DNA from: Actinomyces ruminicola
GTDB taxonomy: Bacteria > Actinomycetota > Actinomycetes > Actinomycetales > Actinomycetaceae
DNA length: 64,000 nt
NCBI RefSeq assembly: GCF_900103885.1
Contig: NZ_FNIM01000007.1
Span: 62,001 to 126,000 of the forward strand
Direction of reading: 5' to 3'
Both the position numbers and the translations under genes were made by a program. How positions within the stretch are numbered: position 1 is the first letter of the stretch; every line of letters starts with the position of its first letter. This document shows, one piece after another, positions 1 through 64,000 of this stretch. A model generated the notes under the pieces. That model was not told where the DNA came from, did not search any database, and was given only the letters and a program-made list of their open reading frames with translations.

Positions 1-403
1 GTTCGGTCATTCCGGAAGATTGGTAGCCAATAATGGAATGTAATGCCCCGATCTGCGGGCGGCGGAGACTGTGTGGGCGGCTGTGTGGCGTGAACCCGAT
101 CGCTCCGTCGAAGGAGTTGCGAACGGCTTCTGTAGGTGTTGGCTCCCGCTGCCCGACCCAAGTGACTGTGGTGTCGGTGACGCCATCGGCGGGAATTAAG
201 GCCCGGAGTTCGCCGTCTGCTGGAGTGACGTAATCGGGTGCTGTGGGCCACTCGCCGTAACGGCTGCGAATGCGCGGAGGCACTTCATTTGTCAGTTCAA
301 GTCCGTCGTGTGCCGGAACGAGCAGCTGTCGGATTATGTTCTTGCCGACGGTGCTCACCTGTGCCCAGACCTCATCGGTTCTCAAAGAAACTGTAGCGGT
401 CAT
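1..403 (-). CDS. Superfamily II helicase-like protein, N-terminal part, cut by window edge
   Basis: The minus strand is open from an ATG at 403 to the left edge, giving 134 codons with no stop. The first residues are MTATVSLRTDEVWAQ, and the visible part ends with RRPQIGALHSIIGYQ. An R-x-P-Q-x-G-A-x-H stretch normally lies just ahead of the Walker A motif in DEAD/DEAH helicases of phage-defence systems, so the ATPase motifs probably lie outside the window. A GAGG lies about 13 nt before the ATG. Codon use is less GC-biased than in the core genes. The gene runs in the same direction as the DISARM-like pair further right and could belong to it, but it does not show the N-terminus I remember for DrmA. 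The frame is solid; the family is inferred. Confidence 0.6.
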   Translation of the reverse strand, partial: MTATVSLRTDEVWAQVSTVGKNIIRQLLVPAHDGLELTNEVPPRIRSRYGEWPTAPDYVTPADGELRALIPADGVTDTTVTWVGQREPTPTEAVRNSFDGAIGFTPHSRPHSLRRPQIGALHSIIGYQSSGMTE

Positions 404-874
404 GACTCGCTTCGTACCTCTCGCATCGGTTGTTCGTCGGGAGGAGTGAAGATGGCCGGTGGTTCCTGGAATACTGCGGGTTGTTGATGATCTTGCTGTT
501 CTGGGTGAGGGACACCTTCAAGGTGAATGCTACAGCATGCGTGTATCCGGACGTGGGGGTGCAGGTGGGGCGCGTGGCGCCGGTGTGTGTGGCCGGTGTG
601 GTACTGCTGGGAGAGACGGCGCTTGCTGTGGGTGTATGGGTGGGGCCTTGATCCGACGTTGGTGCTGTGGTGCGGAGATGGGGCTGTGCATGATCCGGGT
701 GAGACCGCTTGCGATCTGGCGCTGAGTGTGGCTGGGGGCGGGGACTGCTAGTCGGACTTGGCCCGGTTCTGATGCGAGCTGGCGGCGCTCGGGCGGGTTG
801 CATCGCATCCGGCGGAAACACGCTGGCGTAGGACATTGAGGCGGTTCAGGAGGCGATTATGAAGGCGCGCCCGA
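404..874. other. Stretch without a convincing gene
   Basis: Open frames on both strands are short and biased in composition. One plus-strand frame (430-651) has high third-position GC and a hydrophobic run (VCVAGVVLLGETALAVGVWV), so it may be debris of a membrane protein. It has no good ribosome binding site and no recognisable family. Confidence 0.3.
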
Positions 875-1006
875 GTGCGGGAGCTGGCAGGCCGCTATGC
901 GCTGGATGCCTTCATCAGTGCTGGAGGGGTCGGGTGGTTGACATGGAGTCACCTGGCCGACGCGCACTACGAGAAGCGGTACCAGGGGCGCATGGGCGGG
1001 GACTAG
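875..1006 (+). pseudogene. Possible 3' relic of an unknown gene
   Basis: A GTG-initiated 43-codon frame carries protein-like sequence (RELAGRYALDAFISAGG, then HYEKRYQGRMGGD before a TAG stop). The same frame is closed by a stop just upstream, so only a C-terminal remnant could remain. I do not recognise the family. It directly precedes the operator of the first toxin-antitoxin pair. Confidence 0.2.
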
Positions 1007-1010
1007 CGTA

Positions 1011-1054
1011 TATGAGCAAGATGTACATCTTGGGCGTTATTGCTCATACTGAGC
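1011..1054 (+). promoter_or_regulatory. Probable autoregulatory operator of the first toxin-antitoxin operon
   Basis: Three nested inverted repeats occupy the 44 bases before the antitoxin start: TATGAGCAA (1011-1019) pairs with TTGCTCATA (1040-1048), AAGATGTACATCTT (1018-1031) is a perfect palindrome, and GCTCA-TAC-TGAGC spans 1042-1054. Type II antitoxins repress their own promoters through such sites. That is the inferred role. Confidence 0.5.
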
Positions 1055-1057
1055 ATC

Positions 1058-1318
1058 ATGATCGAGATCAGTGTCTCCGCCGCGCGCAGCAGGCTCGCTG
1101 ACGTCATTGATGACGCCCGCGTGCACCATGCACCCGTCTTCCTTACTCGCCGGGGCCGCCGTCTTGCGGCGGTCATCGATGCGGAGGACCTTGAGCGCCC
1201 GACCGAAGCCGCGGAGGACCTCGAGGACATCAAGGCGGCCGAAGCGGCTCGTGCGGAGGTCGCCGAGCACGGCACCATTCCCTGGGATGAGGTCAAGGCG
1301 GACCTCGGACTGGCATGA
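1058..1318 (+). CDS. Type II antitoxin, Phd/YefM family
   Basis: An 86-aa protein starting MIEISVSAARSRLADVI, the N-terminal DNA-binding and dimerisation signature of Phd/YefM antitoxins. It continues with the usual strand that ends in the RRGRRLAAVID segment. The C-terminal half (AEDLEDIKAAEAARAE and onward) is charged and probably wraps the toxin. I chose the ATG at 1058 because an upstream in-frame ATG lies inside the operator palindromes. The toxin gene overlaps it by 4 nt (ATGA). Its expected role is to neutralise the RelE-type toxin and to repress the operon through the inverted repeats just upstream. Confidence 0.85.
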   Translation: MIEISVSAARSRLADVIDDARVHHAPVFLTRRGRRLAAVIDAEDLERPTEAAEDLEDIKAAEAARAEVAEHGTIPWDEVKADLGLA

Positions 1319-1578
1319 CGTACCGGATCGAGTTCAGCCCCGCCGCCGCGCGACAGCTGCGCAAGCTGGATGGCCGAGCCCGGCTCCGGGTTCAGGCGGT
1401 GGTTGAGCTGCTGGCGCAAGAGCCTCGCCCCTCTGGCGCGAAGAAGCTGGTCAGAGGGCGGGGCGAGTGGCGCGTGCGCAGCGGCGACTACCGCATCGTC
1501 TACGAGGTCCACGATGGTGTGCTGCTGGTTCTGGTCCTCGCCGTCGGGCACTGCCGCGAGGTCTACCGGCGCAGGTAA
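1315..1578 (+). CDS. Type II toxin, RelE/ParE superfamily
   Basis: An 87-aa protein with the RelE fold pattern: YRIEFSPAAARQLRKL at the start, then a helical segment, then GEWRVRSGDYRIVYEV and the terminal VGHCREVYRRR. The G-x-W-R-x-R-x-G-D-Y-R-x-x-Y block is the family hallmark. RelE-type toxins usually cleave mRNA on the ribosome, while ParE relatives poison gyrase; the basic Arg-rich C-terminus fits RelE better. The start overlaps the antitoxin stop (ATGA), which implies translational coupling. Confidence 0.88.
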   Translation: MTYRIEFSPAAARQLRKLDGRARLRVQAVVELLAQEPRPSGAKKLVRGRGEWRVRSGDYRIVYEVHDGVLLVLVLAVGHCREVYRRR

Positions 1579-1885
1579 CGAGTAGTCGTAGGTGTTATGG
1601 CTCGAGAGCGCGCTGTGCGGCTTGCCGCTGCCCCGTGTGCCGGTGGGCGAGGGGTCTGGGGCATGTGGTGTCACAATTGATGACAAACGGGGGCGGCGGC
1701 GTTGGCCTCCTCGGACGAATCGCTGGAATCATGCGGGTGACGTACTGGCTCTTGAGGGCTGTCGGTGGTGTTTGTCATCGATTTTGACACCGGTACCCCT
1801 CGGGCGCGGCTGACGCTCGGACCGCCGTCGGTAGATGGTCGGTAGATGGCGTGTGTGACGGCTCGTCACCTGGACCGCCTCTACA
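1579..1885. other. Intergenic stretch, no gene seen
   Basis: No frame here looks coding. A short tandem GGTAGATGGTCGGTAGATGG occurs near 1830. The DNA separates the first toxin-antitoxin pair from a decayed peptidase gene. Confidence 0.4.
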
Positions 1886-2293
1886 GTGGTGTCAGGGTTT
1901 GAGTTGAACTGTGGCGTCTACGAACTCGGCCATCTCGTGATGCACTCCCGGCACCAGGACGAAGACGTCGAGGCACAGGCGAACGCCTTGGCTGCTGAGT
2001 TCCTGATGCCTGAGCATGTCATACGCCCCCAGTTGCGTGCGCTCACCCTCGGCGCCGTCAGTGCACAGGAGCGCCAGGACTTCTATAAGCGACTCTCGCG
2101 TCGCGGGTGGCGCAAGCAGGAGCCCGGCAGCGACACGTTGCCGCCAGAGACGCCCCGCCTGGCAGCGAGCGTCGGGAAGGCCCTTGCGGACGCCGGGCTC
2201 ACCGACGCCGAAATCCGCGAGCTCGTCGGTGTTGCGCCTGGCAGGCCCTCGCCCTTCATTCCTGAGGCGCGTGGCTTGCACCTGGTCGCATGA
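1886..2293 (+). pseudogene. Truncated ImmA/IrrE-type metallopeptidase relic
   Basis: A 135-aa frame starting at GTG. It contains ELGHLVMHSRHQDEDVEAQA and then NALAAEFLMPEHVI, the C-terminal half of the ImmA/IrrE (DUF955) zinc-peptidase domain. The family HExxH motif is spoiled because Tyr replaces the first His (Y-E-L-G-H), and the N-terminal catalytic half is missing. Intact relatives cleave phage or ICE repressors and are common in mobile islands. The rest of the protein is open, so the remnant might still be translated, but it should not be an active peptidase. No HTH partner is seen beside it. Confidence 0.6.
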
Positions 2294-2612
2294 CCGGTTG
2301 GCATTTTAGACCCGGCAGACTGGCATACAACCGTCTGGGCTGGCGTCTGCCACCGGGCTCTTCGGTCAGCGTTGCTACTCTCACAGGTGAGACCAGGCCT
2401 AGCGCTGGCATGCCATGGTGGCGCGTGAGGCTGGCCGGTCGTGGCAGGCGATCGGCGATGTGCTCGGCATGGCCTGCGAATGAGCGAACAAACGGTTCCA
2501 CGCCGTCCGGCTTTTGCCAGCATTGCGGGCAGCATCGGTGGGGTACCAGCCCTTGGCACACTTCTCGCGGATGAGTACCATGGCAGTACAACAGGCTCAC
2601 AAGCGGAGGGGA
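2294..2612. other. Intergenic stretch, no gene seen
   Basis: No recognisable coding sequence. It should hold the promoter of the next toxin-antitoxin pair. A weak inverted repeat GTAC-N7-GTAC lies next to an alternative in-frame ATG at 2580. Confidence 0.35.
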
Positions 2613-2870
2613 ATGGTGGAGCTCGACACGCGTATTCAGGTCCGTACCAACAGCCAGCTCAAGGAGCAGGCCACGAGGACTCTTGACCGGATGGGCATAG
2701 ACATGCCCACTGCGATCAACATGTTCCTCAGCCAGATCGTCCACGACCAGAGGCTGCCCTTCCAGCCGAGTCTCACCCCATACGCCGATGCGATCCGCGA
2801 GGCCGAGGCGGAACCGGCTATCAGGGTCCGAGACGTCGACGAGTTGATGGACCTCATCGACCGTGCGTGA
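2613..2870 (+). CDS. Type II antitoxin, RelB/DinJ family
   Basis: An 85-aa protein. The ribbon-helix-helix start TRIQVRTNSQLKEQATRTL, followed by MGIDMPTAINMFLSQIV, is the DinJ/RelB pattern; the C-terminal acidic tail probably binds the toxin. The ATG at 2613 has GGAGGG a few bases ahead. In-frame ATGs at 2571 and 2580 would add a short basic extension and cannot be excluded. The toxin start overlaps the last 8 nt of this gene, so the two are co-translated. Confidence 0.85.
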   Translation: MVELDTRIQVRTNSQLKEQATRTLDRMGIDMPTAINMFLSQIVHDQRLPFQPSLTPYADAIREAEAEPAIRVRDVDELMDLIDRA

Positions 2871-3141
2871 ACGTGAGATCGCCTATCGTCCGGCCTTCCT
2901 ACGCGACGTGAAACGGCTCAAACGCAAGCACTACAACATGGACGCGCTCAAGATCGCGATCCAGGCAGTCGCGGAACGGCGCACCGACTGGCTTAAGCGG
3001 CATCGCGACCACCAGCTCACGGGCAACCTTGCGGCCTACCGTGTACTACACATCGCGGCCGACTGGCTACTCCTGTACACCATCGATGCCGACGGCACCC
3101 TCATACTGGCGCGCACCGGCAGTCACGACGAGCTCCTTTGA
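2863..3141 (+). CDS. Type II toxin, YafQ family
   Basis: A 92-aa protein with YRPAFLRDVKRLKRKHYNMD near the start, the DHQLTGNL segment, and the C-terminal HIAADWLLLYTIDADGTLI and RTGSHDELL. This H-x-L-x-G-x-L plus R-x-G-x-H-x-x-L pattern is typical of YafQ, a ribosome-dependent mRNA endonuclease; the His residues correspond to the catalytic ones. It starts at GTG inside the antitoxin gene. Confidence 0.88.
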   Translation: MREREIAYRPAFLRDVKRLKRKHYNMDALKIAIQAVAERRTDWLKRHRDHQLTGNLAAYRVLHIAADWLLLYTIDADGTLILARTGSHDELL

Positions 3142-3761
3142 CGCAGCCCCAAGGGTTCTGGAGAGCCTGGGTACACCTTTCTCAGCGCTGAAAGATAACG
3201 GGCAAGAGTTCGTGTCGGAAGGCGAGGCGTGGGAACCTGGTGGAGGATGAGGCACCGGAGGGAGTGAGTCGTCTGTCTCGGATGGTGTTCGTGCGCCTAC
3301 GGCCTACGAGGCTGCCGAGATGCTGCTACCCGAGCCGACAGAGCATGGCGTTGCGCTTCCTGCTCTTGGCTTACAAGGGCAGCATTCTTGGCCTCGCTGC
3401 GGAGGTCGCGGGCCTGCAGCGACCGACCGTGTTCTCCGCGTTAACCAATGGCCGCCAGACTGAAACATCTCGAAGATGCAAAACAGGGCTAGGGCGGGAT
3501 GCTGAATTCAATCTGAGTGGTAACCTCAGATGCTTAGAGGTCCTCTTGAATGGTGAAGATCGCACATCCGAGAAAGGCCTTGATCGCCGTGCCGCCCACG
3601 GAGGGTAATTAATAGTCGGAACTGTCTCCACGAAACTCCTGCGCTTTCCGTATGGATTTGCGGGAAACTCGTGGTCGACGCATAGGTGCCGTCTACGCTG
3701 TGAATAACCCTCCAGAAGCACGATTGACAAGAATACCAAAGGCCACATTAGGAGAATGCTC
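3142..3761. other. Transition stretch before the TIR operon
   Basis: No supported gene. A plus-strand frame around 3280-3370 reads protein-like (TAYEAAEMLLPEPTEHGVAL) but has no start or recognisable family, so it may be a remnant. Base composition turns visibly more AT-rich from about 3600 on (for example gggtaattaatagtcgg), which marks the edge of a foreign block. A TTGACA hexamer lies at 3724-3729 without a convincing -10 partner. Confidence 0.35.
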
Positions 3762-4127
3762 GTGACCAAAACTATCTTTATCGCGTTCGCCATTGAGGAT
3801 GAGCGCCAACGCGACCTCCTCAAGGGGCAGTCGCTTCACCCTCGTTCGCCATACGAGTTCATCGACATGTCCGTCAAGGAACCCTATGAGTCGGAGTGGA
3901 AAAAGAAGGTGCGTACACGCATCAAGCGTTCTGATGGTGTTATCGTTCTGGTGAGCAATAATTCGCTCACCTCCACCGGCCAGAAGTGGGAAATTCGCTG
4001 CGCCCAAGAAGAGGGCAAGCCAATCCGAGGCATTTGGGCGTACAGTTCTGATAGGACGCGCCTTTCAGGGGTAAGTACCTATACGTGGACCGACGCAAAT
4101 ATCGCTGGGTTTATCGACTCGCTATGA
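3762..4127 (+). CDS. ThsB-like TIR-domain protein (Thoeris-type signal synthase)
   Basis: A 121-aa single-domain protein. It starts with the TKTIFIAFAIEDERQRD strand-loop, then SPYEFIDMSV, SDGVIVLVSNNSLTS, and GQKWEIRCAQEEGKPIRGIW. This order matches the ThsB/DUF1863 TIR-like fold. Glu77 in the W-E-I motif sits where TIR NADases carry their catalytic glutamate. Relatives sense phage and convert NAD+ to a cyclic ADP-ribose isomer that activates a partner effector. I chose GTG 3762 because AGGAG (3750-3754) is spaced 7 nt from it; the ATG at 3756 is only 1 nt from that site. The caspase gene follows after 9 nt. Codon use is AT-richer than flanking genes, suggesting transfer. Confidence 0.82.
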   Translation: MTKTIFIAFAIEDERQRDLLKGQSLHPRSPYEFIDMSVKEPYESEWKKKVRTRIKRSDGVIVLVSNNSLTSTGQKWEIRCAQEEGKPIRGIWAYSSDRTRLSGVSTYTWTDANIAGFIDSL

Positions 4128-4136
4128 GGTGCAACC

Positions 4137-5117
4137 ATGCGGAAAGCTCTAATCGTCGGGATTGATTACTACGACAATATCAGCTCTCTTCGGGGGGCGA
4201 CTAATGATGCGCACAGCGTCGCGAACGTGCTTGGTCGACATGCTGACGGGACTGTTAATTTCAGCCAGCCTAAGCTCATGGTGAGCGCTGGTAGGGATAC
4301 AAGAGTGACGCGCACGGAACTTCGCGAGGCGATTAAGGAACTGTTCTGTGACGACGGGGACATTTCCCTTTTCTATTTCTCAGGCCATGGATATATCGAC
4401 AGTGTTGGAGGTTACCTATGTGCTAGCGATTGCGAGACGGGGGACGATGGCCTCGCTCTATCGGAAGTTATGTCATTCGCCAGTCAATCGCCTGCCAAGA
4501 ACAAAGTCATCATTCTTGATTGCTGTCATGGCGGAGTCGCTGGTGGTAGTTCCATTTCCTCCGCGTTTGCCGAGATCAAAGACGGCGTTACGATCCTTAC
4601 GGCATCGACTGCGGAACAGTACGCTATGGAGTCTGATGGTTCAGGCGTGTTCACTAGGCTCCTGGTCGACGCCCTTAATGGTGCAGCAGCGAACCTTGTG
4701 GGTGACATAACCCCAGGTAGCGTTTATGCTCACGTGGACCAGTCGCTCGGGCCTTGGGCGCAAAGACCAGTGTTTAAAACTAACGTTAAGAAGTTCGTCT
4801 CCCTGCGGAAGGCTGATGCACCGGTACAATTGTCTGACCTTCAGAAACTCACGGTGTTGTTCGAGTGTCCGTCGACGCAACTGCAACTCGATCCGTCATA
4901 CGAACCGGAACGCAGCGGAACGGAGGGCGAGGGTACCCCGCTGCCCGACCCTGCTAAGAACGCAGATTTTGCCGTGCTGCAGAATTTAACGAAAGTAAAC
5001 CTCGTCAGGCCTGTCGACGCTCCCCATATGTGGCACGCGGCGATGCAGTCAAAAGCCTGTGAGCTGACGGTACTAGGGCAGCATTATTGGAACCTCGTGA
5101 ACAAGGGGCTCATTTGA
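4137..5117 (+). CDS. Caspase-family (peptidase C14) effector protease
   Basis: A 326-aa protein. The caspase fold is plain: [20 protein letters not shown] at the start, FYFSGHG with catalytic His84, and IILDCCHGG with catalytic Cys130. Around residues 275-326 lies a separate C-terminal segment ([20 protein letters not shown], then [12 protein letters not shown]), a conserved tail I associate with prokaryotic caspase-like defence effectors, possibly for ligand or partner recognition. In type IV Thoeris a caspase-like protease is switched on by N7-cADPR made by the TIR partner and then degrades cellular proteins. Its position directly after a ThsB-like TIR gene fits that role. The stop overlaps the next start by 1 nt (TGATG). 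Confidence 0.85.
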
Positions 5118-5410
5118 TGGAGTCTAATGCTCAGATTCTTACTGCTCTTCAACGCCCCCACGTAATGGAACAACTCGCTTACATTGAACACGACCGATGG
5201 GCGCACTGGCAACAGTATGTCCACGATCAGTGTGAGCGCTGCTCGGATGGTTCCTTGATCATCCCGGCCGATCTCGCCAGCCGCTGGCAACAACAGATAG
5301 ACGCCCCTTATTCTGACCTATCGGAGGCTGAAAAGGAAAGCGATAGGGAACAGGTGCGGCGCTACCTGCCAGTCATAGCTGAGGTACTGAGTTTGTGCCG
5401 TGACGAGTGA
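5117..5410 (+). CDS. RyR-domain-like small protein in the TIR-caspase operon
   Basis: A 97-aa soluble protein. It shows AYIEHDRWAHWQQYVHDQC, then SLIIPADLASRW, and then PYSDLSEAEKESDREQVRRY. The H-D-x-W-x-x-W and P-Y-x-x-L-x-E-x-E-K-E blocks match RyR-type domains seen in small phage and defence-associated proteins. Its ATG shares a base with the caspase stop, so it is translationally coupled and almost certainly part of the same system. RyR domains have been proposed to bind nucleotide-derived ligands, so it could tune, store or sense the TIR product; that is inference. The operon ends here, facing the DISARM-like methylase across about 175 bp that contain no gene. Confidence 0.75.
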   Translation: MESNAQILTALQRPHVMEQLAYIEHDRWAHWQQYVHDQCERCSDGSLIIPADLASRWQQQIDAPYSDLSEAEKESDREQVRRYLPVIAEVLSLCRDE

Positions 5411-5586
5411 GTGGAACCTGTGCTGGAATCAGCGAAGGCTGTTGTGGAGGGTGTCCTGCTGTTTTGCTCAACGGCGTTGGCCTGATATCGCCATGCGCTA
5501 ATCCGGTCATGCGTGCTCCCGACGAAGTCGTGAAAAGCTCTAATAACGGGCGGTAGGGGCTACCTGAGGCGGAATCATATCCCACG

Positions 5587-8500
5587 CTAATCTCGTGACA
5601 AGATTGCGTTGATGCGGCGGAAGTCGGATTCGCGGTCGCGGGTGCGGAAGGGGAGCTCGTAGACGTAGGTTACGCCGGAGCCGGGATGGGTGTGGGTGCG
5701 CTCGTCCAGCGGCATGTCGGCGTCCGTCTCTGGGCGCTTGCGCTTTTCCCACGCCTGCCGCACCGGCGTGGGCACCTGACGCCCATTGGCGTCGTAAACA
5801 TAAGGCTGCTTACTCTTGCTGGCAGCGTGATCGTTGTCGTAGAGCACCGCGAACTGCGTGCGATAGATCGTGCACAGATCCTCGATCGGGACCCCAAGCA
5901 TGATCGCCACCATCACGTCGACCTCCGCCTGCGCGTTACGACGGTCCTCCGCACGACGGAGGGGAACGTCGGGCGTCCAGACCGGCCCTACCGGGCGCTC
6001 ATCGTAGCGCTCCAGAATCGGCCCATCCTCAAGGAACGCCTGGTCCCAGCACGCGGCCCACAGGTCGGCGTAGGCGTCGGTCAGGCAGTTCAGACGGAGG
6101 GTTCGAAGGGTGGCGCGGATTGCGAGTGGGTGCGATCGTGGTGGTAAGGGAATACGCTCGAAGTCTTGGTTGATGATGTCATTACGGTTCCTCGAACGTA
6201 CTTGAAAATCGGCAAGAAGCGACGAAGAGACAGCGGCGATCAGGGGTAGGGACGGTGTGTCGGTCAGACTCGTCGAGTAGATCGGATTAACGTGCGCGGC
6301 GCCGGGTGGGAGCATAGCCGGGATCAGCGTCCGCTCGCCGGTGTTGGCCGCCATACGGCGCCAGGCGATGCGGTAGTGGTCGCGGGCGGAGGTGGTGCCC
6401 CAGTGAGTGTAGAGGCGATCGTAGGCGGCGCGGTCGCCAGCAGGCTTGTACTGGGTGACCGGCTGCGCATCCGCAGGCAGGGCCTCGAAGTCGGTCGGAG
6501 TCCAGTCTTGGTTGTGCTTCATCGTCTCATTCGGCTGCTTGTACAGCGGCGTGGAAACATGCAGGTGCGGACCCTGCAGGATTGCGTCTTCCCATGAAGC
6601 TCGGCCCCACTCCTTGACGAAGCGGCCCTTCTCAAAGTCTGCTGTCTCGTGCCAACCGGCGGAGAACTCAAGGCCGAGCGACCCAATGCGCTGGCTACGT
6701 GACAGCGTTTCCAGAGTACGCGCGGCCGCCGAGTTGACCGTGGAGACCATCGGCGTAGAGCGCCAGTCATCCGCTTCGGTCACCGCCTGCCAGCTCCGAA
6801 GCGTGGAATTGTCGACCCGCTGGATGCGAGAGGCATGCGGGCGGAGATCCCAGGTGCCCGTGTGCGGGTCCTTGAATCCTGGCTCCTCGCCGGAGCCGTC
6901 GTGCTTGAGAGATCGGGTAACCGTGTTGGGGTGATATAGCGAAACGGCATGGAGAAATCGAGGTGATTGTTCTGAATTATAAATATGGATGCCGTAAATC
7001 TTGTGGTGCTCAATGTCGAACAGAAGTAACTCGTTGATAAATCGCCAGTGCCTCCGCAGGTGCCGATACGCGGCCGCACGTAGTTCTAGGGTCTTGGCAT
7101 CCGTGAAGTGAGTCTCCATGTGGATGAGCCCCGAGGTGCCGCTGGGCTTCTGGTGCTCCCACACCTGGCACATGAAGGCGCGATACAGGTCGGGCTGCCC
7201 GCTCAGCAGCGGGTATACGGTCGAATCGCTGAGCAACTCGGACTGCACGATCTGCTCGGCGGTGCCGTCGATTACCAGGTTGCGTATGCCCAGGCGCGCC
7301 AGAGTTTCCGGGCGGCGCGCCCGCTTCGCCGCCTCCGAGGGCTTCTTAGACAGCGACCACCACGGGTCGCCCTCCGCCAGGAGTGCGTTCACATCGGTGC
7401 GGGGCCGCACCCACGGCGGGTTACCCACCTGCAGGTCAAAGCCGCCGCGCGCAAACACGGTGGCGAAGTCCAGCTCCCAGTGGAAGAAGCCCTGCTCGTC
7501 CGCGACCCGCTTGGCCACGCGCAGCCACGGCTGCTGCTCAAGCACCATCTCCACCTTCCGCGCACCGGCGAACTGGAGGTCCCAGGCCTCCGTCTCCTCC
7601 AGGCCCTCCCAGGTGGTCGCCTCGGCAAGCGGCACCGCGTTGGCGGGGGCGGCGTCGCCCGCGTAACCGAGCGTGTGCTCCAGCGTCTCCAGCCACTCCT
7701 CCAGGCTCGGCGGCTTAACGTCGGTGGTCAGCGGCCAGTACCACAGCGCGCACCACGCATCCATTACCAGCCGCAGGCGCCGGTAGGCCGAATCCGGGCT
7801 GGCCAGGTAGGCCTCGATCTGCTCCCGCGTCACCGCCGAACCCGCACCCGCCGGGGCCTGCCGGCCCCACAGGTCGATGCGGCGGGAGGCCTCCGCCTCC
7901 GCCACCCGCAGACGCCGCAGCGTCAACTCCCACAGCACCTCCACGCGCCGCGCCAGCGCCGTCAGCCGCTTGACCTGCTTATTCGGCTTGTCCTTCGGTG
8001 CCTTGGTGATGTCCTTGCGCCACTCCTTCAGAGCCTTCAAGCGCCCGGCGTCCACCAGGTCGCGCACCTGCTTGGGCACCTCCGTGGCCGAGCCCCAGCC
8101 GCCGGCGGGCAACAGGAAGTGATGCACCCGGTCGGTCACATCCAGCGCCTGCCCCAAGCGGTGCCCGGAGGCGGACGCGGCAGGCTCACCCCGGCCTGCG
8201 GGCAGACCTCCCGGGCCGGCCGGGCTCGACGGACCATCCGGGCCGACGCCGTCGGCACCCGCCGCACCATCAATGGCCTCGGCCACCTGCCGCAGCGGCT
8301 CGGCCACCGGCGTGGTGCTCAACCACTTCCGCTTGCTGCCCAGGGCACTGACCGGATACAGGGCCCGCCTGGCCCCAACCAGTGAATTGCCGCGCCGCAG
8401 CCGCAGGCCGAACCACGGCGCCGCCAGACCCTCCACCATCGTGTCCAGCCACAGGGAAATCTCCGCCAACTCCACCGCCGTAGCATTGAGGTCCACGCCG

Positions 8501-10404
8501 TAGACCTGATGCAGCGCCAGGTATGCCTTCACCTTGGCCAGCTCGCGCGGACGCTCCTCCGGGTCCACGCGCACGCCCAGCTCCCGCTCCCGGCGGGACA
8601 GGTACTGCTCGGCCAACTGGCGCACCGCCTCAATCGCGAAGGCGCCCGACCCCAGCGCCGGCTCACACACCGTCAGGTGCAGCACCTCCTCCGCCGTCGT
8701 CACCTGGCCGCCCTGATCCAGCAGCTCGGCCAGGGCCTGCTGCACCGTGAAACGCGTCAGCACCTCCGGGGTGTAGAAGGACGCCGACCGCTGCCGATCC
8801 CGGCCCGAGAGCCGGAACACGAACTCGCCCGGCTCATAGGTGACGTTGCGGCGCTCACCCGTCACCTCATCCTCCACCGTCACGAAGTCCTTCTCATCCA
8901 GGCCCTCCATGACATCCTCGGGCACCACCCACGAGCCCTTGGAGGCGTCCCCGCCCGGCGCCACCTCCCACAGGCGCTCGGTGGCGAAGGAACCCGTGTA
9001 ACTCATCAGCCCCTCATAGACGGCGCCCAACTGGTTGATACCCAACTCCACATAGGAGATGAAGCCCCGGCCCGTCCGGCCGTTCTCCCTGGTCAGCAGC
9101 AGGTGCCGCAGCACCCGCAGCAGGGCCGCATTACCCAGCCCCACCTCATCAATCAGCGCCGTCGCCTCCGGGCGGAACAGGTCCGCCCGCATCGGCTGGA
9201 ACACCAGGCCGTCGAAGGCCTCCTCCTGATCCGGCGTAACCCCCGTGTTCAAACCCGAATCCACCAGCCGGAACAGCAGCCCCAGGGACTGGTAGATGTG
9301 CGTGCCCGCCTGCGCCGTCTCCTCATGCAGCTCCCGCAGCGTGAGCTCCCGCAGTCGCTCCAGGCCGTAGCCGGCGTCGTACTCGGCCGCACCCACCGGC
9401 AGCACGCCCAGCTCCGGGCTCGCCTCCGCATACAGCAGGAAGATGATCCGGTAGATGTACCGCAACGACTGCAAAGCCAGCGGCTGCGCCTGCTCCTGGC
9501 CCAGCGGTTCCAGGTCCCGGGCGGCCCGACGCCGCACCACCTCGTTCGCGATGATCTCAATGGAGGAGCGCACGCCCTCACGCAGGTCCTTGGACACCCC
9601 CACCGTGTGGGCGGCCGAATCCGCGAGCGTGCCCGACCACCAGGTCTCACCCTCCGGAGTCGGCAGCAGGGAGCGGGCGTCCAGGCAGGTCAGTGCCCGC
9701 TCCACCTCACCGCCCCGCTTGGCGTCATTGCGCTCCACCACCAGCTGCACATTCACCGCCAGCCAGCGGCCCTCCGGCCACCGCTCCTTCTCCGCCACCA
9801 GCGCCCAACGACCCGCCAGCACCAGGGCGAAGGCCGGGCCGTGCTCATCGGTCATCAGCGTGGACAACGCCCGCGCCACCGAAACCACCGGCTCGGCGCC
9901 CTCCAGGGCGGGGGCGTCCGGGTCCTCCAGGTCCACTGGCTCCCACGGCTCGGCCAGCGTGGCCGCATCCTTGACCAGCAGGTCCTCCACCGTGGCCGCG
10001 GGGCGGGCCCGCAGCAGCGCCAAGGGCGCCGGGCCCTCATCACCGACCGGCCGCACCAGCGTCACCGGGCCCCGCTCAACCAGCCGGAACTCGGCGGAGG
10101 CGAAACCCAGAATCTCCCGCAGCGCGGCGTCCAGCTCCTCGGCGGCCCGCAGGACGGCGGCGGTCGGCGTGGCGGCGTCGTCGGGCAGGGCCGCCAGCAG
10201 CTCCTCCAGGTGCGGGCGCGCCGAACGGAAGCGGCTGCGCGGCGTGGACACCGGGGCGGCGCCGTCGGAGGGCTTCTCCAGCTCCTCCCACTCCTTGCGG
10301 CGCTCCAGCACGCGCGCCAGGAAGGACTCCTTCGTGGCGTCGGTGGTGAAGTAGTGCTCGCTGATCCAGTCCTCGCCCACTACGAGTGCATCCGACGCCG
10401 CCAT
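5587..10404 (-). CDS. N6-adenine DNA methyltransferase, DISARM DrmMI-like
   Basis: A 1605-aa protein. An N-terminal region of about 550 residues with no clear nuclease motif precedes SAM motif I (EPALGSGAFAIEA, near residue 580). The catalytic NPPW motif (DLQVGNPPWVRPRTD) lies near residue 990, after a long insertion that includes a low-complexity Gly/Pro/Ala stretch. The C-terminal part probably holds target recognition. Such very large N6 methylases occur as DrmMI (class 1 DISARM), PglX (BREX) and type IIG enzymes. Direct coupling to a SNF2 helicase (TAATG overlap) and the absence of PglZ or BrxC genes favour DISARM. It should methylate host DNA so that the system spares it. The long plus-strand open frames opposite are mirror images of its GC-rich codons. 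Confidence 0.75.
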   Translation of the reverse strand: MAASDALVVGEDWISEHYFTTDATKESFLARVLERRKEWEELEKPSDGAAPVSTPRSRFRSARPHLEELLAALPDDAATPTAAVLRAAEELDAALREILGFASAEFRLVERGPVTLVRPVGDEGPAPLALLRARPAATVEDLLVKDAATLAEPWEPVDLEDPDAPALEGAEPVVSVARALSTLMTDEHGPAFALVLAGRWALVAEKERWPEGRWLAVNVQLVVERNDAKRGGEVERALTCLDARSLLPTPEGETWWSGTLADSAAHTVGVSKDLREGVRSSIEIIANEVVRRRAARDLEPLGQEQAQPLALQSLRYIYRIIFLLYAEASPELGVLPVGAAEYDAGYGLERLRELTLRELHEETAQAGTHIYQSLGLLFRLVDSGLNTGVTPDQEEAFDGLVFQPMRADLFRPEATALIDEVGLGNAALLRVLRHLLLTRENGRTGRGFISYVELGINQLGAVYEGLMSYTGSFATERLWEVAPGGDASKGSWVVPEDVMEGLDEKDFVTVEDEVTGERRNVTYEPGEFVFRLSGRDRQRSASFYTPEVLTRFTVQQALAELLDQGGQVTTAEEVLHLTVCEPALGSGAFAIEAVRQLAEQYLSRRERELGVRVDPEERPRELAKVKAYLALHQVYGVDLNATAVELAEISLWLDTMVEGLAAPWFGLRLRRGNSLVGARRALYPVSALGSKRKWLSTTPVAEPLRQVAEAIDGAAGADGVGPDGPSSPAGPGGLPAGRGEPAASASGHRLGQALDVTDRVHHFLLPAGGWGSATEVPKQVRDLVDAGRLKALKEWRKDITKAPKDKPNKQVKRLTALARRVEVLWELTLRRLRVAEAEASRRIDLWGRQAPAGAGSAVTREQIEAYLASPDSAYRRLRLVMDAWCALWYWPLTTDVKPPSLEEWLETLEHTLGYAGDAAPANAVPLAEATTWEGLEETEAWDLQFAGARKVEMVLEQQPWLRVAKRVADEQGFFHWELDFATVFARGGFDLQVGNPPWVRPRTDVNALLAEGDPWWSLSKKPSEAAKRARRPETLARLGIRNLVIDGTAEQIVQSELLSDSTVYPLLSGQPDLYRAFMCQVWEHQKPSGTSGLIHMETHFTDAKTLELRAAAYRHLRRHWRFINELLLFDIEHHKIYGIHIYNSEQSPRFLHAVSLYHPNTVTRSLKHDGSGEEPGFKDPHTGTWDLRPHASRIQRVDNSTLRSWQAVTEADDWRSTPMVSTVNSAAARTLETLSRSQRIGSLGLEFSAGWHETADFEKGRFVKEWGRASWEDAILQGPHLHVSTPLYKQPNETMKHNQDWTPTDFEALPADAQPVTQYKPAGDRAAYDRLYTHWGTTSARDHYRIAWRRMAANTGERTLIPAMLPPGAAHVNPIYSTSLTDTPSLPLIAAVSSSLLADFQVRSRNRNDIINQDFERIPLPPRSHPLAIRATLRTLRLNCLTDAYADLWAACWDQAFLEDGPILERYDERPVGPVWTPDVPLRRAEDRRNAQAEVDVMVAIMLGVPIEDLCTIYRTQFAVLYDNDHAASKSKQPYVYDANGRQVPTPVRQAWEKRKRPETDADMPLDERTHTHPGSGVTYVYELPFRTRDRESDFRRINAILSRD

Positions 10405-13400
10405 TAGCGGTCCCCTTCCTTATCGAAGCCCTGCGGCACCACTACCAGCAGCGGTCGCACCAGCGTATGTGCGGGCAACTGCTGCTCCATCAGCGCATGC
10501 TCCGCCGCCACCGTCTGCCGCTGGGAACGCAGCTGCCGGTTCTGGATGAGGCGGCCCGCGTCGTCATCCCAGGAGTCCGCCCGCTGCGCCCAGGACTCCA
10601 CCCGGGTGCGCGCCTGCTCCCGGGCCGCCTGCACCGTCAGCGCCATCTGCTTCTCGGCCGCATCCACCGCCGGGGCGATAAGCGCCTCCAACAGCGCCGT
10701 ATCCGGGGCGCCGCCGGCATTGGTCAGCTCCCGCTCCACCCCCGCCGCAGCGAACATGGCAGCCGGGGAGCCATGCACCTGACCGATCGGCACCGCCTCC
10801 AGGGCCCGGCCCGCCTGCAGCTGCGCGCGGGCGGCGCCCAAGTCCAGGAATGGGAAGGCGGCGCTGACACTCACCAGGGAGATCGTGCGGCCCGCCAGGT
10901 TCGTGAGCGTGCCCAGCAGCAGCACCGTGGGCGACTCCACCTCCCCGTGCACCGCGAACACCGAGGAACGGCCCAGGCGGGCCAGCACCCGGTCACCCGC
11001 CCAGTCCAGCACCGGGTGCAGCGGGCCCAGGTAGTGGGCCTCTGGCCAGGAGGAGTCGGAGGAGTCCCGCAGCGCCTGCGCCAGCAGCGCCTTGCCCTTG
11101 CGCTGGCTGGTGGCCAGCAGCAGATGCTCCTGCACGTGCCGGTCCTGCAGGTAGGACTGCGGCAGCACCGCCAGGCGGGCGCGCAGGCCCGCGGGTGGCA
11201 CCAGCTCCACCACATGGTCCTCATGCTCCCGCCAGGAGACGCCACCGCCGCCGGTCTGCCCGTGCTCGGCCTCCTCCGGGCGCTCATACAGCTCGGTGAG
11301 GGCCTGGCGCAGGTAATCCACCTGGGAGTCATACAGGGTGGAGGTCGGCAGCGGGGTCGCGGCGCGTGCCGACGGCGAGGGCCCGGCGGCCGGGACGATC
11401 GGCGAGGCAGTGGCGGCGTCCGCGGAGAGCGCGGCGGGCGACGACGCCGGGGGAGCGGCGGCGTCGGGGGCGGGGAGCACGGGCGGGACGGCGTCGGCTG
11501 GTGCGGGGAGGTCGTCGGTGGCTCCCGAACGGGCCTGGTCGGTGCCCGTCAGGGAGGCGAACAGTGCCGCCATCGGATCCAAATCCAGGGCCGCATCCGC
11601 GTCCGGCACCACCTGCTCGATGTCGGTGCCCTGCTGGAGGGCTTCGCGGATCGCCTTCTCCTCCTTCTCCCCGGAGTACAGGCCCATCAGGGAAGCGGCG
11701 TCGCCCAGCGCCCGGTGCGCCTGATCCTCCTTCTCCATCAGCCGGGTCAGTACGCGCACATCGCCGGAGAAGTGGGCGTCGGAGGGGTCCAGCAGCAGGG
11801 TGGTGATCTGCGGGCTGGTCTCCTGCCCGTAGCGGTCGATGCGGCCGTTGCGCTGCTCGATCCGGATCAGCGACCAGGGGATGTCGTAGTGGATCAGCTC
11901 ATGGCACTGGGCGTGCAGGTTCACGCCCTCCGAGGCGACGTCGCCGGTGACCAGCACGCGCAGCGGCGTGTGCGCCTGCCGGAACTCCTCAACGATCTCC
12001 TGCTGCTCCACGTCCGACAGGCCACCGTGCATCACCCGCACCGCCCCGTCGCGCAGGCGCAGGTCGCGCCGGAGGTTCTCTGCCAGCCAGTTCAGGGTGG
12101 CCACGCGCTCGGCGAAGACCACCGCCCGCGCCGTCGAACGGGGGCCGACGCCGATGCGGTGCAGTTCCTTCAGCAGCGCCTGGTACTTGCCCGACGCGGT
12201 GGTGTTGGCCGCCTCGGCCAGCTTCCGCAGGCTGCTCAGGGCCTGGGACTGCTCGGAGGATTCCAGTGCCTCCTCGCCGGCGGCCCGGGAGCGACGCCGT
12301 GCCATGCGCTCGTCGATCGTCTGAATCAGCGCCGCCGGGGAGGACAGGAAGGCCTTCGCCAGTGTCCAGGAGAACAGGGCATTGCCGCCGTTGCCCGCGG
12401 TGCCCGGGTCAGTAGCACCCGGGGCGGAGGCGCCGTCGGGGCGGTGCAGCCAAGTGCGCGAGAGCTCACTGGCCACCGCGTCCTCCGCCGGGGAGGGCGC
12501 CACGAGCCGGTTGACCGGGGTCAACCGCTCCTTCCAGCGGTCGCCCACGACGTCGCGCACCTCCTCGGAATGGCGGTGACGGCGGATCACCAGCCGACGC
12601 ACCGCCTCCTGATCCAGCGAGCCGTCCGCGCGGACCGCCGTCGGCTCCAGCAGGCGAATCAGCTCCGCGAAGGACTTCGGGTCCCCATTGTGGGGCGTGG
12701 CCGAGGCCAGGATCAGGGCGTCGGTCTGGCGCGCCAGGATGTCCGCCAGACGGTTGTTGAGCGTGCCCTTGTTAGTGACATTGTGCGACTCGTCAATGAC
12801 CACCGCATCCCAGCGCTGCTTGCGCAGGTGATTGAGGTAGCGGTCGGACTTGAGCGTGTCGATGGAGATGATCGCCCGGTGGTAGACGGAGAAGGGATTG
12901 CGGGTGGCCGGGATAGTGCGCCGCACCCGCTGAATCCCCACCGAGTCCAGACGCACGAAGGGCAGGGCGAAGCGCGACCACATCTCATGCTGCATCTGCT
13001 CCAGCACGTGCCGGGGCGTGACGATCAGAATCCGGTCCCCGCGGCCCCGGCGCACCAGCTCCGCCAGGATCATGCCGATCTCCAGGGTCTTGCCCAGGCC
13101 CACCGTGTCCGCCAGCAGGATGCGCGGGCGCAGGTTGGCCGGGTCCAGCGCCTGCCGGACGGCCGTGAGCTGGTAGGGGAGTGGATCGGCCAGCATGTCA
13201 CCCACCACCGCCAGCTCCGTGGAGCCGGCCGGCAGCGCCGTCTTGCGCAGCGTCGCCTCCAACCACAGGCGCGAGAGCCGATGCCGGGTAGAGGTGTCCG
13301 CGACCACGTGGGTGCGACGCGGGTCCACGGGCTCGATGCGGTCGATCCCGGCGGAGAACTGGGCGGTGACGTCCTGCACCAGCTCCGACAGCCCCTGCAC

Positions 13401-13622
13401 CGTGACCAGGGTGCCGTCGGAGTTGGCGGAGACCTGGGTGACCAGCCAGTCCTCGTCGCGCACCCGCACCACCGACCCCGGGGCGACATCGAGCGACGGC
13501 GGGGGAGCGGGAGCGGACGGCGCGGCGGTGGGGGAGGCGGAGGAAGGGGCGGCGCTCGCGGGAGTGGCGCCGAAGCGGGCGGCGCTCGCGGCGGTTGGGT
13601 CGGAGGGGGTGGCCGTGGTCAC
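10404..13622 (-). CDS. SNF2/RapA-type helicase, DISARM DrmD-like
   Basis: About 1072 aa. Walker A is LLADTVGLGKTLEIGM (near residue 170), the DExx box is VVIDESHNV (near 277), motif III is ILASATPHN, and the C-terminal helicase lobe holds VLVTGDVASEGVNL and RIEQRNGRIDRYGQ (near 585). A Pro/Ala/Ser-rich linker splits the C-terminal third. A SNF2-like helicase directly ahead of a giant adenine methylase is the drmD-drmMI arrangement of class 1 DISARM. I prefer the GTG at 13622, with AGGA about 10 nt ahead; the frame stays open to an ATG at 13721, but that extension is low-complexity. DrmA, DrmB and DrmC are not seen in the window, unless the partial helicase at the left edge is part of the set. 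Confidence 0.72.
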   Translation of the reverse strand: MTTATPSDPTAASAARFGATPASAAPSSASPTAAPSAPAPPPSLDVAPGSVVRVRDEDWLVTQVSANSDGTLVTVQGLSELVQDVTAQFSAGIDRIEPVDPRRTHVVADTSTRHRLSRLWLEATLRKTALPAGSTELAVVGDMLADPLPYQLTAVRQALDPANLRPRILLADTVGLGKTLEIGMILAELVRRGRGDRILIVTPRHVLEQMQHEMWSRFALPFVRLDSVGIQRVRRTIPATRNPFSVYHRAIISIDTLKSDRYLNHLRKQRWDAVVIDESHNVTNKGTLNNRLADILARQTDALILASATPHNGDPKSFAELIRLLEPTAVRADGSLDQEAVRRLVIRRHRHSEEVRDVVGDRWKERLTPVNRLVAPSPAEDAVASELSRTWLHRPDGASAPGATDPGTAGNGGNALFSWTLAKAFLSSPAALIQTIDERMARRRSRAAGEEALESSEQSQALSSLRKLAEAANTTASGKYQALLKELHRIGVGPRSTARAVVFAERVATLNWLAENLRRDLRLRDGAVRVMHGGLSDVEQQEIVEEFRQAHTPLRVLVTGDVASEGVNLHAQCHELIHYDIPWSLIRIEQRNGRIDRYGQETSPQITTLLLDPSDAHFSGDVRVLTRLMEKEDQAHRALGDAASLMGLYSGEKEEKAIREALQQGTDIEQVVPDADAALDLDPMAALFASLTGTDQARSGATDDLPAPADAVPPVLPAPDAAAPPASSPAALSADAATASPIVPAAGPSPSARAATPLPTSTLYDSQVDYLRQALTELYERPEEAEHGQTGGGGVSWREHEDHVVELVPPAGLRARLAVLPQSYLQDRHVQEHLLLATSQRKGKALLAQALRDSSDSSWPEAHYLGPLHPVLDWAGDRVLARLGRSSVFAVHGEVESPTVLLLGTLTNLAGRTISLVSVSAAFPFLDLGAARAQLQAGRALEAVPIGQVHGSPAAMFAAAGVERELTNAGGAPDTALLEALIAPAVDAAEKQMALTVQAAREQARTRVESWAQRADSWDDDAGRLIQNRQLRSQRQTVAAEHALMEQQLPAHTLVRPLLVVVPQGFDKEGDR

Positions 13623-13775
13623 GGGGACGATCCTAGGAAGCACCGTCGGCCAGGAGGGCGGGACGGACAAGTGTGTTCGAGGTGTGATTCGCGCTTGCCC
13701 GCCCGGCCGTGCGGCGGGCACAATAGTGGGGAGCCACCCGGCTGGGACCCGGATGACTCCCCGATGCGACCGGTC

Positions 13776-13916
13776 CTAGAACCAGCCGCGGAGGGAATCC
13801 ATCAGGACACTAACGGCCCGGATCAGATGAGCGATGGAGTTAACGAACTCACTCATCTTCCGGGCCGTTTCCTGGTCCTGACGAACCTTGCGACGTCCGT
13901 CTTTCGACTTGGCCAC
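13776..13916 (-). CDS. Small 46-aa protein of unknown function
   Basis: A GTG-started frame with a strong GGAGGAGGTGAGG ribosome binding stretch just upstream. The protein begins with a basic segment (AKSKDGRRKVRQDQETARK) and continues into an amphipathic or hydrophobic helix (FVNSIAHLIRAVSVLMDS) ending RGWF. Third positions are GC-rich, as in real genes here. It lies upstream of the DISARM-like helicase on the same strand, about 150 bp away, and may be the first gene of that transcript. A basic head plus helix could be a small membrane-associated or DNA-binding regulator. I do not recognise a family. Confidence 0.55.
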   Translation of the reverse strand: MAKSKDGRRKVRQDQETARKMSEFVNSIAHLIRAVSVLMDSLRGWF

Positions 13917-14160
13917 AGCCCCTCACCTCCTCCCTGACCTCCTTCTTCCCCGGCCATCAGGACGATGCGTGATCCGGGAGAGGGTGCCGGAGAAGGCTCC
14001 CTCAGAGTAACGGTTTGTTATCCGGCTTGGGAGGGTGTGGATGGAGCAGGGAGTCGGCTCGCCCGCGTGCTTAGCGCTGTCGTCGTCTACGACGCCTGTT
14101 CGGGTTCTACTGCGCCAGAAGAGTGGCGACCCCCACCGGGTTTCACATATAAGTGAAGTC

Positions 14161-14469
14161 GTGTTGACGCAGGGTGTTCAGAGGGCTCTGTTGGCAGCCC
14201 TCGCCTCGATCGCCGAGCATGGCGAGGTCACTATCGGCCGTGTCCCTGACGAGCTCACCAGCACTGTTGCGGCCGACATGCTCGGTGTCTCGCGTCCTAC
14301 GCTGCTGAAGTGGAGCCGCGACGGGGTGATCGACTCCTTCAAGGTCGGTACACACACCCGCTTCTGCCGAGAGGACGTAGTGCGGCTTCGGTATGAGCGC
14401 GAGCGCGAGCGTCGCCGTGCCTTCGAGGAGTTGCGAGCCCTGGATGCCGAAGGAACAGTCAGCATCTGA
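14161..14469 (+). CDS. Excisionase/MerR-like helix-turn-helix protein
   Basis: A 102-aa protein. After an N-terminal helix it has ELTSTVAADMLGVSRPTLLK, WSRDGVIDSFKVGTHTRF and REDVVRLRYERE, the winged excisionase-type HTH (HTH_17) pattern. Stand-alone proteins of this length in Actinobacteria are often antitoxins placed before a PIN-domain toxin. No PIN gene follows: the next frame (14444-14584, 46 codons) is unrecognisable and could be debris. The start is uncertain. GTG 14161 fits the homologous region, and ATATAAGT just upstream could act as a -10. Confidence 0.6.
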   Translation: MLTQGVQRALLAALASIAEHGEVTIGRVPDELTSTVAADMLGVSRPTLLKWSRDGVIDSFKVGTHTRFCREDVVRLRYERERERRRAFEELRALDAEGTVSI

Positions 14470-14696
14470 CCGACCGGTCGCGCCGAACCTATTCGAACTC
14501 AATCTGACGAGCCCTGCTGAGCCGCGTCTGATAGGTGTCGATGTGCACGGTTTCCCCGCCGATCGTTTGGCCATCGTTGCCTGAGCAGTGCGTGTGGTGG
14601 AACTGTCCTCGTTTCGAGACGTGAGAGTGGGTCGGCGGGGCTCGGCAGGCGCTAACGTTCCCGCTGACTCATTACTCAAGGGCGAGAGGGGAATCA

Positions 14697-16400
14697 GTGG
14701 ACACGAGCGGGGCCGGGAGTCCATCGGAGGCATCGCAGGAATCGAGTGAACCCCCTGTGCAGGCGGCCGCGGCGGTGACGCCGTCGTCGGCGTCGGATAC
14801 GGGAGCGGAAGCACCGGCGCCTAATGCTGCCGCCGAATTGACGCTGCTGGAGGCCGCCCCCGGCGTCGCCGTCCTACTCGCCGACACGGTGCCGGACGGC
14901 TGGGAGATCGAGGCCTTCAATCTGGGGAAGCGGGCCAACACCGAGATCACCGATGCCTTCAGCAACGTCGCCGGTGCCCTCAACCTCGTTGCGCAGGGAG
15001 CGCAGGGGCTCGTCTCCGCGCAGGGACTGGTGCGACTCGCACCGGAGACTCTGCGCAACCTGCGCACCATGAATATGATCGTCAAAGACGGCTACAACCT
15101 CGGCGTCCTGACCCGCGGTGGTAAATTCGCGGCCCAGGTTCGCTGGGTCCCCGCCACCGGAGTTCAAGCCGCCACGGTGGCCGCGAGTGCCGGCCCGGCC
15201 TTCGCCCTGATGGCCATCAGTGCGCAGCTGACCTCGCTGTCCAAGCGGGTCGACCAGAATCTAGAACTGACTCGCGATGTCCTCCAAACCCTGCTGCGGG
15301 ACCACTGGAACGCTCTCAGCGGCATGTATGACACCGTCGTCGGCGCTATTGATGAGGTGCGGGAGATCGGGGCCGTCACGCCGCGGGTATTTGAACCAAT
15401 TGCGCACCTCGAGTCTGATCTTCGCGCCGAGTACAAGCACTTCGACGGCCGCCTGCAAAGTCACCTAAAGGCGCTGGGTGGGACCGCTGCCGAGCGGCGC
15501 GACTACCTGCGGGACCACGCCCAGGAGATCGCCGCGGACCTCCAAGGACTCGTCATGTCCGCCAACGCCCACTACGGGTACCAGTTGCTCGCAGCGGCCG
15601 AGATCGCCTCCGACAGTGAGCGCAGCGAGCAGGATGAGCAACTCATGCGGTACCGAGCCGAACGGATACCGGCCGAGCGGGCCGAAACCATGGCGAGGAT
15701 CGCCCAGGTGCTCGGTCGGCTCGACGCGTACTGCCACCTGGCCGAGCTAACGGATGGACATGGCGCCGACCTCGCGCGTGTTGGCGCCAGAGTCGGCGAG
15801 CTGGCGGGGCAGGTCTCCGGGCGCGTCCCGGCGCTGCGCCGGGCGCGGCGGGGCGCGAGCACCGAGCAGATCGTCGCGGCCATGACCCAATACGTGGCAG
15901 CGCTGTGTGTCGGTGCCTATGAGGCCCCCGCGGCCCTGGAACCGAACCTCAAGGTCATTGAGGATGACGACGCCGTGGCGCACGTGCTCGACATTCTCAG
16001 GTGGGTGCTGCCCAATGGTGAGTCCCTGATCGCTCTGGTGGGATTCGCCAACGCGTCGGTGGGAGATATCGGCCTCAAGGGCGGATACCTGGGGGTGACG
16101 CCCACGCGGTTCTTCCTCGCCTCGCGCGGAGCGCTCGCCAGGGACGGGCTGATCGAACACGACTTTCCGCTAGCGGACGTGCGCTATGTCCGGTACCGGC
16201 AGGGCGGAGGCCGGCCGCGCCTAGACATCATTACCAAGGATGAGAACCTCGCAGCGCACTTCGCCGACTGGGCGGCCTCGGGCGATCCCGGCGAGCGGCT
16301 GCGGCGCGTAGCCGACGTGCTGATGACGGCCGTGAACCTGCCCGCGGAGGAGCGGCGATCCGACCCGCTGCTGGAGGCGACCGCTGCTCTCCCGTCATAG
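14697..16400 (+). CDS. Unrecognised 567-aa protein with C-terminal PH-like domain
   Basis: It starts at GTG with GAGAGGGGA just ahead. Residues 1-45 are Ser/Ala/Pro-rich and probably disordered. A small hydrophobic stretch (AATVAASAGPAFALMAISAQ, near 160-180) is followed by long helices with coiled-coil character (LSKRVDQNLELTRDVLQTLL and beyond). The last 110 residues (LIALVGFANASVGDIGLKGG, then GVTPTRFFLASRGAL and PLADVRYVRYRQGGG) look like a bacterial PH domain. There is no enzymatic motif. It stands alone between the HTH gene and hipBA inside the defence island. A role in membrane sensing or damage is possible, but no function can be assigned. Confidence 0.6.
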   Translation: MDTSGAGSPSEASQESSEPPVQAAAAVTPSSASDTGAEAPAPNAAAELTLLEAAPGVAVLLADTVPDGWEIEAFNLGKRANTEITDAFSNVAGALNLVAQGAQGLVSAQGLVRLAPETLRNLRTMNMIVKDGYNLGVLTRGGKFAAQVRWVPATGVQAATVAASAGPAFALMAISAQLTSLSKRVDQNLELTRDVLQTLLRDHWNALSGMYDTVVGAIDEVREIGAVTPRVFEPIAHLESDLRAEYKHFDGRLQSHLKALGGTAAERRDYLRDHAQEIAADLQGLVMSANAHYGYQLLAAAEIASDSERSEQDEQLMRYRAERIPAERAETMARIAQVLGRLDAYCHLAELTDGHGADLARVGARVGELAGQVSGRVPALRRARRGASTEQIVAAMTQYVAALCVGAYEAPAALEPNLKVIEDDDAVAHVLDILRWVLPNGESLIALVGFANASVGDIGLKGGYLGVTPTRFFLASRGALARDGLIEHDFPLADVRYVRYRQGGGRPRLDIITKDENLAAHFADWAASGDPGERLRRVADVLMTAVNLPAEERRSDPLLEATAALPS

Positions 16401-16558
16401 CTGCCGGTCGGTCGCCTCGCACGCACGGCAGCGGCGCGGAGGCAGCGCAAGGAGATGGCAGAGGCGCCGCGTTAGGCCGGCAAGGCCGGGTGTGAGCCTC
16501 CGGACGGCGCTGGCCTTTACGGGGCATTACGGCGATTTTGGCCGCCACATACTGCTAA

Positions 16559-16580
16559 TATGGCGATCATGCACGCCATA
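16559..16580 (+). promoter_or_regulatory. Probable HipB operator
   Basis: TATGGCG-N8-CGCCATA is a perfect inverted repeat ending directly before the hipB ribosome binding site AGGAGG. Its shape (two arms separated by 8 nt) matches the TATCC-N8-GGATA operators known for E. coli HipB, with different inner bases. Confidence 0.55.
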
Positions 16581-16591
16581 AGGAGGTGTAC

Positions 16592-16879
16592 ATGCCCGGC
16601 TACCGGATCAATCGGCAGATGACCGCCTTCGGCGAGCACGTCCGTGGCTGGCGCATGGTGTTGGGGCTGACCGCCCAACAGGTCTCCGAGCGGGCCGACA
16701 TCAGCCGCGACACCCTGCGCAAGATCGAACGCGGCGATCCCACCGTCTCCTTCGGCGCCGTCGCCCAAGTGCTGCGCGCCCTGGGCGTCCTCGACCAGAT
16801 TGTCGACGCCGTCGACCCGCTATCCACAGACATCGGCCGACTGCGCGCCGGAAACCTGACGAAGCGGCGTGCCCGATGA
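16592..16879 (+). CDS. hipB: HipB-like antitoxin, XRE-family HTH regulator
   Basis: A 95-aa protein with FGEHVRGWRMVLGLTAQQVS, ERADISRDTLRKIERGDPTV and SFGAVAQVLRALGVLDQIVD, a classic Cro/C1 HTH as in HipB. ATG 16592 is preceded by AGGAGG at 5 nt; a GTG 6 nt earlier lies within that site. The last 4 nt overlap hipA (ATGA). It should bind the inverted repeat just upstream, repress the operon and hold the HipA kinase inactive. Confidence 0.85.
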   Translation: MPGYRINRQMTAFGEHVRGWRMVLGLTAQQVSERADISRDTLRKIERGDPTVSFGAVAQVLRALGVLDQIVDAVDPLSTDIGRLRAGNLTKRRAR

Positions 16880-18123
16880 CCGACGTCGAAGTCCTTCTCG
16901 ACACCGAATCGAAGCCGCAGCGCGTAGGGACCGCGCACTTCACCCGTTCGCGCGGTCAGGTTTCCACCACTTTCCTCTACGACCCCACATATCTGGCGTC
17001 TGGAGGCCCCAGCATCGACCCCTCCTTACGGCTTGATTCGGGCGTGCAGTACAGCCCGGATCTGCTGCGAGCCTTTGCGGACACCGCCCCAGACCGGTGG
17101 GGACGCAATCTGATTGTCAAGGCCGAACGCATCCGCGCCCGGGAAGCGAACCGTACCCCCCGTCGCCTGGACGAGGTCGATTACCTCCTCGGCGTCAGCG
17201 ACAACACTCGTCAGGGTGCTCTGCGCTTCCGCCTGCTTGGCCAGGAAGAGTATCTGGGCGAGCCCTCCACCGTGCCCCGGCTCGTTTCCCTGCCTCACCT
17301 CCTCACTGCGGCCGACCAGGTGCAAGCGGATGATGATCCGGCCGCCGCCATCAAGCAACTCCTCGACACCGGCACCACCGGCCTAGGAGGCGCTCGCCCC
17401 AAGGCCTCCGTGAGACTGGACGACGGTGGCCTCGCAATCGCCAAATTCCCGCATGCATCCGACCGGTGGAATGTCATGGCGTGGGAAGCTGTCATGCTCG
17501 ACCTCATGCAGGAAGTCGGGATCCGTTGCCCACAGCGGCGGCTGGTCGGTGTGGGGGAGCGCGGTGTACTCGTCCTGCGCAGGTTCGACCGATCCCATCT
17601 CAACCACCGGATCGGCTACATCAGTGCCATGACCGCAACTCAGGGGAAGGACGGTGAGCAGCAGGACTACCTCGACGTCGTCGACGCGATCCGCGACCTG
17701 TCCCGCTCTCCACGTGCCGACCTCCGCGAACTCTTCGTGCGTGTCGTGTTCTCCGTTGGTTTCGGCAACACAGACGATCATCTGCGCAACCACGGCTTCC
17801 TCATGGATCGGGGGTCTTGGCGCCTCAGTCCTGTATTCGACGTCAACCCCAATCCCGAGCTTGCTGCCAGTCGAGCGACGTCTATCGTTGGCGCCGATGT
17901 GTTCCCGGATGAAGCGGAGGCCTTGTTGCCACTTGCTGAGGACTGTGGCCTGAACAATGCGGCGGCTCGGGAGGCGATGGCTCGTGTTGCTCGCCTGGGT
18001 GAGTCTTGGCGCGACCGTGCTCGCGCCAGCCGGATTCCTGAGCACGAGATCACCTTCATGGCTGATGCTATTGCCCCGCGTATCGAGGCGCTTACCGCCG
18101 TCGCCAACCAGGAGCACGCATGA
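16876..18123 (+). CDS. hipA: HipA-family serine/threonine kinase toxin
   Basis: A 415-aa protein. The N-terminal HipA domain includes FADTAPDRWGRNLI. The nucleotide-binding region has GLGGARPKASV and LAIAKFPHASDRWN. The kinase core carries NTDDHLRNHGF (catalytic Asp near 300) and SPVFDVNPNP (metal-binding Asp near 330). HipA kinases phosphorylate targets such as glutamyl-tRNA synthetase and halt growth. The length is normal and the catalytic residues are present, so it looks intact. It overlaps hipB upstream and the GmrSD-like gene downstream by 4 nt each, which makes a three-gene translationally coupled unit. Confidence 0.9.
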   Translation: MTDVEVLLDTESKPQRVGTAHFTRSRGQVSTTFLYDPTYLASGGPSIDPSLRLDSGVQYSPDLLRAFADTAPDRWGRNLIVKAERIRAREANRTPRRLDEVDYLLGVSDNTRQGALRFRLLGQEEYLGEPSTVPRLVSLPHLLTAADQVQADDDPAAAIKQLLDTGTTGLGGARPKASVRLDDGGLAIAKFPHASDRWNVMAWEAVMLDLMQEVGIRCPQRRLVGVGERGVLVLRRFDRSHLNHRIGYISAMTATQGKDGEQQDYLDVVDAIRDLSRSPRADLRELFVRVVFSVGFGNTDDHLRNHGFLMDRGSWRLSPVFDVNPNPELAASRATSIVGADVFPDEAEALLPLAEDCGLNNAAAREAMARVARLGESWRDRARASRIPEHEITFMADAIAPRIEALTAVANQEHA

Positions 18124-20276
18124 TCACCGAACTCGCGATCCCGCAGGACCTCTTCGCCCTCACCATGCGCCTGGACGCACCGCTCTTCCAACGTCCCTAC
18201 GTGTGGAACCGGGAGGATCAGTGGGCGCCCCTGTGGGAGGACGTCCGTGGCCTCGCCGAGGCCTGGCTCGGCCCTCACGTGCCCGGCCCCGGCCACCGGC
18301 CCGCAGAACCTCACTTCCTCGGCGCCGTCGTCCTCCAGGACCGCCAGACCTCCTACCAGGAGATGCGCGCGGCTACCATCATCGACGGCCAGCAGCGTCT
18401 GACCACCCTGCAACTCCTGCTCCACGCCCTCGCCGACGTGCTGGCCGCGCGCGGCCTGGACGCGCTCGCGGCCTCGGCTGCCCGCCTGACCCGAAATGAC
18501 GACGCCACCGCCGCCCGCCTGGAGGACGCATTCAAGGTATGGCCCACCAACCGCGACCGCGGGGCCTACACCGCCGTCATGCTTGCTCGGGATCCAGCCG
18601 AGATCCCGGCGGCGCACCGCGAATCACCCTTCGCCCAGGCCGACGCCTACTTCCGCAGCGTCATGGGCGAGTGGCTGGCCGGAGTCGGCGAGGGCAATAA
18701 GCAGGACACCGACGCACTGGCGAATCGGGCAGCGGCCCTGCTCGGCGTCGTCACCCGCGGCCTGCGGCTGGTCATCATCCGCCTGGGCGCCGATGACGAC
18801 GCCCAGGCCATCTTCGAGACCCTCAACGCCCGCGGCACGCCGCTGACCGCGATGGACCTGATCAAGAACTACCTGTTCCAGAAGCTCGACCCGCACGCCG
18901 CCGAGACTCAGGAGCTGTACGACCGCTACTGGAGTCGCTTCGAGACGCCGTTCTGGGAGCAGGAGATCAGTACGGGCCGCGTGAAGCAGGCGCGCGCCGT
19001 CGCCTTCCTCGGCTGGTGGCTGGCTGCCCGCACGCGCGCCGTCATTCCTGCGAGGACTACCTTCTCCGCCTTTAAGCGCCACACCCTCGCCGGCGGCGAC
19101 GAGACGGCTGTCCTTGCTGACCTTTCTGCCGCAGCGCAGCGCTACGAAGCCCTCGACGCCGCCTCCCACACCCGGCACGGCGAACTCGATCCACTCGCCA
19201 TGTTCAACTACCGCGTTGACGTGCTTGGCCTGGACGTGCTCAAGCCGCTGACCATCTGGCTGCAGGACCCCGTCGGCGGCGGCGCGCCCGCCGTGCCCGA
19301 CGATCAACGCCGTCGGCTCCTTGCCGCCGTTGAGAGCTGGATCGTGCGCCGCGCCCTGGTCAAGGAGGCCTCCACCGGGATGAACCGGTTCGTCGTCGAG
19401 CGGCTCCTGCGGGCGGCGAGCGCCGAGCCCGACCGCATGGGTGAGCGGGTTGAGGCGCTGCTGGCGGCGCAGACCGCCTCCGTCTCCTACTGGCCCGATG
19501 ACGAAGAGGTCCGCGCAGCACTGGCCACTGAGCGCATCTACCGGACGATGGCGCAGGCCCGCGTCCGCATGGTCCTTGAGGCCATTGAGGACCGCCGGCG
19601 CGGCTACTCCGACGGGCATCGCCGCGCCGAGGCCCCCGTCGTCCGCGGCACCTGCACGATCGAGCACCTCATGCCGCAGCAGTGGCGCCTGAACTGGGAT
19701 GAAGGCGCCGACGAGGCCACCGCCGCTGAGTGTGACCACCTGGTACACACCCTCGGAAACCTCACGCTCGCCACCCAAGGCCTGAATTCCTCCCTGTCCA
19801 ACGGTTCCTGGGAGGCCAAGCGGGCAGCGCTGGACACCACCACCGGCCTGCTGACCACCCGCGACGTGCTGCGTGAGCATCCGGAGGCATGGACCGATGA
19901 CGACATTCGCGAGCGCACCGCGGTGCTGACCGAGGAGATCCTCGCCATCTGGCCGGTTCCTGCGGGGCATGTCCACCGCGTCCCGCAGCGGGCACTCAGC
20001 GTCAACAATGCGACGATGAAGGACCTGCTGGAGGCGGGCCTGCTGGCGGCCGGGGATGAGCTCGTCGGCGTCGCTCGTGATGGGCGGACGGTCCAGGGCG
20101 TCGTGGACGCGGCTGGGAGGCTGATGCTTGATGACGTGGCGTACGCCTACCCGTCGAAGCCTGCGAGCCGAGTGCGCGGTACCAGCGCGAACGGCTGGAC
20201 CTTCTGGCACCTGAGGAGCTCCGACGGCCCCACTCTGGATGATCTGCGAGCCCGGCTGCTCACGCCGAGTGAATGA
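18120..20276 (+). CDS. GmrSD-type restriction protein (DUF262-DUF1524) with RAMA-like tail
   Basis: A 718-aa protein. DUF262 (GmrS-like, ParB-type NTPase) motifs are FQRPYVWN near the start and IIDGQQRLTTLQLLLHAL, plus FETLNARGTPLTAMDLIKNY. DUF1524 (GmrD-like HNH nuclease) is TIEHLMPQQW followed by HTLGNLTLATQGLNSSLSN. The last 90 residues (LLEAGLLAAGDELVGVARDG to the end) resemble a RAMA domain, a module linked to modified-DNA systems. GmrSD-type proteins cut modified phage DNA (type IV restriction), and this fused form looks complete. The start overlaps hipA (ATGA), so restriction and the HipBA toxin module share one transcript. Confidence 0.85.
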   Translation: MITELAIPQDLFALTMRLDAPLFQRPYVWNREDQWAPLWEDVRGLAEAWLGPHVPGPGHRPAEPHFLGAVVLQDRQTSYQEMRAATIIDGQQRLTTLQLLLHALADVLAARGLDALAASAARLTRNDDATAARLEDAFKVWPTNRDRGAYTAVMLARDPAEIPAAHRESPFAQADAYFRSVMGEWLAGVGEGNKQDTDALANRAAALLGVVTRGLRLVIIRLGADDDAQAIFETLNARGTPLTAMDLIKNYLFQKLDPHAAETQELYDRYWSRFETPFWEQEISTGRVKQARAVAFLGWWLAARTRAVIPARTTFSAFKRHTLAGGDETAVLADLSAAAQRYEALDAASHTRHGELDPLAMFNYRVDVLGLDVLKPLTIWLQDPVGGGAPAVPDDQRRRLLAAVESWIVRRALVKEASTGMNRFVVERLLRAASAEPDRMGERVEALLAAQTASVSYWPDDEEVRAALATERIYRTMAQARVRMVLEAIEDRRRGYSDGHRRAEAPVVRGTCTIEHLMPQQWRLNWDEGADEATAAECDHLVHTLGNLTLATQGLNSSLSNGSWEAKRAALDTTTGLLTTRDVLREHPEAWTDDDIRERTAVLTEEILAIWPVPAGHVHRVPQRALSVNNATMKDLLEAGLLAAGDELVGVARDGRTVQGVVDAAGRLMLDDVAYAYPSKPASRVRGTSANGWTFWHLRSSDGPTLDDLRARLLTPSE

Positions 20277-20300
20277 GGCGGGTGGGCCTTGGCAGTCAAA

Positions 20301-20438
20301 AGTGTCCATCGGTGACCACTTTGAGTGACGGCCTGCGTGTTGTGCTGGGAGCAAAATGGCTTCATGATGAGGAAAACTACGCGTACGCCGATCGCCCCGT
20401 GAGCCCTTATTCGGTCAAAGCGGTCACCGATGGACACT
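20301..20438. repeat. MITE-like element with 24-bp inverted termini
   Basis: The ends at 20301-20324 and 20415-20438 are inverted copies matching at 23 of 24 positions (left end begins AGTGTCCATCGGTGACC). The 138-bp unit contains no gene. Such a structure is typical of a miniature inverted-repeat element moved in trans by an IS transposase. It lies directly after the gmrSD-like gene at the right edge of the defence island. No clear target duplication is visible. Confidence 0.65.
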
Positions 20439-20762
20439 CGTTTCCTGGATCGCGGCGCGGAAGCCGGTTCGGTTGGTACCGCGGCGACACGTGGACGCGC
20501 GACGGACATCGTCACTGAGTACGGGCGGGGCAGATCCTCGGCGGTTCGCTCGCGTTCTGAAGGGCTCGCCCGTGTCCTTGGTGGACCCCGTCAGGCGCGT
20601 CCGCCTCTCCAGCCGGCTCAACACCGAAGCGACGATCCCGCCACCCCACCTGCGCACCCCGGACTCACACAACCGGGCCTAATGCTGTAGGAGCGCGCCG
20701 TGCCTGACTAAGCGCGTCCTGAGGCACCGTCGGCCGTGTCACCAGGCTGCCCGGGGCGCACC
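20439..20762. other. Intergenic stretch, no gene seen
   Basis: No supported coding sequence or RNA. It separates the convergent restriction gene and acyltransferase gene. Confidence 0.35.
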
Positions 20763-21323
20763 TCATCCCTGCCAGAGGTTCTGCAGGTACTCCGGCGGGC
20801 ACGGGCGCCCCTCCCGGATGACGCCGGGATTGCCGATGACTGTGGACCCGGACGGGACGTCGGTGTTGACCAGCGCCCCCGGAGCGATGAGGACGTCGTC
20901 GCCGATGGTGATCCCGCCGACGATGACAGCATTCGTGCCGATCCACACGCGGTCTCCGATGGTGGGGGTGCCCGCGCGGCGTCCGGAGGGCACGGCGCCG
21001 ATCGTCACCCCCGTGGCTATATTGCAGTTGCTGCCGATCACGGCGGCGGGGTTGATGATGACGCGACCGCGGTGCCCTATGTAGAAACCGGGCCCGATCC
21101 TGGTGGACCAGGGGATCTGGATGAATGTCGTCGCCGACAGGTGGCTGAGAGCCGCTCGGAACGCCTTCCGCGCTAGCGGTGAGTCGGCGTTCTGTGCATG
21201 CCGGAAGGTCCACAGGTAGCTCAGCACCTTGCGATCGCCTAGACGGGCCGTCATCGGTACGTCGGTGCGGCCGAAGTAGCGGAAGAGGTCTGAGCGGAAG
21301 AGCCGTTGCGCGGTCGAGGTCAT
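20763..21323 (-). CDS. Left-handed beta-helix acyltransferase, serine acetyltransferase-like
   Basis: A 186-aa protein. Hexapeptide repeats fill the C-terminal half: IGPGFYIGHRGRVIINPAAV, NCNIATGVTIG, TPTIGDRVWIGTNAVIVGG and DDVLIAPGALVNTDVPSGST, ending in the GNPG loop of the CysE/WbbJ acetyltransferase group. The N-terminal 75 residues are helical, as in CysE-like enzymes. It is short for CysE and lacks a cysteine-biosynthesis neighbour, so the acceptor may be a surface glycan rather than serine. The ATG at 21323 has GAGGAG at a good distance upstream. It is divergent from nrdD. Confidence 0.75.
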   Translation of the reverse strand: MTSTAQRLFRSDLFRYFGRTDVPMTARLGDRKVLSYLWTFRHAQNADSPLARKAFRAALSHLSATTFIQIPWSTRIGPGFYIGHRGRVIINPAAVIGSNCNIATGVTIGAVPSGRRAGTPTIGDRVWIGTNAVIVGGITIGDDVLIAPGALVNTDVPSGSTVIGNPGVIREGRPCPPEYLQNLWQG

Positions 21324-21722
21324 GGCAGCACTCCTCAGGGACGGTTCAGGTGCGATCAGGGCTACCGGCGCCCGGTCCCGGACCAGGCCGTGTCGGAGGG
21401 TGCGACACGCGGACGCCGCCTCAAAAATGTGAGCTGTGACACCCACAAGAACTTGGGGGTGCGGCGGTCCGGGATCCCGCCGGATGGCGCCGACGGCGCG
21501 GGTCCGGCGCGAGCTAGACGCGGACTGCGACCACAACATGTTGTGGTCGCCAAGGAATAACGCTCCCAGATGATGTGTTGCATCTATGTAGTTCGTTGTC
21601 GCTTCAGGGGGTGTTCTGGAGTAGGGTCGAAGCCGTCGGCGGCGCCGACGCCTCGGGTCCCGCGATCCGGATCGGTGCCCCTCGTTCAAAGAAGACCACA
21701 CGCAAAGCACTGGAGGCCCCTC
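21324..21722. other. Divergent intergenic region upstream of nrdD
   Basis: No gene is seen. It holds the promoters for the acyltransferase gene (minus) and nrdD (plus), and the palindrome at 21527-21550 listed separately. Confidence 0.4.
21527..21550 (+). promoter_or_regulatory. Probable NrdR box upstream of nrdD
   Basis: A perfect 24-bp palindrome whose 16-bp core CCACAACATGTTGTGG matches the NrdR-box pattern (ACACWATATATWGTGT type) at most conserved positions. NrdR represses ribonucleotide reductase genes in response to dATP/ATP. It lies about 170 bp ahead of the nrdD start. I did not find a second box at the usual 31-bp spacing. Confidence 0.55.
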
Positions 21723-23672
21723 GTGTCCGACAGCACCCAGACCCCGTCCGCCGCTCATCTGGCCGCCGCGCACCCCGAGCTCGTGGCCCGGGGCTCTGCC
21801 GACTCTGCTGTCGCCCACGGCTCGCGCCCCCAGGTGGACGCCGTCTCCACCATCACCGAGTACCTGGACCGCTCCGACTGGCGCGTGAACGCCAACGCCA
21901 ACCAGGGCTACTCCCTGGGTGGCATGATCCTGAACACCTCCGGCAAGGTCATCGCCAACTACTGGCTCAGCCAGATCTACCCGCAGGCCGCCGGCGACGC
22001 CCACCGCAACGGCGACATCCACATCCACGACCTGGACATGTTCGCCGGCTACTGCGCCGGCTGGTCGCTGAAGAACCTGCTCCAGCAGGGCTTCAACGGC
22101 GTGCCCGGCAAGATCGCCTCCGGCCCCGCCAAGCACTTCTCCTCCGCCGTCGGCCAGATCGTCAACTTCCTGGGCACCCTGCAGAACGAGTGGGCCGGCG
22201 CGCAGGCCTTCTCCTCCTTCGACACCTACATGGCGCCCTTCGTCCGCCTGGACAACATGAGCTACGACGAGGTCCTCCAGTGCATGCAGGAACTCATCTT
22301 CAACCTCAATGTCCCCTCTCGCTGGGGCACCCAGACGCCCTTCACCAACCTCACCTTCGACTGGACCTGCCCGGCGGACCTGGCCGACGAGCACCCGCTG
22401 ATCGGCGACGAGCTGTGCGACTTCACCTACGGCGACCTCGCCGAGGAGATGGGCATGATCAACCGCGCCTTCATGGAGGTCATGACCACCGGCGACGCCG
22501 ACGGCCGCGTCTTCACCTTCCCGATCCCCACCTACAACATCACCAAGGACTTCGACTGGGACAGCCCCAACGCCGACCGGCTGTTCACCATGACCGCGAA
22601 GTACGGCCTGCCCTACTTCCAGAACTTCATCAACTCCGAGCTCGACCCCGGCATGATCCGCTCCATGTGCTGCCGCCTGCAGCTGGACCTGCGTGAGCTG
22701 CTCAAGCGGGGCAACGGCCTGTTCGGCTCCGCCGAGCAGACCGGGTCCGTCGGCGTGGTCACCGTCAACATGGCGCGCCTGGGCTACCTGCACGCCGGTG
22801 ACGAGGAGGCCCTGGTGGCGGCCCTGGACCGCCTTATCGACATCGCCTCCGAGACCCTCGAGCTCAAGCGCACCGTCATCCAGCACCACATCGACACCGG
22901 CCTGTTCCCCTTCACCAAGCGCTGGCTCGGCACGCTGGAGAACCACTTCTCCACCATCGGCGTCAACGGCATGAACGAGATGGTCCGCAACTTCACGCAC
23001 GACGCCTACGACCTGACCGACCCGCGCGGCCACGCCATGTGCGTGCGCGTCCTCGACCACGTCCGCGGACGCATGGTCGAGATCCAGGAGGCCACCGGCC
23101 ACCTGTACAACCTGGAGGCCACCCCCGCCGAGGGCACCACCTACCGCTTCGCCAAGGAGGACCGCAAGCGCTACCCGGACATCCTCCAGGCCGGCACCGA
23201 CTCCAACCCGTACTACACCAACTCCTCCCAGCTGCCCGTCGGCTACACCGACGACCCCTTCGAGGCGCAGGAGATGCAGGAGGAGCTGCAGACCAAGTAC
23301 ACCGGCGGCACGGTCCTGCACCTGTACATGAACGAGCACATCTCCTCGGCCCAGGCCTGCAAGGAGCTGGTGCGCCGCTCGCTGACCGCCTTCCGCACCC
23401 CCTACATCACCATCACGCCGACCTTCTCGATCTGCCCGACCCACGGCTACCTGGCCGGTGAGCACTTCACCTGCCCCAAGTGCGCCGAGCTGCACCCCGA
23501 CGCCGAGCCGGTCGAGTGCGAGGTGTGGACCCGCGTCATGGGCTACTTCCGCCCCGTGAACTCCTTCAACATCGGCAAGAAGGGCGAGTACATGGAGCGG
23601 CAGATGTTCACCGAGGCCGCCGCCGGCGCCCACGGCAAGACCACCTCGCGCCTGACCTCCATCAGCGCCTGA
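21723..23672 (+). CDS. nrdD: Anaerobic (class III) ribonucleoside-triphosphate reductase
   Basis: A 649-aa protein. Class III motifs are all visible: NGDIHIHDLDMF near the start, NLTFDWTCPADL, FTFPIPTYNITKDFDWDS, a zinc site (SICPTHGYLAGEHFTCPKCA) and the glycyl-radical loop RVMGYFRPVNSFN near the C-terminus. There is no N-terminal ATP-cone, so allosteric activity control of the usual kind is absent. The enzyme reduces NTPs to dNTPs without oxygen and needs NrdG for radical formation. The GTG start follows GGAGG at 8 nt. A RelE-like gene begins 32 bp downstream and separates it from nrdG. Confidence 0.95.
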   Translation: MSDSTQTPSAAHLAAAHPELVARGSADSAVAHGSRPQVDAVSTITEYLDRSDWRVNANANQGYSLGGMILNTSGKVIANYWLSQIYPQAAGDAHRNGDIHIHDLDMFAGYCAGWSLKNLLQQGFNGVPGKIASGPAKHFSSAVGQIVNFLGTLQNEWAGAQAFSSFDTYMAPFVRLDNMSYDEVLQCMQELIFNLNVPSRWGTQTPFTNLTFDWTCPADLADEHPLIGDELCDFTYGDLAEEMGMINRAFMEVMTTGDADGRVFTFPIPTYNITKDFDWDSPNADRLFTMTAKYGLPYFQNFINSELDPGMIRSMCCRLQLDLRELLKRGNGLFGSAEQTGSVGVVTVNMARLGYLHAGDEEALVAALDRLIDIASETLELKRTVIQHHIDTGLFPFTKRWLGTLENHFSTIGVNGMNEMVRNFTHDAYDLTDPRGHAMCVRVLDHVRGRMVEIQEATGHLYNLEATPAEGTTYRFAKEDRKRYPDILQAGTDSNPYYTNSSQLPVGYTDDPFEAQEMQEELQTKYTGGTVLHLYMNEHISSAQACKELVRRSLTAFRTPYITITPTFSICPTHGYLAGEHFTCPKCAELHPDAEPVECEVWTRVMGYFRPVNSFNIGKKGEYMERQMFTEAAAGAHGKTTSRLTSISA

Positions 23673-23704
23673 GGGCCGGGTCTCCAACGGAGCAGGAGGG
23701 GTAG

Positions 23705-23971
23705 GTGGCGGACTGGATCGTCGAGTTCACTCCTCGCGCCGAGAATTCGCTGCGCCGACTCGATCGCAGCGTTCAGGTGCGTGTGGTCGGCAAACTGCGA
23801 GAGATCCAGGAGGCTGACGATCCGCGGAGTTTCCTGAAACCGATGACTGGCCCGCTTAAGGGACAATTCCGGCTCCGGGTCGGGGATTACCGGGTGGTCA
23901 TCGACGTTCAGGCTGAGCGCTGCGTGATCCTCGCGATCGATGTCGGCCATCGTTCCACGGTCTATCGGTGA
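23705..23971 (+). CDS. RelE-family toxin-like protein
   Basis: An 88-aa protein with VEFTPRAENSLRRLDRSVQV, then FLKPMTGPLKGQFRLRVGDY and RVVIDVQAERCVILAIDVGH, ending in STVYR. This is the standard RelE arrangement, including G-x-F-R-x-R-x-G-D-Y-R. GTG start with GGAGGGG just ahead. Unusually, no antitoxin gene precedes it; the likely partner is the RHH gene about 150 bp downstream, the reverse of the common order. The pair sits between nrdD and nrdG. Confidence 0.82.
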   Translation: MADWIVEFTPRAENSLRRLDRSVQVRVVGKLREIQEADDPRSFLKPMTGPLKGQFRLRVGDYRVVIDVQAERCVILAIDVGHRSTVYR

Positions 23972-24114
23972 GATCGCCGGGCCTGTTCGCGACTCGGTTG
24001 CAGAGGCGCCGTAGCGCCTGCCGTATCAGGGGTGGGGCCCGGCGCTCGGTCTAGGGAGCCCTGAGTCCCTCGCCTTGTGGGCCGGGCTTGTCGGAAGCGA
24101 AGGTCGGCTCCTAT

Positions 24115-24134
24115 GCTGTAAACATGTCTACAGC
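24115..24134 (+). promoter_or_regulatory. Inverted repeat over the start of the RHH antitoxin gene
   Basis: GCTGTA-N8-TACAGC is a perfect inverted repeat that includes the ATG start codon and overlaps a possible -10 (TATGCT, 24113-24118). That layout suggests a leaderless transcript and autorepression by the ribbon-helix-helix product. Confidence 0.45.
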
Positions 24135-24360
24135 AGTTCTGAGCGTGCGGCTGCCGGAGGAACTCAAGCGTCGGCTCGATGACCTGGGGAGTCGGACCGG
24201 ACGCCCGGCGACGTTCTATGTGCGTGAGGCCGTTGAGTCCTACATCGATGACTTGGAGTACGCGTACACGCTGAAGACTGAAGCGGAGGCGGCCAGGCGC
24301 GGTGAGATCAGGACGCGCCGCCTCGATGAGATCGCAGCGAGCCTCGGACTCGATGACTGA
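24124..24360 (+). CDS. Ribbon-helix-helix antitoxin, RelB-like
   Basis: A 78-aa protein: TAVLSVRLPEELKRRLDDLG, then SRTGRPATFYVREAVESYID and DLEYAYTLKTEAEAARRGEI. This is the RHH fold with the acidic or amphipathic tail seen in RelB antitoxins that pair with RelE toxins. In most operons of this type the toxin gene overlaps the antitoxin stop; here that place is taken by the nrdG start. The preceding RelE-like gene is the probable partner. The ATG at 24124 lies inside an inverted repeat. Confidence 0.8.
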   Translation: MSTAVLSVRLPEELKRRLDDLGSRTGRPATFYVREAVESYIDDLEYAYTLKTEAEAARRGEIRTRRLDEIAASLGLDD

Positions 24361-25114
24361 GACTCTCAAGAAGGGCGTCGCGCACCGCCCCGCCGACGAT
24401 CTGCAGATCGCCGGGCTCGTGCCCATGTCCACCGTCGACTGGCCCGACCACCTGGTCGCGACGGTCTTCATGCAGGGCTGCCCCTGGAACTGCTTCTACT
24501 GCCACAACCAGGCCCTCATCCCCACGCGCACGCCCGGCGCGGTCGCCTGGGACGAGGTACGCACCCTGCTGGCTCGCCGCCGTGGCCTGCTCGACGGCGT
24601 CGTCCTAACCGGCGGGGAGGCGCTGCGCCAGGACGCCCTCGCCGACGCCGCCGCGGAGGTGAAGGACATGGGCTTCCAGGTGGGACTACACACCGCCGGC
24701 CCCTACCCGGGCCGCCTGCGCGACCTGGTGCAGCGCGGACTGGTCGACTGGGTCGGGCTCGACATCAAGGCGCTGCCCGAGCACTACGACGCCGTGGTCG
24801 GCCGCCCCAACTCCGCCGCCAAGGCCTGGGAGAGCCTGCAGGTGCTCGTAGACGCGGCCGCCCGCGGCAAGGGGATTGACTTCGAGGTGCGCACCACCGT
24901 GGTCCCCGGGGATGTCACCGCCGCCGACGCCGTGGAGGCCGCCCGCCGCGTCCATGACGCCGGCGCCCGGGTCTACGCCCTGCAGCAGGCCCGCGGCGAG
25001 GGCACCACCGGCGACTTCGCCGTGTCCGCGCCCGGCTGGGACGCCGAGTGCGAGCGCATGGCCGCCCAGATCGAGGCCCTCGGCTGGGACCGCTTCACCT
25101 ACCGCCCCGCCTGA
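24353..25114 (+). CDS. nrdG: Anaerobic ribonucleotide reductase activating protein, radical SAM
   Basis: A 253-aa protein. The radical-SAM cluster motif is MQGCPWNCFYCHNQAL (C-x3-C-x2-C), followed by the GGE motif in LTGGEALRQD and DWVGLDIKALPEHYD. This fits the NrdG group that generates the glycyl radical on NrdD, and nrdD lies 680 bp upstream. The ATG at 24353 overlaps the RHH gene stop, so translation may be coupled to a gene unrelated in function. A later ATG (MSTVDWPDH) is possible but would remove conserved-looking sequence. Confidence 0.88.
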   Translation: MTETLKKGVAHRPADDLQIAGLVPMSTVDWPDHLVATVFMQGCPWNCFYCHNQALIPTRTPGAVAWDEVRTLLARRRGLLDGVVLTGGEALRQDALADAAAEVKDMGFQVGLHTAGPYPGRLRDLVQRGLVDWVGLDIKALPEHYDAVVGRPNSAAKAWESLQVLVDAAARGKGIDFEVRTTVVPGDVTAADAVEAARRVHDAGARVYALQQARGEGTTGDFAVSAPGWDAECERMAAQIEALGWDRFTYRPA

Positions 25115-25228
25115 GAGCAGACGGCCGCTCCCTGCCGCTTCGACCGTGTAAAGCCTCGTCCGCATGACGAGCAATCACCCGGGAAATCCCGTGCGGCGCA
25201 CGCGATACAACAACCTGTGCCCGCCGTG

Positions 25229-25909
25229 TCAGGCGTCGGATAGCGCCAGACGCGCGGCACCTGCCACCGCCGCCACCATCGCCCAGGCGAGCACGACGGC
25301 GCCGTCCGACCAGGCGCCCTCTCGCACCCAGTCCTGGGCGGCGGCCCCGGGCAGCCAGCGCGCCCACTGCCCGAGGTTCTGGGCGACCGCCGGGGCGACG
25401 ACGACGAGCAGCAGAAGCAGCGAGGTCGCGCCGAGCACGCGTCTGAGTGCCGCGCCCACCCCGGCGGCGATCACCGCCACCGCTACGAGCCAGACCCCGG
25501 TGCGGGCCGCGGCCTCAGCCGAGGCTCGGCCCGGGTCGGTATCCAGGGCGAGAAGCGCCGTCGCCGCCAGCGCCGCAGCCGCCGGTAGGGACGCGCCCAC
25601 CAGGACGGTCAGCCGCGCCGCCCAGACGGCCTGCCTCCGAGGCTCCACAAGCAGCGTCGTGCGTCCGAGCGCACTCGTGTGCTCCTTGGTGGACACGAGG
25701 ATGCCGGCAGCAAGAAAACCGGTCTGGATGAGCCCAACCCAGGTCCACATACCCGCGGCGACGGCTTCTGCTGACACCGAGCCCGTGGAAGGCGCATCCC
25801 GGCGCAGGACTGCGAGAAGGAGGACGGAGACGATCGCCGTCAGTGCTGCCGTCCAGCGCAGCGCAGGTATGGTCGCGGCCTTGAGCATTTCCGCCCGCAC
25901 CACGGTCAT
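25229..25909 (-). CDS. ABC-2 type transporter permease
   Basis: A 226-aa membrane protein with about six hydrophobic segments (for example LTAIVSVLLLAVL, TGVWLVAVAVIAAGVGAA, TSLLLLLVVVAPAVA). It carries the RTTLLVEPRRQAVWAARL motif of antibiotic or lantibiotic-type ABC-2 permeases, and the second permease of this operon has the same motif. It is the last gene of a three-gene minus-strand operon and overlaps the ATPase gene by 4 nt. It probably forms a heteromeric membrane channel with the upstream permease. Confidence 0.75.
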   Translation of the reverse strand: MTVVRAEMLKAATIPALRWTAALTAIVSVLLLAVLRRDAPSTGSVSAEAVAAGMWTWVGLIQTGFLAAGILVSTKEHTSALGRTTLLVEPRRQAVWAARLTVLVGASLPAAAALAATALLALDTDPGRASAEAAARTGVWLVAVAVIAAGVGAALRRVLGATSLLLLLVVVAPAVAQNLGQWARWLPGAAAQDWVREGAWSDGAVVLAWAMVAAVAGAARLALSDA

Positions 25910-26613
25910 GACTGCACCTCGGGTGAGATGAGTGCGAAGAAGGCCTCCTCCAGATCGCCGTGGTCTCCGGCCACCTCGGTGAGCGTGCCGGTGGCTCGCA
26001 CCCTGCCTTGGGCTATCACGACGACGTCGTCGGCGACCTCGGCTAGCTCGGACAGCATGTGACTGGAAACTAGGACGGTGCCGCCCGCGCAGGCGTGCTT
26101 ACGCACGAGATCTCGCATCCAGCGGATACCTGCTGGGTCCAGGCCGTTAACGGGTTCGTCGAGGATGAGGATCTCTGGATCGCCCAGCAGGGCCGCCGCC
26201 AATCCCAGGCGCTGCCCCATACCCAGGGAGTAGGTACGTACCGGGCGCCTGGCGGCATCAGCCAGGTCTACGAGTTCAAGCACTTCGTCGACCCGACGGC
26301 GCGGAATGCCCGACCCCGCGGCTACCCAGCGCAGGTGGGCGCGGCCCGTGCACGAGGGGTGGGCGCCAGCGCCGTCGAGCATGGCGCCGACCGTGTGCAG
26401 GGGATGGCGCAGCTCGCGGTAGGGGCGCCCGCCCACTAGGGCGGTGCCGGCGTCGATCCGGTCCAGTCCCAGCAGGCAGCGCAGGGTGGAGGACTTACCT
26501 GCCCCGTTGGGCCCCACGAAACCGGTGACTCTGCCGGGCCGGGCCTCAAGGCTCAGGCCATGAAGTACGGTGCGCTCCCCGTGTCGCTTGGTGAGGGCGT
26601 CGATGGTGATCAT
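25906..26613 (-). CDS. ABC transporter ATP-binding protein
   Basis: A 235-aa protein. Walker A is GFVGPNGAGKSSTLRCLLGL, the signature is TYSLGMGQRLGLAAAL, and Walker B is ILILDEPVNGLDP, with the H-loop in VLVSSHMLSEL. It resembles BcrA-type ATPases that energise bacitracin or lantibiotic resistance exporters. AGGAAGGA precedes the ATG. It sits between two permease genes, and a divergent two-component system lies beyond the operon, a common layout for peptide-antibiotic sensing and detoxification. Confidence 0.88.
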   Translation of the reverse strand: MITIDALTKRHGERTVLHGLSLEARPGRVTGFVGPNGAGKSSTLRCLLGLDRIDAGTALVGGRPYRELRHPLHTVGAMLDGAGAHPSCTGRAHLRWVAAGSGIPRRRVDEVLELVDLADAARRPVRTYSLGMGQRLGLAAALLGDPEILILDEPVNGLDPAGIRWMRDLVRKHACAGGTVLVSSHMLSELAEVADDVVVIAQGRVRATGTLTEVAGDHGDLEEAFFALISPEVQS

Positions 26614-26615
26614 GT

Positions 26616-27461
26616 TCAGGCGTCCTTCCTCGTCCAAACAACGGTTATCAGTGTCAGTGCAGCCAGCGCCCAGGCGGCCAGTGCGGTCCAGGCCGAGCCG
26701 GTAGACAATGCGGGGCCCTGGTAATCGGTGAGGGTTACGCTGAAGGCGGCGGCGTCGGGTAGCCAGGCCGCCAGATCCGTCGCTTTGGACAGCAGGAGGC
26801 TGGGAGAGACCAGCGAGGTGGTGGTCACACACCAGGCCAGGGGTACGAGTGCCCCGCGCGTGAGGCAGGCCAGGGCCATCGCCCCCAGTGCGTTGACGAT
26901 CCACCAGGTGTATATCCCGGCGACTCGGGTCCAGGGTGCGGGCCACAAGGTCGGAGACCACTCACTCAGAGCCCTGGTCGTGATGGCGAAGGTTGCGGCA
27001 CAGGTGACGGCGGCCAGTACGGCCGCCGTGGCCAGTACGAGGAGCACCTTGGCTGCCACGGTGATCGTGCGCCGAGGCTCGACGAGGAGGGTGGTGCTCA
27101 CCTGGCGCGCCGAGCCGAGTGTCTGGGCGTTGGCGGTGTACTCCCCGGCCATGCTGACGGTGGCGAGGACTACTACACCTACCACCCCGTAGGTAGCGTC
27201 CATGACACCCATGTCGGGCAGCAACTCGTGCAGGTAGGAGTTCGGATCGGCAGCGAGTTCGGCGGTCATGCCCCGGGTGTTGAACAGCTCGAGACCCACT
27301 GGAATGGCCACCGTCAGGGCGGCTCCCAGTCGCGCCCCGGGCAGAGCAGCGAGCTTGAGGGCCTCAGCGTGCAGGGCACGCAGCGGAGCGGGACGCGTGA
27401 TGAGGCGGTTGAAACTGCCGGGTTCGGCGGCACCGCGAGTGCGCGGACTTGCGTGGTTCAT
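26616..27461 (-). CDS. ABC-2 type transporter permease
   Basis: A 281-aa protein, first gene of the operon. After a 30-residue polar N-terminus it has about six membrane segments, a larger outward loop near TAELAADPNSYLHELLPDMG, and the shared STTLLVEPRRTITVAAKVLL motif. It is paired with the downstream ATPase and smaller permease. Expression is probably controlled by the divergent histidine kinase and regulator 130 bp away. Confidence 0.75.
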   Translation of the reverse strand: MNHASPRTRGAAEPGSFNRLITRPAPLRALHAEALKLAALPGARLGAALTVAIPVGLELFNTRGMTAELAADPNSYLHELLPDMGVMDATYGVVGVVVLATVSMAGEYTANAQTLGSARQVSTTLLVEPRRTITVAAKVLLVLATAAVLAAVTCAATFAITTRALSEWSPTLWPAPWTRVAGIYTWWIVNALGAMALACLTRGALVPLAWCVTTTSLVSPSLLLSKATDLAAWLPDAAAFSVTLTDYQGPALSTGSAWTALAAWALAALTLITVVWTRKDA

Positions 27462-27594
27462 GGGCTCAGCCTGGCCGCGGTCGTGCGCGAGCGCATCGGC
27501 GCTACAGAGGAGTCGCGGGCTCTCGTGTCGGACTCAGGAGTGTCAGACTCTGGTCCGATGAGGCCACTGCCCTCCGGTCCTTAAACTGCTGAGC

Positions 27595-28467
27595 GTGTCC
27601 GTCGTTATTCGTTCCTGCGCCCGCCGGGCAGCCATGGTGCTGGGCCTCGCCGTCCTCTCTATGGTCGGCGTCGCACCGGGGCGCGAACAGGCGCCTTGGA
27701 TTCAGATCCTCGCCTGGATCGTCCTTGTTGCGTTCGTGGCGACCCTTCTATGGTTGCGCCGTCGTGAGCGCATCGCCTACGAGGCGGCCCTGACGGAGCA
27801 GGCCGCCCGTGCCGCGGTGGCCGAGGATCGCTTGACCATCGCCCGGGACCTGCACGACCTTGTCTCCGGCAGCCTCGGCGCGATCACCGTGCGAGCCGCC
27901 GTCGCACAGCGTCTGGAGACCGACGAGGCCGGCTTGCGCACTGCCCTGACTGAGGTTGAGGCGACCTCGCGTGCCGCCACAGCTGACCTGCGCTCCATGC
28001 TCGCCGTCCTGCGTGGACAGGGCGCGGAGCCGCTGCCAGCGTCCTTCTCGCCGGCAGGGCCTTCCTCGCTGGCCGATGCTATTGAGCAAGCCGCGGCCGA
28101 AACCCGCGAGCTTGGGCTCGATGTGCGCACGCGTACTGAGCCCGGTGACGCGAACTCCGCTGCGAGCGCACTGGCCCTGGCGGTGGTGCGCGAGGGTCTG
28201 GCCAACGCAGCCCGGTATGCCGGGCCGGGGGCGGTGGATGTTACCGTGCGCGCCGATGACGAGCTGCTGCGTGTAGACGTAACCGACGCGGGCCCCGCCC
28301 CCGGCTGGGTGGTGCACCCAGGTACGGGTACTGGCCTGATGTCGCTGGCTGAGCGGTCCGCCGCCGTCGGGGCGCGGCTTAGTGCCGGGCCGCGGGATGG
28401 ACATGATGAGTCGGCTGGGTTCCGGCTGAGCGCCCGGATCCCCCTGAACACGGAGGTTCGGCCGTGA
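27595..28467 (+). CDS. NarL-family sensor histidine kinase
   Basis: A 290-aa protein with two N-terminal membrane segments (around residues 12-27 and 35-53) and almost no extracellular sensor. This intramembrane-sensing design is common in kinases that watch ABC exporters. The HisKA_3 box is LTIARDLHDLVSGSLGAITV with the phospho-acceptor His. The ATPase part shows EGLANAARYAGPG (N box) and TGTGLMSLAERSAAVGARL (G box). It starts at GTG and overlaps the regulator gene by 4 nt. Confidence 0.88.
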   Translation: MSVVIRSCARRAAMVLGLAVLSMVGVAPGREQAPWIQILAWIVLVAFVATLLWLRRRERIAYEAALTEQAARAAVAEDRLTIARDLHDLVSGSLGAITVRAAVAQRLETDEAGLRTALTEVEATSRAATADLRSMLAVLRGQGAEPLPASFSPAGPSSLADAIEQAAAETRELGLDVRTRTEPGDANSAASALALAVVREGLANAARYAGPGAVDVTVRADDELLRVDVTDAGPAPGWVVHPGTGTGLMSLAERSAAVGARLSAGPRDGHDESAGFRLSARIPLNTEVRP

Positions 28468-29120
28468 GCGTACCGGTGCGGGTGCTCGTGGCCGAGGACC
28501 AGGCGCTGTTGCGGGCCTCCCTGGCCGCCCTGCTCGGCGCTGAGCCGGACCTGGAGGTCGTTGCCCAAGTCGCTGACGGCGCCGAGGCTGTGCGGCTGGC
28601 GACGAGGCTTCGTCCCGACGTCGTCCTGACCGATATCCGCATGCCGGTCGCCGACGGTATCGAGGCAACCCGCCTCATCCGGGCCGCGCTGTCGGATACC
28701 CGGGTGATCGTGCTGACGATGTTTGAGGACGACGAGTACATCCTGGGTGCGCTACGCGCCGGAGCCGCGGGTTTCCTGCTCAAGGACGCTGAGCCTCAGG
28801 CCGTTGTCGACGCCGTGCGTACGGTTCACGCCGGCCAGGCGCTGCTCAGCCCCCAGGCCCTTGCCCGGCTCCTCGGCCCGGTACCACCGGCACGCGGTGG
28901 CGGGATAGAGGGACTCACTCCGCGGCAACGTGAGGTGCTGACGCTGATCGCCCGCGGAATGTCGAACACCGAGATCGAGGAGGAACTAGGGATCACCCGC
29001 GCCACGCGCCGCAGTCACGTCACGGCCCTACTGTCGCGACTGGGTGCCCGGGACCGGGCGCAGCTGGTGATCGCTGCCTACGAGGCCGGACTGGTGAGGC
29101 CCGCACAGCAGGGGTCATAG
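28464..29120 (+). CDS. NarL/LuxR-family response regulator
   Basis: A 218-aa protein. The receiver domain has VLVAEDQALLRASLAALLG and VLTDIRMPVADGIEATRL with the phospho-acceptor Asp, then LTMFEDDEYILGALRAGAAG. The output domain is GLTPRQREVLTLIARGMSNT and RSHVTALLSRLGARDRAQLV, a LuxR-type HTH. It is co-translated with the kinase (GTGA overlap). The probable target is the divergent ABC exporter operon. Confidence 0.9.
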   Translation: MSVPVRVLVAEDQALLRASLAALLGAEPDLEVVAQVADGAEAVRLATRLRPDVVLTDIRMPVADGIEATRLIRAALSDTRVIVLTMFEDDEYILGALRAGAAGFLLKDAEPQAVVDAVRTVHAGQALLSPQALARLLGPVPPARGGGIEGLTPRQREVLTLIARGMSNTEIEEELGITRATRRSHVTALLSRLGARDRAQLVIAAYEAGLVRPAQQGS

Positions 29121-29136
29121 CGGCGTAGCTGTCATG

Positions 29137-29244
29137 GAATGCACCACTTTCAATTGTCGTGGGCAAGGCCGCTCCCGCGAAGGCGCGTCACCAGGCGGAT
29201 GGGGTGACTCGACTCGTCCGGGCGGAGGCAAAAGTGGTGCATTC
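29137..29244. repeat. Small element with 14-bp perfect inverted ends
   Basis: GAATGCACCACTTT (29137-29150) and its exact complement AAAGTGGTGCATTC (29231-29244) bound about 80 bp of non-coding DNA. It follows the response regulator gene directly. It could be a MITE remnant or a transcript-end structure. Confidence 0.45.
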
Positions 29245-29313
29245 TGTGCCAGTTCTGCGTCGCCGGCCCGCTGTCGGCTGGGTGCTTGAGTACGGGTCTT
29301 TGAGCGCCTATGC

Positions 29314-29338
29314 TTACTGGGTAAGCGTTACTCGGTAA
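29314..29338 (+). promoter_or_regulatory. Probable PadR operator
   Basis: Two near-identical 11-bp imperfect palindromes, TTACTGGGTAA and TTACTCGGTAA, are spaced 14 bp start to start and lie just after a possible -10 (TATGCT, 29309-29314). PadR-family regulators commonly bind such repeats over their own promoter. Confidence 0.55.
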
Positions 29339-29377
29339 CCATCGTTGGAGCTGAGAGCCCTCATCCGGGAGACCGAA

Positions 29378-30073
29378 ATGTCCGTAAAACACGCCCTGCT
29401 CGCCCTACTTGCGCGCGGACCCGCGGGCACCTACCAGCTGCGCAAGGACTTCGAATCCGCCACCGGAACCACCTGGCCCCTCAACATCGGCCAGGTCGCC
29501 ACCACGCTGGCCCGGCTGGAACGTGACGGCCTGGTCACTCGTCTTGACCGCGGTCACGCCACAACCGGTTCCACCGCGCCGGGCTTGGCCTCCGCGGCAT
29601 CCGAGCACTCCGTCCGGTCGCGCGGCGGCGCCGAGCCCGCTACCGCGGACGGGGTCGGCGACTCCTCGGGCACCTCGCCCGAGGCACCATCATCCAGGCC
29701 GACGACGCTGACCGCCTCCGGCCGCGACGTGGCCGCCTGGTCCCTGACCAACGCCGGCCGGGAAGAGCTCGCCGACTGGTGGGCCAGCCCGGTGGCTCGC
29801 CGCGCTCCCGAACGCGACGAACTCGTCATCAAGCTAGCGCTCGCCACCGCCTCCCCGGACGTCGACATCGCCGCGCTGATCCAGCGGCAGCGCCAGGCCA
29901 CGCAAACCGTCCTCCACGAGATCAACCGCGCCCGCCGCGCCGCCGGGGACGAGGACCTGGCCGCCGCCCTGGTCCTGGACCACCACGTGTTCGTCGTCGA
30001 GGCCGAGCTGCGCTGGCTCGACGACGCGGAGGGCCGCCTGGCCCGCGCCGCAGCCGATGGGCGGCGGTCGTGA
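29378..30073 (+). CDS. PadR-family transcriptional regulator
   Basis: A 231-aa protein. The PadR winged helix is split: HALLALLARGPAGTYQLRKD and NIGQVATTLARLERDGLVTR come first, then a 60-residue Ser/Ala/Gly-rich insertion, then SLTNAGREELADWWASPV. The C-terminal helices (residues about 150-230) resemble the dimerisation region. The insertion inside the wing is unusual for PadR. The ATG at 29378 follows GGGAG at 7 nt. It shares one base with the ABC ATPase gene (TGATG) and probably represses the whole operon through the tandem palindromes upstream. Confidence 0.85.
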   Translation: MSVKHALLALLARGPAGTYQLRKDFESATGTTWPLNIGQVATTLARLERDGLVTRLDRGHATTGSTAPGLASAASEHSVRSRGGAEPATADGVGDSSGTSPEAPSSRPTTLTASGRDVAAWSLTNAGREELADWWASPVARRAPERDELVIKLALATASPDVDIAALIQRQRQATQTVLHEINRARRAAGDEDLAAALVLDHHVFVVEAELRWLDDAEGRLARAAADGRRS

Positions 30074-30813
30074 TGCGCGAAGACACCCAGTGCCCCGTAG
30101 TCGAACTCCAAGGCGTTGGCCGCATCCACGGCAGCGGCGCCCGCGCCGTCACCGCCCTCGACGGGATCGACCTCACGGTCGCGCCCGGGGAATTCGTCGC
30201 CGTCATGGGGCCCTCCGGATCCGGCAAGTCGACCCTGCTGAACCTCGCCGGCGCCCTGGACCGCCCCACCACCGGGCGCGTGATCATCGCGGGCCGGGAC
30301 CTGGCGGGCCTGGACCGCACCGCCCTGGCCGAGGTGCGCCGCCGCGCCATCGGCTTCGTCTTCCAGGACTTCAACCTCCTGCCCTCCCTGACCGCCGCCG
30401 AGAACGTCGCCTTCCCCCTCGAGCTCGACGGCTGGCCGGCCCGCCGCGCGCGGGCGGCCGCACTGACCGCACTGGAACAGGTCGGCTTGTCCGACCTGGC
30501 CGACCGCCTGCCCGACGACATGTCCGGCGGCCAGGCCCAACGCGCCGCCATCGCCCGGGCGATAGTCGGCCCGCGCCGCCTGCTGCTCGCCGACGAGCCC
30601 ACCGGCGCCCTCGACTCCACCACCGGCACCGCCGTCATCGGCGTGCTGCGTCAGCGCGCCGACGACGGCGCCGCCGTCCTCATGGTCACCCATGAGCCCC
30701 GCTTCGCCGCCTGGGCCGACCGCACGGTCTTCCTGCGCGATGGCCGCATGGTCGGCTCCTCCGACCCGGCCGACATGGACGGGCTGCTGACCGCACCGGG
30801 GGAGGGGAGGTGA
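30073..30813 (+). CDS. MacB/LolD-type ABC transporter ATP-binding protein
   Basis: A 246-aa protein: Walker A VMGPSGSGKSTLLNLAGALD, Q-loop FVFQDFNLLPSLTAAENV, signature DDMSGGQAQRAAIARAI, Walker B LLLADEPTGALDS and H-loop MVTHEPRFA. This pattern is typical of ATPases that partner with FtsX/MacB-type permeases. It overlaps padR upstream and the permease gene downstream (GTGA). Such operons export peptides or sense antibiotics rather than take up nutrients. Confidence 0.92.
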   Translation: MREDTQCPVVELQGVGRIHGSGARAVTALDGIDLTVAPGEFVAVMGPSGSGKSTLLNLAGALDRPTTGRVIIAGRDLAGLDRTALAEVRRRAIGFVFQDFNLLPSLTAAENVAFPLELDGWPARRARAAALTALEQVGLSDLADRLPDDMSGGQAQRAAIARAIVGPRRLLLADEPTGALDSTTGTAVIGVLRQRADDGAAVLMVTHEPRFAAWADRTVFLRDGRMVGSSDPADMDGLLTAPGEGR

Positions 30814-33716
30814 GCGCGGCCCGGCTGCGGGCCCTGCGTCCCGTCGTCCGCCTGGCCGCGCGCGACGCGCGGGCGCACAAGGCCCGCAGCCTGCTGGCGA
30901 TACTGCTGGTGGCCGCTCCCCTGGTACTGATCGTCGGCTTCCTGGGCACGCGGCTGTCCACCCCGCCCACCCGGCAGGCCGCGCTCGCCTCCATCCCCGA
31001 CGGCGCCCAGGCCGTGGTCACCGGCACCGCCGTCGACCCCGCAGAGGCCCCGTTCCGGCAGGTGCCCGAGGGCGCGCCCGGACCCTGGATGGACTCGCTG
31101 GAGCAGGTGCCGCTGAGCGCGGACGAGCTGGCCGACTACCTCCCGGAGCGCGATAGCGTCCTGCAGTTCTGGGACTCGGAGGACCTGCTCGCCCTGGCCG
31201 ACGCCGACGCCGAGCCGGGGGTGACCACGACCGCAACCGAGGCAGACCTGCAGGGAACCGACTCCGGCGCTATCGGCACCTTCACCCTGCGGGAGGCAGA
31301 TACCGAGGGGCTGGATCTCCTGCTGCCCCCGCTTACCGCCGGCGCTGCACCCGCCGACGACGCCGACGTCGTCATCACCACCGCCCTCGCCGAGCGCACC
31401 GGCGTGGACGTGGGGGAGACGCTCGCGCTGATCGCCCCGCCCTTCAGCGGCGGGTACTCCACCAACGGGCGCATCGCCGAGGTGCTGCAGGACTCCCGAC
31501 GCACCTACCGCGTCACCGGCCTGGTCGACGCCGACGATTCCCGCGCCTGGGCGCTCCCGACCTGGCTGGCACCGGCGGTGCAGGACGACCCGGCCGGCGT
31601 CGACACCCACTTCCTGGTCACCGGCCCCGACCCGGTCACGTGGGAGACCGCCAAGCAGCTGAACGGCGAGATGGCCGTCGCCGTCTCGCGCCACGTGCTC
31701 ACCAACTACCCGGAGGCCTCCGAGCTGTATCCGGTAGCCGTCAGTGCCGACTATGTCGTCACTGCCCTGGTCATGACCGTGATTGCCTGCGCCGCCGCCG
31801 CGGGCCTGCTGCTGGGACTGATCACCCCGGCCTTCGTGGTCGCCGCCGAGCAGCAGCGCCGCACTCTGGCCCTCGCCTCGGCCGCCGGTGCCGCACCGCG
31901 GCAGCTGGCGCGCACCATTACCCTGCAAGGAGCCGCCATCGGCTGCCTGGGCGGAATGCTCGGCGCCGGTGGTGGACTCGCCGCCGCCTGGACGGCCTAC
32001 CGCATCTTCCAGCCCGAGGTGCAGGCGCTCGCGGGTCTGCCGTGGTGGCTGACGGCGCTCGCGGTGGCGGGCGCCGCCCTGGCCGGTTGGCTGGCCACAC
32101 TCGCCCCTGCCCGACGGGTGGTGCACATGGAACCGGTCGAGGCGCTCAAGCGCGTTAACCGGACGGCAGACGCCAGCGGTCCGAGAATGCGTGGAGCCCG
32201 CCGCAGGTGGCGTCTGCTCGGCGGCCTGGTGATCCTCGCGGCGGCGACCGGCTGCGGCCTCGCCTCGCTGCGGACGCCCCTGCCCGCCTACGACGTGTCC
32301 GCGGAGATGATGTCTACACCCGGCACGCTGCCCGGAGGTGCGGCGGTGCCACTGCTGGTGGCGGCTCTGCTGCTCGGTGCGGTCGGGCTACTCATGCCGG
32401 CTCCGGTTGCGCTCGACGCCGCAGCTCGGACGCTGGTCAGGGGACCGCTGGCGCTGCGCCTGGCCGCACGGGACGTTGTCGCCCACCGGGGACGGGCCCT
32501 ACCGGTTGCCGGGGCGATCGGCGTCGTCACCGCGCTTGCCTGTGGACAGACCGTCTATCTCGCCTCATTTGCCGCCAACGCCAATGACACGTCCACGTCC
32601 CTGGTAGCCCCCGGCTATCTTGCCCTGGGGCCGCGCGTGCCGGTCTCCGAGGAATTTGATGCCGCCGTCCTCGCCGACGGAGTGCAGGCGCTGCGACAAG
32701 CCGGCCTGCCCGTCACCGGCTCCGCGCCGGTCTGGTCGGATGCCGGCTCGCTCATGCTCGATATTGAACCGCCCGCGTCTTCTCGCTGCCCCCAGTTCAG
32801 CGAGCCGGACGTGGCCTCCGCCCTGGGGCTGACCGACACCGTGACCTGCGTGCCCGAGGGAAAGGGATACAACCCGGGAGTTATCACTCCGTGGATGCTG
32901 GGCAGTCAGGTCTTCATCATGGAACCCGAGGCGCTGCGCGCCACCGGCCTGGACGGCGCGCAGGAGGCCGCAGAGGTACTGGAGGCGGGCGGAGTGTTGG
33001 TCAACAACGCCGCCTGGATCAGCGCCGATGGCACGGTGCGCGTGGGGCTGTCCGACTTCAGCAGCGCCTCCAGCACTGTCCAGCACCCGCAGACCCGGAC
33101 CGGCTTCCTCCTGCGGCGGATGACGTCCACCATTACGGTGTCGCCCGCAACCGCCGCCGAACTGGGCCTGACCGGGGCCGATGCGCCGATATACGTGGGC
33201 GAGATGGTGCAGCTGTCGCGGCCGCTGACCGCGGCGGAGACAGCCACCGCTCGGCGCGTCGTTGAAGAGCGAACCGACCTCGTCACCGTGGGGCTCAACT
33301 GGGACCTGCCCCCGTGGGGCGGCACCGCCGACTTCGTCGTGCTGGCGGTGCTGGCCGGCGTGGCGCTGCTGGCGCTGGTACTGAACCTGCTGCTGGCCCG
33401 TACCCAGCTGCGCGGGGACCTGGTCACCATGCACGCGGTCGGCGCCTCGCCCCGCTTCCTAAGACGGCTCATGGCCGCGCACGCTGCCGTGGTGCTGGCG
33501 CTGGGCGTGCCCGCCGGGGCGGTATGCGGCTGGGCGGTGGCCGCCTATGTGGTCCTCTGGAACCGGCATGTGCTCCTGGAGGGACCCTGGCTGCGCCTGG
33601 AGGGTCGGTGGGGCTGGCAGCTGGCGGGCCTGGCCGTATTCTTCGCCGCGGGTATGGGCGCGGCCTGGCTGCTGGGCGGCCCGCCACGCACCCTGGAGCG
33701 CCCCCGCGACGACTAG
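30810..33716 (+). CDS. FtsX-family ABC transporter permease
   Basis: A 968-aa protein. The N-terminal membrane segment SLLAILLVAAPLVLIVGFLG is followed by a large extracellular region, then an FtsX block (VTALVMTVIACAAAAGLLLG, then ARTITLQGAAIGCLGGMLGA). A second large extracellular domain precedes a second FtsX block near the C-terminus (FVVLAVLAGVALLALVLNLL and MAAHAAVVLALGVPAGAVCG). Two FtsX domains in one chain are normal for actinobacterial members. It acts with the upstream ATPase; the substrate is unknown. The plus-strand operon ends here. Confidence 0.88.
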   Translation: MSAARLRALRPVVRLAARDARAHKARSLLAILLVAAPLVLIVGFLGTRLSTPPTRQAALASIPDGAQAVVTGTAVDPAEAPFRQVPEGAPGPWMDSLEQVPLSADELADYLPERDSVLQFWDSEDLLALADADAEPGVTTTATEADLQGTDSGAIGTFTLREADTEGLDLLLPPLTAGAAPADDADVVITTALAERTGVDVGETLALIAPPFSGGYSTNGRIAEVLQDSRRTYRVTGLVDADDSRAWALPTWLAPAVQDDPAGVDTHFLVTGPDPVTWETAKQLNGEMAVAVSRHVLTNYPEASELYPVAVSADYVVTALVMTVIACAAAAGLLLGLITPAFVVAAEQQRRTLALASAAGAAPRQLARTITLQGAAIGCLGGMLGAGGGLAAAWTAYRIFQPEVQALAGLPWWLTALAVAGAALAGWLATLAPARRVVHMEPVEALKRVNRTADASGPRMRGARRRWRLLGGLVILAAATGCGLASLRTPLPAYDVSAEMMSTPGTLPGGAAVPLLVAALLLGAVGLLMPAPVALDAAARTLVRGPLALRLAARDVVAHRGRALPVAGAIGVVTALACGQTVYLASFAANANDTSTSLVAPGYLALGPRVPVSEEFDAAVLADGVQALRQAGLPVTGSAPVWSDAGSLMLDIEPPASSRCPQFSEPDVASALGLTDTVTCVPEGKGYNPGVITPWMLGSQVFIMEPEALRATGLDGAQEAAEVLEAGGVLVNNAAWISADGTVRVGLSDFSSASSTVQHPQTRTGFLLRRMTSTITVSPATAAELGLTGADAPIYVGEMVQLSRPLTAAETATARRVVEERTDLVTVGLNWDLPPWGGTADFVVLAVLAGVALLALVLNLLLARTQLRGDLVTMHAVGASPRFLRRLMAAHAAVVLALGVPAGAVCGWAVAAYVVLWNRHVLLEGPWLRLEGRWGWQLAGLAVFFAAGMGAAWLLGGPPRTLERPRDD

Positions 33717-33753
33717 CCCGTCCTACCGCAGTACCCACCCCAGCCCCCATCGC

Positions 33754-33799
33754 CGAGATCGGTAGAAGTTACGTGCCCAGATCGGTAGAAGTGGCGGCC
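33754..33799 (+). repeat. Two copies of the 23-bp GAGATCGGTAG repeat
   Basis: The first unit is CGAGATCGGTAGAAGTT followed by ACGTGC; the second is a diverged copy with CCAGATCGGT. It belongs to the family also found at 41942, 58206 and 58735. It lies just after the permease stop and ahead of a long hairpin. Confidence 0.7.
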
Positions 33800-33833
33800 G
33801 ACAGCGTCTCCCCCTTGCCTTGGGGGACACTGC

Positions 33834-33892
33834 ACGACCTTGGGGTACGTTCCACGACCACCCCGGGGTCGTGGAACGTACCCCAAGGTCGT
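33834..33892. terminator. 26-bp perfect hairpin between convergent genes
   Basis: Arms at 33834-33859 and 33867-33892 are exact complements with a 7-nt loop; the arm starts ACGACCTTGGGGTACGTTCC. It sits between the FtsX permease gene (plus) and the glycosyltransferase gene (minus), so it can end both transcripts. It lacks a clear U-run, and the length is far beyond a usual terminator. Confidence 0.55.
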
Positions 33893-33942
33893 AAAACGTC
33901 ATGAACGCCATCGGGGGCGAGCCGCGGTGACGACCAGGACCT

Positions 33943-35082
33943 TCACCGCCGCTCGCGGAACACCGCCCGCCGCTGGGCCAGGTAGCTGACCAGGTACAGC
34001 GCCCCGTCACCGAGCGGCTTGGCCAACCACAGCGGCACCCCAATCCCCGTGAGTACCCGCAGCAGCACATATCCGGCTGCCAGCAGCGCCAGCGCCAGCG
34101 CCACATACCGCACCGCCGTCCGCCAGACGGTGCCGGGCGCCGCCCGGAAGACCCGCCGGTTCATGAAGAAGTTGGCCGTCCCGCTGACCAGCCGCGCCCC
34201 CACCACGCTGGTCAGCAGGTTCCCGGTCAGCAGATGCAGCGCCATCACGCCGATCCAGTCGATGACGAAGGCCGACAGACTCGCCCCGATGAAGCCCAGC
34301 AGTGGCGCGTAGATGCGCGCCGAGTCCCGCAGCGGCCGGAAGTGGCTGGAGGCGTTGCCCGGCTCGTACACCGTGGCGATCTCCACCTCCTCCACCGCCA
34401 ATCCGAGATCGTGGGCGTGCAGCAGCACGCTGAGCTCCCACTCGTAGCGCTCCCCGGGCACGTCCGCCAGCCAGGCGGTCTGCCCGGCCGGATAGCCGCG
34501 CAGCCCAGTTTGGGTGTCGCCCAGGCGCCAGCCGGTGGCCAGGCGGAACAGCAGCGCCGTAGCCCCATTACCGACTCGGCTGCGCAGCGGCACCGGCCCG
34601 GTGAAGCGCCGCACGCCCAACGCCATGTGCCCGGTGGCGTGTACGCGCCGCGCCACCGCCGCGATGTCGGCGGGCCGGTGCTGCCCGTCCGCGTCCGCGC
34701 ACACCACATCCGCCCGTGGCCACAACTCCGTCGCTCGTGACAGCCCGGTGCGCAGCGCCGCCCCCTTGCCGCGGTTGCGCCCGTGGCCGACCACATCCGC
34801 CCCGCGCGCGCTCGCGGCCCGGAACACCTGCGCATACTCCGGCCCGGAGCCGTCGTCGACGACGAGCACCCGGCATCCGGGCAGCTCCCGCACCAGGTCG
34901 GTGACCAGCCCAGGCAGCCGCCCGTCGGGCCGATAGGCAGGAATCAGCACAACCAGCCCCACCCGAGAGGGCACCCGCCGGGCCGCCGCCGGCCGGACCC
35001 CGGAGGCCGCCCTCAGCCCGCCGCCGGGGCGCAGGCGCCGGGTGGGGAGAGAGCCGGTGTCGGCACGCGTCGGGGCACCCAT
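33943..35082 (-). CDS. GT2 glycosyltransferase fused to GtrA-like membrane domain
   Basis: A 379-aa protein. The GT-A domain starts near residue 45: LVVLIPAYRPDGRLPGLVTD, VLVVDDGSG, GKGAALRTGLSRA, and the D-x-D region CADADGQHRPADI. The C-terminal 120 residues hold four membrane helices (FIGASLSAFVIDWIGVMALH, then SGTANFFMNRRVFR), the GtrA/DPMS-like part. Such proteins make or flip polyprenyl-linked sugars for cell-surface glycans. ATG 35082 lies 1 nt after the stop of the upstream gene, so the two form an operon. Confidence 0.85.
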   Translation of the reverse strand: MGAPTRADTGSLPTRRLRPGGGLRAASGVRPAAARRVPSRVGLVVLIPAYRPDGRLPGLVTDLVRELPGCRVLVVDDGSGPEYAQVFRAASARGADVVGHGRNRGKGAALRTGLSRATELWPRADVVCADADGQHRPADIAAVARRVHATGHMALGVRRFTGPVPLRSRVGNGATALLFRLATGWRLGDTQTGLRGYPAGQTAWLADVPGERYEWELSVLLHAHDLGLAVEEVEIATVYEPGNASSHFRPLRDSARIYAPLLGFIGASLSAFVIDWIGVMALHLLTGNLLTSVVGARLVSGTANFFMNRRVFRAAPGTVWRTAVRYVALALALLAAGYVLLRVLTGIGVPLWLAKPLGDGALYLVSYLAQRRAVFRERR

Positions 35083-35083
35083 C

Positions 35084-36187
35084 TCAGGCCCCCTGCGCGA
35101 TGTAGAGGATGTCGGAGGTCTCCCGCTCCCCGCCGTTTGACGGCTGGTTGACCACCGAACCGTTGAACCACAGGGTGGAGGAACCACCGCCGTCGAGGTT
35201 GTAGGCGCAGTCGCAGCCCAGGTCCGCCATGATCTGTGCCAGCTCGGTCATGGTCGCTCCGCGCGAGTATCCCTTATCGCGCCCGTCGACGACGACGAAC
35301 ACGTAGTGCCCGTCCGCGATGGCGCCGACGGCGGTGCGTGGCTGGGTGCCCTGGATCGAGTGGTTGCCGAAGTTGGTGTCCACCTCCACGGCGTCGATGC
35401 CGTCCAGCACGGCGCCGCCGCGCACCAGCGCCGGCCCGAAGGAGAGGGTGTTCCACACGCCGGCGTCCAGAAGCGTCTGGGCGCTGGTGCTGGTCTCGTC
35501 GTATACCTCGACGCGGCCGTCGGTGTAGAAGGCGATGCCGTCGCGCACGCCGTCGTCGCGGTAGACGACGCCGTTGCGGATGAGGATGCCGTCGGTGCGG
35601 AAGCCGTAGTAGTCGCCGTTCACGGCGAGGATCGCGCCGTGCTCGGTGGCCATATCGCTGGGCAGGGCGGTGATGTTGGTGCCGTAGGCGTTGTCGGCGA
35701 AGGCACTGCGCACGGCGGTGGCGTCGGACACCCGGACGTCGGCGATGTAGTAGGTGATGGTGTCGTTCCCGGAGCCGGTGGAGACCTGCTCGACCTTGAT
35801 GGAGGTCAGCGAGGACGTGTAGCTGTTGTCCGTGACGGTGACACCGGTGGCCTTCGCGGTCGCAGTGGCCGCGGCCGTGGCGGAGACCGAGGAGTTCATG
35901 GCCTCGTAGGCGGCCACGTCGTCGACCTCCACGTGGTCGATGACGAACCGGTTCAGCGCCCAAGCGGCGGTGCCGAGCAGGCCGGCGCCCACCAGGGCGC
36001 CGCCGCCCAGCAGGGCGCGTCTGCGCGAGTGGCGGCGCGGCGCCTGGCCCGCGGAGCCGGGCGGCGTGCGGGGCTGCGGGTTCTGGGATGCGGCCACCCG
36101 GTCCGACGACGCCGTGTCGAGGCGGCCGCCGACGGGCTCGGTCTGGGCGTCGGCGCTGCCGGATTCAGGAGTCGAAGTGTTGGACAT
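35084..36187 (-). CDS. Exported phosphodiester glycosidase (NAGPA)-like protein
   Basis: A 367-aa protein. A polar 50-residue head is followed by RRHSRRRALLGGGALVGAGL, a twin-arginine-like or uncleaved signal anchor. The NAGPA (DUF2233) domain shows AVNGDYYGFRTDGILIRNG, FGPALVRGG, QPRTAVGAIADGHYVFVVVD and the hallmark YNLDGGGSSTLWFNG near the C-terminus. Relatives hydrolyse GlcNAc-1-phosphodiester bonds; in bacteria they act outside the membrane on cell-wall glycopolymers or polysaccharides. Coupling to the GT2-GtrA gene supports a surface-glycan role. Confidence 0.85.
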   Translation of the reverse strand: MSNTSTPESGSADAQTEPVGGRLDTASSDRVAASQNPQPRTPPGSAGQAPRRHSRRRALLGGGALVGAGLLGTAAWALNRFVIDHVEVDDVAAYEAMNSSVSATAAATATAKATGVTVTDNSYTSSLTSIKVEQVSTGSGNDTITYYIADVRVSDATAVRSAFADNAYGTNITALPSDMATEHGAILAVNGDYYGFRTDGILIRNGVVYRDDGVRDGIAFYTDGRVEVYDETSTSAQTLLDAGVWNTLSFGPALVRGGAVLDGIDAVEVDTNFGNHSIQGTQPRTAVGAIADGHYVFVVVDGRDKGYSRGATMTELAQIMADLGCDCAYNLDGGGSSTLWFNGSVVNQPSNGGERETSDILYIAQGA

Positions 36188-36388
36188 GCCCCTAACCCTC
36201 GCGGGCGGCCGTGTGCGTCGGCCGGGGCCCGAGTATGGGCCGCCTGTGAATATGAAGCAGGCCGCGGAGCGCAGGCGGCTGCCACATCGGCCGATAACCT
36301 GGGCGAGTCATGAGAATGTTCCTGGTAAAGGCCGTTAATTCGCCGTGGTCCCGCCACTCCTCGCCAGCCGGTTTCATAGTCTCTTCTC

Positions 36389-37879
36389 ATGACCGCTTTC
36401 CCCTCGACCGACCCCTCCCCTGAGCTGCGAGGCGAGGGCGCCGCCCCGCAGGCCGTCGGCGCGGGCACTCACGACGGCATGGCGGCAGACGCTCACGCCG
36501 TCGGCTCCGCCGATTCACGCGACGCGGGCGTGCGCACATCCTTCGCCCCGTCCCTGCTGATCTCCCTGGCGGCGCTGGCGGCCATCGCCCCGCTCGCCAC
36601 GGACGCCTACCTGCCGGCCTTCAACCACATGGCCGCCGATCTGGGGGTCTCGGCGTCGACCACCCAGCTGACCCTGACCGCCTTCCTGGTCGGCGTGGCA
36701 CTGGGCCAGCTGAGCATCGGCGTGCTGTCAGACCGCTTCGGCCGTCGTCCCCTGCTGCTGTGGGGCAGCGTGCTGGCCTTCGTCGCCGGGGTAGGCACGG
36801 CGGTGGCCCCCAGTGCCGCCGTGCTGCTGGCCGCCCGCTTCCTTCAGGGTCTCGGCGGGGCCGCTGGCATGGTGCTGGGACGTGCCGTCATCTCCGACCG
36901 CTCCCGCGGTATCACGGCGGCACGGGCCCTGAGCCTGGTGATGGCGATCCAGGGTATCGCGCCGGTGGTCGCCCCGATCCTCGGCGGGGCGCTGGTCGGG
37001 CCGGTTGGCTGGCGCGGCATCCTCGCCGTTGTCGCCGCCTTCCAGGGGCTGCTGGTGCTGCTGGTGGCCGCGTGGGTGCCCGAGACCCTGCCCGCGCAGC
37101 GGCGTCATGAGGGCGGGCTCGGCGTGCTCATTGAGGGCACGCGGGCGCTGGGCAAGGATCGCGTCTTCGTCCGGCTGACCATCATCAACGCGCTCGTCTA
37201 CGCCCTGCTCACCTCCTACCTGTCCGCCGCCCCGTTCATGATGCAGGGCGTGCTCGGCATGAGCACGGCCGCCTACACCTCCGTCTTCGCCGTCTGCGGC
37301 CTGATGGTGACGGTGACCGTGGCGGTCTGCGGTGCCGCGGCCAAGCGGATCTCGCCCGAGCGGCAGATCCGCATGGGGCTCATCGCCGTCCTGGTCGTCG
37401 ACGTCGTCTTTGCCGCGGTCTGCCTGCTGCGCCTGTCCGCGCCCGTGTCCTCGACACCGCTCATGATCGTCACCATCGCCCTGTTCATCGGGCATGTCAT
37501 GACCCTGGGCATCTGTATGGGCAACCTGCCGGCCGTCGCCCTGGGACGCACGGGCCGCTGGGCCGGCACCGGCTCCGCGCTGCTGGGCTTCGTCCAGTTC
37601 ATCTTCGGCGGTACCGCCAGCCCGCTGGTGGGGCTCACCGGCCATGCCTCCGGTGTCGCCTTCGGCGTCACGATCTTGGTACTCGCACTCGCGGCGAACG
37701 TACTGGCCGTCTTCGGCGTACGCAGCCGCGGCGAGAAGGAGCGGCAGCGGGCCGCCGCGGAGGCCAGGCGGGCCGCCCGGCTCGGCCGCGACCAGCTCGC
37801 CGCACAGGCCGCCCCGGCCTACGACGTCGCAGACGCCGCGGTTGACGTCGACTCGGACACTGGGGTCCCTGGAGCCTGA
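36389..37879 (+). CDS. MFS transporter, Bcr/CflA drug-resistance family
   Basis: A 496-aa protein. After a 45-residue polar N-terminus it has 12 membrane segments. The first contains LLISLAALAAIAPLATDAYL, and the loop 2-3 motif GVLSDRFGRRPLLLWGS is the MFS signature. ATDAYLPAF is typical of Bcr/CflA exporters. It probably pumps drugs or metabolites out in exchange for protons. A CATAGT hexamer 8 nt before the ATG suggests a leaderless transcript. The C-terminal tail is cytoplasmic and Ala-rich. Confidence 0.88.
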   Translation: MTAFPSTDPSPELRGEGAAPQAVGAGTHDGMAADAHAVGSADSRDAGVRTSFAPSLLISLAALAAIAPLATDAYLPAFNHMAADLGVSASTTQLTLTAFLVGVALGQLSIGVLSDRFGRRPLLLWGSVLAFVAGVGTAVAPSAAVLLAARFLQGLGGAAGMVLGRAVISDRSRGITAARALSLVMAIQGIAPVVAPILGGALVGPVGWRGILAVVAAFQGLLVLLVAAWVPETLPAQRRHEGGLGVLIEGTRALGKDRVFVRLTIINALVYALLTSYLSAAPFMMQGVLGMSTAAYTSVFAVCGLMVTVTVAVCGAAAKRISPERQIRMGLIAVLVVDVVFAAVCLLRLSAPVSSTPLMIVTIALFIGHVMTLGICMGNLPAVALGRTGRWAGTGSALLGFVQFIFGGTASPLVGLTGHASGVAFGVTILVLALAANVLAVFGVRSRGEKERQRAAAEARRAARLGRDQLAAQAAPAYDVADAAVDVDSDTGVPGA

Positions 37880-37923
37880 CGGCTCGACGATGTGCCCGTG
37901 GGCTCGGCGGGGTGAGGCGCACC

Positions 37924-37980
37924 CTACTACGCCGGTTCGCCGTGTACTACGCCGGTTCGCCCTCTACTACGCCGGTCAGC
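37924..37980 (+). repeat. Three tandem CTACTACGCCGGTTCGCC repeats, 20-bp period
   Basis: Copies start at 37924, 37944 and 37964; the third is diverged at its end. They lie in the 364-bp gap between the MFS gene and glnR. No gene is seen in that gap. Confidence 0.6.
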
Positions 37981-38137
37981 GGTTGGTTGTACGGCTGTAG
38001 GTGGCGTAATAGACCGCTAACGGGCGTACCCAACGACCGAGTGGCGTACTAGAGGAGCGGGACGACGCCGTCGGTGCCCTACCAGCGCAGCAGATGCGGC
38101 CACGTGCTGGCTGACGTGCACCTGGAATGAGCGAGTT

Positions 38138-38163
38138 CCCACCCTCGCGCCGCCGAGGGTGGG
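38138..38163. terminator. Hairpin between convergent MFS and glnR genes
   Basis: CCCACCCTCG and CGAGGGTGGG form a perfect 10-bp stem with a 6-nt loop. The position between two convergent genes suggests a shared terminator; a T-run is lacking on both sides. Confidence 0.5.
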
Positions 38164-38243
38164 CGATGGCTTCACGGCTGACGTGTCCACAGTGAGTCCC
38201 CGCCCTTGCGTTGTCGCCGGCCCGGCCAGCAGCGTCGTCGGCC

Positions 38244-38915
38244 CTATTCCTCCTCGGAGGCGTCCAGGCGGTAGCCGACGTTGCGGACCGTGCCGATCAG
38301 GTGGTCGTACTCGGTGCCGAGCTTGGCGCGCAGGCGGCGCACATGGACGTCCACGGTACGCGAGCCGCCGATGTAGTCCTCACCCCACACCTCGTCCAGC
38401 AGCGCCTGCCGGGTCAGCACCCGCCCCTGGTTGAGCGCCAGCGCCTTGAGCAGCTCGAACTCCTTGAAGGTCAGGTCCAGCAGCGTGCCGCGGATGCGAG
38501 CGGTGTAGGCGGTGGTGTCGATGACCAGGTCGCCCGCCTCGATCCGGTCCTCGGCAATCGGCTCCGGGGCGGTGGTGTGCACGCGCACCAGTCGCAGTCG
38601 GGCGCCGAGCTCGGCGGGCGTGGCCTGGGACATGACGAAGTCGGCGGCGCCCCAGTCGGGCTGAACCACGGCGGCGCCACCCTCCTGAAGCACCAGGATC
38701 AGCGGTGGACAGTCCATCGGCCCTGACAGCAGTTGGCACAGCGCACGGGCGCGCATCAGGTCCCCGCGCGCGTCGACCATGACCACATCGGCCTCGCCCA
38801 CCGCGGCGTATGAGGCCGGAACCGGCTCCAGGCACTCGACCCGGCAGTCGAGGAATGACACGGCGGGGACGACGGCGGTGGCGTCCTTCTCTCGGGTGAA
38901 CATGATGACGCGCAC
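38244..38915 (-). CDS. glnR: GlnR-type orphan winged-helix regulator of nitrogen metabolism
   Basis: A 223-aa OmpR-like protein. The receiver-like domain (VMVDARGDLMRARALCQLLS, then ILVLQEGGAAVVQPDWGAAD) closely follows the actinobacterial GlnR pattern, which is not switched by a classical kinase. The DNA-binding part has LDLTFKEFELLKALALNQGR, VWGEDYIGGSRTVDVHVRRL and LIGTVRNVGYRLD, nearly identical to GlnR of Streptomyces as I remember it. No histidine kinase gene is adjacent, which also fits. It should control ammonium assimilation genes elsewhere in the genome. Confidence 0.85.
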   Translation of the reverse strand: MRVIMFTREKDATAVVPAVSFLDCRVECLEPVPASYAAVGEADVVMVDARGDLMRARALCQLLSGPMDCPPLILVLQEGGAAVVQPDWGAADFVMSQATPAELGARLRLVRVHTTAPEPIAEDRIEAGDLVIDTTAYTARIRGTLLDLTFKEFELLKALALNQGRVLTRQALLDEVWGEDYIGGSRTVDVHVRRLRAKLGTEYDHLIGTVRNVGYRLDASEEE

Positions 38916-39034
38916 GGCTGCCGCCTCCTTCCGGTCCGGCTGGGGCCCGCACGTCAGTGAACCACATTTGGATTTGCGAGCGGATTACACGCCCCGACTA
39001 CGTGCGCCGGTCACAGGTGTGGGACGATGCGACC

Positions 39035-39907
39035 GTGAGTATCCAGGATGTGCCCGGCATGGCGGACCCCGGCAGCTTCGGGACGCGTCGCGGCGGCAAC
39101 CGTCCCATCGAGGTGGGGCTGGTTGACCCGGCCTGGACGCGGTTGGCCGTGGCCGGCGTCGTGCCCGTGCTCCTGGCCGTCTCCGCGGCCCTGCCAGCAT
39201 GGATGCGGCTGATCGTCGTCGTCCTGCTGGTGCCGCTGACCGCGCAGGGGTGGCCGGCGCTCGTACGCACCCGGCACGACCAGGGCGCCACCGCCGTCAT
39301 CACCCTGACCGGCTTGGCCGCCGCGGTGCTGGTGGCCGTCACCAACGACTTCGGCATGGCCGGCGTGGTCATGGCCTTCAGCGTTCTGGCCGCCTTCATT
39401 GCGCAGATGGCCCGCAGCGACGGGCGCAAGCACCTGGTGGAGGACTTGTCCGCCACCGTTACCGGCAACCTGGTCATGATCTCCGGGGCCGGCTGGTGCG
39501 CCCTGCGCACCGGGATCGCCGATCCCGCCGTGATCGTGCCGTGCACGCTCGCCCTGTTCACCGGCGCCCTGCTGACCACCTTGAACGTGCGTGCCACCGT
39601 GCTGGAGGTGCTCACCTCCACCGTTCCGGCCCTGGTGGCCGGTGCCGCCGGTGGAGCACTGGCCAGGGTGGGGTTCTTCGGGGCCAGCCATGTGGGCGTG
39701 GAGCCGGCGCTGCAGTCGGCCGCCGCCTGCCTGGTGACTGGATTCGTCGCCGGTGTGCTCATGGCGGTGGCCAATCGGGTGCTGTGGACCCACCGGTGGG
39801 TTCCCGGCGGGCGGGCCGCCGTGGCCAGCGCGATCGTGCCGATTCTGTCCCTGGGCGCCCCCGTGTACGCCATCGCCCGGGTCATGGGCAGTTTCGTCGC
39901 GGGCTGA
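39035..39907 (+). CDS. Polytopic membrane protein of unknown function
   Basis: About 290 aa with eight or so membrane helices (for example LAVAGVVPVLLAVSAALPAW, MAGVVMAFSVLAAFIAQMA, then ASAIVPILSLGAPVYAIARV). The motif FIAQMARSDGRKHLVEDLSA lies in the middle. It reads as an actinobacterial conserved membrane protein, and no transporter signature is clear. GTG 39035 is the likely start; the frame is open further upstream to 38957. It is divergent from glnR, so the two may share a control region. Confidence 0.65.
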   Translation: MSIQDVPGMADPGSFGTRRGGNRPIEVGLVDPAWTRLAVAGVVPVLLAVSAALPAWMRLIVVVLLVPLTAQGWPALVRTRHDQGATAVITLTGLAAAVLVAVTNDFGMAGVVMAFSVLAAFIAQMARSDGRKHLVEDLSATVTGNLVMISGAGWCALRTGIADPAVIVPCTLALFTGALLTTLNVRATVLEVLTSTVPALVAGAAGGALARVGFFGASHVGVEPALQSAAACLVTGFVAGVLMAVANRVLWTHRWVPGGRAAVASAIVPILSLGAPVYAIARVMGSFVAG

Positions 39908-39953
39908 CGCCGGCTCCGTGGCGCCCGCCGGGCCCCGGCCGTACCCTGCACCC

Positions 39954-40685
39954 ATGGCGTTCGCGATTCCCGACGATCTCGCCCCCGAGGTCTACCCGCT
40001 GGCCTGGCTGGTGGGCACCTGGCGCGGCTACGGCATCCTCACCTACGGGGAGACGGTCCCCGAGCAGGCCGTCTACCAGGAGATGGTCTTCGACCACGAC
40101 GGCGGCCCCTACCTGCGGCAGACCACCACCATCTGGACCGTGGACGCCACCCGCAGCCAGGACCTCGACTTCGAGATGCCCGGGCTGGAGGGTGCCTCCC
40201 GCCTGACCCCCGCTCAGATCTGGTCCACCGAGACCACCTTCTGGCGCCCCGTAGGCCAGGAGAAGCCCGCCAACGACGGTGGAGGGGACGACGGCGCCGC
40301 GGGCCCGGCCTCGAAGACGCCCATCACCTCCCTGGAGCTGGTGTCCACGGACCCCGCCGGGCACGTCGGCGTCTGGGAGGGATGGATTCAGGGGCCGCGC
40401 GCCCAGGTCGGCACCCAGGCCGTGGGACGTACCCGCACGGCCGCCGACGTCACCGAGATGACCCGCATGTTCGGGCTTGTGGGCGGGGAGCTCATGTGGA
40501 CCCAGGACATGGCCGCCTTCGGCCAGGAGGAGCCGCAGTCCTACGCCTCCGGGCGCTTGGGCCGCGTGGAGGCCGAGGACGACGCCGACCCCGGGGCGGC
40601 CCTGCGCGAGGCCATCGCCGCCGATGAGGCCGCCCGCAAGGCAGCAGCCGGCACGGCGGCCCCCTCAACGGACGCCACCGCCTGA
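39954..40685 (+). CDS. Nitrobindin/FABP-like heme-binding beta-barrel protein
   Basis: A 243-aa protein. WLVGTWRGYGILTYG is the G-x-W-x-G-x-G motif of the nitrobindin (DUF1794) family, with EMVFDHDGGPYLRQTTTIW and a barrel that closes in MTRMFGLVGGELMWTQDMAA. Nitrobindins bind heme b and can react with NO or peroxynitrite. A 25-residue low-complexity insertion after residue 100 and an Ala-rich tail are specific to this copy. Its stop shares a base with the ygfZ start (TGATG). Confidence 0.82.
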   Translation: MAFAIPDDLAPEVYPLAWLVGTWRGYGILTYGETVPEQAVYQEMVFDHDGGPYLRQTTTIWTVDATRSQDLDFEMPGLEGASRLTPAQIWSTETTFWRPVGQEKPANDGGGDDGAAGPASKTPITSLELVSTDPAGHVGVWEGWIQGPRAQVGTQAVGRTRTAADVTEMTRMFGLVGGELMWTQDMAAFGQEEPQSYASGRLGRVEAEDDADPGAALREAIAADEAARKAAAGTAAPSTDATA

Positions 40686-41953
40686 TGCGTCCCAGCCCCC
40701 TGCTCGCCCGCGCCGACGCCGTCGCCAACCCCGCCGGCGACCTGGACGCAGCCGTTCCGGCCCGCTACGACGACCCCCTGCGCGAGCAGAACGCGCTGAC
40801 CGGCGGCCGTGCCGCCTGCGCGCTCGCCCGCGACGTCGTGGCCGTGACCGGCCCCGACCGGCTCAGCTGGCTGACTACCCTCTCCAGTCAGCAGCTGACC
40901 TCCCTTACTCCCGGCGACGGCGGCGTGGAGGCGCTGCTGCTGGACGCTCAGGGGCGCATCACCCACGCCCTGGCCTGCGTCGACGACGGCGAGGTCCTGC
41001 TGCTGGTCACGGAGGCCGGTCGTGGGGCGGCGCTGGCCGAGTTCCTGGAGTCGATGCGCTTCATGCTGCGCGTAGAGGTGGCCGTGCGCGAGGACGTGGC
41101 CGTGCTGGCCGCGCTGGGCGAGGGCTGTGCGGCTCTGGAGGAGGCCGCCCGGGCAGCGGGCGCCCACGTGGCCACCTGGCGCGACCCCTGGCCGGGCGTG
41201 GTCGAGGGCGGCACCAGCTACGACGTCGGGCTGGGGCGGGAGCACCCGGGCGCGGGCTACCGGGCCGCATGGGTGCTGGTGGACGCCGAGGCCGTGGGGG
41301 AGGTAGCGCAGGCGTTCCTGTCTGGCAGCGACAAGGCGGACCGCGCCGCGTCCGGTGCCGGCGGCGTCGTGGCGGGCGTATCCGGGCGGAGCCCGGCGGG
41401 AACGCTCGCCTGGGAGGCCCTGCGCGTGGAGGCCGGGCGGCCGCGGTGGGGGCGCGAGGTGGATGCGCGCACGATCCCGCACGAGCTGGACTGGCTGCGC
41501 ACCGCCGTGCACCTGCACAAGGGCTGCTACCCGGGTCAGGAGACCATTGCGCGCACCCTCAACCTGGGGCGTCCGCCGCGCCGCCTGACGATTCTGCAAC
41601 TGGACGGCTTCACCGGGCAGCTGCCGACGCCGGGTGCGGTTGTGCGCCTGGGGGAGCGGGCTGTTGGCGCGGTGACCTCCGTGGCCCGGCACGTCGACTA
41701 CGGGCCGATGGCGCTGGCGCTGCTGCGCCGGGGCGTGCCCGTGGATGCCCCGCTGACCGTGGACGTCGCGGAGGCGGATGCCGCGGAGGGTGCGGCTGCG
41801 ACGACTGGGGCTGCGGGCGCGGAACCGATTGCGGTTTCCCGGGTGGACGCCGCTCAGGAGCCACTGGTGTCCCCCGAGGGCCGGGCGCAGGCCAGCCCCG
41901 CCGAGCGCCCCGGAGCCGGGCTGGGCCGCGTCTCCCTGTGCCGAGATCGGTAG
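40685..41953 (+). CDS. ygfZ: Folate-binding protein YgfZ
   Basis: A 422-aa protein. VVAVTGPDRLSWLTTLSSQQ is the GcvT-like N-terminal folate fold, and HKGCYPGQETIARTLNLG is the invariant YgfZ signature with its Cys. YgfZ acts with tetrahydrofolate in repair or assembly of Fe-S clusters. A 20-residue loop and a C-terminal tail of about 60 residues rich in Ala/Glu are additions. The final codons (CRDR and stop) are read from the 23-bp GAGATCGGTAG repeat, so the repeat supplies the stop codon and the native C-terminus may have been altered. Confidence 0.88.
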   Translation: MRPSPLLARADAVANPAGDLDAAVPARYDDPLREQNALTGGRAACALARDVVAVTGPDRLSWLTTLSSQQLTSLTPGDGGVEALLLDAQGRITHALACVDDGEVLLLVTEAGRGAALAEFLESMRFMLRVEVAVREDVAVLAALGEGCAALEEAARAAGAHVATWRDPWPGVVEGGTSYDVGLGREHPGAGYRAAWVLVDAEAVGEVAQAFLSGSDKADRAASGAGGVVAGVSGRSPAGTLAWEALRVEAGRPRWGREVDARTIPHELDWLRTAVHLHKGCYPGQETIARTLNLGRPPRRLTILQLDGFTGQLPTPGAVVRLGERAVGAVTSVARHVDYGPMALALLRRGVPVDAPLTVDVAEADAAEGAAATTGAAGAEPIAVSRVDAAQEPLVSPEGRAQASPAERPGAGLGRVSLCRDR

Positions 41954-42005
41954 CTATAACCGCCGAGATCGGTAGAAGTTACGTGCCGAGTTCGGTAGGT
42001 ATGGC
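41942..42005 (+). repeat. Three copies of the 23-bp GAGATCGGTAG repeat
   Basis: Units start at 41942 (diverged), 41964 (CGAGATCGGTAGAAGTT plus ACGTGC, identical to the first copy at 33754) and 41987 (CGAGTTCGGTAGG, partial). The first unit contains the stop codon of ygfZ. Confidence 0.7.
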
Positions 42006-42173
42006 TGCAGCTGGTGGGGCGCACCGCCGGGCTCAACAGGGGCAGGCCCCGGTGTGCTCTCAGACGGTCCAGACAGCGGCAGGCGATCCAAGATGTCATG
42101 GCTTGTGGCGTCGGGCGCAGTCGCGTGGTGGACGGGGCGGCCGGGTGCGCCTTCCCGGTGGGATGATGGGTGC

Positions 42174-42788
42174 GTGAGTGCGCGTGCTTGTTCTTGGGCT
42201 GTGCCGATCCTTATGGCGGGCGTCGGCGCTGTCTACGTGTCCCGCCGCCTGCGCCCGCGCGGCGATGACGCCGAGCCCCTGCCCGGTGACGAGATCCTGC
42301 CCGGTGCGGACGTCATCGAGACTCACGAGACGGTGCTGGAGGCGCCTGCGCCCACGGTCTGGCCCTGGCTGGCCCAGATGGGCTATGGGCGTGGCGGCTT
42401 CTACAGCTTCGATGTGCTTGAGCGGTTGGCCGGAGTGGGCATTTCCAATGCGGATGCGATCAACCCGGCGTGGCAGAACCTCGTCGAGGGCGATTCGGTG
42501 CGCCTGGCCGAGGAGGTCGCCCTGGTGGTTGCGCGTGCGGAGCCGGATCGGTGCCTGGTCCTGTCGTCCGAGGGCGGCTGTGCGCCTGCTGAGGCTGGTA
42601 TGGATTTCGACTTCACCTGGGCATTCGTCCTCACCCCGGAGGAGCCGGGCTCCTGCCGCCTGACGGTGCGCGAGCGGTACGCGCCCCACACGCCGGCCGC
42701 GCGCCGAATGGTGTGGGCCGCCCGCCCGGTGGCCCGGCTCATGACCCACGGCATGCTTCACGGTCTGCGGCGTCGCGTCCGGCGCTGA
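42174..42788 (+). CDS. SRPBCC-family protein with N-terminal membrane anchor
   Basis: About 204 aa from GTG 42174; the frame is open further upstream. One membrane helix (CSWAVPILMAGVGAVYVSRR) precedes a START/SRPBCC-like domain: HETVLEAPAPTVWPWLAQMG, YGRGGFYSFDVLERLAG and DFDFTWAFVLTPEEPGSCRL. The W-P-W-L-x-Q-M-G-x-x-R-x-G-x-Y pattern is common in actinobacterial SRPBCC proteins of unknown ligand. It ends close to the convergent ABC exporter operon. Confidence 0.72.
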   Translation: MSARACSWAVPILMAGVGAVYVSRRLRPRGDDAEPLPGDEILPGADVIETHETVLEAPAPTVWPWLAQMGYGRGGFYSFDVLERLAGVGISNADAINPAWQNLVEGDSVRLAEEVALVVARAEPDRCLVLSSEGGCAPAEAGMDFDFTWAFVLTPEEPGSCRLTVRERYAPHTPAARRMVWAARPVARLMTHGMLHGLRRRVRR

Positions 42789-42823
42789 GGACGAGGGCCG
42801 ACGACGACCACCGGTGTGCCGGG

Positions 42824-43594
42824 TCAGAGTACGTCCCGGCGCAGCCCGGCGCGCAGTCGGGCGACGGCGTGCCGAGTGGCGCCCAGCCCGACCCCCGCCC
42901 AGGCGAGCGCGACCAGCAGGTCGCGGGCCAGCAGCGGCCCGACGGCGTCGGCCCCCGCATCAAGGGCCGTCACCGTGCCGCTCATGGGCAGGAGGGTGCC
43001 GAGCGCGCGCAGCCATGCCGGGCACAGCGACAGTGGCACAATCACGCCGGTCAGCAGCGGCAGGAAGGTGGAGACAATGGTCGCGCCCAGGTAGGGGTCG
43101 GGCAGGTCGACGCCGATACCCGCCGCGCCGACCCCCAGCAGCAGCCCGCAGACGACGGCGATAGGCGCCAGGGCCACGACCCGCCCGAGCATGGCGGCGT
43201 CGTGGGCGGGGGAGAGGACGAATACCGCGCCGATCGCGGCTGCGCCGGTGGCTGCCGCCAGCAGCGCGGGCACGGCGGCGACCGCCAACCAGTAGGCCGG
43301 GTCCGCACGGCGACGCGTGTGCACCTCCTGGAAGACGCCCAGGTTGCGGTCGGTGGCGGCGGTGCCTACTACCCCGGCGCACACGGAGCTCGCCAGGGCC
43401 ACCAGCGCGGCGGCGTAGCCGGTGCGCACCAGGTCGGGAGCGGACAGGTCCGCACCCAGCAGCACGTCGTAGGCGATGCTCAGCAGCGGCAGCACCAGCA
43501 GCGTCACTACGGCCGTGCCTAAGGTGGCGAAGGCAGTTGATGACGCCCACGTCACGCGCACCCCCGAGGCCAGGCGCCGGATGAACAGCCCCAT
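42824..43594 (-). CDS. ABC-2 type transporter permease
   Basis: A 256-aa membrane protein with six predicted helices (for example TAFATLGTAVVTLLVLPLLS, then GRVVALAPIAVVCGLLLGVG, then STFLPLLTGVIVPLSLCP). The PLSLCPAWLRALGTLLPMSG segment before the last helix is typical of ABC-2 drug exporters. It is the last gene of a three-gene operon, and its ATG shares a base with the stop of the preceding permease. Confidence 0.78.
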   Translation of the reverse strand: MGLFIRRLASGVRVTWASSTAFATLGTAVVTLLVLPLLSIAYDVLLGADLSAPDLVRTGYAAALVALASSVCAGVVGTAATDRNLGVFQEVHTRRRADPAYWLAVAAVPALLAAATGAAAIGAVFVLSPAHDAAMLGRVVALAPIAVVCGLLLGVGAAGIGVDLPDPYLGATIVSTFLPLLTGVIVPLSLCPAWLRALGTLLPMSGTVTALDAGADAVGPLLARDLLVALAWAGVGLGATRHAVARLRAGLRRDVL

Positions 43595-44352
43595 CAGATC
43601 ACTTCCAGGGTGCCAGCGCGCGTGGCCAGCCACAGCGCCCGCCGCCCCAGCACTGCGGCCAGGCCCAGCCAGGCGGCCACGCACACCAGCCAGCCGACCG
43701 CGTCCATGGCGCTTACGGCGCGCCCCAGCAGCAGGTCGAAGGGTGCGGACAGGGGCAGGAACCGGCTGATTCCGGCCAGCCAGGCGGGCGGCGAGGCGGC
43801 GGTGAACAGGATGCCGGAGGCGATGAACGCCGGCACCAGCAGCAGCTCCTCGTAGGCAATCGCGTTGGGCGTGAGCACGAACAGGGCCGCGATCACGAGG
43901 CTCAGCGCCAGGCAGCCCGCGAGCAGCGCGCCGGCGGCCAGGACCATGCGGCCTGCCCCCATCCACCCGGGGACGGTGAAGTCCACCGACCCGGAGGCTA
44001 CTGCCCAGGTACACCATGCCACCGGCAGCGCCGCCAGGCCGAAGGAGGCGGCGGCGCAGACGACGGCCGCCAGCGACCGCAGGGCCCCGATCGGCGCCAT
44101 TACCAGGTGCGCGAGGGTGCCCTTGTGCCGCTCGAAGCCGATGATGCCGGCGGCGCAGGTGGCCGTGGTCCACATGCCGATGACCCCGCCGCGCACCCAA
44201 CCCTGGGTGGGGGTGATCCCGCCCCAGGCGCGGGCGGCGAGGAACTGCACCAGCGTGGTGACGATCGTGGTGAAGACCATGAGCTGAATGAAGTAGGGGA
44301 CGGACACGAACTGGCGCACGTGGAAGGCCGTCATGCGCAGCTGCCGGATCAT
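43594..44352 (-). CDS. ABC-2 type transporter permease
   Basis: A 252-aa protein, six helices. It has VPYFIQLMVFTTIVTTLVQF near the N-terminus, the cytoplasmic loop FERHKGTLAHLVMAPIGALR that contacts the ATPase, and NAIAYEELLLVPAFIASGIL near the end. It probably pairs with the downstream permease. It overlaps the ATPase gene by 4 nt. Confidence 0.8.
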   Translation of the reverse strand: MIRQLRMTAFHVRQFVSVPYFIQLMVFTTIVTTLVQFLAARAWGGITPTQGWVRGGVIGMWTTATCAAGIIGFERHKGTLAHLVMAPIGALRSLAAVVCAAASFGLAALPVAWCTWAVASGSVDFTVPGWMGAGRMVLAAGALLAGCLALSLVIAALFVLTPNAIAYEELLLVPAFIASGILFTAASPPAWLAGISRFLPLSAPFDLLLGRAVSAMDAVGWLVCVAAWLGLAAVLGRRALWLATRAGTLEVI

Positions 44353-45353
44353 CGCGCGAGCCTGTCCGCCAGGGCCAGGTAGGCCTCCTCCAACGACGCC
44401 GGGCGGGTGACCAGATCCGCGGGCGCCTGCGTCCCAATCTCGGCCAGGGCCGCGGCCAGGGCGGCGTCGCGGGCCTCCCGATCCGCGCGTGAGTCGTCCA
44501 CGGCCCAGTAGACGGTTACCGCCCAGCGGCCGGACGCGGGCCGCTGCGCGACGACGGCACCATCCCCCAGTTGCTCTTGCAACCGGGCGGCGGCATCCGC
44601 GTGGCGGGCTGGCAGGGTGAAGCCGCTGATCATGCCGATGCCCGCGTACGCGGCGAGGTCGCGGACCGTGCCGCGGGTGACGATCCGCCCCGCCCCGATC
44701 ACGCTGATCAGGTCGGCGAGTTCCTCCACTTCCGGCATGGAGTGGGAGGTCAGCAGCACCTCGGTGCCGTCTGCGGCAAGTTCCCGGATCAGGTCGCGTA
44801 CCTGCAGGGCGACGTCCGGGTCGAGTCCCGTGGTCGGCTCATTCAGCAGGAGCAGCGGGGGAGAACCGAGCAGGGCGCGCGCCAGGTGCAGGCGCTGCAG
44901 CATGCCGCGGGAGAACGCTCCGGCCTTGCGGGTGGCCACGTCGGCCAGGCCCATGCGCTCCAGCGCCGTATCCACGGCTTGTCTGCGCCGGCGCCGACTC
45001 AGCCCCTGCAGGTCGGCGAAGAACAGCAGGTTGTCCCGGGCGCTGGCGCGCGGGTAGAAGCCGAGCTCACCGCCGAGCACCAGCCCCACGCGGGCGCGCG
45101 CCGCCTCAGGGTGGCGGACGGCGTCAATGCCGTCCACCTGGATCTGGCCGACGGTGGGAGTCAGCAGGGTGGCGCACATGCGCACGGTGGTGGTCTTGCC
45201 CGCCCCATTGGGGCCGAGCAGCGCATGTACCTGGCCAGGTTCGACGCTCAGGGAGAGGTCGTCCACGGCGACGAACCCCTCCTTGCCGAAGGTGCGCCTC
45301 AGGCCGGTGGCCGCTAGAACCGGGGTAGTGCCGGCAGTTTGCGTTGATAACAC
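44349..45353 (-). CDS. ABC transporter ATP-binding protein (drug-exporter type)
   Basis: About 334 aa. Walker A is ALLGPNGAGKTTTVRMCATL, the signature is AFSRGMLQRLHLARALL, Walker B is LLLLNEPTTGLDPDVA (Asn replaces the usual Asp before Glu), and the H-loop is LLTSHSMPEVEEL. The C-terminal 90 residues (GFTLPARHADAAARLQEQLG and onward) match the DrrA-like extension. It heads an exporter operon with two permeases. The GTG start at 45353 has no clear ribosome binding site, so the transcript may be leaderless or the start may be a little different. Confidence 0.85.
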   Translation of the reverse strand: MLSTQTAGTTPVLAATGLRRTFGKEGFVAVDDLSLSVEPGQVHALLGPNGAGKTTTVRMCATLLTPTVGQIQVDGIDAVRHPEAARARVGLVLGGELGFYPRASARDNLLFFADLQGLSRRRRRQAVDTALERMGLADVATRKAGAFSRGMLQRLHLARALLGSPPLLLLNEPTTGLDPDVALQVRDLIRELAADGTEVLLTSHSMPEVEELADLISVIGAGRIVTRGTVRDLAAYAGIGMISGFTLPARHADAAARLQEQLGDGAVVAQRPASGRWAVTVYWAVDDSRADREARDAALAAALAEIGTQAPADLVTRPASLEEAYLALADRLAR

Positions 45354-45834
45354 GCGGAAACTATGACATGAGCCGAGCCTGGCTAGACCGACGGGTCCAC
45401 GGCGCTGCCGGGATCGACAGAGGTGAGCGTGAGGGCGCTTCCGGTCACCTTGCACACCGGAGCTGTCAGGACAAACTTGTGCGATCAGGGTTTTTCGTTG
45501 GAATTACGGGGAAACGGTGGGGATGCCAGAAGTCGGTGGCATGCCTCCCGTGTGCAATGAGGGCTCCGGCGCACACGGGAGCCCCTCAGAGATTCAAGGT
45601 GAGTGTGCAAAAGCGCGGAATTGTGCGGTTTTCGGAAAATGTCCCGAAGCTCCGGTGTGCAACGTGCGGTTGCGCACCCGTACGGCTCTGCCGGAGGCTG
45701 CCCGATGGGGCATCGAAGCAATACGTAGGTCGTTATAGGGGCACAGCGGGTACGAACCTCCACCCGCCCTACCGCGTACATGATTAACCTCATAGAGTCG
45801 GCGCAATGCTGCCTGTACTCCCTGAGGAGGAGCC
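45354..45834. other. Intergenic stretch with inverted repeats
   Basis: No supported gene; the short open frames look random. The stretch contains TTGCACACCGGAGCT (45450-45464) and its exact complement (45648-45662), and three GTGTGCAA motifs at 45550, 45603 and 45655. A short stem (TCCCGTGTGC with GCACACGGGA) lies between them. Confidence 0.5.
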
Positions 45835-46125
45835 ATGAAGATCCTGCACTCACAGTTCACCGCCAAGCCCGGACTCGAGGACGAGGTCGCCCAGATGATC
45901 CGCGACTACGGTGAGAAGGTCCGCACCGAGCCCGGCAACCGCGTCTTCGACGTCTACCGCCACAGCGACGACCCCGCGAAGTTCTTCGTGATGGAGGCCT
46001 ACGTGGATGAGGACGCCTTCCAGATCCACCTGGGCATGCCCTACGGCGACCCCTTCAACGCCCGCCTGGAGGAGCGCATCGAGGAGCCGCACTCGGTGCT
46101 GACCTTCCTGGACCAGATCGGCTGA
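45835..46125 (+). CDS. Antibiotic biosynthesis monooxygenase (ABM)-like protein
   Basis: A 96-aa protein: HSQFTAKPGLEDEVAQMIRD, EPGNRVFDVYRHSDDPAKFF and VMEAYVDEDAFQIHLGMPYG. This is the ferredoxin-like ABM fold, as in YgiN quinol monooxygenases and LsrG. Its substrate cannot be told. The start has GAGGAGG just ahead. It is probably monocistronic. Confidence 0.82.
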   Translation: MKILHSQFTAKPGLEDEVAQMIRDYGEKVRTEPGNRVFDVYRHSDDPAKFFVMEAYVDEDAFQIHLGMPYGDPFNARLEERIEEPHSVLTFLDQIG

Positions 46126-46406
46126 GGCCGCCCGCATCGCCCGCGCCGCCCAGGCGGGCCGGCCCGTCAATCAGCGCCCTCTGGCTGCGCGTGTCCGCGG
46201 TGGCCTGTTGCTGGTAGTGGTCGAGTGTGGAGACGTCGGGGGTTGCGCTCCTTGTAGGCGGCGATGAGCGTGGCCAGGGCGACGGACTCCGACGCTGAGG
46301 TCCACCAGGACGACACCTCGGCTGAGCCGGTGAGGGCTGGAGGGAGTGGAGGAGCCCACGGGGGATGACGCTCGCGGCGCCGCGGGGCGGCGGCTACAGT
46401 GGATTC

Positions 46407-46805
46407 GTGGACATTCTGGTGCTAATCGCCTACTACCTCGCGCAGGCCGTCTTCTGGATCTGGCGGCTGGCGCAGCTCACCGCTGTGGTGCTGGGCGCGT
46501 GGGCGCTGATCGACACGCTGACGCACGACGCCGCGCACTTCGTCGCGGCCGGCAAGCGCACCAAGGGCTTCTGGCTGGGCGCCAACGCCGCCGGCATCGC
46601 GGTGGTGCTGCTCATGGGCGCCAACTCCATGCTGGGTCTGCTCGGCGTGGTTGCCAACTCCGTCTACCTGGCCGACGTCCGCCCCGCCCTGAAGTACTAC
46701 TCGCCGGTGCGGGTGCGCTCGAACATCCGCTTCCCGGGTAACGGTGGCTCTCGGGGCGGTTCTTCGCGTGGACCCGGCCCGCGCGACTGGACTCCCGGCC
46801 GCTGA
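46407..46805 (+). CDS. DUF2516-family membrane protein
   Basis: About 132 aa. Two or three membrane helices ([20 protein letters not shown], then [20 protein letters not shown]) are followed by [20 protein letters not shown] and a Gly/Ser/Arg-rich tail, the actinobacterial DUF2516 pattern. GTG 46407 lies 6 nt after a TACAGT hexamer, consistent with leaderless transcription; an ATG at 46365 in the same frame is the alternative. Its stop shares a base with dtd. Confidence 0.75.
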
Positions 46806-47260
46806 TGCGCGCCGTTCTGCAACGCGTGCGCCGGGCGGCGGTGCGCGTGGACGGCGAGGTGGTCGGCGCTATTGATCGCCCCGGGCTGCTGGCGCTGGTC
46901 GGTGTCACTCACGACGACGGCCCCGCGCAGGTGGCCACGGTGGCCCGCAAGATTGCCGAGCTGCGACTGTTCGACGGCCCCGGCGACGACGGCGATGCGC
47001 CGGGCCGGGAGGTGTCGGTGTCCGACCTGGGGGCGCCGGTGCTGGTCATCTCCCAGTTCACCCTGTACGCCGACGTGCGCAAGGGGCGCCGCCCCTCCTG
47101 GAACGGTGCGGCCCCGGGCACGGTGGCCGAGCCCCTGGTGGAGGCCGTGGTGGAGGAGCTGCGCGGACGCGGCCTGGAGGTGTCCACCGGCTGCTTCGGC
47201 GCCCAGATGGACATCGACGCCGAGCTCGACGGCCCGGTCACCATACTCGTCGAGGCCTGA
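46805..47260 (+). CDS. dtd: D-aminoacyl-tRNA deacylase
   Basis: A 151-aa protein: [20 protein letters not shown] at the start, the active-site [17 protein letters not shown], and the C-terminal GPVTILVEA with the conserved Gly-Pro and Thr. It is full length for the family. The enzyme removes D-amino acids (and Gly) wrongly attached to tRNA. It overlaps DUF2516 by 1 nt and the following PPTase gene by 1 nt. Confidence 0.93.
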
Positions 47261-47946
47261 TGGCGGCCCCGGAGTCGGAGTCGCCCGCTGCCGCAGGAAC
47301 GCACCTGCTGGCCGCGCTCATGCCGCCGTCGGTGCGCGTCGCCGAGGCGAACCACGACGTTGACGCCCCACTGCTGCCGCCGGAGGCGGCCCACATCTCG
47401 GGGGCCTCGGCGCGCCGCCGCGCCGAGTTCGCCACGGTGCGCTACCTGGCCGGGCGGGCGCTGGCCGAGCTGGGGCTGGCCCGCCCCGTCATGGTGCCGG
47501 GGCCGATGGGGGAACCCGCTTGGCCCGACGGCGTGGTCGGCTCCCTGACCCACTGCCTCGGTTACCGGGCGGCGGCGGTCGCCCGCGCGCGCGAGGTAAC
47601 CGCGCTCGGCATCGATGCCGAGCCGAGTCGGCCACTTGCGCGCGGCGTGCTGGAGCGGATCGCCTCTCCTGCGGAGCGGGAGAACGTCTGCGCGCTGGCC
47701 GAGGCGCTGCCGGGCGTGGCCGGGGACCGGTTGTTGTTCAGCATCAAGGAAGCGGTGTACAAGGCGTGGTTCCCTCGCGCCCGCAAGTCGCTGCGCTTCG
47801 CAGACGCCGAGGTTGACATCCGGCCCGACGGCGCCTTCATGGTGAGGCTGGCCATGGGACCCGATGGCTGCGCAGAACTGACCGGTCGCTGGGCTGCGGG
47901 CGGCGACCTCCTGGCGAGCGCCGTCGTAATGAAGGCCTCGGTGTAA
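47260..47946 (+). CDS. 4'-phosphopantetheinyl transferase, EntD/Sfp-like
   Basis: A 228-aa protein: FATVRYLAGRALAELGL, PAWPDGVVGSLTHCLGYRAA, then LGIDAEPSRPLARGVLERIA and LLFSIKEAVYKAWFPRARKS. The G-I-D-x-E and F-S-x-K-E-A-x-Y-K-x-W motifs are those of EntD-type PPTases, which attach phosphopantetheine to carrier proteins. No NRPS or PKS lies in the window, so its carrier protein is encoded elsewhere. It starts at ATG overlapping the dtd stop. Confidence 0.9.
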   Translation: MAAPESESPAAAGTHLLAALMPPSVRVAEANHDVDAPLLPPEAAHISGASARRRAEFATVRYLAGRALAELGLARPVMVPGPMGEPAWPDGVVGSLTHCLGYRAAAVARAREVTALGIDAEPSRPLARGVLERIASPAERENVCALAEALPGVAGDRLLFSIKEAVYKAWFPRARKSLRFADAEVDIRPDGAFMVRLAMGPDGCAELTGRWAAGGDLLASAVVMKASV

Positions 47947-48149
47947 TCGGATTCACTGTTGGACGAGCAAAGGGTCGTCTATGTTGGGTCATCCCGCGAG
48001 CTGTTGGGCGTGAGTTGCTGTGCGTGCTCAAGGGCTCCCCAATACGTCAGGGCGCCCATGTCGCAGTGGGTCTGGTTGCTTGCGGATCCTGGTGTTACCC
48101 TTGAAATTGCGCGGAATTATGTGTGCGCCGAGTTCAAGGAGGAACCGGT

Positions 48150-50183
48150 ATGTCTACGTCCGTATTCTCTCAAGTGCAGCACCCGGAGTTATTCGAGCCC
48201 ACCCGGGTGGGCAGCATCGAGGTCAAGAACCACTACGCCATGGGGCCGATGGGGCCCCTGGGCTTCTCCACCGCGGAGGGCGGCTGGAACCAGCGGGCGA
48301 TCGAGTTCTACGCCACGCGGGCGCGCGGCGGGATCGGCCTGATCATCACCGGCGTCTGCCAGGTGACCAACCCGGCCGACGGCGTCCCGCCGGGACTGAT
48401 CCCGAACCCGACCCTCTCGCCAGGACTCTTCCTCACCACTAGCCGAGACCTGACCGAGCGCGTCCACGCATACGACGCGAAGATCGTGCTGCAGGTCGGG
48501 GCGGGCTTCGGGCGCGTGATCATTCCCGGGGTGCTCGGCGGCCGCAGGCCGGTAGCCCCATCGGAGATCCCCTACCGCTGGGACCCCTCCATCACCTGCC
48601 GGGAGATGACGGTGGAGGAGATCCAGGGGATCGTCGCGCAGTTCCGCATCGCCGGGATGGTGGCGCGCGAGGCCGGATTCGACGGCATCCAAGTGCACGC
48701 CGTGCACGAGGGCTACCTGCTCGACCAGTTCGCCATCTCATACTTCAACCACCGCACCGACGCTTACGGCGGCTCGCTGGGCAACCGGCTGCGCTTCGCG
48801 CGCGAGGTGGTCGAGGCCATTCACGAGTCCGCCGGCGCCGACTTCCCCGTCCAGCTGCGCTTCTCCCCGAAGTCCATGATCAAGGACTTCGGCGTGGGCG
48901 CCATGCCCGGTGAGACCTTCGACGAGATGGGACGGGACATGGACGAGGGCATCGAGGCCGCCCGCCTGCTCGTGTCCTACGGGTACGAGGCGCTCGACGT
49001 CGACGTCGGCTCCTACGACTCCTGGTACTGGAGCCACCCGCCGATGTACCAGGCCAAGGGCCTGTACGTTCCCTACGCGCGCCAGTTGCACGAGGCCTGC
49101 CCCGAGATCCCGCTGATCGTGGCCGGGCGCATGGACGATCCGGAGCTGGCCGCCGCGGCCACGGCCGACGGCACGGCCACGCTGGTCTCGCTGGCCCGCC
49201 CCACCCTCGCGGACCCGGAGATCGTCAACAAGCTCCAGCGGGGCAGGCGCGACCTGGTCCGGCCCTGCATCTCCTGCCAGGAGGGCTGTATCGGCCGCAT
49301 TGAGAAGTACTCGTCGCTGCGCTGCGCGGTCAATCCGCTGGCTGCCCGGGAGCTCGAGCGCCCCCTGCCGCAGGCGACCGACCGCACTCGCATGCGCGTG
49401 CTGATCGTCGGCGGCGGCGTGGCCGGCATGGAGGCGGCCCGCGTGCTCGCCGAGCGCGGCCACCTCCCGGTGCTCCACGAGGCCTCCGAACGCCTCGGAG
49501 GCGTGGTCATCGCCGGCGGCCAGCCCTCGTTCAAGGAGGACGACCTCGCCCTGATCGCCTGGTACGAGCGGCAGTTGGCGGAGCTCGGGGTCGAGGTGCA
49601 CCTGGGCTCCCGGGTCGACGCCGAGCTGATCCGCCGCTCCGGAGCCGACCACGTGCTCATCGCCACCGGCTCCACCCCGCGGCTACTCGACCTCGGTGAG
49701 GGCGTGCCCGTGGTGGAGGCCACCGACGCCCTGCTCGATCAGGACTCCCTCGGCGAGCGGGTGGTCATCGTCGGCGGTGGTACCAGCGGCTGCGAGCTGG
49801 CCATCTCCCTGCGCGAGCGCGGCATCGAGGTCACCATCGTGGAGGCGCTGGCCGACGTGCTGAAGAAGAACGCGCCCACGTGCATGGCCAACCATGCGAT
49901 GCTGCACGACCTGGTCGCCTACCGCGGTGTCGAGGTGCTCGCCGGCGTCCGCGCCGAGCACGTCACCGACGCCGGCCTGCTGGTGAGCGTCGACGGCGAG
50001 GAGCGGCTGGTCCCGGCGCAGACGGTGGTCACCGCGATCGGCTACAAGCCGCGCCATGAGCTGGAGGCCGAGGTCAAGGCCGCCGGCATCCCGTACCACG
50101 TCATCGGCGATGCGCGCCGGTGCGCAAACATCATGTACGCGATCTGGGACGGCTTCGAGGTCGCCAGTCAGCTGGCCAAGTAG
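48150..50183 (+). CDS. Old-Yellow-Enzyme/2,4-dienoyl-CoA reductase-type Fe-S flavoprotein
   Basis: A 677-aa protein. The N-terminal OYE barrel (residues about 1-370) has [20 protein letters not shown] and [20 protein letters not shown], with [20 protein letters not shown] for FMN and substrate binding. The 4Fe-4S cysteines are in [12 protein letters not shown] and SLRCAVNP. The C-terminal half is an FAD/NAD(P)H unit ([20 protein letters not shown] and [20 protein letters not shown]). The architecture is that of FadH, TMADH and gut bile-acid BaiCD/BaiH enzymes; the substrate is unknown. AAGGAGG lies 8 nt ahead of the ATG. It is monocistronic. Confidence 0.88.
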
Positions 50184-50265
50184 CGTCCCGCGGCGAAGGC
50201 AACGGCGTCGGCGGGTGATGCCCGGATGGGTGCCGTCCCGTCGGCCCGGTTGCCACAATGGAGCC

Positions 50266-50850
50266 ATGATGCGAATAGAAGCGGTACGCGGAGACATCAC
50301 CACCCAGGAGGTGGACGCCGTCGTCAACGCGGCCAACTCCGGGCTGCTCGGGGGCGGCGGGGTCGACGGCGCCATCCACCGCGCCGCCGGGCCGCGCCTG
50401 CTCCAGGCCTGCCGCGAGCTGCGCGCCACGAGCCTGCCCAGTGGCCTGCCGGTGGGGGAGGCCGTGGCCACGCCCGGCTTCGACCTGCCCGCCCGCTGGG
50501 TCATCCACACCGTCGGCCCCAACCGGCACGCCGGCCAGACCGACCCCGCCCTGCTGCGCGCCGCCTTCCGCTCCAGCCTGGAGCTGGCGCAGGAGCTCGG
50601 CTGCCGCAGCGTGGCGGTGCCGGCGATCTCCGCCGGCGTGTACGGCTGGGACGCCGAGTCCGTCGCCCGGGCCGCGGTGGCCGATGCCCGCGCCCTGGCG
50701 GCCCGGGCGGACACCGCCAGCGGCGTCGAGGTGTGCGGCACCGACGTCGTCGACGCCGCCGCGGCGCAGCCGGGCGGGCTGGAACTGGTGCGCTTCGTGC
50801 TCTTCTCCGAGCGGCTGCTGCGCGCCTTCCGGGTGGCCCTGGACGCCTGA
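50266..50850 (+). CDS. Macrodomain hydrolase, O-acetyl-ADP-ribose deacetylase-like
   Basis: A 194-aa protein: [60 protein letters not shown] and [20 protein letters not shown]. These are the MacroD/YmdB motifs, including the catalytic Asn-Ala-Ala-Asn and Gly-Gly-Gly-Gly-Val-Asp loops. The enzyme removes acetyl from O-acetyl-ADP-ribose or reverses mono-ADP-ribosylation. It is far from the TIR operon, and no link is visible. Confidence 0.92.
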
Positions 50851-50908
50851 GCGGCCTGGACGGCGTCGGCGTCATGCGTCGTCCGCATGTGCCTGGACGC
50901 CACTTATT

Positions 50909-50929
50909 CCTGAGTCGGGTTGACTCAAC
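50909..50929 (+). promoter_or_regulatory. HAIR-like element (HspR site) upstream of clpC
   Basis: CCTGAGT-N7-ACTCAAC matches the HspR-associated inverted repeat CTTGAGT-N7-ACTCAAG at 11 of 14 positions with the exact 7-nt spacer. It lies about 150 bp before the clpC start, so HspR control of clpC is likely but unproven. Confidence 0.5.
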
Positions 50930-51076
50930 CCTGCTCACGCCCACTGCGAACAGGGGCATGACCGCCTCGCCCTCCCCGTTAGCCTTATCAGCGCGTGCCC
51001 CGCGTTTTCCTCCCGGTCTAACCTCCGGGCCCGGGTAACGCGACCACCAACCGCACGTGCCGAGGAGCAATCAGCG

Positions 51077-53596
<2,520 letters not shown>

Positions 53597-53666
53597 GTGG
53601 CTTCCGGGTTCGCCGCAGCGGCGGCAGTGCCCATGGGTGAGCCGTCGCGCTGACCTGCCCCAACCA

Positions 53667-53706
53667 GATGGCGGGGGCCGTCCCAATCGGGACGGCCCCC
53701 GCCATC
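53667..53706 (+). terminator. Strong hairpin terminator after clpC
   Basis: An 18-bp perfect stem with a 4-nt AATC loop; the left arm begins GATGGCGGGGGCCGTCCC. It starts 71 nt after the clpC stop. It is GC-rich and lacks a U-run, as is usual for actinobacterial terminators. Confidence 0.8.
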
Positions 53707-54002
53707 GGCGTGTATCCGCCGAGCACGCCCCCTCGGGCGGCGTCCTCAAGGCCTGCCCGGCCCCTCGGGGGGCGAGCAGGGGGCGTGCTTCCGGCGTGGG
53801 CGTCTGGTGGCGCTCGTCATGGACGGACTGTGAAATTGATGTGACCTTAGTGGTATTCCCTAGTTTTGGATTCTTTCCGGCGTGCTCTCGGTTAGTGTGT
53901 ACGACGTTAACGGAACGCAAGTACGTGTCCGCGTGCGTGTCAACATGCTTGCAACCCAGTATCTACGTCTTTGTTGTCTTGCCCACCGAGGAAATGCCTC
54001 TC
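53707..54002. other. Leader region of the Pel-like cluster
   Basis: No gene is seen between the clpC terminator and the PelG-like start. The last 170 bases are visibly AT-richer and probably contain the cluster promoter; no confident -35/-10 pair was found. Confidence 0.35.
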
Positions 54003-55313
54003 ATGACTGCGAACGTGCCTGTTGCTGCCCGGCAAGCGCCTCCGCTTCCCGGGTGGATCAGACCCCTGACCGGCCCCGATGAGCCCCCTTTGGGGAGAAA
54101 GACCACTTGGGTTCTCGAGACCCTACTTCTGGCCATGTCCCCCGCGATCCTCCTGGGGGTGTCCTACCCGCTGGTCATGAGCCGGATGGCTGGGCATGAC
54201 GTCGGCGGCGTGCCGGTGGCCTCGCTGATCATCAGCGTTGCCGTGGGTGTCCCGTGGCTGAGCCAGGTCACCTGCGGCCCGGTATACCGGCTCATGGGGT
54301 CGGTAACTGACGTCGCGCCTCAGGAGCGCGTCCGTCACTTCATCCGATTGTGGCCCGCGGTGCTGGCCTTCTCCATCCCCCCGGTCCTCCTCGTCACCGC
54401 GCTGGTGGCGGTGACCACGCACTGGCCCGCTCAGACGATTGCAGCGCACTTCCTGCTGCTGCTGGAGAACATGGTCTTCGCACAGTCCCTCATGGTGGCC
54501 GACTTGCTGCGACGGCGGCGCCACTGGGCGCTGGGCTGGGCCGCCTACGCCGTCTCGGTCCTGGCGCTCCCGACGGCCTGGTACCTGCCCCCGCTGCTGG
54601 CCACCCTCACCCAGGTCCTGCCGATGCGCTCGGCCCTGGCAGAGCTGCGCCACCCGCTTCCAGTCAGCCCCGGACAGTACGTGGTCGACATGTTCCGCGG
54701 TCTCATTCTCGGCGGCGTGCTGTGGGCGGACAAGCTCTTGCTCTTCCTCACTCTGGGCGTCGAGTGGCGCATTGCCCTGGCCTACCTGTGCCTGCAGCCC
54801 GCAGTGCTCGGCTACAGCTTCTACTTCGCAGTCGCCACGCCCAGGGTGACGGGGGCGCTTTCGGACTTCCATCGGGGGCTGGACTCGGTGAGCGCTGACT
54901 CTTTGCGCGACCGCAGCCGCTATCTCACCAGGCTGCTGAACCGGGCGCTGGTGCGCGCCGGGCTGGTGGAGGCCCTCGGCGTGATAGCCGTGGTGGCTGT
55001 CATGGTCGCCTTCGATCTGTCCTCCCTGCCCGAGGTCCTGGCGGTCTCTTTGGGATCTGCGCTGCTGGCGGTCCTGACTCTGCTCGCTTACGAGATCGAC
55101 CATGCCGGGGATCCCGCCTTGGCGCTGTTCCTGTCCGGGGCTCACCTGCTGACGGCGTTGGCGGTGTTCATCCTGGTCGGTGGGCTGGCCGCCTCCTTCG
55201 CGGCGACCGCAATCGTCGACCTCGTCTTGATCGCCATCTCGGTGGGCGTTTACCGGGCGCGGTGGTCTTCACCCGAGTACTCCTTCTTCTGGCGAAAGGC
55301 TTTGTCATGGTGA
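54003..55313 (+). CDS. PelG-like polytopic membrane protein
   Basis: A 436-aa protein with about 12 membrane helices (for example TTWVLETLLLAMSPAILLGV, VLAFSIPPVLLVTALVAVTT, MFRGLILGGVLWADKLLLFL, then LVEALGVIAVVAVMVAFDLS). The length, the G-x-x-L-W-x-D-K segment and the overlap with a PelF gene match PelG, the polysaccharide flippase-like component of Pel export. The N-terminus differs from the canonical PelG start, so the call rests partly on context. ATG 54003 follows GAGGAA at 9 nt; an in-frame ATG at 53994 is too close to that site. Confidence 0.65.
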   Translation: MTANVPVAARQAPPLPGWIRPLTGPDEPPLGRKTTWVLETLLLAMSPAILLGVSYPLVMSRMAGHDVGGVPVASLIISVAVGVPWLSQVTCGPVYRLMGSVTDVAPQERVRHFIRLWPAVLAFSIPPVLLVTALVAVTTHWPAQTIAAHFLLLLENMVFAQSLMVADLLRRRRHWALGWAAYAVSVLALPTAWYLPPLLATLTQVLPMRSALAELRHPLPVSPGQYVVDMFRGLILGGVLWADKLLLFLTLGVEWRIALAYLCLQPAVLGYSFYFAVATPRVTGALSDFHRGLDSVSADSLRDRSRYLTRLLNRALVRAGLVEALGVIAVVAVMVAFDLSSLPEVLAVSLGSALLAVLTLLAYEIDHAGDPALALFLSGAHLLTALAVFILVGGLAASFAATAIVDLVLIAISVGVYRARWSSPEYSFFWRKALSW

Positions 55314-57079
55314 GCAACATTCAGGACCAGGAGGTTATGGGCGCCGGTGACGCAGCCGAGGTCCTCCCCGACGGCGTTCCCGCAGACGGGCGCTACGAGG
55401 ATGTCGACGTCGCCATCGTCATGGAATCGACCTACCCCTATCTCAAGGGCGGGGTTTCCGCCGTCGTCCATGACACCATCACCGGCAACCCCGACCTCAC
55501 CTTCGGAATCATTCACATCACCTGGGACCACAACTGCCCGCGCACCGACCTGTACGGCATGCCGGGCAACGTGCGCTGGGTGAAGGTCGTCTACCTGTCC
55601 ATGACCGACCACCCCGAGTTCACCGCCACCCGCCCCTCCGACCTGCGCATGAACCACCGCGAGCGGCTCGTGCTGGCGCACCGGCTGGTCGACGCCCTCC
55701 AGGCGCTGGCCGCAGGCGACGGCGAACCCGTGTGGAGGCTGATCGCGGAGGGCATGGCGGAGTCGACGCGCCGCTACCCCCTGTGGGCGCTGCTCGGCTC
55801 CGCCGAGTTCATGGAGACCTATCGCGACCGCATGCCCACCCTGGGGATGTCGTTGAGCGAGCTGTTCTGGTGCCTGCGCGACTTCTTCTCCCTGGCGTAC
55901 GCCGTGTTGGGACAGACGATGCCCCGGGCGCGCGTGTACCACGCTCACACCACCGGATACGCCTCCTTGCTGGCGGCCAACGCGGCCCGTGAGAATCGCG
56001 GCTCCTTCCTGCTGACCGAGCACAACCTGTACGTGCGCGACACCATCAACACCCTGCTCGGACGGCGCATGGACAAGCCGGTCACCGTCCAGGACTACCG
56101 GACCTTCGACGTCGGCGGTCGCGAGCGCATGTGGATGGCCTGGTGGATTGAAATGGGCCGCCTGTGCTACCCGAAGGCCTACGCCACCACCTATCTGTAT
56201 CCCAACGCCGTAGTCGAGGCGCGGGCGCTGGGCCTGGAGCAGGAAACGGTGCGCGTGATCCCCAACGGGATCGTCATCAACGAGTTCGACGACGTCTACG
56301 CCAAGCGGCAGGCCGCCACTCGCGCCCTGCGCGCGAAGGGCGCCGGCTCCCACGTGTGGCGACTCGTTTACATCGCCAGGGTGGTGCCGATCAAGGGGCT
56401 GCTCGACCTGATCGAGTCCATGCGGATCCTGCGCGAACGCGGCCTGCGCTTCCACCTGGACGTGTGCGGCCCCACCGAGCACATGCCCGAGTACTACCAG
56501 CGCTGCGTGGCCCGAATCGCTGAACTCGGCCTGGAAGACCAAATCACCGTGCGCGGCACCATCGACGTCCGCCGGCACCTGGACGAGTGGGACCTGTTCC
56601 TGCTGCCGTCCTACAACGAGGGCCTGCCCGTGGTGTCGCTGGAGACCATGGGGGCGGGCATCCCCACCGTGTCCACCGACGTCGGCGCGCTGCGCCTCGT
56701 CGTCGTCGACGACATTACCGCTGCCGACGGGAGCGTTCTGGACCCGAGCGGATTCATCATCTCCCCGGGAGACCCGGCGCTGATGGCGGACCGGGTCCAG
56801 CAGGTCGTGAGCGATATGGACCTGTTCGAGCACATGAGCCGGTCCGCCCGGGCCCGCGCCGAGGCCGCCTTCAACCTGATCCAGGTCAATGCTGCCTACC
56901 ACGAGCTGTACCTGGAGGGCGGAGTCGGCCGCCCCGCCGTGAGCCCCTCCGGCAACCGGCGCCAGGCGGGTGAGGCCCCGCCGCTCCCGCGTTCCGGCAG
57001 GGCCCGTCACCGGGCTCCGAGGCGATCTCCGTTCGCCGCCCGCGGCCGCGCGCTCAGGGACCGGCTGACGTTCCGGTGA
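55307..57079 (+). CDS. pelF: GT4 glycosyltransferase, PelF family
   Basis: A 590-aa protein. VAIVMESTYPYLKGGVSAVV is the PelF N-terminal signature. It continues with ITWDHNCPRTDLYG, LLTEHNLYVRD, VIPNGIVINEF and VYIARVVPIKGLLDLIESMR, and ends the GT-B fold with the E-x7-E motif in YNEGLPVVSLETMGAGIPTV. PelF uses UDP-sugars to build the Pel polymer in the cytoplasm. It overlaps the PelG-like gene by 7 nt and the next gene by 4 nt. The last 60 residues are basic and Pro/Arg-rich. Confidence 0.9.
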   Translation: MVSNIQDQEVMGAGDAAEVLPDGVPADGRYEDVDVAIVMESTYPYLKGGVSAVVHDTITGNPDLTFGIIHITWDHNCPRTDLYGMPGNVRWVKVVYLSMTDHPEFTATRPSDLRMNHRERLVLAHRLVDALQALAAGDGEPVWRLIAEGMAESTRRYPLWALLGSAEFMETYRDRMPTLGMSLSELFWCLRDFFSLAYAVLGQTMPRARVYHAHTTGYASLLAANAARENRGSFLLTEHNLYVRDTINTLLGRRMDKPVTVQDYRTFDVGGRERMWMAWWIEMGRLCYPKAYATTYLYPNAVVEARALGLEQETVRVIPNGIVINEFDDVYAKRQAATRALRAKGAGSHVWRLVYIARVVPIKGLLDLIESMRILRERGLRFHLDVCGPTEHMPEYYQRCVARIAELGLEDQITVRGTIDVRRHLDEWDLFLLPSYNEGLPVVSLETMGAGIPTVSTDVGALRLVVVDDITAADGSVLDPSGFIISPGDPALMADRVQQVVSDMDLFEHMSRSARARAEAAFNLIQVNAAYHELYLEGGVGRPAVSPSGNRRQAGEAPPLPRSGRARHRAPRRSPFAARGRALRDRLTFR

Positions 57080-58200
57080 CGGCCACGGCAGCGGGAGTCG
57101 GCGCCTGGATCCGCTATGGCGGGCCGCTGCAGGACGGCGAGATCGAGTGGGCGGCGCGCCACTACCGCACCGCCGTCCTGCAGCCGTGGGAGACCGAGGC
57201 GGCCGCCCGTCTGAAGGACGCCCGCCCCGACATGACCGTGCTGGCATACCGCTGCCTGTCATCGGTGCGGGACTTTGAGCCGCCCGAACGCCGCGCCTCA
57301 GGGGTCGGCTGGCGGGAGGCCCGGGCGCGCGGCTGGATCGCGTGCCGCGCCGGCGAGCCGGTGGAGTGGTCCTCCTACTCGGGGCACTTCCAGGCCCGCG
57401 TGTGGGATGCCGACTACCGTTCTACCTGGGCCCAGCGGGTTGCCGAGTCGGTCGAGGGCACCGCTTTTGACGGGGTGATGGCGGACAACGACGTCTTTGA
57501 GGACTACTACGGTCTGGACCTGCCCGCCATTGCCGCCACCGATCCGCGCGCCCCGGCCGATGCCGCGGGGCTTCGCACGGCCCTCGGCGCTCTGGTTGAG
57601 GGTGCGGGGCAGGCACTGGCCGACCGCGGCCGCCTGCTGGTCCCCAATATCGCCGAGGCGAGGCGTGAGCCCGGCCGCTGGAAGCGCCACGCGGCGTGGG
57701 GCGGTGGCTTCGATGAGTGCTGGCTGGGCTGGGGCGACGCTGCCATGTTCGACGCGAATACGGCGGCCGCCCAGGCATCCCAACTGCACGGCCCGGGGTT
57801 GGGGCTGCTGCGCACTCCGTCTGGGGGACGCGGATCGGACTACGACGGCTCCCGCCGGGGGGTGTACGGGTTGGCGATGTTCTGGATCATCGGGGGCGGA
57901 GACCCGCACCTGTCCTACACGGCCACCGGTCATGACGACTACTCGCGCACGCCTTGGTTCCCCGCCATGGACGCCGACCTCGGCCGACCGCGCGGGCCGG
58001 TGCGCAAATCCGGGCGGGTGTGGCGGCGCCGCTTCGAGGGCGGCGTCGCGGCGGCCATTCCCGACGGGGCGGTCGGCGGCACGGTGACCCTGCCCGAGGG
58101 GGCGGTGCGGCCGGGCCCGCAGGGGCGTCCCGATGGCGAGCCGTTGCCACGCCGCCTACGGCTGCGCCCCCACGAGGGCGTCGTCGCCCTGACCCCCTGA
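57076..58200 (+). CDS. GHL15-like putative glycoside hydrolase
   Basis: A 374-aa protein without a signal peptide. WIRYGGPLQDGEIEWAARHY, MTVLAYRCLSSVRDFEPPER, FDGVMADNDVFEDYYG (the likely catalytic Asp region) and the later YGLAMFWIIGGGDPHLSYTA fit the GHL15 TIM-barrel family. Coupled to pelF (GTGA overlap), it may trim or recycle the polymer, as PelA hydrolases do. A cytoplasmic location is odd for that. The repeat array begins 5 bp after its stop. Confidence 0.75.
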   Translation: MTATAAGVGAWIRYGGPLQDGEIEWAARHYRTAVLQPWETEAAARLKDARPDMTVLAYRCLSSVRDFEPPERRASGVGWREARARGWIACRAGEPVEWSSYSGHFQARVWDADYRSTWAQRVAESVEGTAFDGVMADNDVFEDYYGLDLPAIAATDPRAPADAAGLRTALGALVEGAGQALADRGRLLVPNIAEARREPGRWKRHAAWGGGFDECWLGWGDAAMFDANTAAAQASQLHGPGLGLLRTPSGGRGSDYDGSRRGVYGLAMFWIIGGGDPHLSYTATGHDDYSRTPWFPAMDADLGRPRGPVRKSGRVWRRRFEGGVAAAIPDGAVGGTVTLPEGAVRPGPQGRPDGEPLPRRLRLRPHEGVVALTP

Positions 58201-58205
58201 CCTCG

Positions 58206-58338
58206 CGAGATCGGTAGTAGTTACGTGCCGAGATCGGTTGAAGTTACGTGCCGAGATCGGTAGTAGTGACGTGCCGAGATCGGTTGAAGTGACGTGCCGA
58301 GATCGGTAGTAGTTACGTGCCGAGATCGGTTGAAGTAA
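58206..58338 (+). repeat. Tandem array of six 23-bp GAGATCGGTAG repeats
   Basis: Units start at 58206, 58229, 58252, 58275, 58298 and 58321 with no spacers. They alternate CGAGATCGGTAGTAGT and CGAGATCGGTTGAAGT, each ending in TACGTGC or GACGTGC; the sixth is partial. It is the largest cluster of the repeat family in the window. Confidence 0.8.
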
Positions 58339-58734
58339 CCGGCTCTTCGTGTTTGAGGGCGTGCCAAGCGCCGGGTTCTGTGGTGGCTGGTTCATCTGGT
58401 GCCTGTGGGTGTGCAGGTTGGCGTGGAGGGGCTTGGCGTAGACGGGCTTGCTGCTGCAGCGCCTCCGCCGCACCGGTTTGAGCCGCATTCCCCTGTTTGG
58501 ACAGTCTGAAGGCGCCTTCCATGCGGTCCAAACCGGCGTAGGTGATCCAACCGGGGTAGGTGTCCCGAGCCGGGCCGAGGCGGAGCGCGCGGTCGCCTTG
58601 CGACTAGGGCATGCCGCCGGACTGGGACATCCATCCAAACCCGCAGGCCCTGCGCATCCGGGAACCTGACGAACCAGTGAAGGCGCCCCCCAACACCACC
58701 AGGCGCTACACCAAGAGACCTGGCCCCTGCCGCA
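58339..58734. other. Non-coding stretch between oppositely oriented repeat clusters
   Basis: About 400 bp, no supported gene on either strand. A short internal repeat (TCCAAACCGGCGTAGGTGA and ATCCAACCGGGGTAGGTG) is present near 58530-58560. It is framed by the direct array and the inverted pair of the 23-bp repeat. Confidence 0.45.
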
Positions 58735-58780
58735 GCACGTGAGTTCTACCGAGTTCGGCACGTGACTTCTACCGATCTCG
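58735..58780 (-). repeat. Two inverted copies of the 23-bp GAGATCGGTAG repeat
   Basis: GCACGTGAGTTCTACCGAG and GCACGTGACTTCTACCGAT begin two head-to-tail units on the minus strand. They face the six-unit array, so the intervening DNA is flanked by inverted repeats. Confidence 0.7.
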
Positions 58781-58975
58781 GTGGGAGGGAGGGGCGGAGG
58801 GGGTGGGCTGGGACGAGGGTCCCGGAGCTCCGGACCACCCCCGGATTTGTCCTTACAAATACCTGTTTTCTGGCGGCACGGCGCTTGAAAGTGGCGTTAG
58901 GACTGAAGTCACATTAGAGTGTGCGCTGTCAATGCGCGCGGGCGCACAGCTCACCAGAACCAGAGAGAGGCGAAG

Positions 58976-61681
58976 ATGCCCAAGTACGTATACCGCTTCA
59001 GCGAGGGAGACAAGGACCAGAAGGACCTCCTGGGCGGTAAAGGGGCCAACCTCGCCGAGATGACCCGACTCGGCCTGCCGGTGCCGCCCGGCTTCACCAT
59101 CACCACCGACGCGTGCCGCGCCTACCTGCGTGACGGCGTCGTCCCCGACGAGCTCGCCGTGCAGGTGACCACCGCCCTGCGGCAGGTGGAGGAGGAGCTC
59201 GGCCGCCAGCTGGGCGACGCCGAGGACCCGCTGCTCGTCTCCGTGCGCTCGGGCGCCAAGTTCTCGATGCCCGGCATGATGGAGACGGTCCTGAACATCG
59301 GCCTGAACGATGCCTCAGTGCAGGGCCTGGCCGCCGCCTCCGGCGACGAGCGCTTCGCCTGGGACTCCTACCGTCGCCTGATCCAGATGTTCGGCAAGAC
59401 CGTACTCGACGTCGACGGCGATCACTTCTCCGACGCCCTGGACGCCAAGAAGGCCGAGCGCGGGGTCAAGCTCGACTACGAGCTGGACGTGGACGCGCTG
59501 AAGGAACTGGTCGAGGAGTACAAGGCGATCGTCGCCGCCCACGCCGGCATCGACTTCCCCCAGGACCCGCGCGCCCAGCTGGACATGGCCACCGAGGCCG
59601 TCTTCCGCTCCTGGAACACCGAGCGCGCCCACATCTACCGGCGCCGCGAGAAGATCCCGCACGACCTGGGCACCGCCGTCAACGTGTGCACCATGGTGTT
59701 CGGCAACATGGGGGAGACCTCCGGCACCGGCGTGTGCTTCACCCGCGACCCCTCCACCGGCCGCTCCGGCGTGTACGGCGACTACCTGGTCAACGCCCAG
59801 GGGGAGGACGTCGTCGCCGGCATCCGCAACACCCTGTCCCTGGCCGACCTCGAGCGCCTGGACCAGACCAGCTACGACGAGCTGCGCGCCGCCATGCGCC
59901 GCCTGGAGACCCACTACCGGGACCTGTGCGACATCGAGTTCACCATCGAGCGCGGCAAGCTCTGGCTGCTGCAGACCCGCGTCGGCAAGCGCACCGCCGC
60001 GGCCGCCTTCCGCGTGGCCACCCAGCTGGTGGACGAGAAGCTGATCACCATGGACGAGGCCCTCACCCGCGTCACCGGGGACCAGCTCAACCAGCTGATG
60101 TTCCCGCAGTTCGGGGACGACTCCGGCCGGGACCTGATCACCCGCGCCATGCCCGCCTCACCGGGCGCCGCCGTCGGTCACATCGCCTTCGACAACGCCG
60201 AGGCCATCGCCCGTGCCGAGGCCGGCGAGTCCGTCATCCTGGTGCGCCGCGAGACCAACCCCGACGACCTGCCCGGCATGGTCGCCGCCGTCGGCGTGCT
60301 CACCGCCCGTGGTGGGAAGACCTCCCATGCCGCCGTCGTCGCCCGCGGCATGGGCAAGACCTGCGTATGCGGTGCCGAGGCCCTCGAGGTCGACGCCGCC
60401 TCCCGCACCGTGCGCGTGGCCGGTCGGGAGGCGCCGCTGACCAGCGACGACGTCATCGCCATCGACGGAACCACCGGCGAGGTGTTCCTCGGGGAGGTGG
60501 CCGTGGTCGACTCCCCGGTGATGACTTACCTGCGCCGCGGCCTGCAGGCCGCCCTCGACGCCGCCGGCGACGACGACTCCCGCGAACTGGTCACCAGCGT
60601 GGACCGCATCATGAGCCGTGCCGACGAGGTGCGCCGCCTGCAGGTGCGCGCCAACGCCGACACCCCCGACGACGCCCGCCACGCCATCCACCGCGGCGCC
60701 CAGGGCGTGGGCCTGTGCCGCACCGAGCACATGTTCCTCGGCGAGCGCAAGCAGTACGTGCAGAACCTCATCCTCGCCGCCGACGACGCCGAGCGTGAGG
60801 CCGCCCTGGCGGCCCTGCTGCCGCTGCAGAAGGGCGACTTCGTGCAGATGCTTCAGACGATGGACGGCAAGCCCATGACGGTGCGCCTGATCGACCCGCC
60901 CCTGCACGAGTTCCTGCCCGACCTGACCGAGCTGAGCGTGAAGGTCGCCGTCGCGGGCGAGCGTGGCACCCTGGACCCGGCGGACGAGCAGCTGCTGAGC
61001 GTGGTGCGCCGCAACCACGAGGCCAACCCGATGCTCGGTCTGCGCGGCGTGCGGTTGCTGCTGACCATGCCCGGCCTGATCGAGTTGCAGGTGCGGGCCA
61101 TCGCCGAGGCCGCCGTCGAGCGGCTCAAGGTGGGCGGCGACCCCCGGCCGGAGGTGATGATCCCGCTGATCGGCTCCGTGCGGGAGTTGCAGCTGGCGCG
61201 GGAGCGCGCCGAGGCGGTGCTGGCGGAGGTCTCCGCCGAGTCCGGCTTCGAGCTTGACTTCCCGATCGGCTGCATGATCGAGCTGCCGCGCGCGGCCGTC
61301 ACCTCCGCGCACATCGCCGAGGAGGCGGACTTCTTCTCCTTCGGCACCAACGACCTGACCCAGACCACCTGGGGCTTCTCCCGCGACGACGTGGAGGCAT
61401 CCTTCGTGGGCCGCTACATCGAGGCGGGCATCTTCGGCACCTCACCGTTCGAGTCCATCGATGTGGACGGCGTGGGAGGCATGGTGCGGCTGGGCGTCGA
61501 CGGCGGCCGGTCGACCAAGCCGGGCATGAAGATGGGCGTGTGTGGCGAGCACGGCGGCGACCCCGACTCCATCGCCTTCTTCCACCGGGCCGGCCTGGAC
61601 TACGTGTCCTGCTCGCCCTTCCGCGTCCCGGTGGCGCGCCTGGAGGCCGGCCGGGCCGCGGTGCTGGCGCCGACGGAGTGA
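58976..61681 (+). CDS. ppdK: Pyruvate, phosphate dikinase
   Basis: A 901-aa protein. The N-terminal nucleotide-binding domain has LLGGKGANLAEMTRLGLPVP and SVRSGAKFSMPGMMETVLNI. The phospho-His swivel domain is LTARGGKTSHAAVVARGMGK. The PEP-binding barrel shows GLCRTEHMF, ANPMLGLRGVRLLLTMPGL and SFGTNDLTQTTWGFSRDD, and ends with KMGVCGEHGGDPDSIAF. Length and motifs are those of the AMP-forming PPDK, which interconverts pyruvate and PEP. GAGAGG lies 6 nt before the ATG. A 21-bp hairpin follows. Confidence 0.96.
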   Translation: MPKYVYRFSEGDKDQKDLLGGKGANLAEMTRLGLPVPPGFTITTDACRAYLRDGVVPDELAVQVTTALRQVEEELGRQLGDAEDPLLVSVRSGAKFSMPGMMETVLNIGLNDASVQGLAAASGDERFAWDSYRRLIQMFGKTVLDVDGDHFSDALDAKKAERGVKLDYELDVDALKELVEEYKAIVAAHAGIDFPQDPRAQLDMATEAVFRSWNTERAHIYRRREKIPHDLGTAVNVCTMVFGNMGETSGTGVCFTRDPSTGRSGVYGDYLVNAQGEDVVAGIRNTLSLADLERLDQTSYDELRAAMRRLETHYRDLCDIEFTIERGKLWLLQTRVGKRTAAAAFRVATQLVDEKLITMDEALTRVTGDQLNQLMFPQFGDDSGRDLITRAMPASPGAAVGHIAFDNAEAIARAEAGESVILVRRETNPDDLPGMVAAVGVLTARGGKTSHAAVVARGMGKTCVCGAEALEVDAASRTVRVAGREAPLTSDDVIAIDGTTGEVFLGEVAVVDSPVMTYLRRGLQAALDAAGDDDSRELVTSVDRIMSRADEVRRLQVRANADTPDDARHAIHRGAQGVGLCRTEHMFLGERKQYVQNLILAADDAEREAALAALLPLQKGDFVQMLQTMDGKPMTVRLIDPPLHEFLPDLTELSVKVAVAGERGTLDPADEQLLSVVRRNHEANPMLGLRGVRLLLTMPGLIELQVRAIAEAAVERLKVGGDPRPEVMIPLIGSVRELQLARERAEAVLAEVSAESGFELDFPIGCMIELPRAAVTSAHIAEEADFFSFGTNDLTQTTWGFSRDDVEASFVGRYIEAGIFGTSPFESIDVDGVGGMVRLGVDGGRSTKPGMKMGVCGEHGGDPDSIAFFHRAGLDYVSCSPFRVPVARLEAGRAAVLAPTE

Positions 61682-61769
61682 TACCGGCGGGGTACTGCTC
61701 GGCCGGTGCGCCGGCGGTGCGCCCCGCCGGGCGTCGTCTGCTGCGAGCCTTTGCGTCCTGAGCCGAGCC

Positions 61770-61814
61770 TTTGCACCCTGGTGTACGGGGAATCCCCGTA
61801 CACCAGGGTGCAAA
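61770..61814. terminator. 21-bp perfect hairpin between ppdK and a convergent gene
   Basis: Arms at 61770-61790 and 61794-61814 are exact complements with a 3-nt loop; the arm starts TTTGCACCCTGGTGTACGG. The stem ends in T/A runs, so it can act as a terminator for both convergent genes. It is followed by AAAACGTC, as is the hairpin at 33834. Confidence 0.7.
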
Positions 61815-61853
61815 ACGTCGTAGTAGGAGGCATTCGCTCACGCTACGGGCCGT

Positions 61854-62414
61854 TCAGACCAGCCGCGGCCGACGGAACTTGTCCCAGTTCTGGATCAACA
61901 GTGAGGCCGAGACCACGCTCATGACAATCGGGACCATGTTGCTGCCGGGGTCTGCCAGCAGCAGCCGCTGTGGGGCGGTGAGCAGGTCGGCTGCGAGCAC
62001 GGCGGCCAGGGCCACGTTCGCCATGACGGCGCCGGGGCCCACCCGCCACCGCAGCAGTGAGCCGAAGTAACCGCAGTCGGTCCTGATGCCGCGTGCGAGT
62101 ACGCCGGCCGATGCGCCGGCCAGAGCCAGCAACAGGATTGCGGCGATGGTTTCGGTGATGGGAAGGCGTCCGCCCAGCATCAGGCAGCCGGCGAAGAACA
62201 TCTCGACCGCGGGTAGCGCCACCGCCACATTCCGGGCGGAACGCTCGGGCACTATGCGGTAGCCGACAACATCCGCAACCTGTTGATCGCGCGGTGCGGC
62301 GAGCTTGGCATAGGCGCTCACAGCCAACAGCAGGCCGATCAGGATCCGACCCGCTGCAAGCGTCAGGGCAACAGTGGAGAGCAAGGGACTCACGCTCCTT
62401 TTGCGGTCCGTCAT
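61854..62414 (-). CDS. DoxX/MauE-like four-helix membrane protein
   Basis: A 186-aa protein. Four to five membrane helices (AAGRILIGLLLAVSAYAKLA, ARNVAVALPAVEMFFAGCLM, then IAAILLLALAGASAGVLARG) with TDCGYFGSLLRWRVGPGAVM in between. The R-x-x-x-G-x-x-x-x-x-S-x-x-x-K and C-G-Y-F-G motifs are those of the MauE/DoxX-like (methylamine utilisation) family. The Cys may take part in redox transfer. No thioredoxin-like partner gene is adjacent. Confidence 0.78.
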   Translation of the reverse strand: MTDRKRSVSPLLSTVALTLAAGRILIGLLLAVSAYAKLAAPRDQQVADVVGYRIVPERSARNVAVALPAVEMFFAGCLMLGGRLPITETIAAILLLALAGASAGVLARGIRTDCGYFGSLLRWRVGPGAVMANVALAAVLAADLLTAPQRLLLADPGSNMVPIVMSVVSASLLIQNWDKFRRPRLV

Positions 62415-62709
62415 GCTCGTGCGCCGAGTAGTCGTACGCGAAGAGAAGTTGTGACGGTGGTCATAGGGTAGGCGTGGCTCGGGCGCAGGTCAATGGTCCG
62501 ATGAGACTCGTCTCGGGTGCCCGCGAAAGTAGCGGATCGTGGTGGGCATGGGGAGCAGACTGTCGGCTCTTCCGGTTTGTTGGGGGTGTGGTGTCCGGTG
62601 TGCGTGTGTGGGTCGAGTGCTGCTCTGCTCATCTGCGGGCACGCCTGCGGGCGGAGGTCGTCGCTGCCGCACGTCCCGGAAAAGTGATGCTCCTATGGTT
62701 GTCAAGTGG

Positions 62710-62838
62710 TTAGGGGTGGGTGTTGAGCCATTGGCGGTAGTTGTTGGTCAGGGTGGTGTCGTGGTGGAGTCCGCGTTCTAGTCGGCTGATTAGGGGTGGG
62801 TGGGTGCCCGGGTGGTTGGCGGCTTGGGTCAGGGTCAG
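62710..62838 (-). pseudogene. 3' relic of an HTH-containing gene, cut by the IS3 element
   Basis: The minus strand reads LTLTQAANHPGTHPPLISRL, then ERGLHHDTTLTNNYRQWLNT and HP before a TAA stop. This is an XRE-like HTH tail that resembles C-termini of some actinobacterial transposases. It is open exactly to the IS3 left end at 62839, so the insertion removed the 5' part. Confidence 0.5.
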
Positions 62839-62893
62839 TGAACTGCACCGGGTTTGATGGAGGCAGTGAACGCACGGAAGGATCACTGCCGGG

Positions 62894-63185
62894 AGTGCTC
62901 AGAGGAAGTATCCCGAGGAGCTGCGGGAGCGGGCCACCAGGATGGCTGTGGAGGCCCGCCGGGACCCCGAGCGGTCCAAGGGGGCGATCCGCAGGATCGC
63001 CGAGGAGCTGGGCGTCCACCCCGAGGCGCTGCGCACCTGGGTCAAGAAGGCCGAGATCGACGCAGGCGCCAGGCCCGGGACCACCACATCCGATGCCGAG
63101 CGGATCAGGCGGCTGGAGAAGGAAGTACGCGAGCTGCGGCGGGCGAACGCCATCTTGAGGAGCGCGTCGGCTTTCTTCGCGGCCG
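62894..63185 (+). pseudogene. IS3-family transposase OrfA, damaged
   Basis: The frame reads SAQRKYPEELRERATRMAVE, RIAEELGVHPEALRTWVKKA and SDAERIRRLEKEVRELRRAN, ending FFAA: an IS3 OrfA with HTH and leucine-zipper-like helix. No start codon precedes the conserved N-terminus: GGG stands where ATG is expected, with an in-frame TGA at 62867. The first ATG is 62942. Sequence after FFAA departs from the usual short OrfA end, suggesting a small deletion. Confidence 0.75.
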
Positions 63186-64000
63186 GTGCCCGCACCGCCC
63201 GTCCCGCTGATCTGCGAGTACATCGACTCCCACACAGGGAGGAGTTCGGGGCCTGTGCCGATCTGCCAGGCGCTGGCCAGCGCCGATGTCAAGATCGCCC
63301 CGAGCACCACTTGCGCAGCCAGGACCCGGCCCCCCAGTGCCAGGGGGGTGCGCGACCAGGCTCTGAAGGCCGAAATCAGCAGAGTTCATGAGAAGGACTA
63401 CTGCGTGCTGGGAGCCCGCAAGATGCACGCCATGCTGAACCGGCCTGAGGCCTCTGCCCAGCACGGGCTGGGGCATGCGGGGCCGCTGTACCGTGGAGCG
63501 TCTGATGCGGGACATGGGCCTGCACGGTATTCGCCGCGCCAAGTCACCGCGTACCACGCGCAGCGCTCCTAAGGAGCAGTGCCCCGCAGACCTGGTCAAG
63601 AGGCACTTCAGCGCGTTCAGGCCCAACGAGCTGTGGGTCGCTGACATCACCTACGTACGAACCATGAGCGGCTGGGTGTATGTGGCTTTCGTCACTGACG
63701 TGTACTCCCGTCGGATCGTCGGGTGGCAGACGTCAACGAGCTTGTACACCGATCTGGCGCTGGACGCCTTGAAGATGGGTATCTGGCAGCGCCAGCGCGA
63801 AGGCGCTGACCTGAAGGGGCTGATTCATCACTCCGACCGGGGTGTCCAGTACCGGGCAATCCGCTACGGGCAGGCCCCCTCCGACTGTGATGCGGTGGCC
63901 TCGGTGGGCTCCAAGGGCGATTCCTACGACAACGCTCTGGCCGAGGCCCTGAACTCCCTGTACAAAGCAGAGCTCATCCGCAACCACAAGTATTTGGATG
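63186..64000 (+). pseudogene. IS3-family transposase OrfB (rve integrase), frameshifted and cut by window edge
   Basis: The first segment reads LICEYIDSHTGRSSGPVPIC and EKDYCVLGARKMHAMLNRPE. Between about 63440 and 63475 the frame changes, and the rest reads CTVERLMRDMGLHGIRRAKS, ELWVADITYVRTMSGWVYVA, LIHHSDRGVQYRAIR and DSYDNALAEALNSLYKAELI. The D-D-E triad is present in the second segment, but the frameshift prevents a full-length product unless it is bypassed. Confidence 0.8.

Follow-up and report, generated by a model that had tools for sequence, protein, structure and literature searches.

A hipBA toxin-antitoxin pair overlapping a RAMA-bearing GmrSD-type nuclease gene in Actinomyces ruminicola: a probable single joining in a variable defence island

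In the 64,000-nucleotide stretch of Actinomyces ruminicola DNA analyzed here (the window), hipB, hipA and a gene encoding a GmrSD-type nuclease (gmrSD) form an intact three-gene run on the + strand. We consider it probable that a single event, in the ancestor of a small species group, linked an ordinary hipBA pair to an ordinary RAMA-bearing GmrSD gene within a variable defence island 5' of nrdD, and that expression of the nuclease thereby came under the control of HipB. The arrangement is new and its parts are known. Since the samples show one joining only, in one small group, two members of which are losing it, the operon resembles a chance product of a defence hotspot more than a widespread new immune design.

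Results

Organization of the hipB-hipA-gmrSD locus

The first gene, hipB (16592..16879, + strand), encodes a 95-aa protein assigned from its ORF and domain matches to the Xre-family antitoxins/repressors. It is followed by hipA (16876..18123, +), encoding a predicted 415-aa Ser/Thr kinase toxin, and by gmrSD (18120..20276, +), encoding a predicted 718-aa single-chain DUF262-DUF1524 nuclease with a C-terminal RAMA domain, both identified by ORF, domains and motifs. The earlier note was right, coordinates included, in reporting an overlap of 4 nt (ATGA) at both the hipB/hipA and the hipA/gmrSD junctions. The trio is not a chance assembly: in a second species (G041) the two overlaps persist and each of the three frames stays open. 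The best start of hipB is the ATG at 16592, five bases past AAGGAGG, the alternative being an upstream GTG at 16586.

No gap separates hipA from gmrSD, and the 3'-terminal codons of hipA overlap the Shine-Dalgarno sequence and start of gmrSD itself, which suggests that the hipBA mRNA also serves for translation of the nuclease. It appears improbable that gmrSD is merely juxtaposed, driven by its own promoter in the 3' end of hipA and outside HipB control. Such an independence would agree with the Shine-Dalgarno-like AGGAG retained in front of gmrSD and with a congener (G003) whose DNA similarity to the window begins 11 bp ahead of the gmrSD start codon, so that gmrSD would have arrived with little or no common upstream DNA. 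However, there is no gap ahead of gmrSD, and a sigma-70 scan gave no site anywhere in positions 16400-20800, hipA included, although it found none before hipB either, covered a single promoter type and is weak evidence in an actinobacterium-like genome.

Features of the three proteins

HipB matches HTH_31 and HTH_3 above the Pfam cut-off. It scores below the curated cut-off of the NCBIfam model couple_hipB (TIGR03070; 47.3 versus 71.65 bits); as this is a Y4mF subfamily model, the miss concerns the subfamily only. Couple_hipA and HipA_C are both found above cut-off in HipA (HipA_C, E 4e-41), which also carries the intact motifs GLGGARPKA, IAKF, GNTDDHLRN and PVFDVNP, taken here to have their usual functional meanings in HipA kinases. 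An HTH antitoxin gene directly 5' of a HipA_C/Couple_hipA kinase, with palindromic candidate operators detected by sequence scan ahead of hipB, corresponds to a type II HipBA toxin-antitoxin module. Both kinase domains lie in one 415-aa chain, rather than being split into HipS and HipT as in hipBST.

The gmrSD product contains GmrSD_N (DUF262; E 8.5e-32, 111.3 bits for a curated cut-off of 33.2) and GmrSD_C (DUF1524; E 3.6e-22, 79.2 bits for a cut-off of 23) in a single chain, as expected of a GmrSD type IV enzyme, and it matches several of the PADLOC models HEC-06, mREase_IV and Orf5 over most of its length. Its motifs FQRPYVW, DGQQR and EHLMP are intact. We take DGQQR to be a family motif, in part from the GmrSD alignment. 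EHLMP fits EHxxP, given as the nuclease motif of GmrSD type IV enzymes in the section of PMC12707154 on this family. A RAMA domain (PF18755, E 1.8e-17), absent from the earlier note, completes the protein; PMC11037411 treats this domain as a suggested and unproven reader of 6mA. The enzyme probably cuts modified foreign (phage) DNA. That the G003 nuclease, whose C-terminus diverges, ends in a known reader was considered and rejected, as this part gave no Pfam match at E up to 1.

Overlapping third genes as a common feature of hipBA modules were looked for beside 33 further HipA copies that were intact or nearly so, by searching for same-strand ORFs of at least 80 aa starting within -20 to +30 nt of the hipA stop. 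Five copies (L095, L111, L119, L122, L124) had one, that of L119 overlapping hipA by 4 nt with a TTG start. The third-position G+C excess of these ORFs was at most 0.07 and none, taken one per locus (a second ORF of L122 left aside), matched Pfam at E 0.01; they were therefore judged not to be coding, and the idea was rejected.

Candidate HipB operators upstream of hipB

Two palindromes lie ahead of hipB. The proximal one (16559..16580) is perfect, TATGGCG-N8-CGCCATA, overlaps a TAATAT -10-like box and begins exactly at 16559, the position at which the earlier note had started the locus. The distal one (16528..16549), TACGGCG-N8-CGCCACA, is weaker (12 of 14 arm positions) and is located 31 nt upstream. 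The same 31-nt pair was present in 18 of the 19 hipB promoters scanned, including those of nuclease-free hipBA modules and of two Rhodococcus plasmids; these 19 promoters are related sequences, the operator consensus was drawn from the same set, and the shuffle controls preserved single-base composition only. Given this common spacing, HipB likely autoregulates through the putative paired operators.

Within its own genome, the hipB promoter is the only place with a perfect operator site and the only one where two of the listed sites are 31 nt apart. A wider HipB regulon was considered and rejected, as 17 genome sites with at most two mismatches compare with 14 for a reversed control pattern.

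The earlier claim that one HipB-like operator controls both effectors is favoured by the gene layout, the palindromes ahead of hipB and the closed hipA-gmrSD junction; we retain it as predicted, co-transcription and repression included.

Conservation and decay within the genus

Of 49 genus genomes, 2 carry the intact operon and a further two carry its decayed remains at the corresponding site, so the association is not unique to this genome, an outcome that the earlier note had named as refuting its reading. The second intact carrier, G041, shows protein identities of 94.7% (HipB), 94.2% (HipA) and 83.7% (GmrSD). Between the two carriers dN/dS is 0.19 for hipA and 0.21 for gmrSD, and both genes look to be under purifying selection by this comparison. 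In the relics, G025 and G024, hipB is intact, hipA is internally deleted and gmrSD is deleted. The scar in G025 joins the ATGA junction and the first 33 nt of gmrSD to 65 nt near its 3' end (window positions 20198-20262), indicating that the full operon was once present and then lost. Gene content near nrdD is variable across the 18 genomes viewed; G003 carries gmrSD without hipBA less than 0.7 kb from nrdD, and G027 also has gmrSD without hipBA.

These patterns bear on a possible, if rather unlikely, stabilising role, in which hipBA addiction would protect a costly nuclease gene and its island, shared transcription being incidental; this role is compatible with the single joining that we favour. 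Where hipA is broken, at 9 genus loci, 7 retain the full 95-codon hipB, as expected if HipA is toxic, and close relatives of hipBA are also carried by plasmids. Yet hipB is the smallest target for deletions, and in G025 and G024 the module did not prevent the nuclease from being lost along with hipA, where addiction predicts retention.

Search for the association elsewhere

No HipA was found near any of 21 other GmrSD loci of the genus and class (19 class genomes at E 1e-40, the own genome excluded, plus G003 and G027 from the genus at E 1e-20); with two first-look candidates scored per genome the class count is a lower bound, and at one locus (G176) the upstream DNA ends at the contig end. 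The result was the same for the 80 best loci with GmrSD-like genes in bacterial and archaeal genomes and for the 80 best in viral contigs, with 1.5 kb or more of DNA ahead of the match available in 73 and 69 of them, respectively. HipA was detected in 12 of 12 controls.

Conversely, none of 41 other wide HipA stretches of genus and class (L050, L095-L134) contained GmrSD, among them 39 that are not relics of the operon locus. A HipA match at E 1e-20 was found in 29 other class genomes (up to four candidates scored in each), 23 of which were examined wide; the remaining six, with flanks of up to 1.5 kb, had no GmrSD there. For the genus, 17 of the 18 other genomes with a HipA match (own and G041 excluded) were examined wide, G028 being left out. 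Second HipA copies in G041, G024, G375, G231 and G124 stand outside these counts. Thus the count of hipBA beside GmrSD-like genes that the earlier note had called for gave no case outside the lineage itself in these samples, and the trio was rejected as a recurring system, with no second origin in the class, genome or viral samples. Weak HipB-model matches (Xre-type helix-turn-helix, no hipA) occurred near GmrSD-like genes at L032 and L045 and near 8 of 160 further such loci (genome and viral), so an Xre regulator beside the nuclease is not unique to hipBA. The literature searched, excluding most subscription journals and supplements, held no description of a HipA-GmrSD arrangement.

Discussion

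The earlier note proposed that this may be a restriction module with a built-in guard, both effectors being triggered when HipB control is lost. In such a purpose-built module, HipB would sense loss or infection and free both nuclease and kinase, the kinase being a back-up arrest if restriction fails. A tight tricistron under purifying selection in two species, HipB-type candidate operators in front and the joint loss of both effectors in two relatives all speak for it. The samples do not bear it out: no second origin was seen, the G003 nuclease does without hipBA close to nrdD, and the 39 non-relic HipA stretches lack the nuclease. We regard such a module as unlikely. Little likelihood is likewise given to a HipB-governed two-effector defence operon releasing nuclease and kinase together, with the antitoxin as common safety catch, kept alone after loss of the pair.

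Under the single joining that we favour, hipBA and gmrSD would have been placed head to tail by one event in the variable island upstream of nrdD, and ribosomes would reach the nuclease gene on the hipBA message through coupling, through the gmrSD ribosome-binding site, or through both. HipB would bind the two operators, whose 31-bp separation is about three helical turns, and hold the three genes low, with HipA acting as co-repressor as in the analogous E. coli system. Consumption or degradation of HipB would let both effectors increase together, HipA probably phosphorylating a translation factor to arrest growth and the nuclease probably cutting modified foreign DNA. Kinase and nuclease would later have been deleted in two relatives, hipB being spared. 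The benefit, if any, would be regulatory coupling rather than a designed guard. Counter to this explanation, both genes look maintained in two species, which goes beyond what a neutral accident requires; the joint kinase and nuclease loss in G025 and G024 could mean cooperation; the junction, the tightest possible, is compatible with a selected fusion; and Xre-type regulators near GmrSD-like genes are not confined to hipBA.

If shared control is true, a type IV nuclease has been placed under a toxin-antitoxin repressor, and a dangerous enzyme could be kept silent without a modification partner. On present evidence the locus is more valuable as a legible case of defence islands joining and losing modules, with two intact carriers and two relics comparable at one site. 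Unless it recurs in other lineages, a gene overlap offers little basis for declaring a new system.

Comparison with known systems

The module resembles the E. coli K-12 hipBA clade in its Xre antitoxin gene 5' of a Couple_hipA and HipA_C kinase (PMC8262856) and in its several TAT-ended palindromic promoter operators. It differs in the third, unrelated nuclease gene overlapping hipA, in a HipB that lacks the C-terminal Trp present in its E. coli counterpart, and in longer operator arms (TATGRCG), those of E. coli being TATCCN8GGATA in the operator descriptions of PMC3920265 and PMC3376134. Like BrxU and other single-chain GmrSD type IV enzymes, the gmrSD product has DUF262, DUF1524 and EHxxP in one chain (PMC12707154, in its account of these enzymes). 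Extra C-terminal domains, DUF4357 included, are known in this family from the portions of PMC12707154 and PMC4619093 that treat them; the RAMA domain and the place behind hipBA distinguish gmrSD from BrxU-type enzymes. The three PADLOC models are single-protein models and say nothing on hipBA. As outlined in PMC8262856, hipBST is also a three-gene Hip operon headed by a helix-turn-helix gene, whereas in the present operon a nuclease gene takes third place and the kinase is unsplit. Finally, ptuXYZ, as summarized in PMC11980606, likewise has a DUF262 protein sharing an operon with a toxin-antitoxin-type toxin domain, but in that summary PtuX is without DUF1524, and a BECR-fold RNase rather than HipA serves as the toxin.

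Organization and promoter of the hipB-hipA-gmrSD operon

The earlier note was right on the position and overlap of the three genes, which lie on the forward strand: hipB (16592-16879; Pfam HTH_31/HTH_3), hipA (16876-18123; Couple_hipA and HipA_C) and gmrSD (18120-20276; GmrSD_N, GmrSD_C and RAMA). Both the hipB/hipA and hipA/gmrSD junctions consist of an ATGA with a 4-base overlap, and the RAMA domain is an addition to the previous description of the nuclease. The kinase motifs GNTDDHLRN, IAKF, GLGGARPKA and PVFDVNP are all intact in HipA, as are FQRPYVW, DGQQR and EHLMP in the GmrSD protein. EHxxP is described as the DUF1524 nuclease motif (PMC12707154) and RAMA as a proposed, unproven reader of adenine methylation (PMC11037411).

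The operon start reported previously, 16559, coincides with the first base of a perfect palindrome, TATGGCG-N8-CGCCATA. This site overlaps a TAATAT box, its right-hand end is 11 bases from the hipB ATG, and it has a weaker counterpart 31 nt upstream (16528-16549). A genome-wide pattern scan of GCF_900103885.1 recovered this palindrome as the single perfect operator match. Of 19 hipB promoters (17 from the genus and two from Rhodococcus plasmids), 18 had their two best sites at a spacing of exactly 31 nt and one, that of locus L102, did not. The best palindrome score was reached by none of 500 shuffles in 17 of the 19 promoters, and by 1 and 7 shuffles in the remaining two; since the shuffles preserved single-base composition alone, the consensus was derived from the very sequences scored and the promoters are related, the 31-nt pair shows a conserved architecture rather than 19 independent cases. 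E. coli HipB is described as binding cooperatively to four TATCCN8GGATA sites (PMC3920265, PMC3376134). Judged from its sequence, the operon is likely to be autoregulated by HipB.

Distribution of the hipBA-gmrSD arrangement

At E 1e-20, gmrSD was detected in 4 of 49 genus genomes: our own, G041, G003 and G027. G041 carries the complete trio with identical overlaps. The nuclease was also present in 19 other genomes of a class sample (394 genomes, E 1e-40), and HipA was absent from the stretches fetched around it in all 19. HipA was thus present at 0/21 GmrSD loci outside the two carriers (the 19 class genomes, G003 and G027; one of the 21 ends at a contig end just upstream). Conversely, the GmrSD and RAMA models matched none of 41 HipA-bearing stretches (40 fetched from the genus and class searches plus the second hipA of our genome), two of which, from G025 and G024, are relics of the trio locus itself. 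Among 44 shorter loci from the HipA search, GmrSD lay beside HipA in our genome and G041 only.

An alignment of 11 GmrSD-RAMA proteins was then searched against a one-genome-per-species collection (84,980 species) and viral contigs, giving at least 360 and 148 confirmed relatives, respectively, of which 80 loci each were kept for inspection. The GmrSD_N model matched 160/160 kept loci, and a HipA model built from the HipA stretches of the genus and class searches matched 0/160 (80 of at least 360 genome loci, 80 of 148 viral loci) at E 0.01. This model is sensitive enough, as it matched 12/12 HipA regions of the same GmrSD-bearing genomes (worst E 1.4e-12). HipA_C, above cut-off in 20/50 and 13/30 GmrSD-bearing genomes in two samples, is not uncommon in such genomes but is not adjacent to GmrSD in the stretches inspected. 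The closest plasmid HipA relatives were on three Rhodococcus plasmids (65-67% identity); GmrSD was not found in the two plasmid regions inspected.

HipB-model matches without hipA were weak in 2 of the 21 non-carrier stretches (L032, L045); weak to moderate matches occurred in 8 of the 160 kept loci. ORFs of the Xre helix-turn-helix type that match the HipB model weakly to moderately lie near GmrSD-like genes, without hipA, at L032:7745-8017 (-), L152:3746-4285 (+) and L135:9765-10238 (-).

In the G003 nuclease (L029:7883-10267), the GmrSD body is as in the trio and about 185 C-terminal aa without a Pfam match replace RAMA, hinting at reader-domain exchange. GmrSD-RAMA proteins at L034 and L035 have an extra C-terminal DNA_binding_1 (alkyltransferase-like) match below cut-off, and the L040 protein carries DUF7662 without RAMA. 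A small separate RAMA-like ORF was observed near the GmrSD-like gene in ten viral contigs (L269, L272, L274, L275, L277, L281, L282, L283, L289, L292).

History of the nrdD locus

The downstream gene nrdD is present in 49/49 genus genomes, and in 18 of them its surrounding or upstream DNA was viewed. The trio was intact in two (our genome and G041) and decayed in two (G025 and G024). G003 has gmrSD alone, less than 0.7 kb upstream of nrdD and oriented as in the trio, with hipBA absent and the nuclease C-terminus lacking RAMA; G027 has a broken gmrSD on the far side of nrdG, also without hipBA; and the sole match in G034 is 79 nt of the gmrSD end. The other 11 gave no hipBA or gmrSD match (tblastn E 1e-4).

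In G025, roughly codons 37 to 265 are missing from hipA. The ATGA junction survives together with the opening 33 nt of gmrSD, which are fused directly to 65 nt from near the gmrSD 3' end (window 20198-20262); the two deletion joints share 6 and 7 nt. G024 hipA has internal deletions unlike these, and gmrSD DNA was not found. The simplest reading is therefore that the ancestor of the four species had the trio. As G025 and G024 do not share their deletions, each line probably lost kinase and nuclease independently.

In both, hipB is intact, with a dN/dS of 0.09 between them (3 non-synonymous changes against 11 synonymous, a small count). They count among nine genus loci with a broken close-type hipA (L101, L103, L102, L104, L105, L106, L132, L133, L134), seven of which retain a 95-codon hipB as an orphan antitoxin; in the remaining two, hipB has 74 codons (G009) or a shifted start region (G045). 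Full hipB accompanied full-length close-type hipA (identity ≥63%) at 8/8 loci. Decay of hipA before hipB is the pattern that a real toxin would leave, but hipB is also the smaller target.

Between our genome and G041, dN/dS was 0.19 for hipA, 0.21 for gmrSD and 0.46 for hipB (nine changes). Synonymous divergence rose from hipB (0.05) through hipA (0.16) to gmrSD (0.44), with nrdD at 0.11, and DNA identity, about 0.975 across hipB and the early part of hipA, dropped to 0.78-0.89 within the body of gmrSD. Both hipA and gmrSD appear to be maintained, but their recent histories differ, so that tight co-evolution is not suggested.

Near the operon, a DrmD-like SNF2/DEAD helicase and a 1605-aa type IIG/DrmMI-like methyltransferase form a two-gene set (window 5587-13721, -), a putative DISARM-like pair, and a 567-aa protein (14697-16400, +) without Pfam, PADLOC or NCBIfam match is related, at 50-86% identity, to proteins that several congeners encode upstream of nrdD. 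At least one of these three neighbours recurs there, in changing company, in several congeners, and we read this region as a defence hotspot. Between nrdD and nrdG lie genes for a ParE-like toxin and a ribbon-helix-helix protein (window 23705-24357, +), with relatives in some congeners.

Comparison with known systems

In the main text as available, no word starting with 'restriction' or 'nuclease' occurs in a survey covering 1,239 Hip kinases ('endonuclease' left out; PMC8262856), and 'HipA' is absent from that of a survey of 389 GmrSD neighbourhoods (PMC4619093). The arrangement appears undescribed in the literature searched and is narrow in distribution. The idea of a recurring module found no sign of recurrence beyond the trio lineage in the samples searched; shared control of the three genes is likely. 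The trio consists of known parts joined, by one joining event within our samples.
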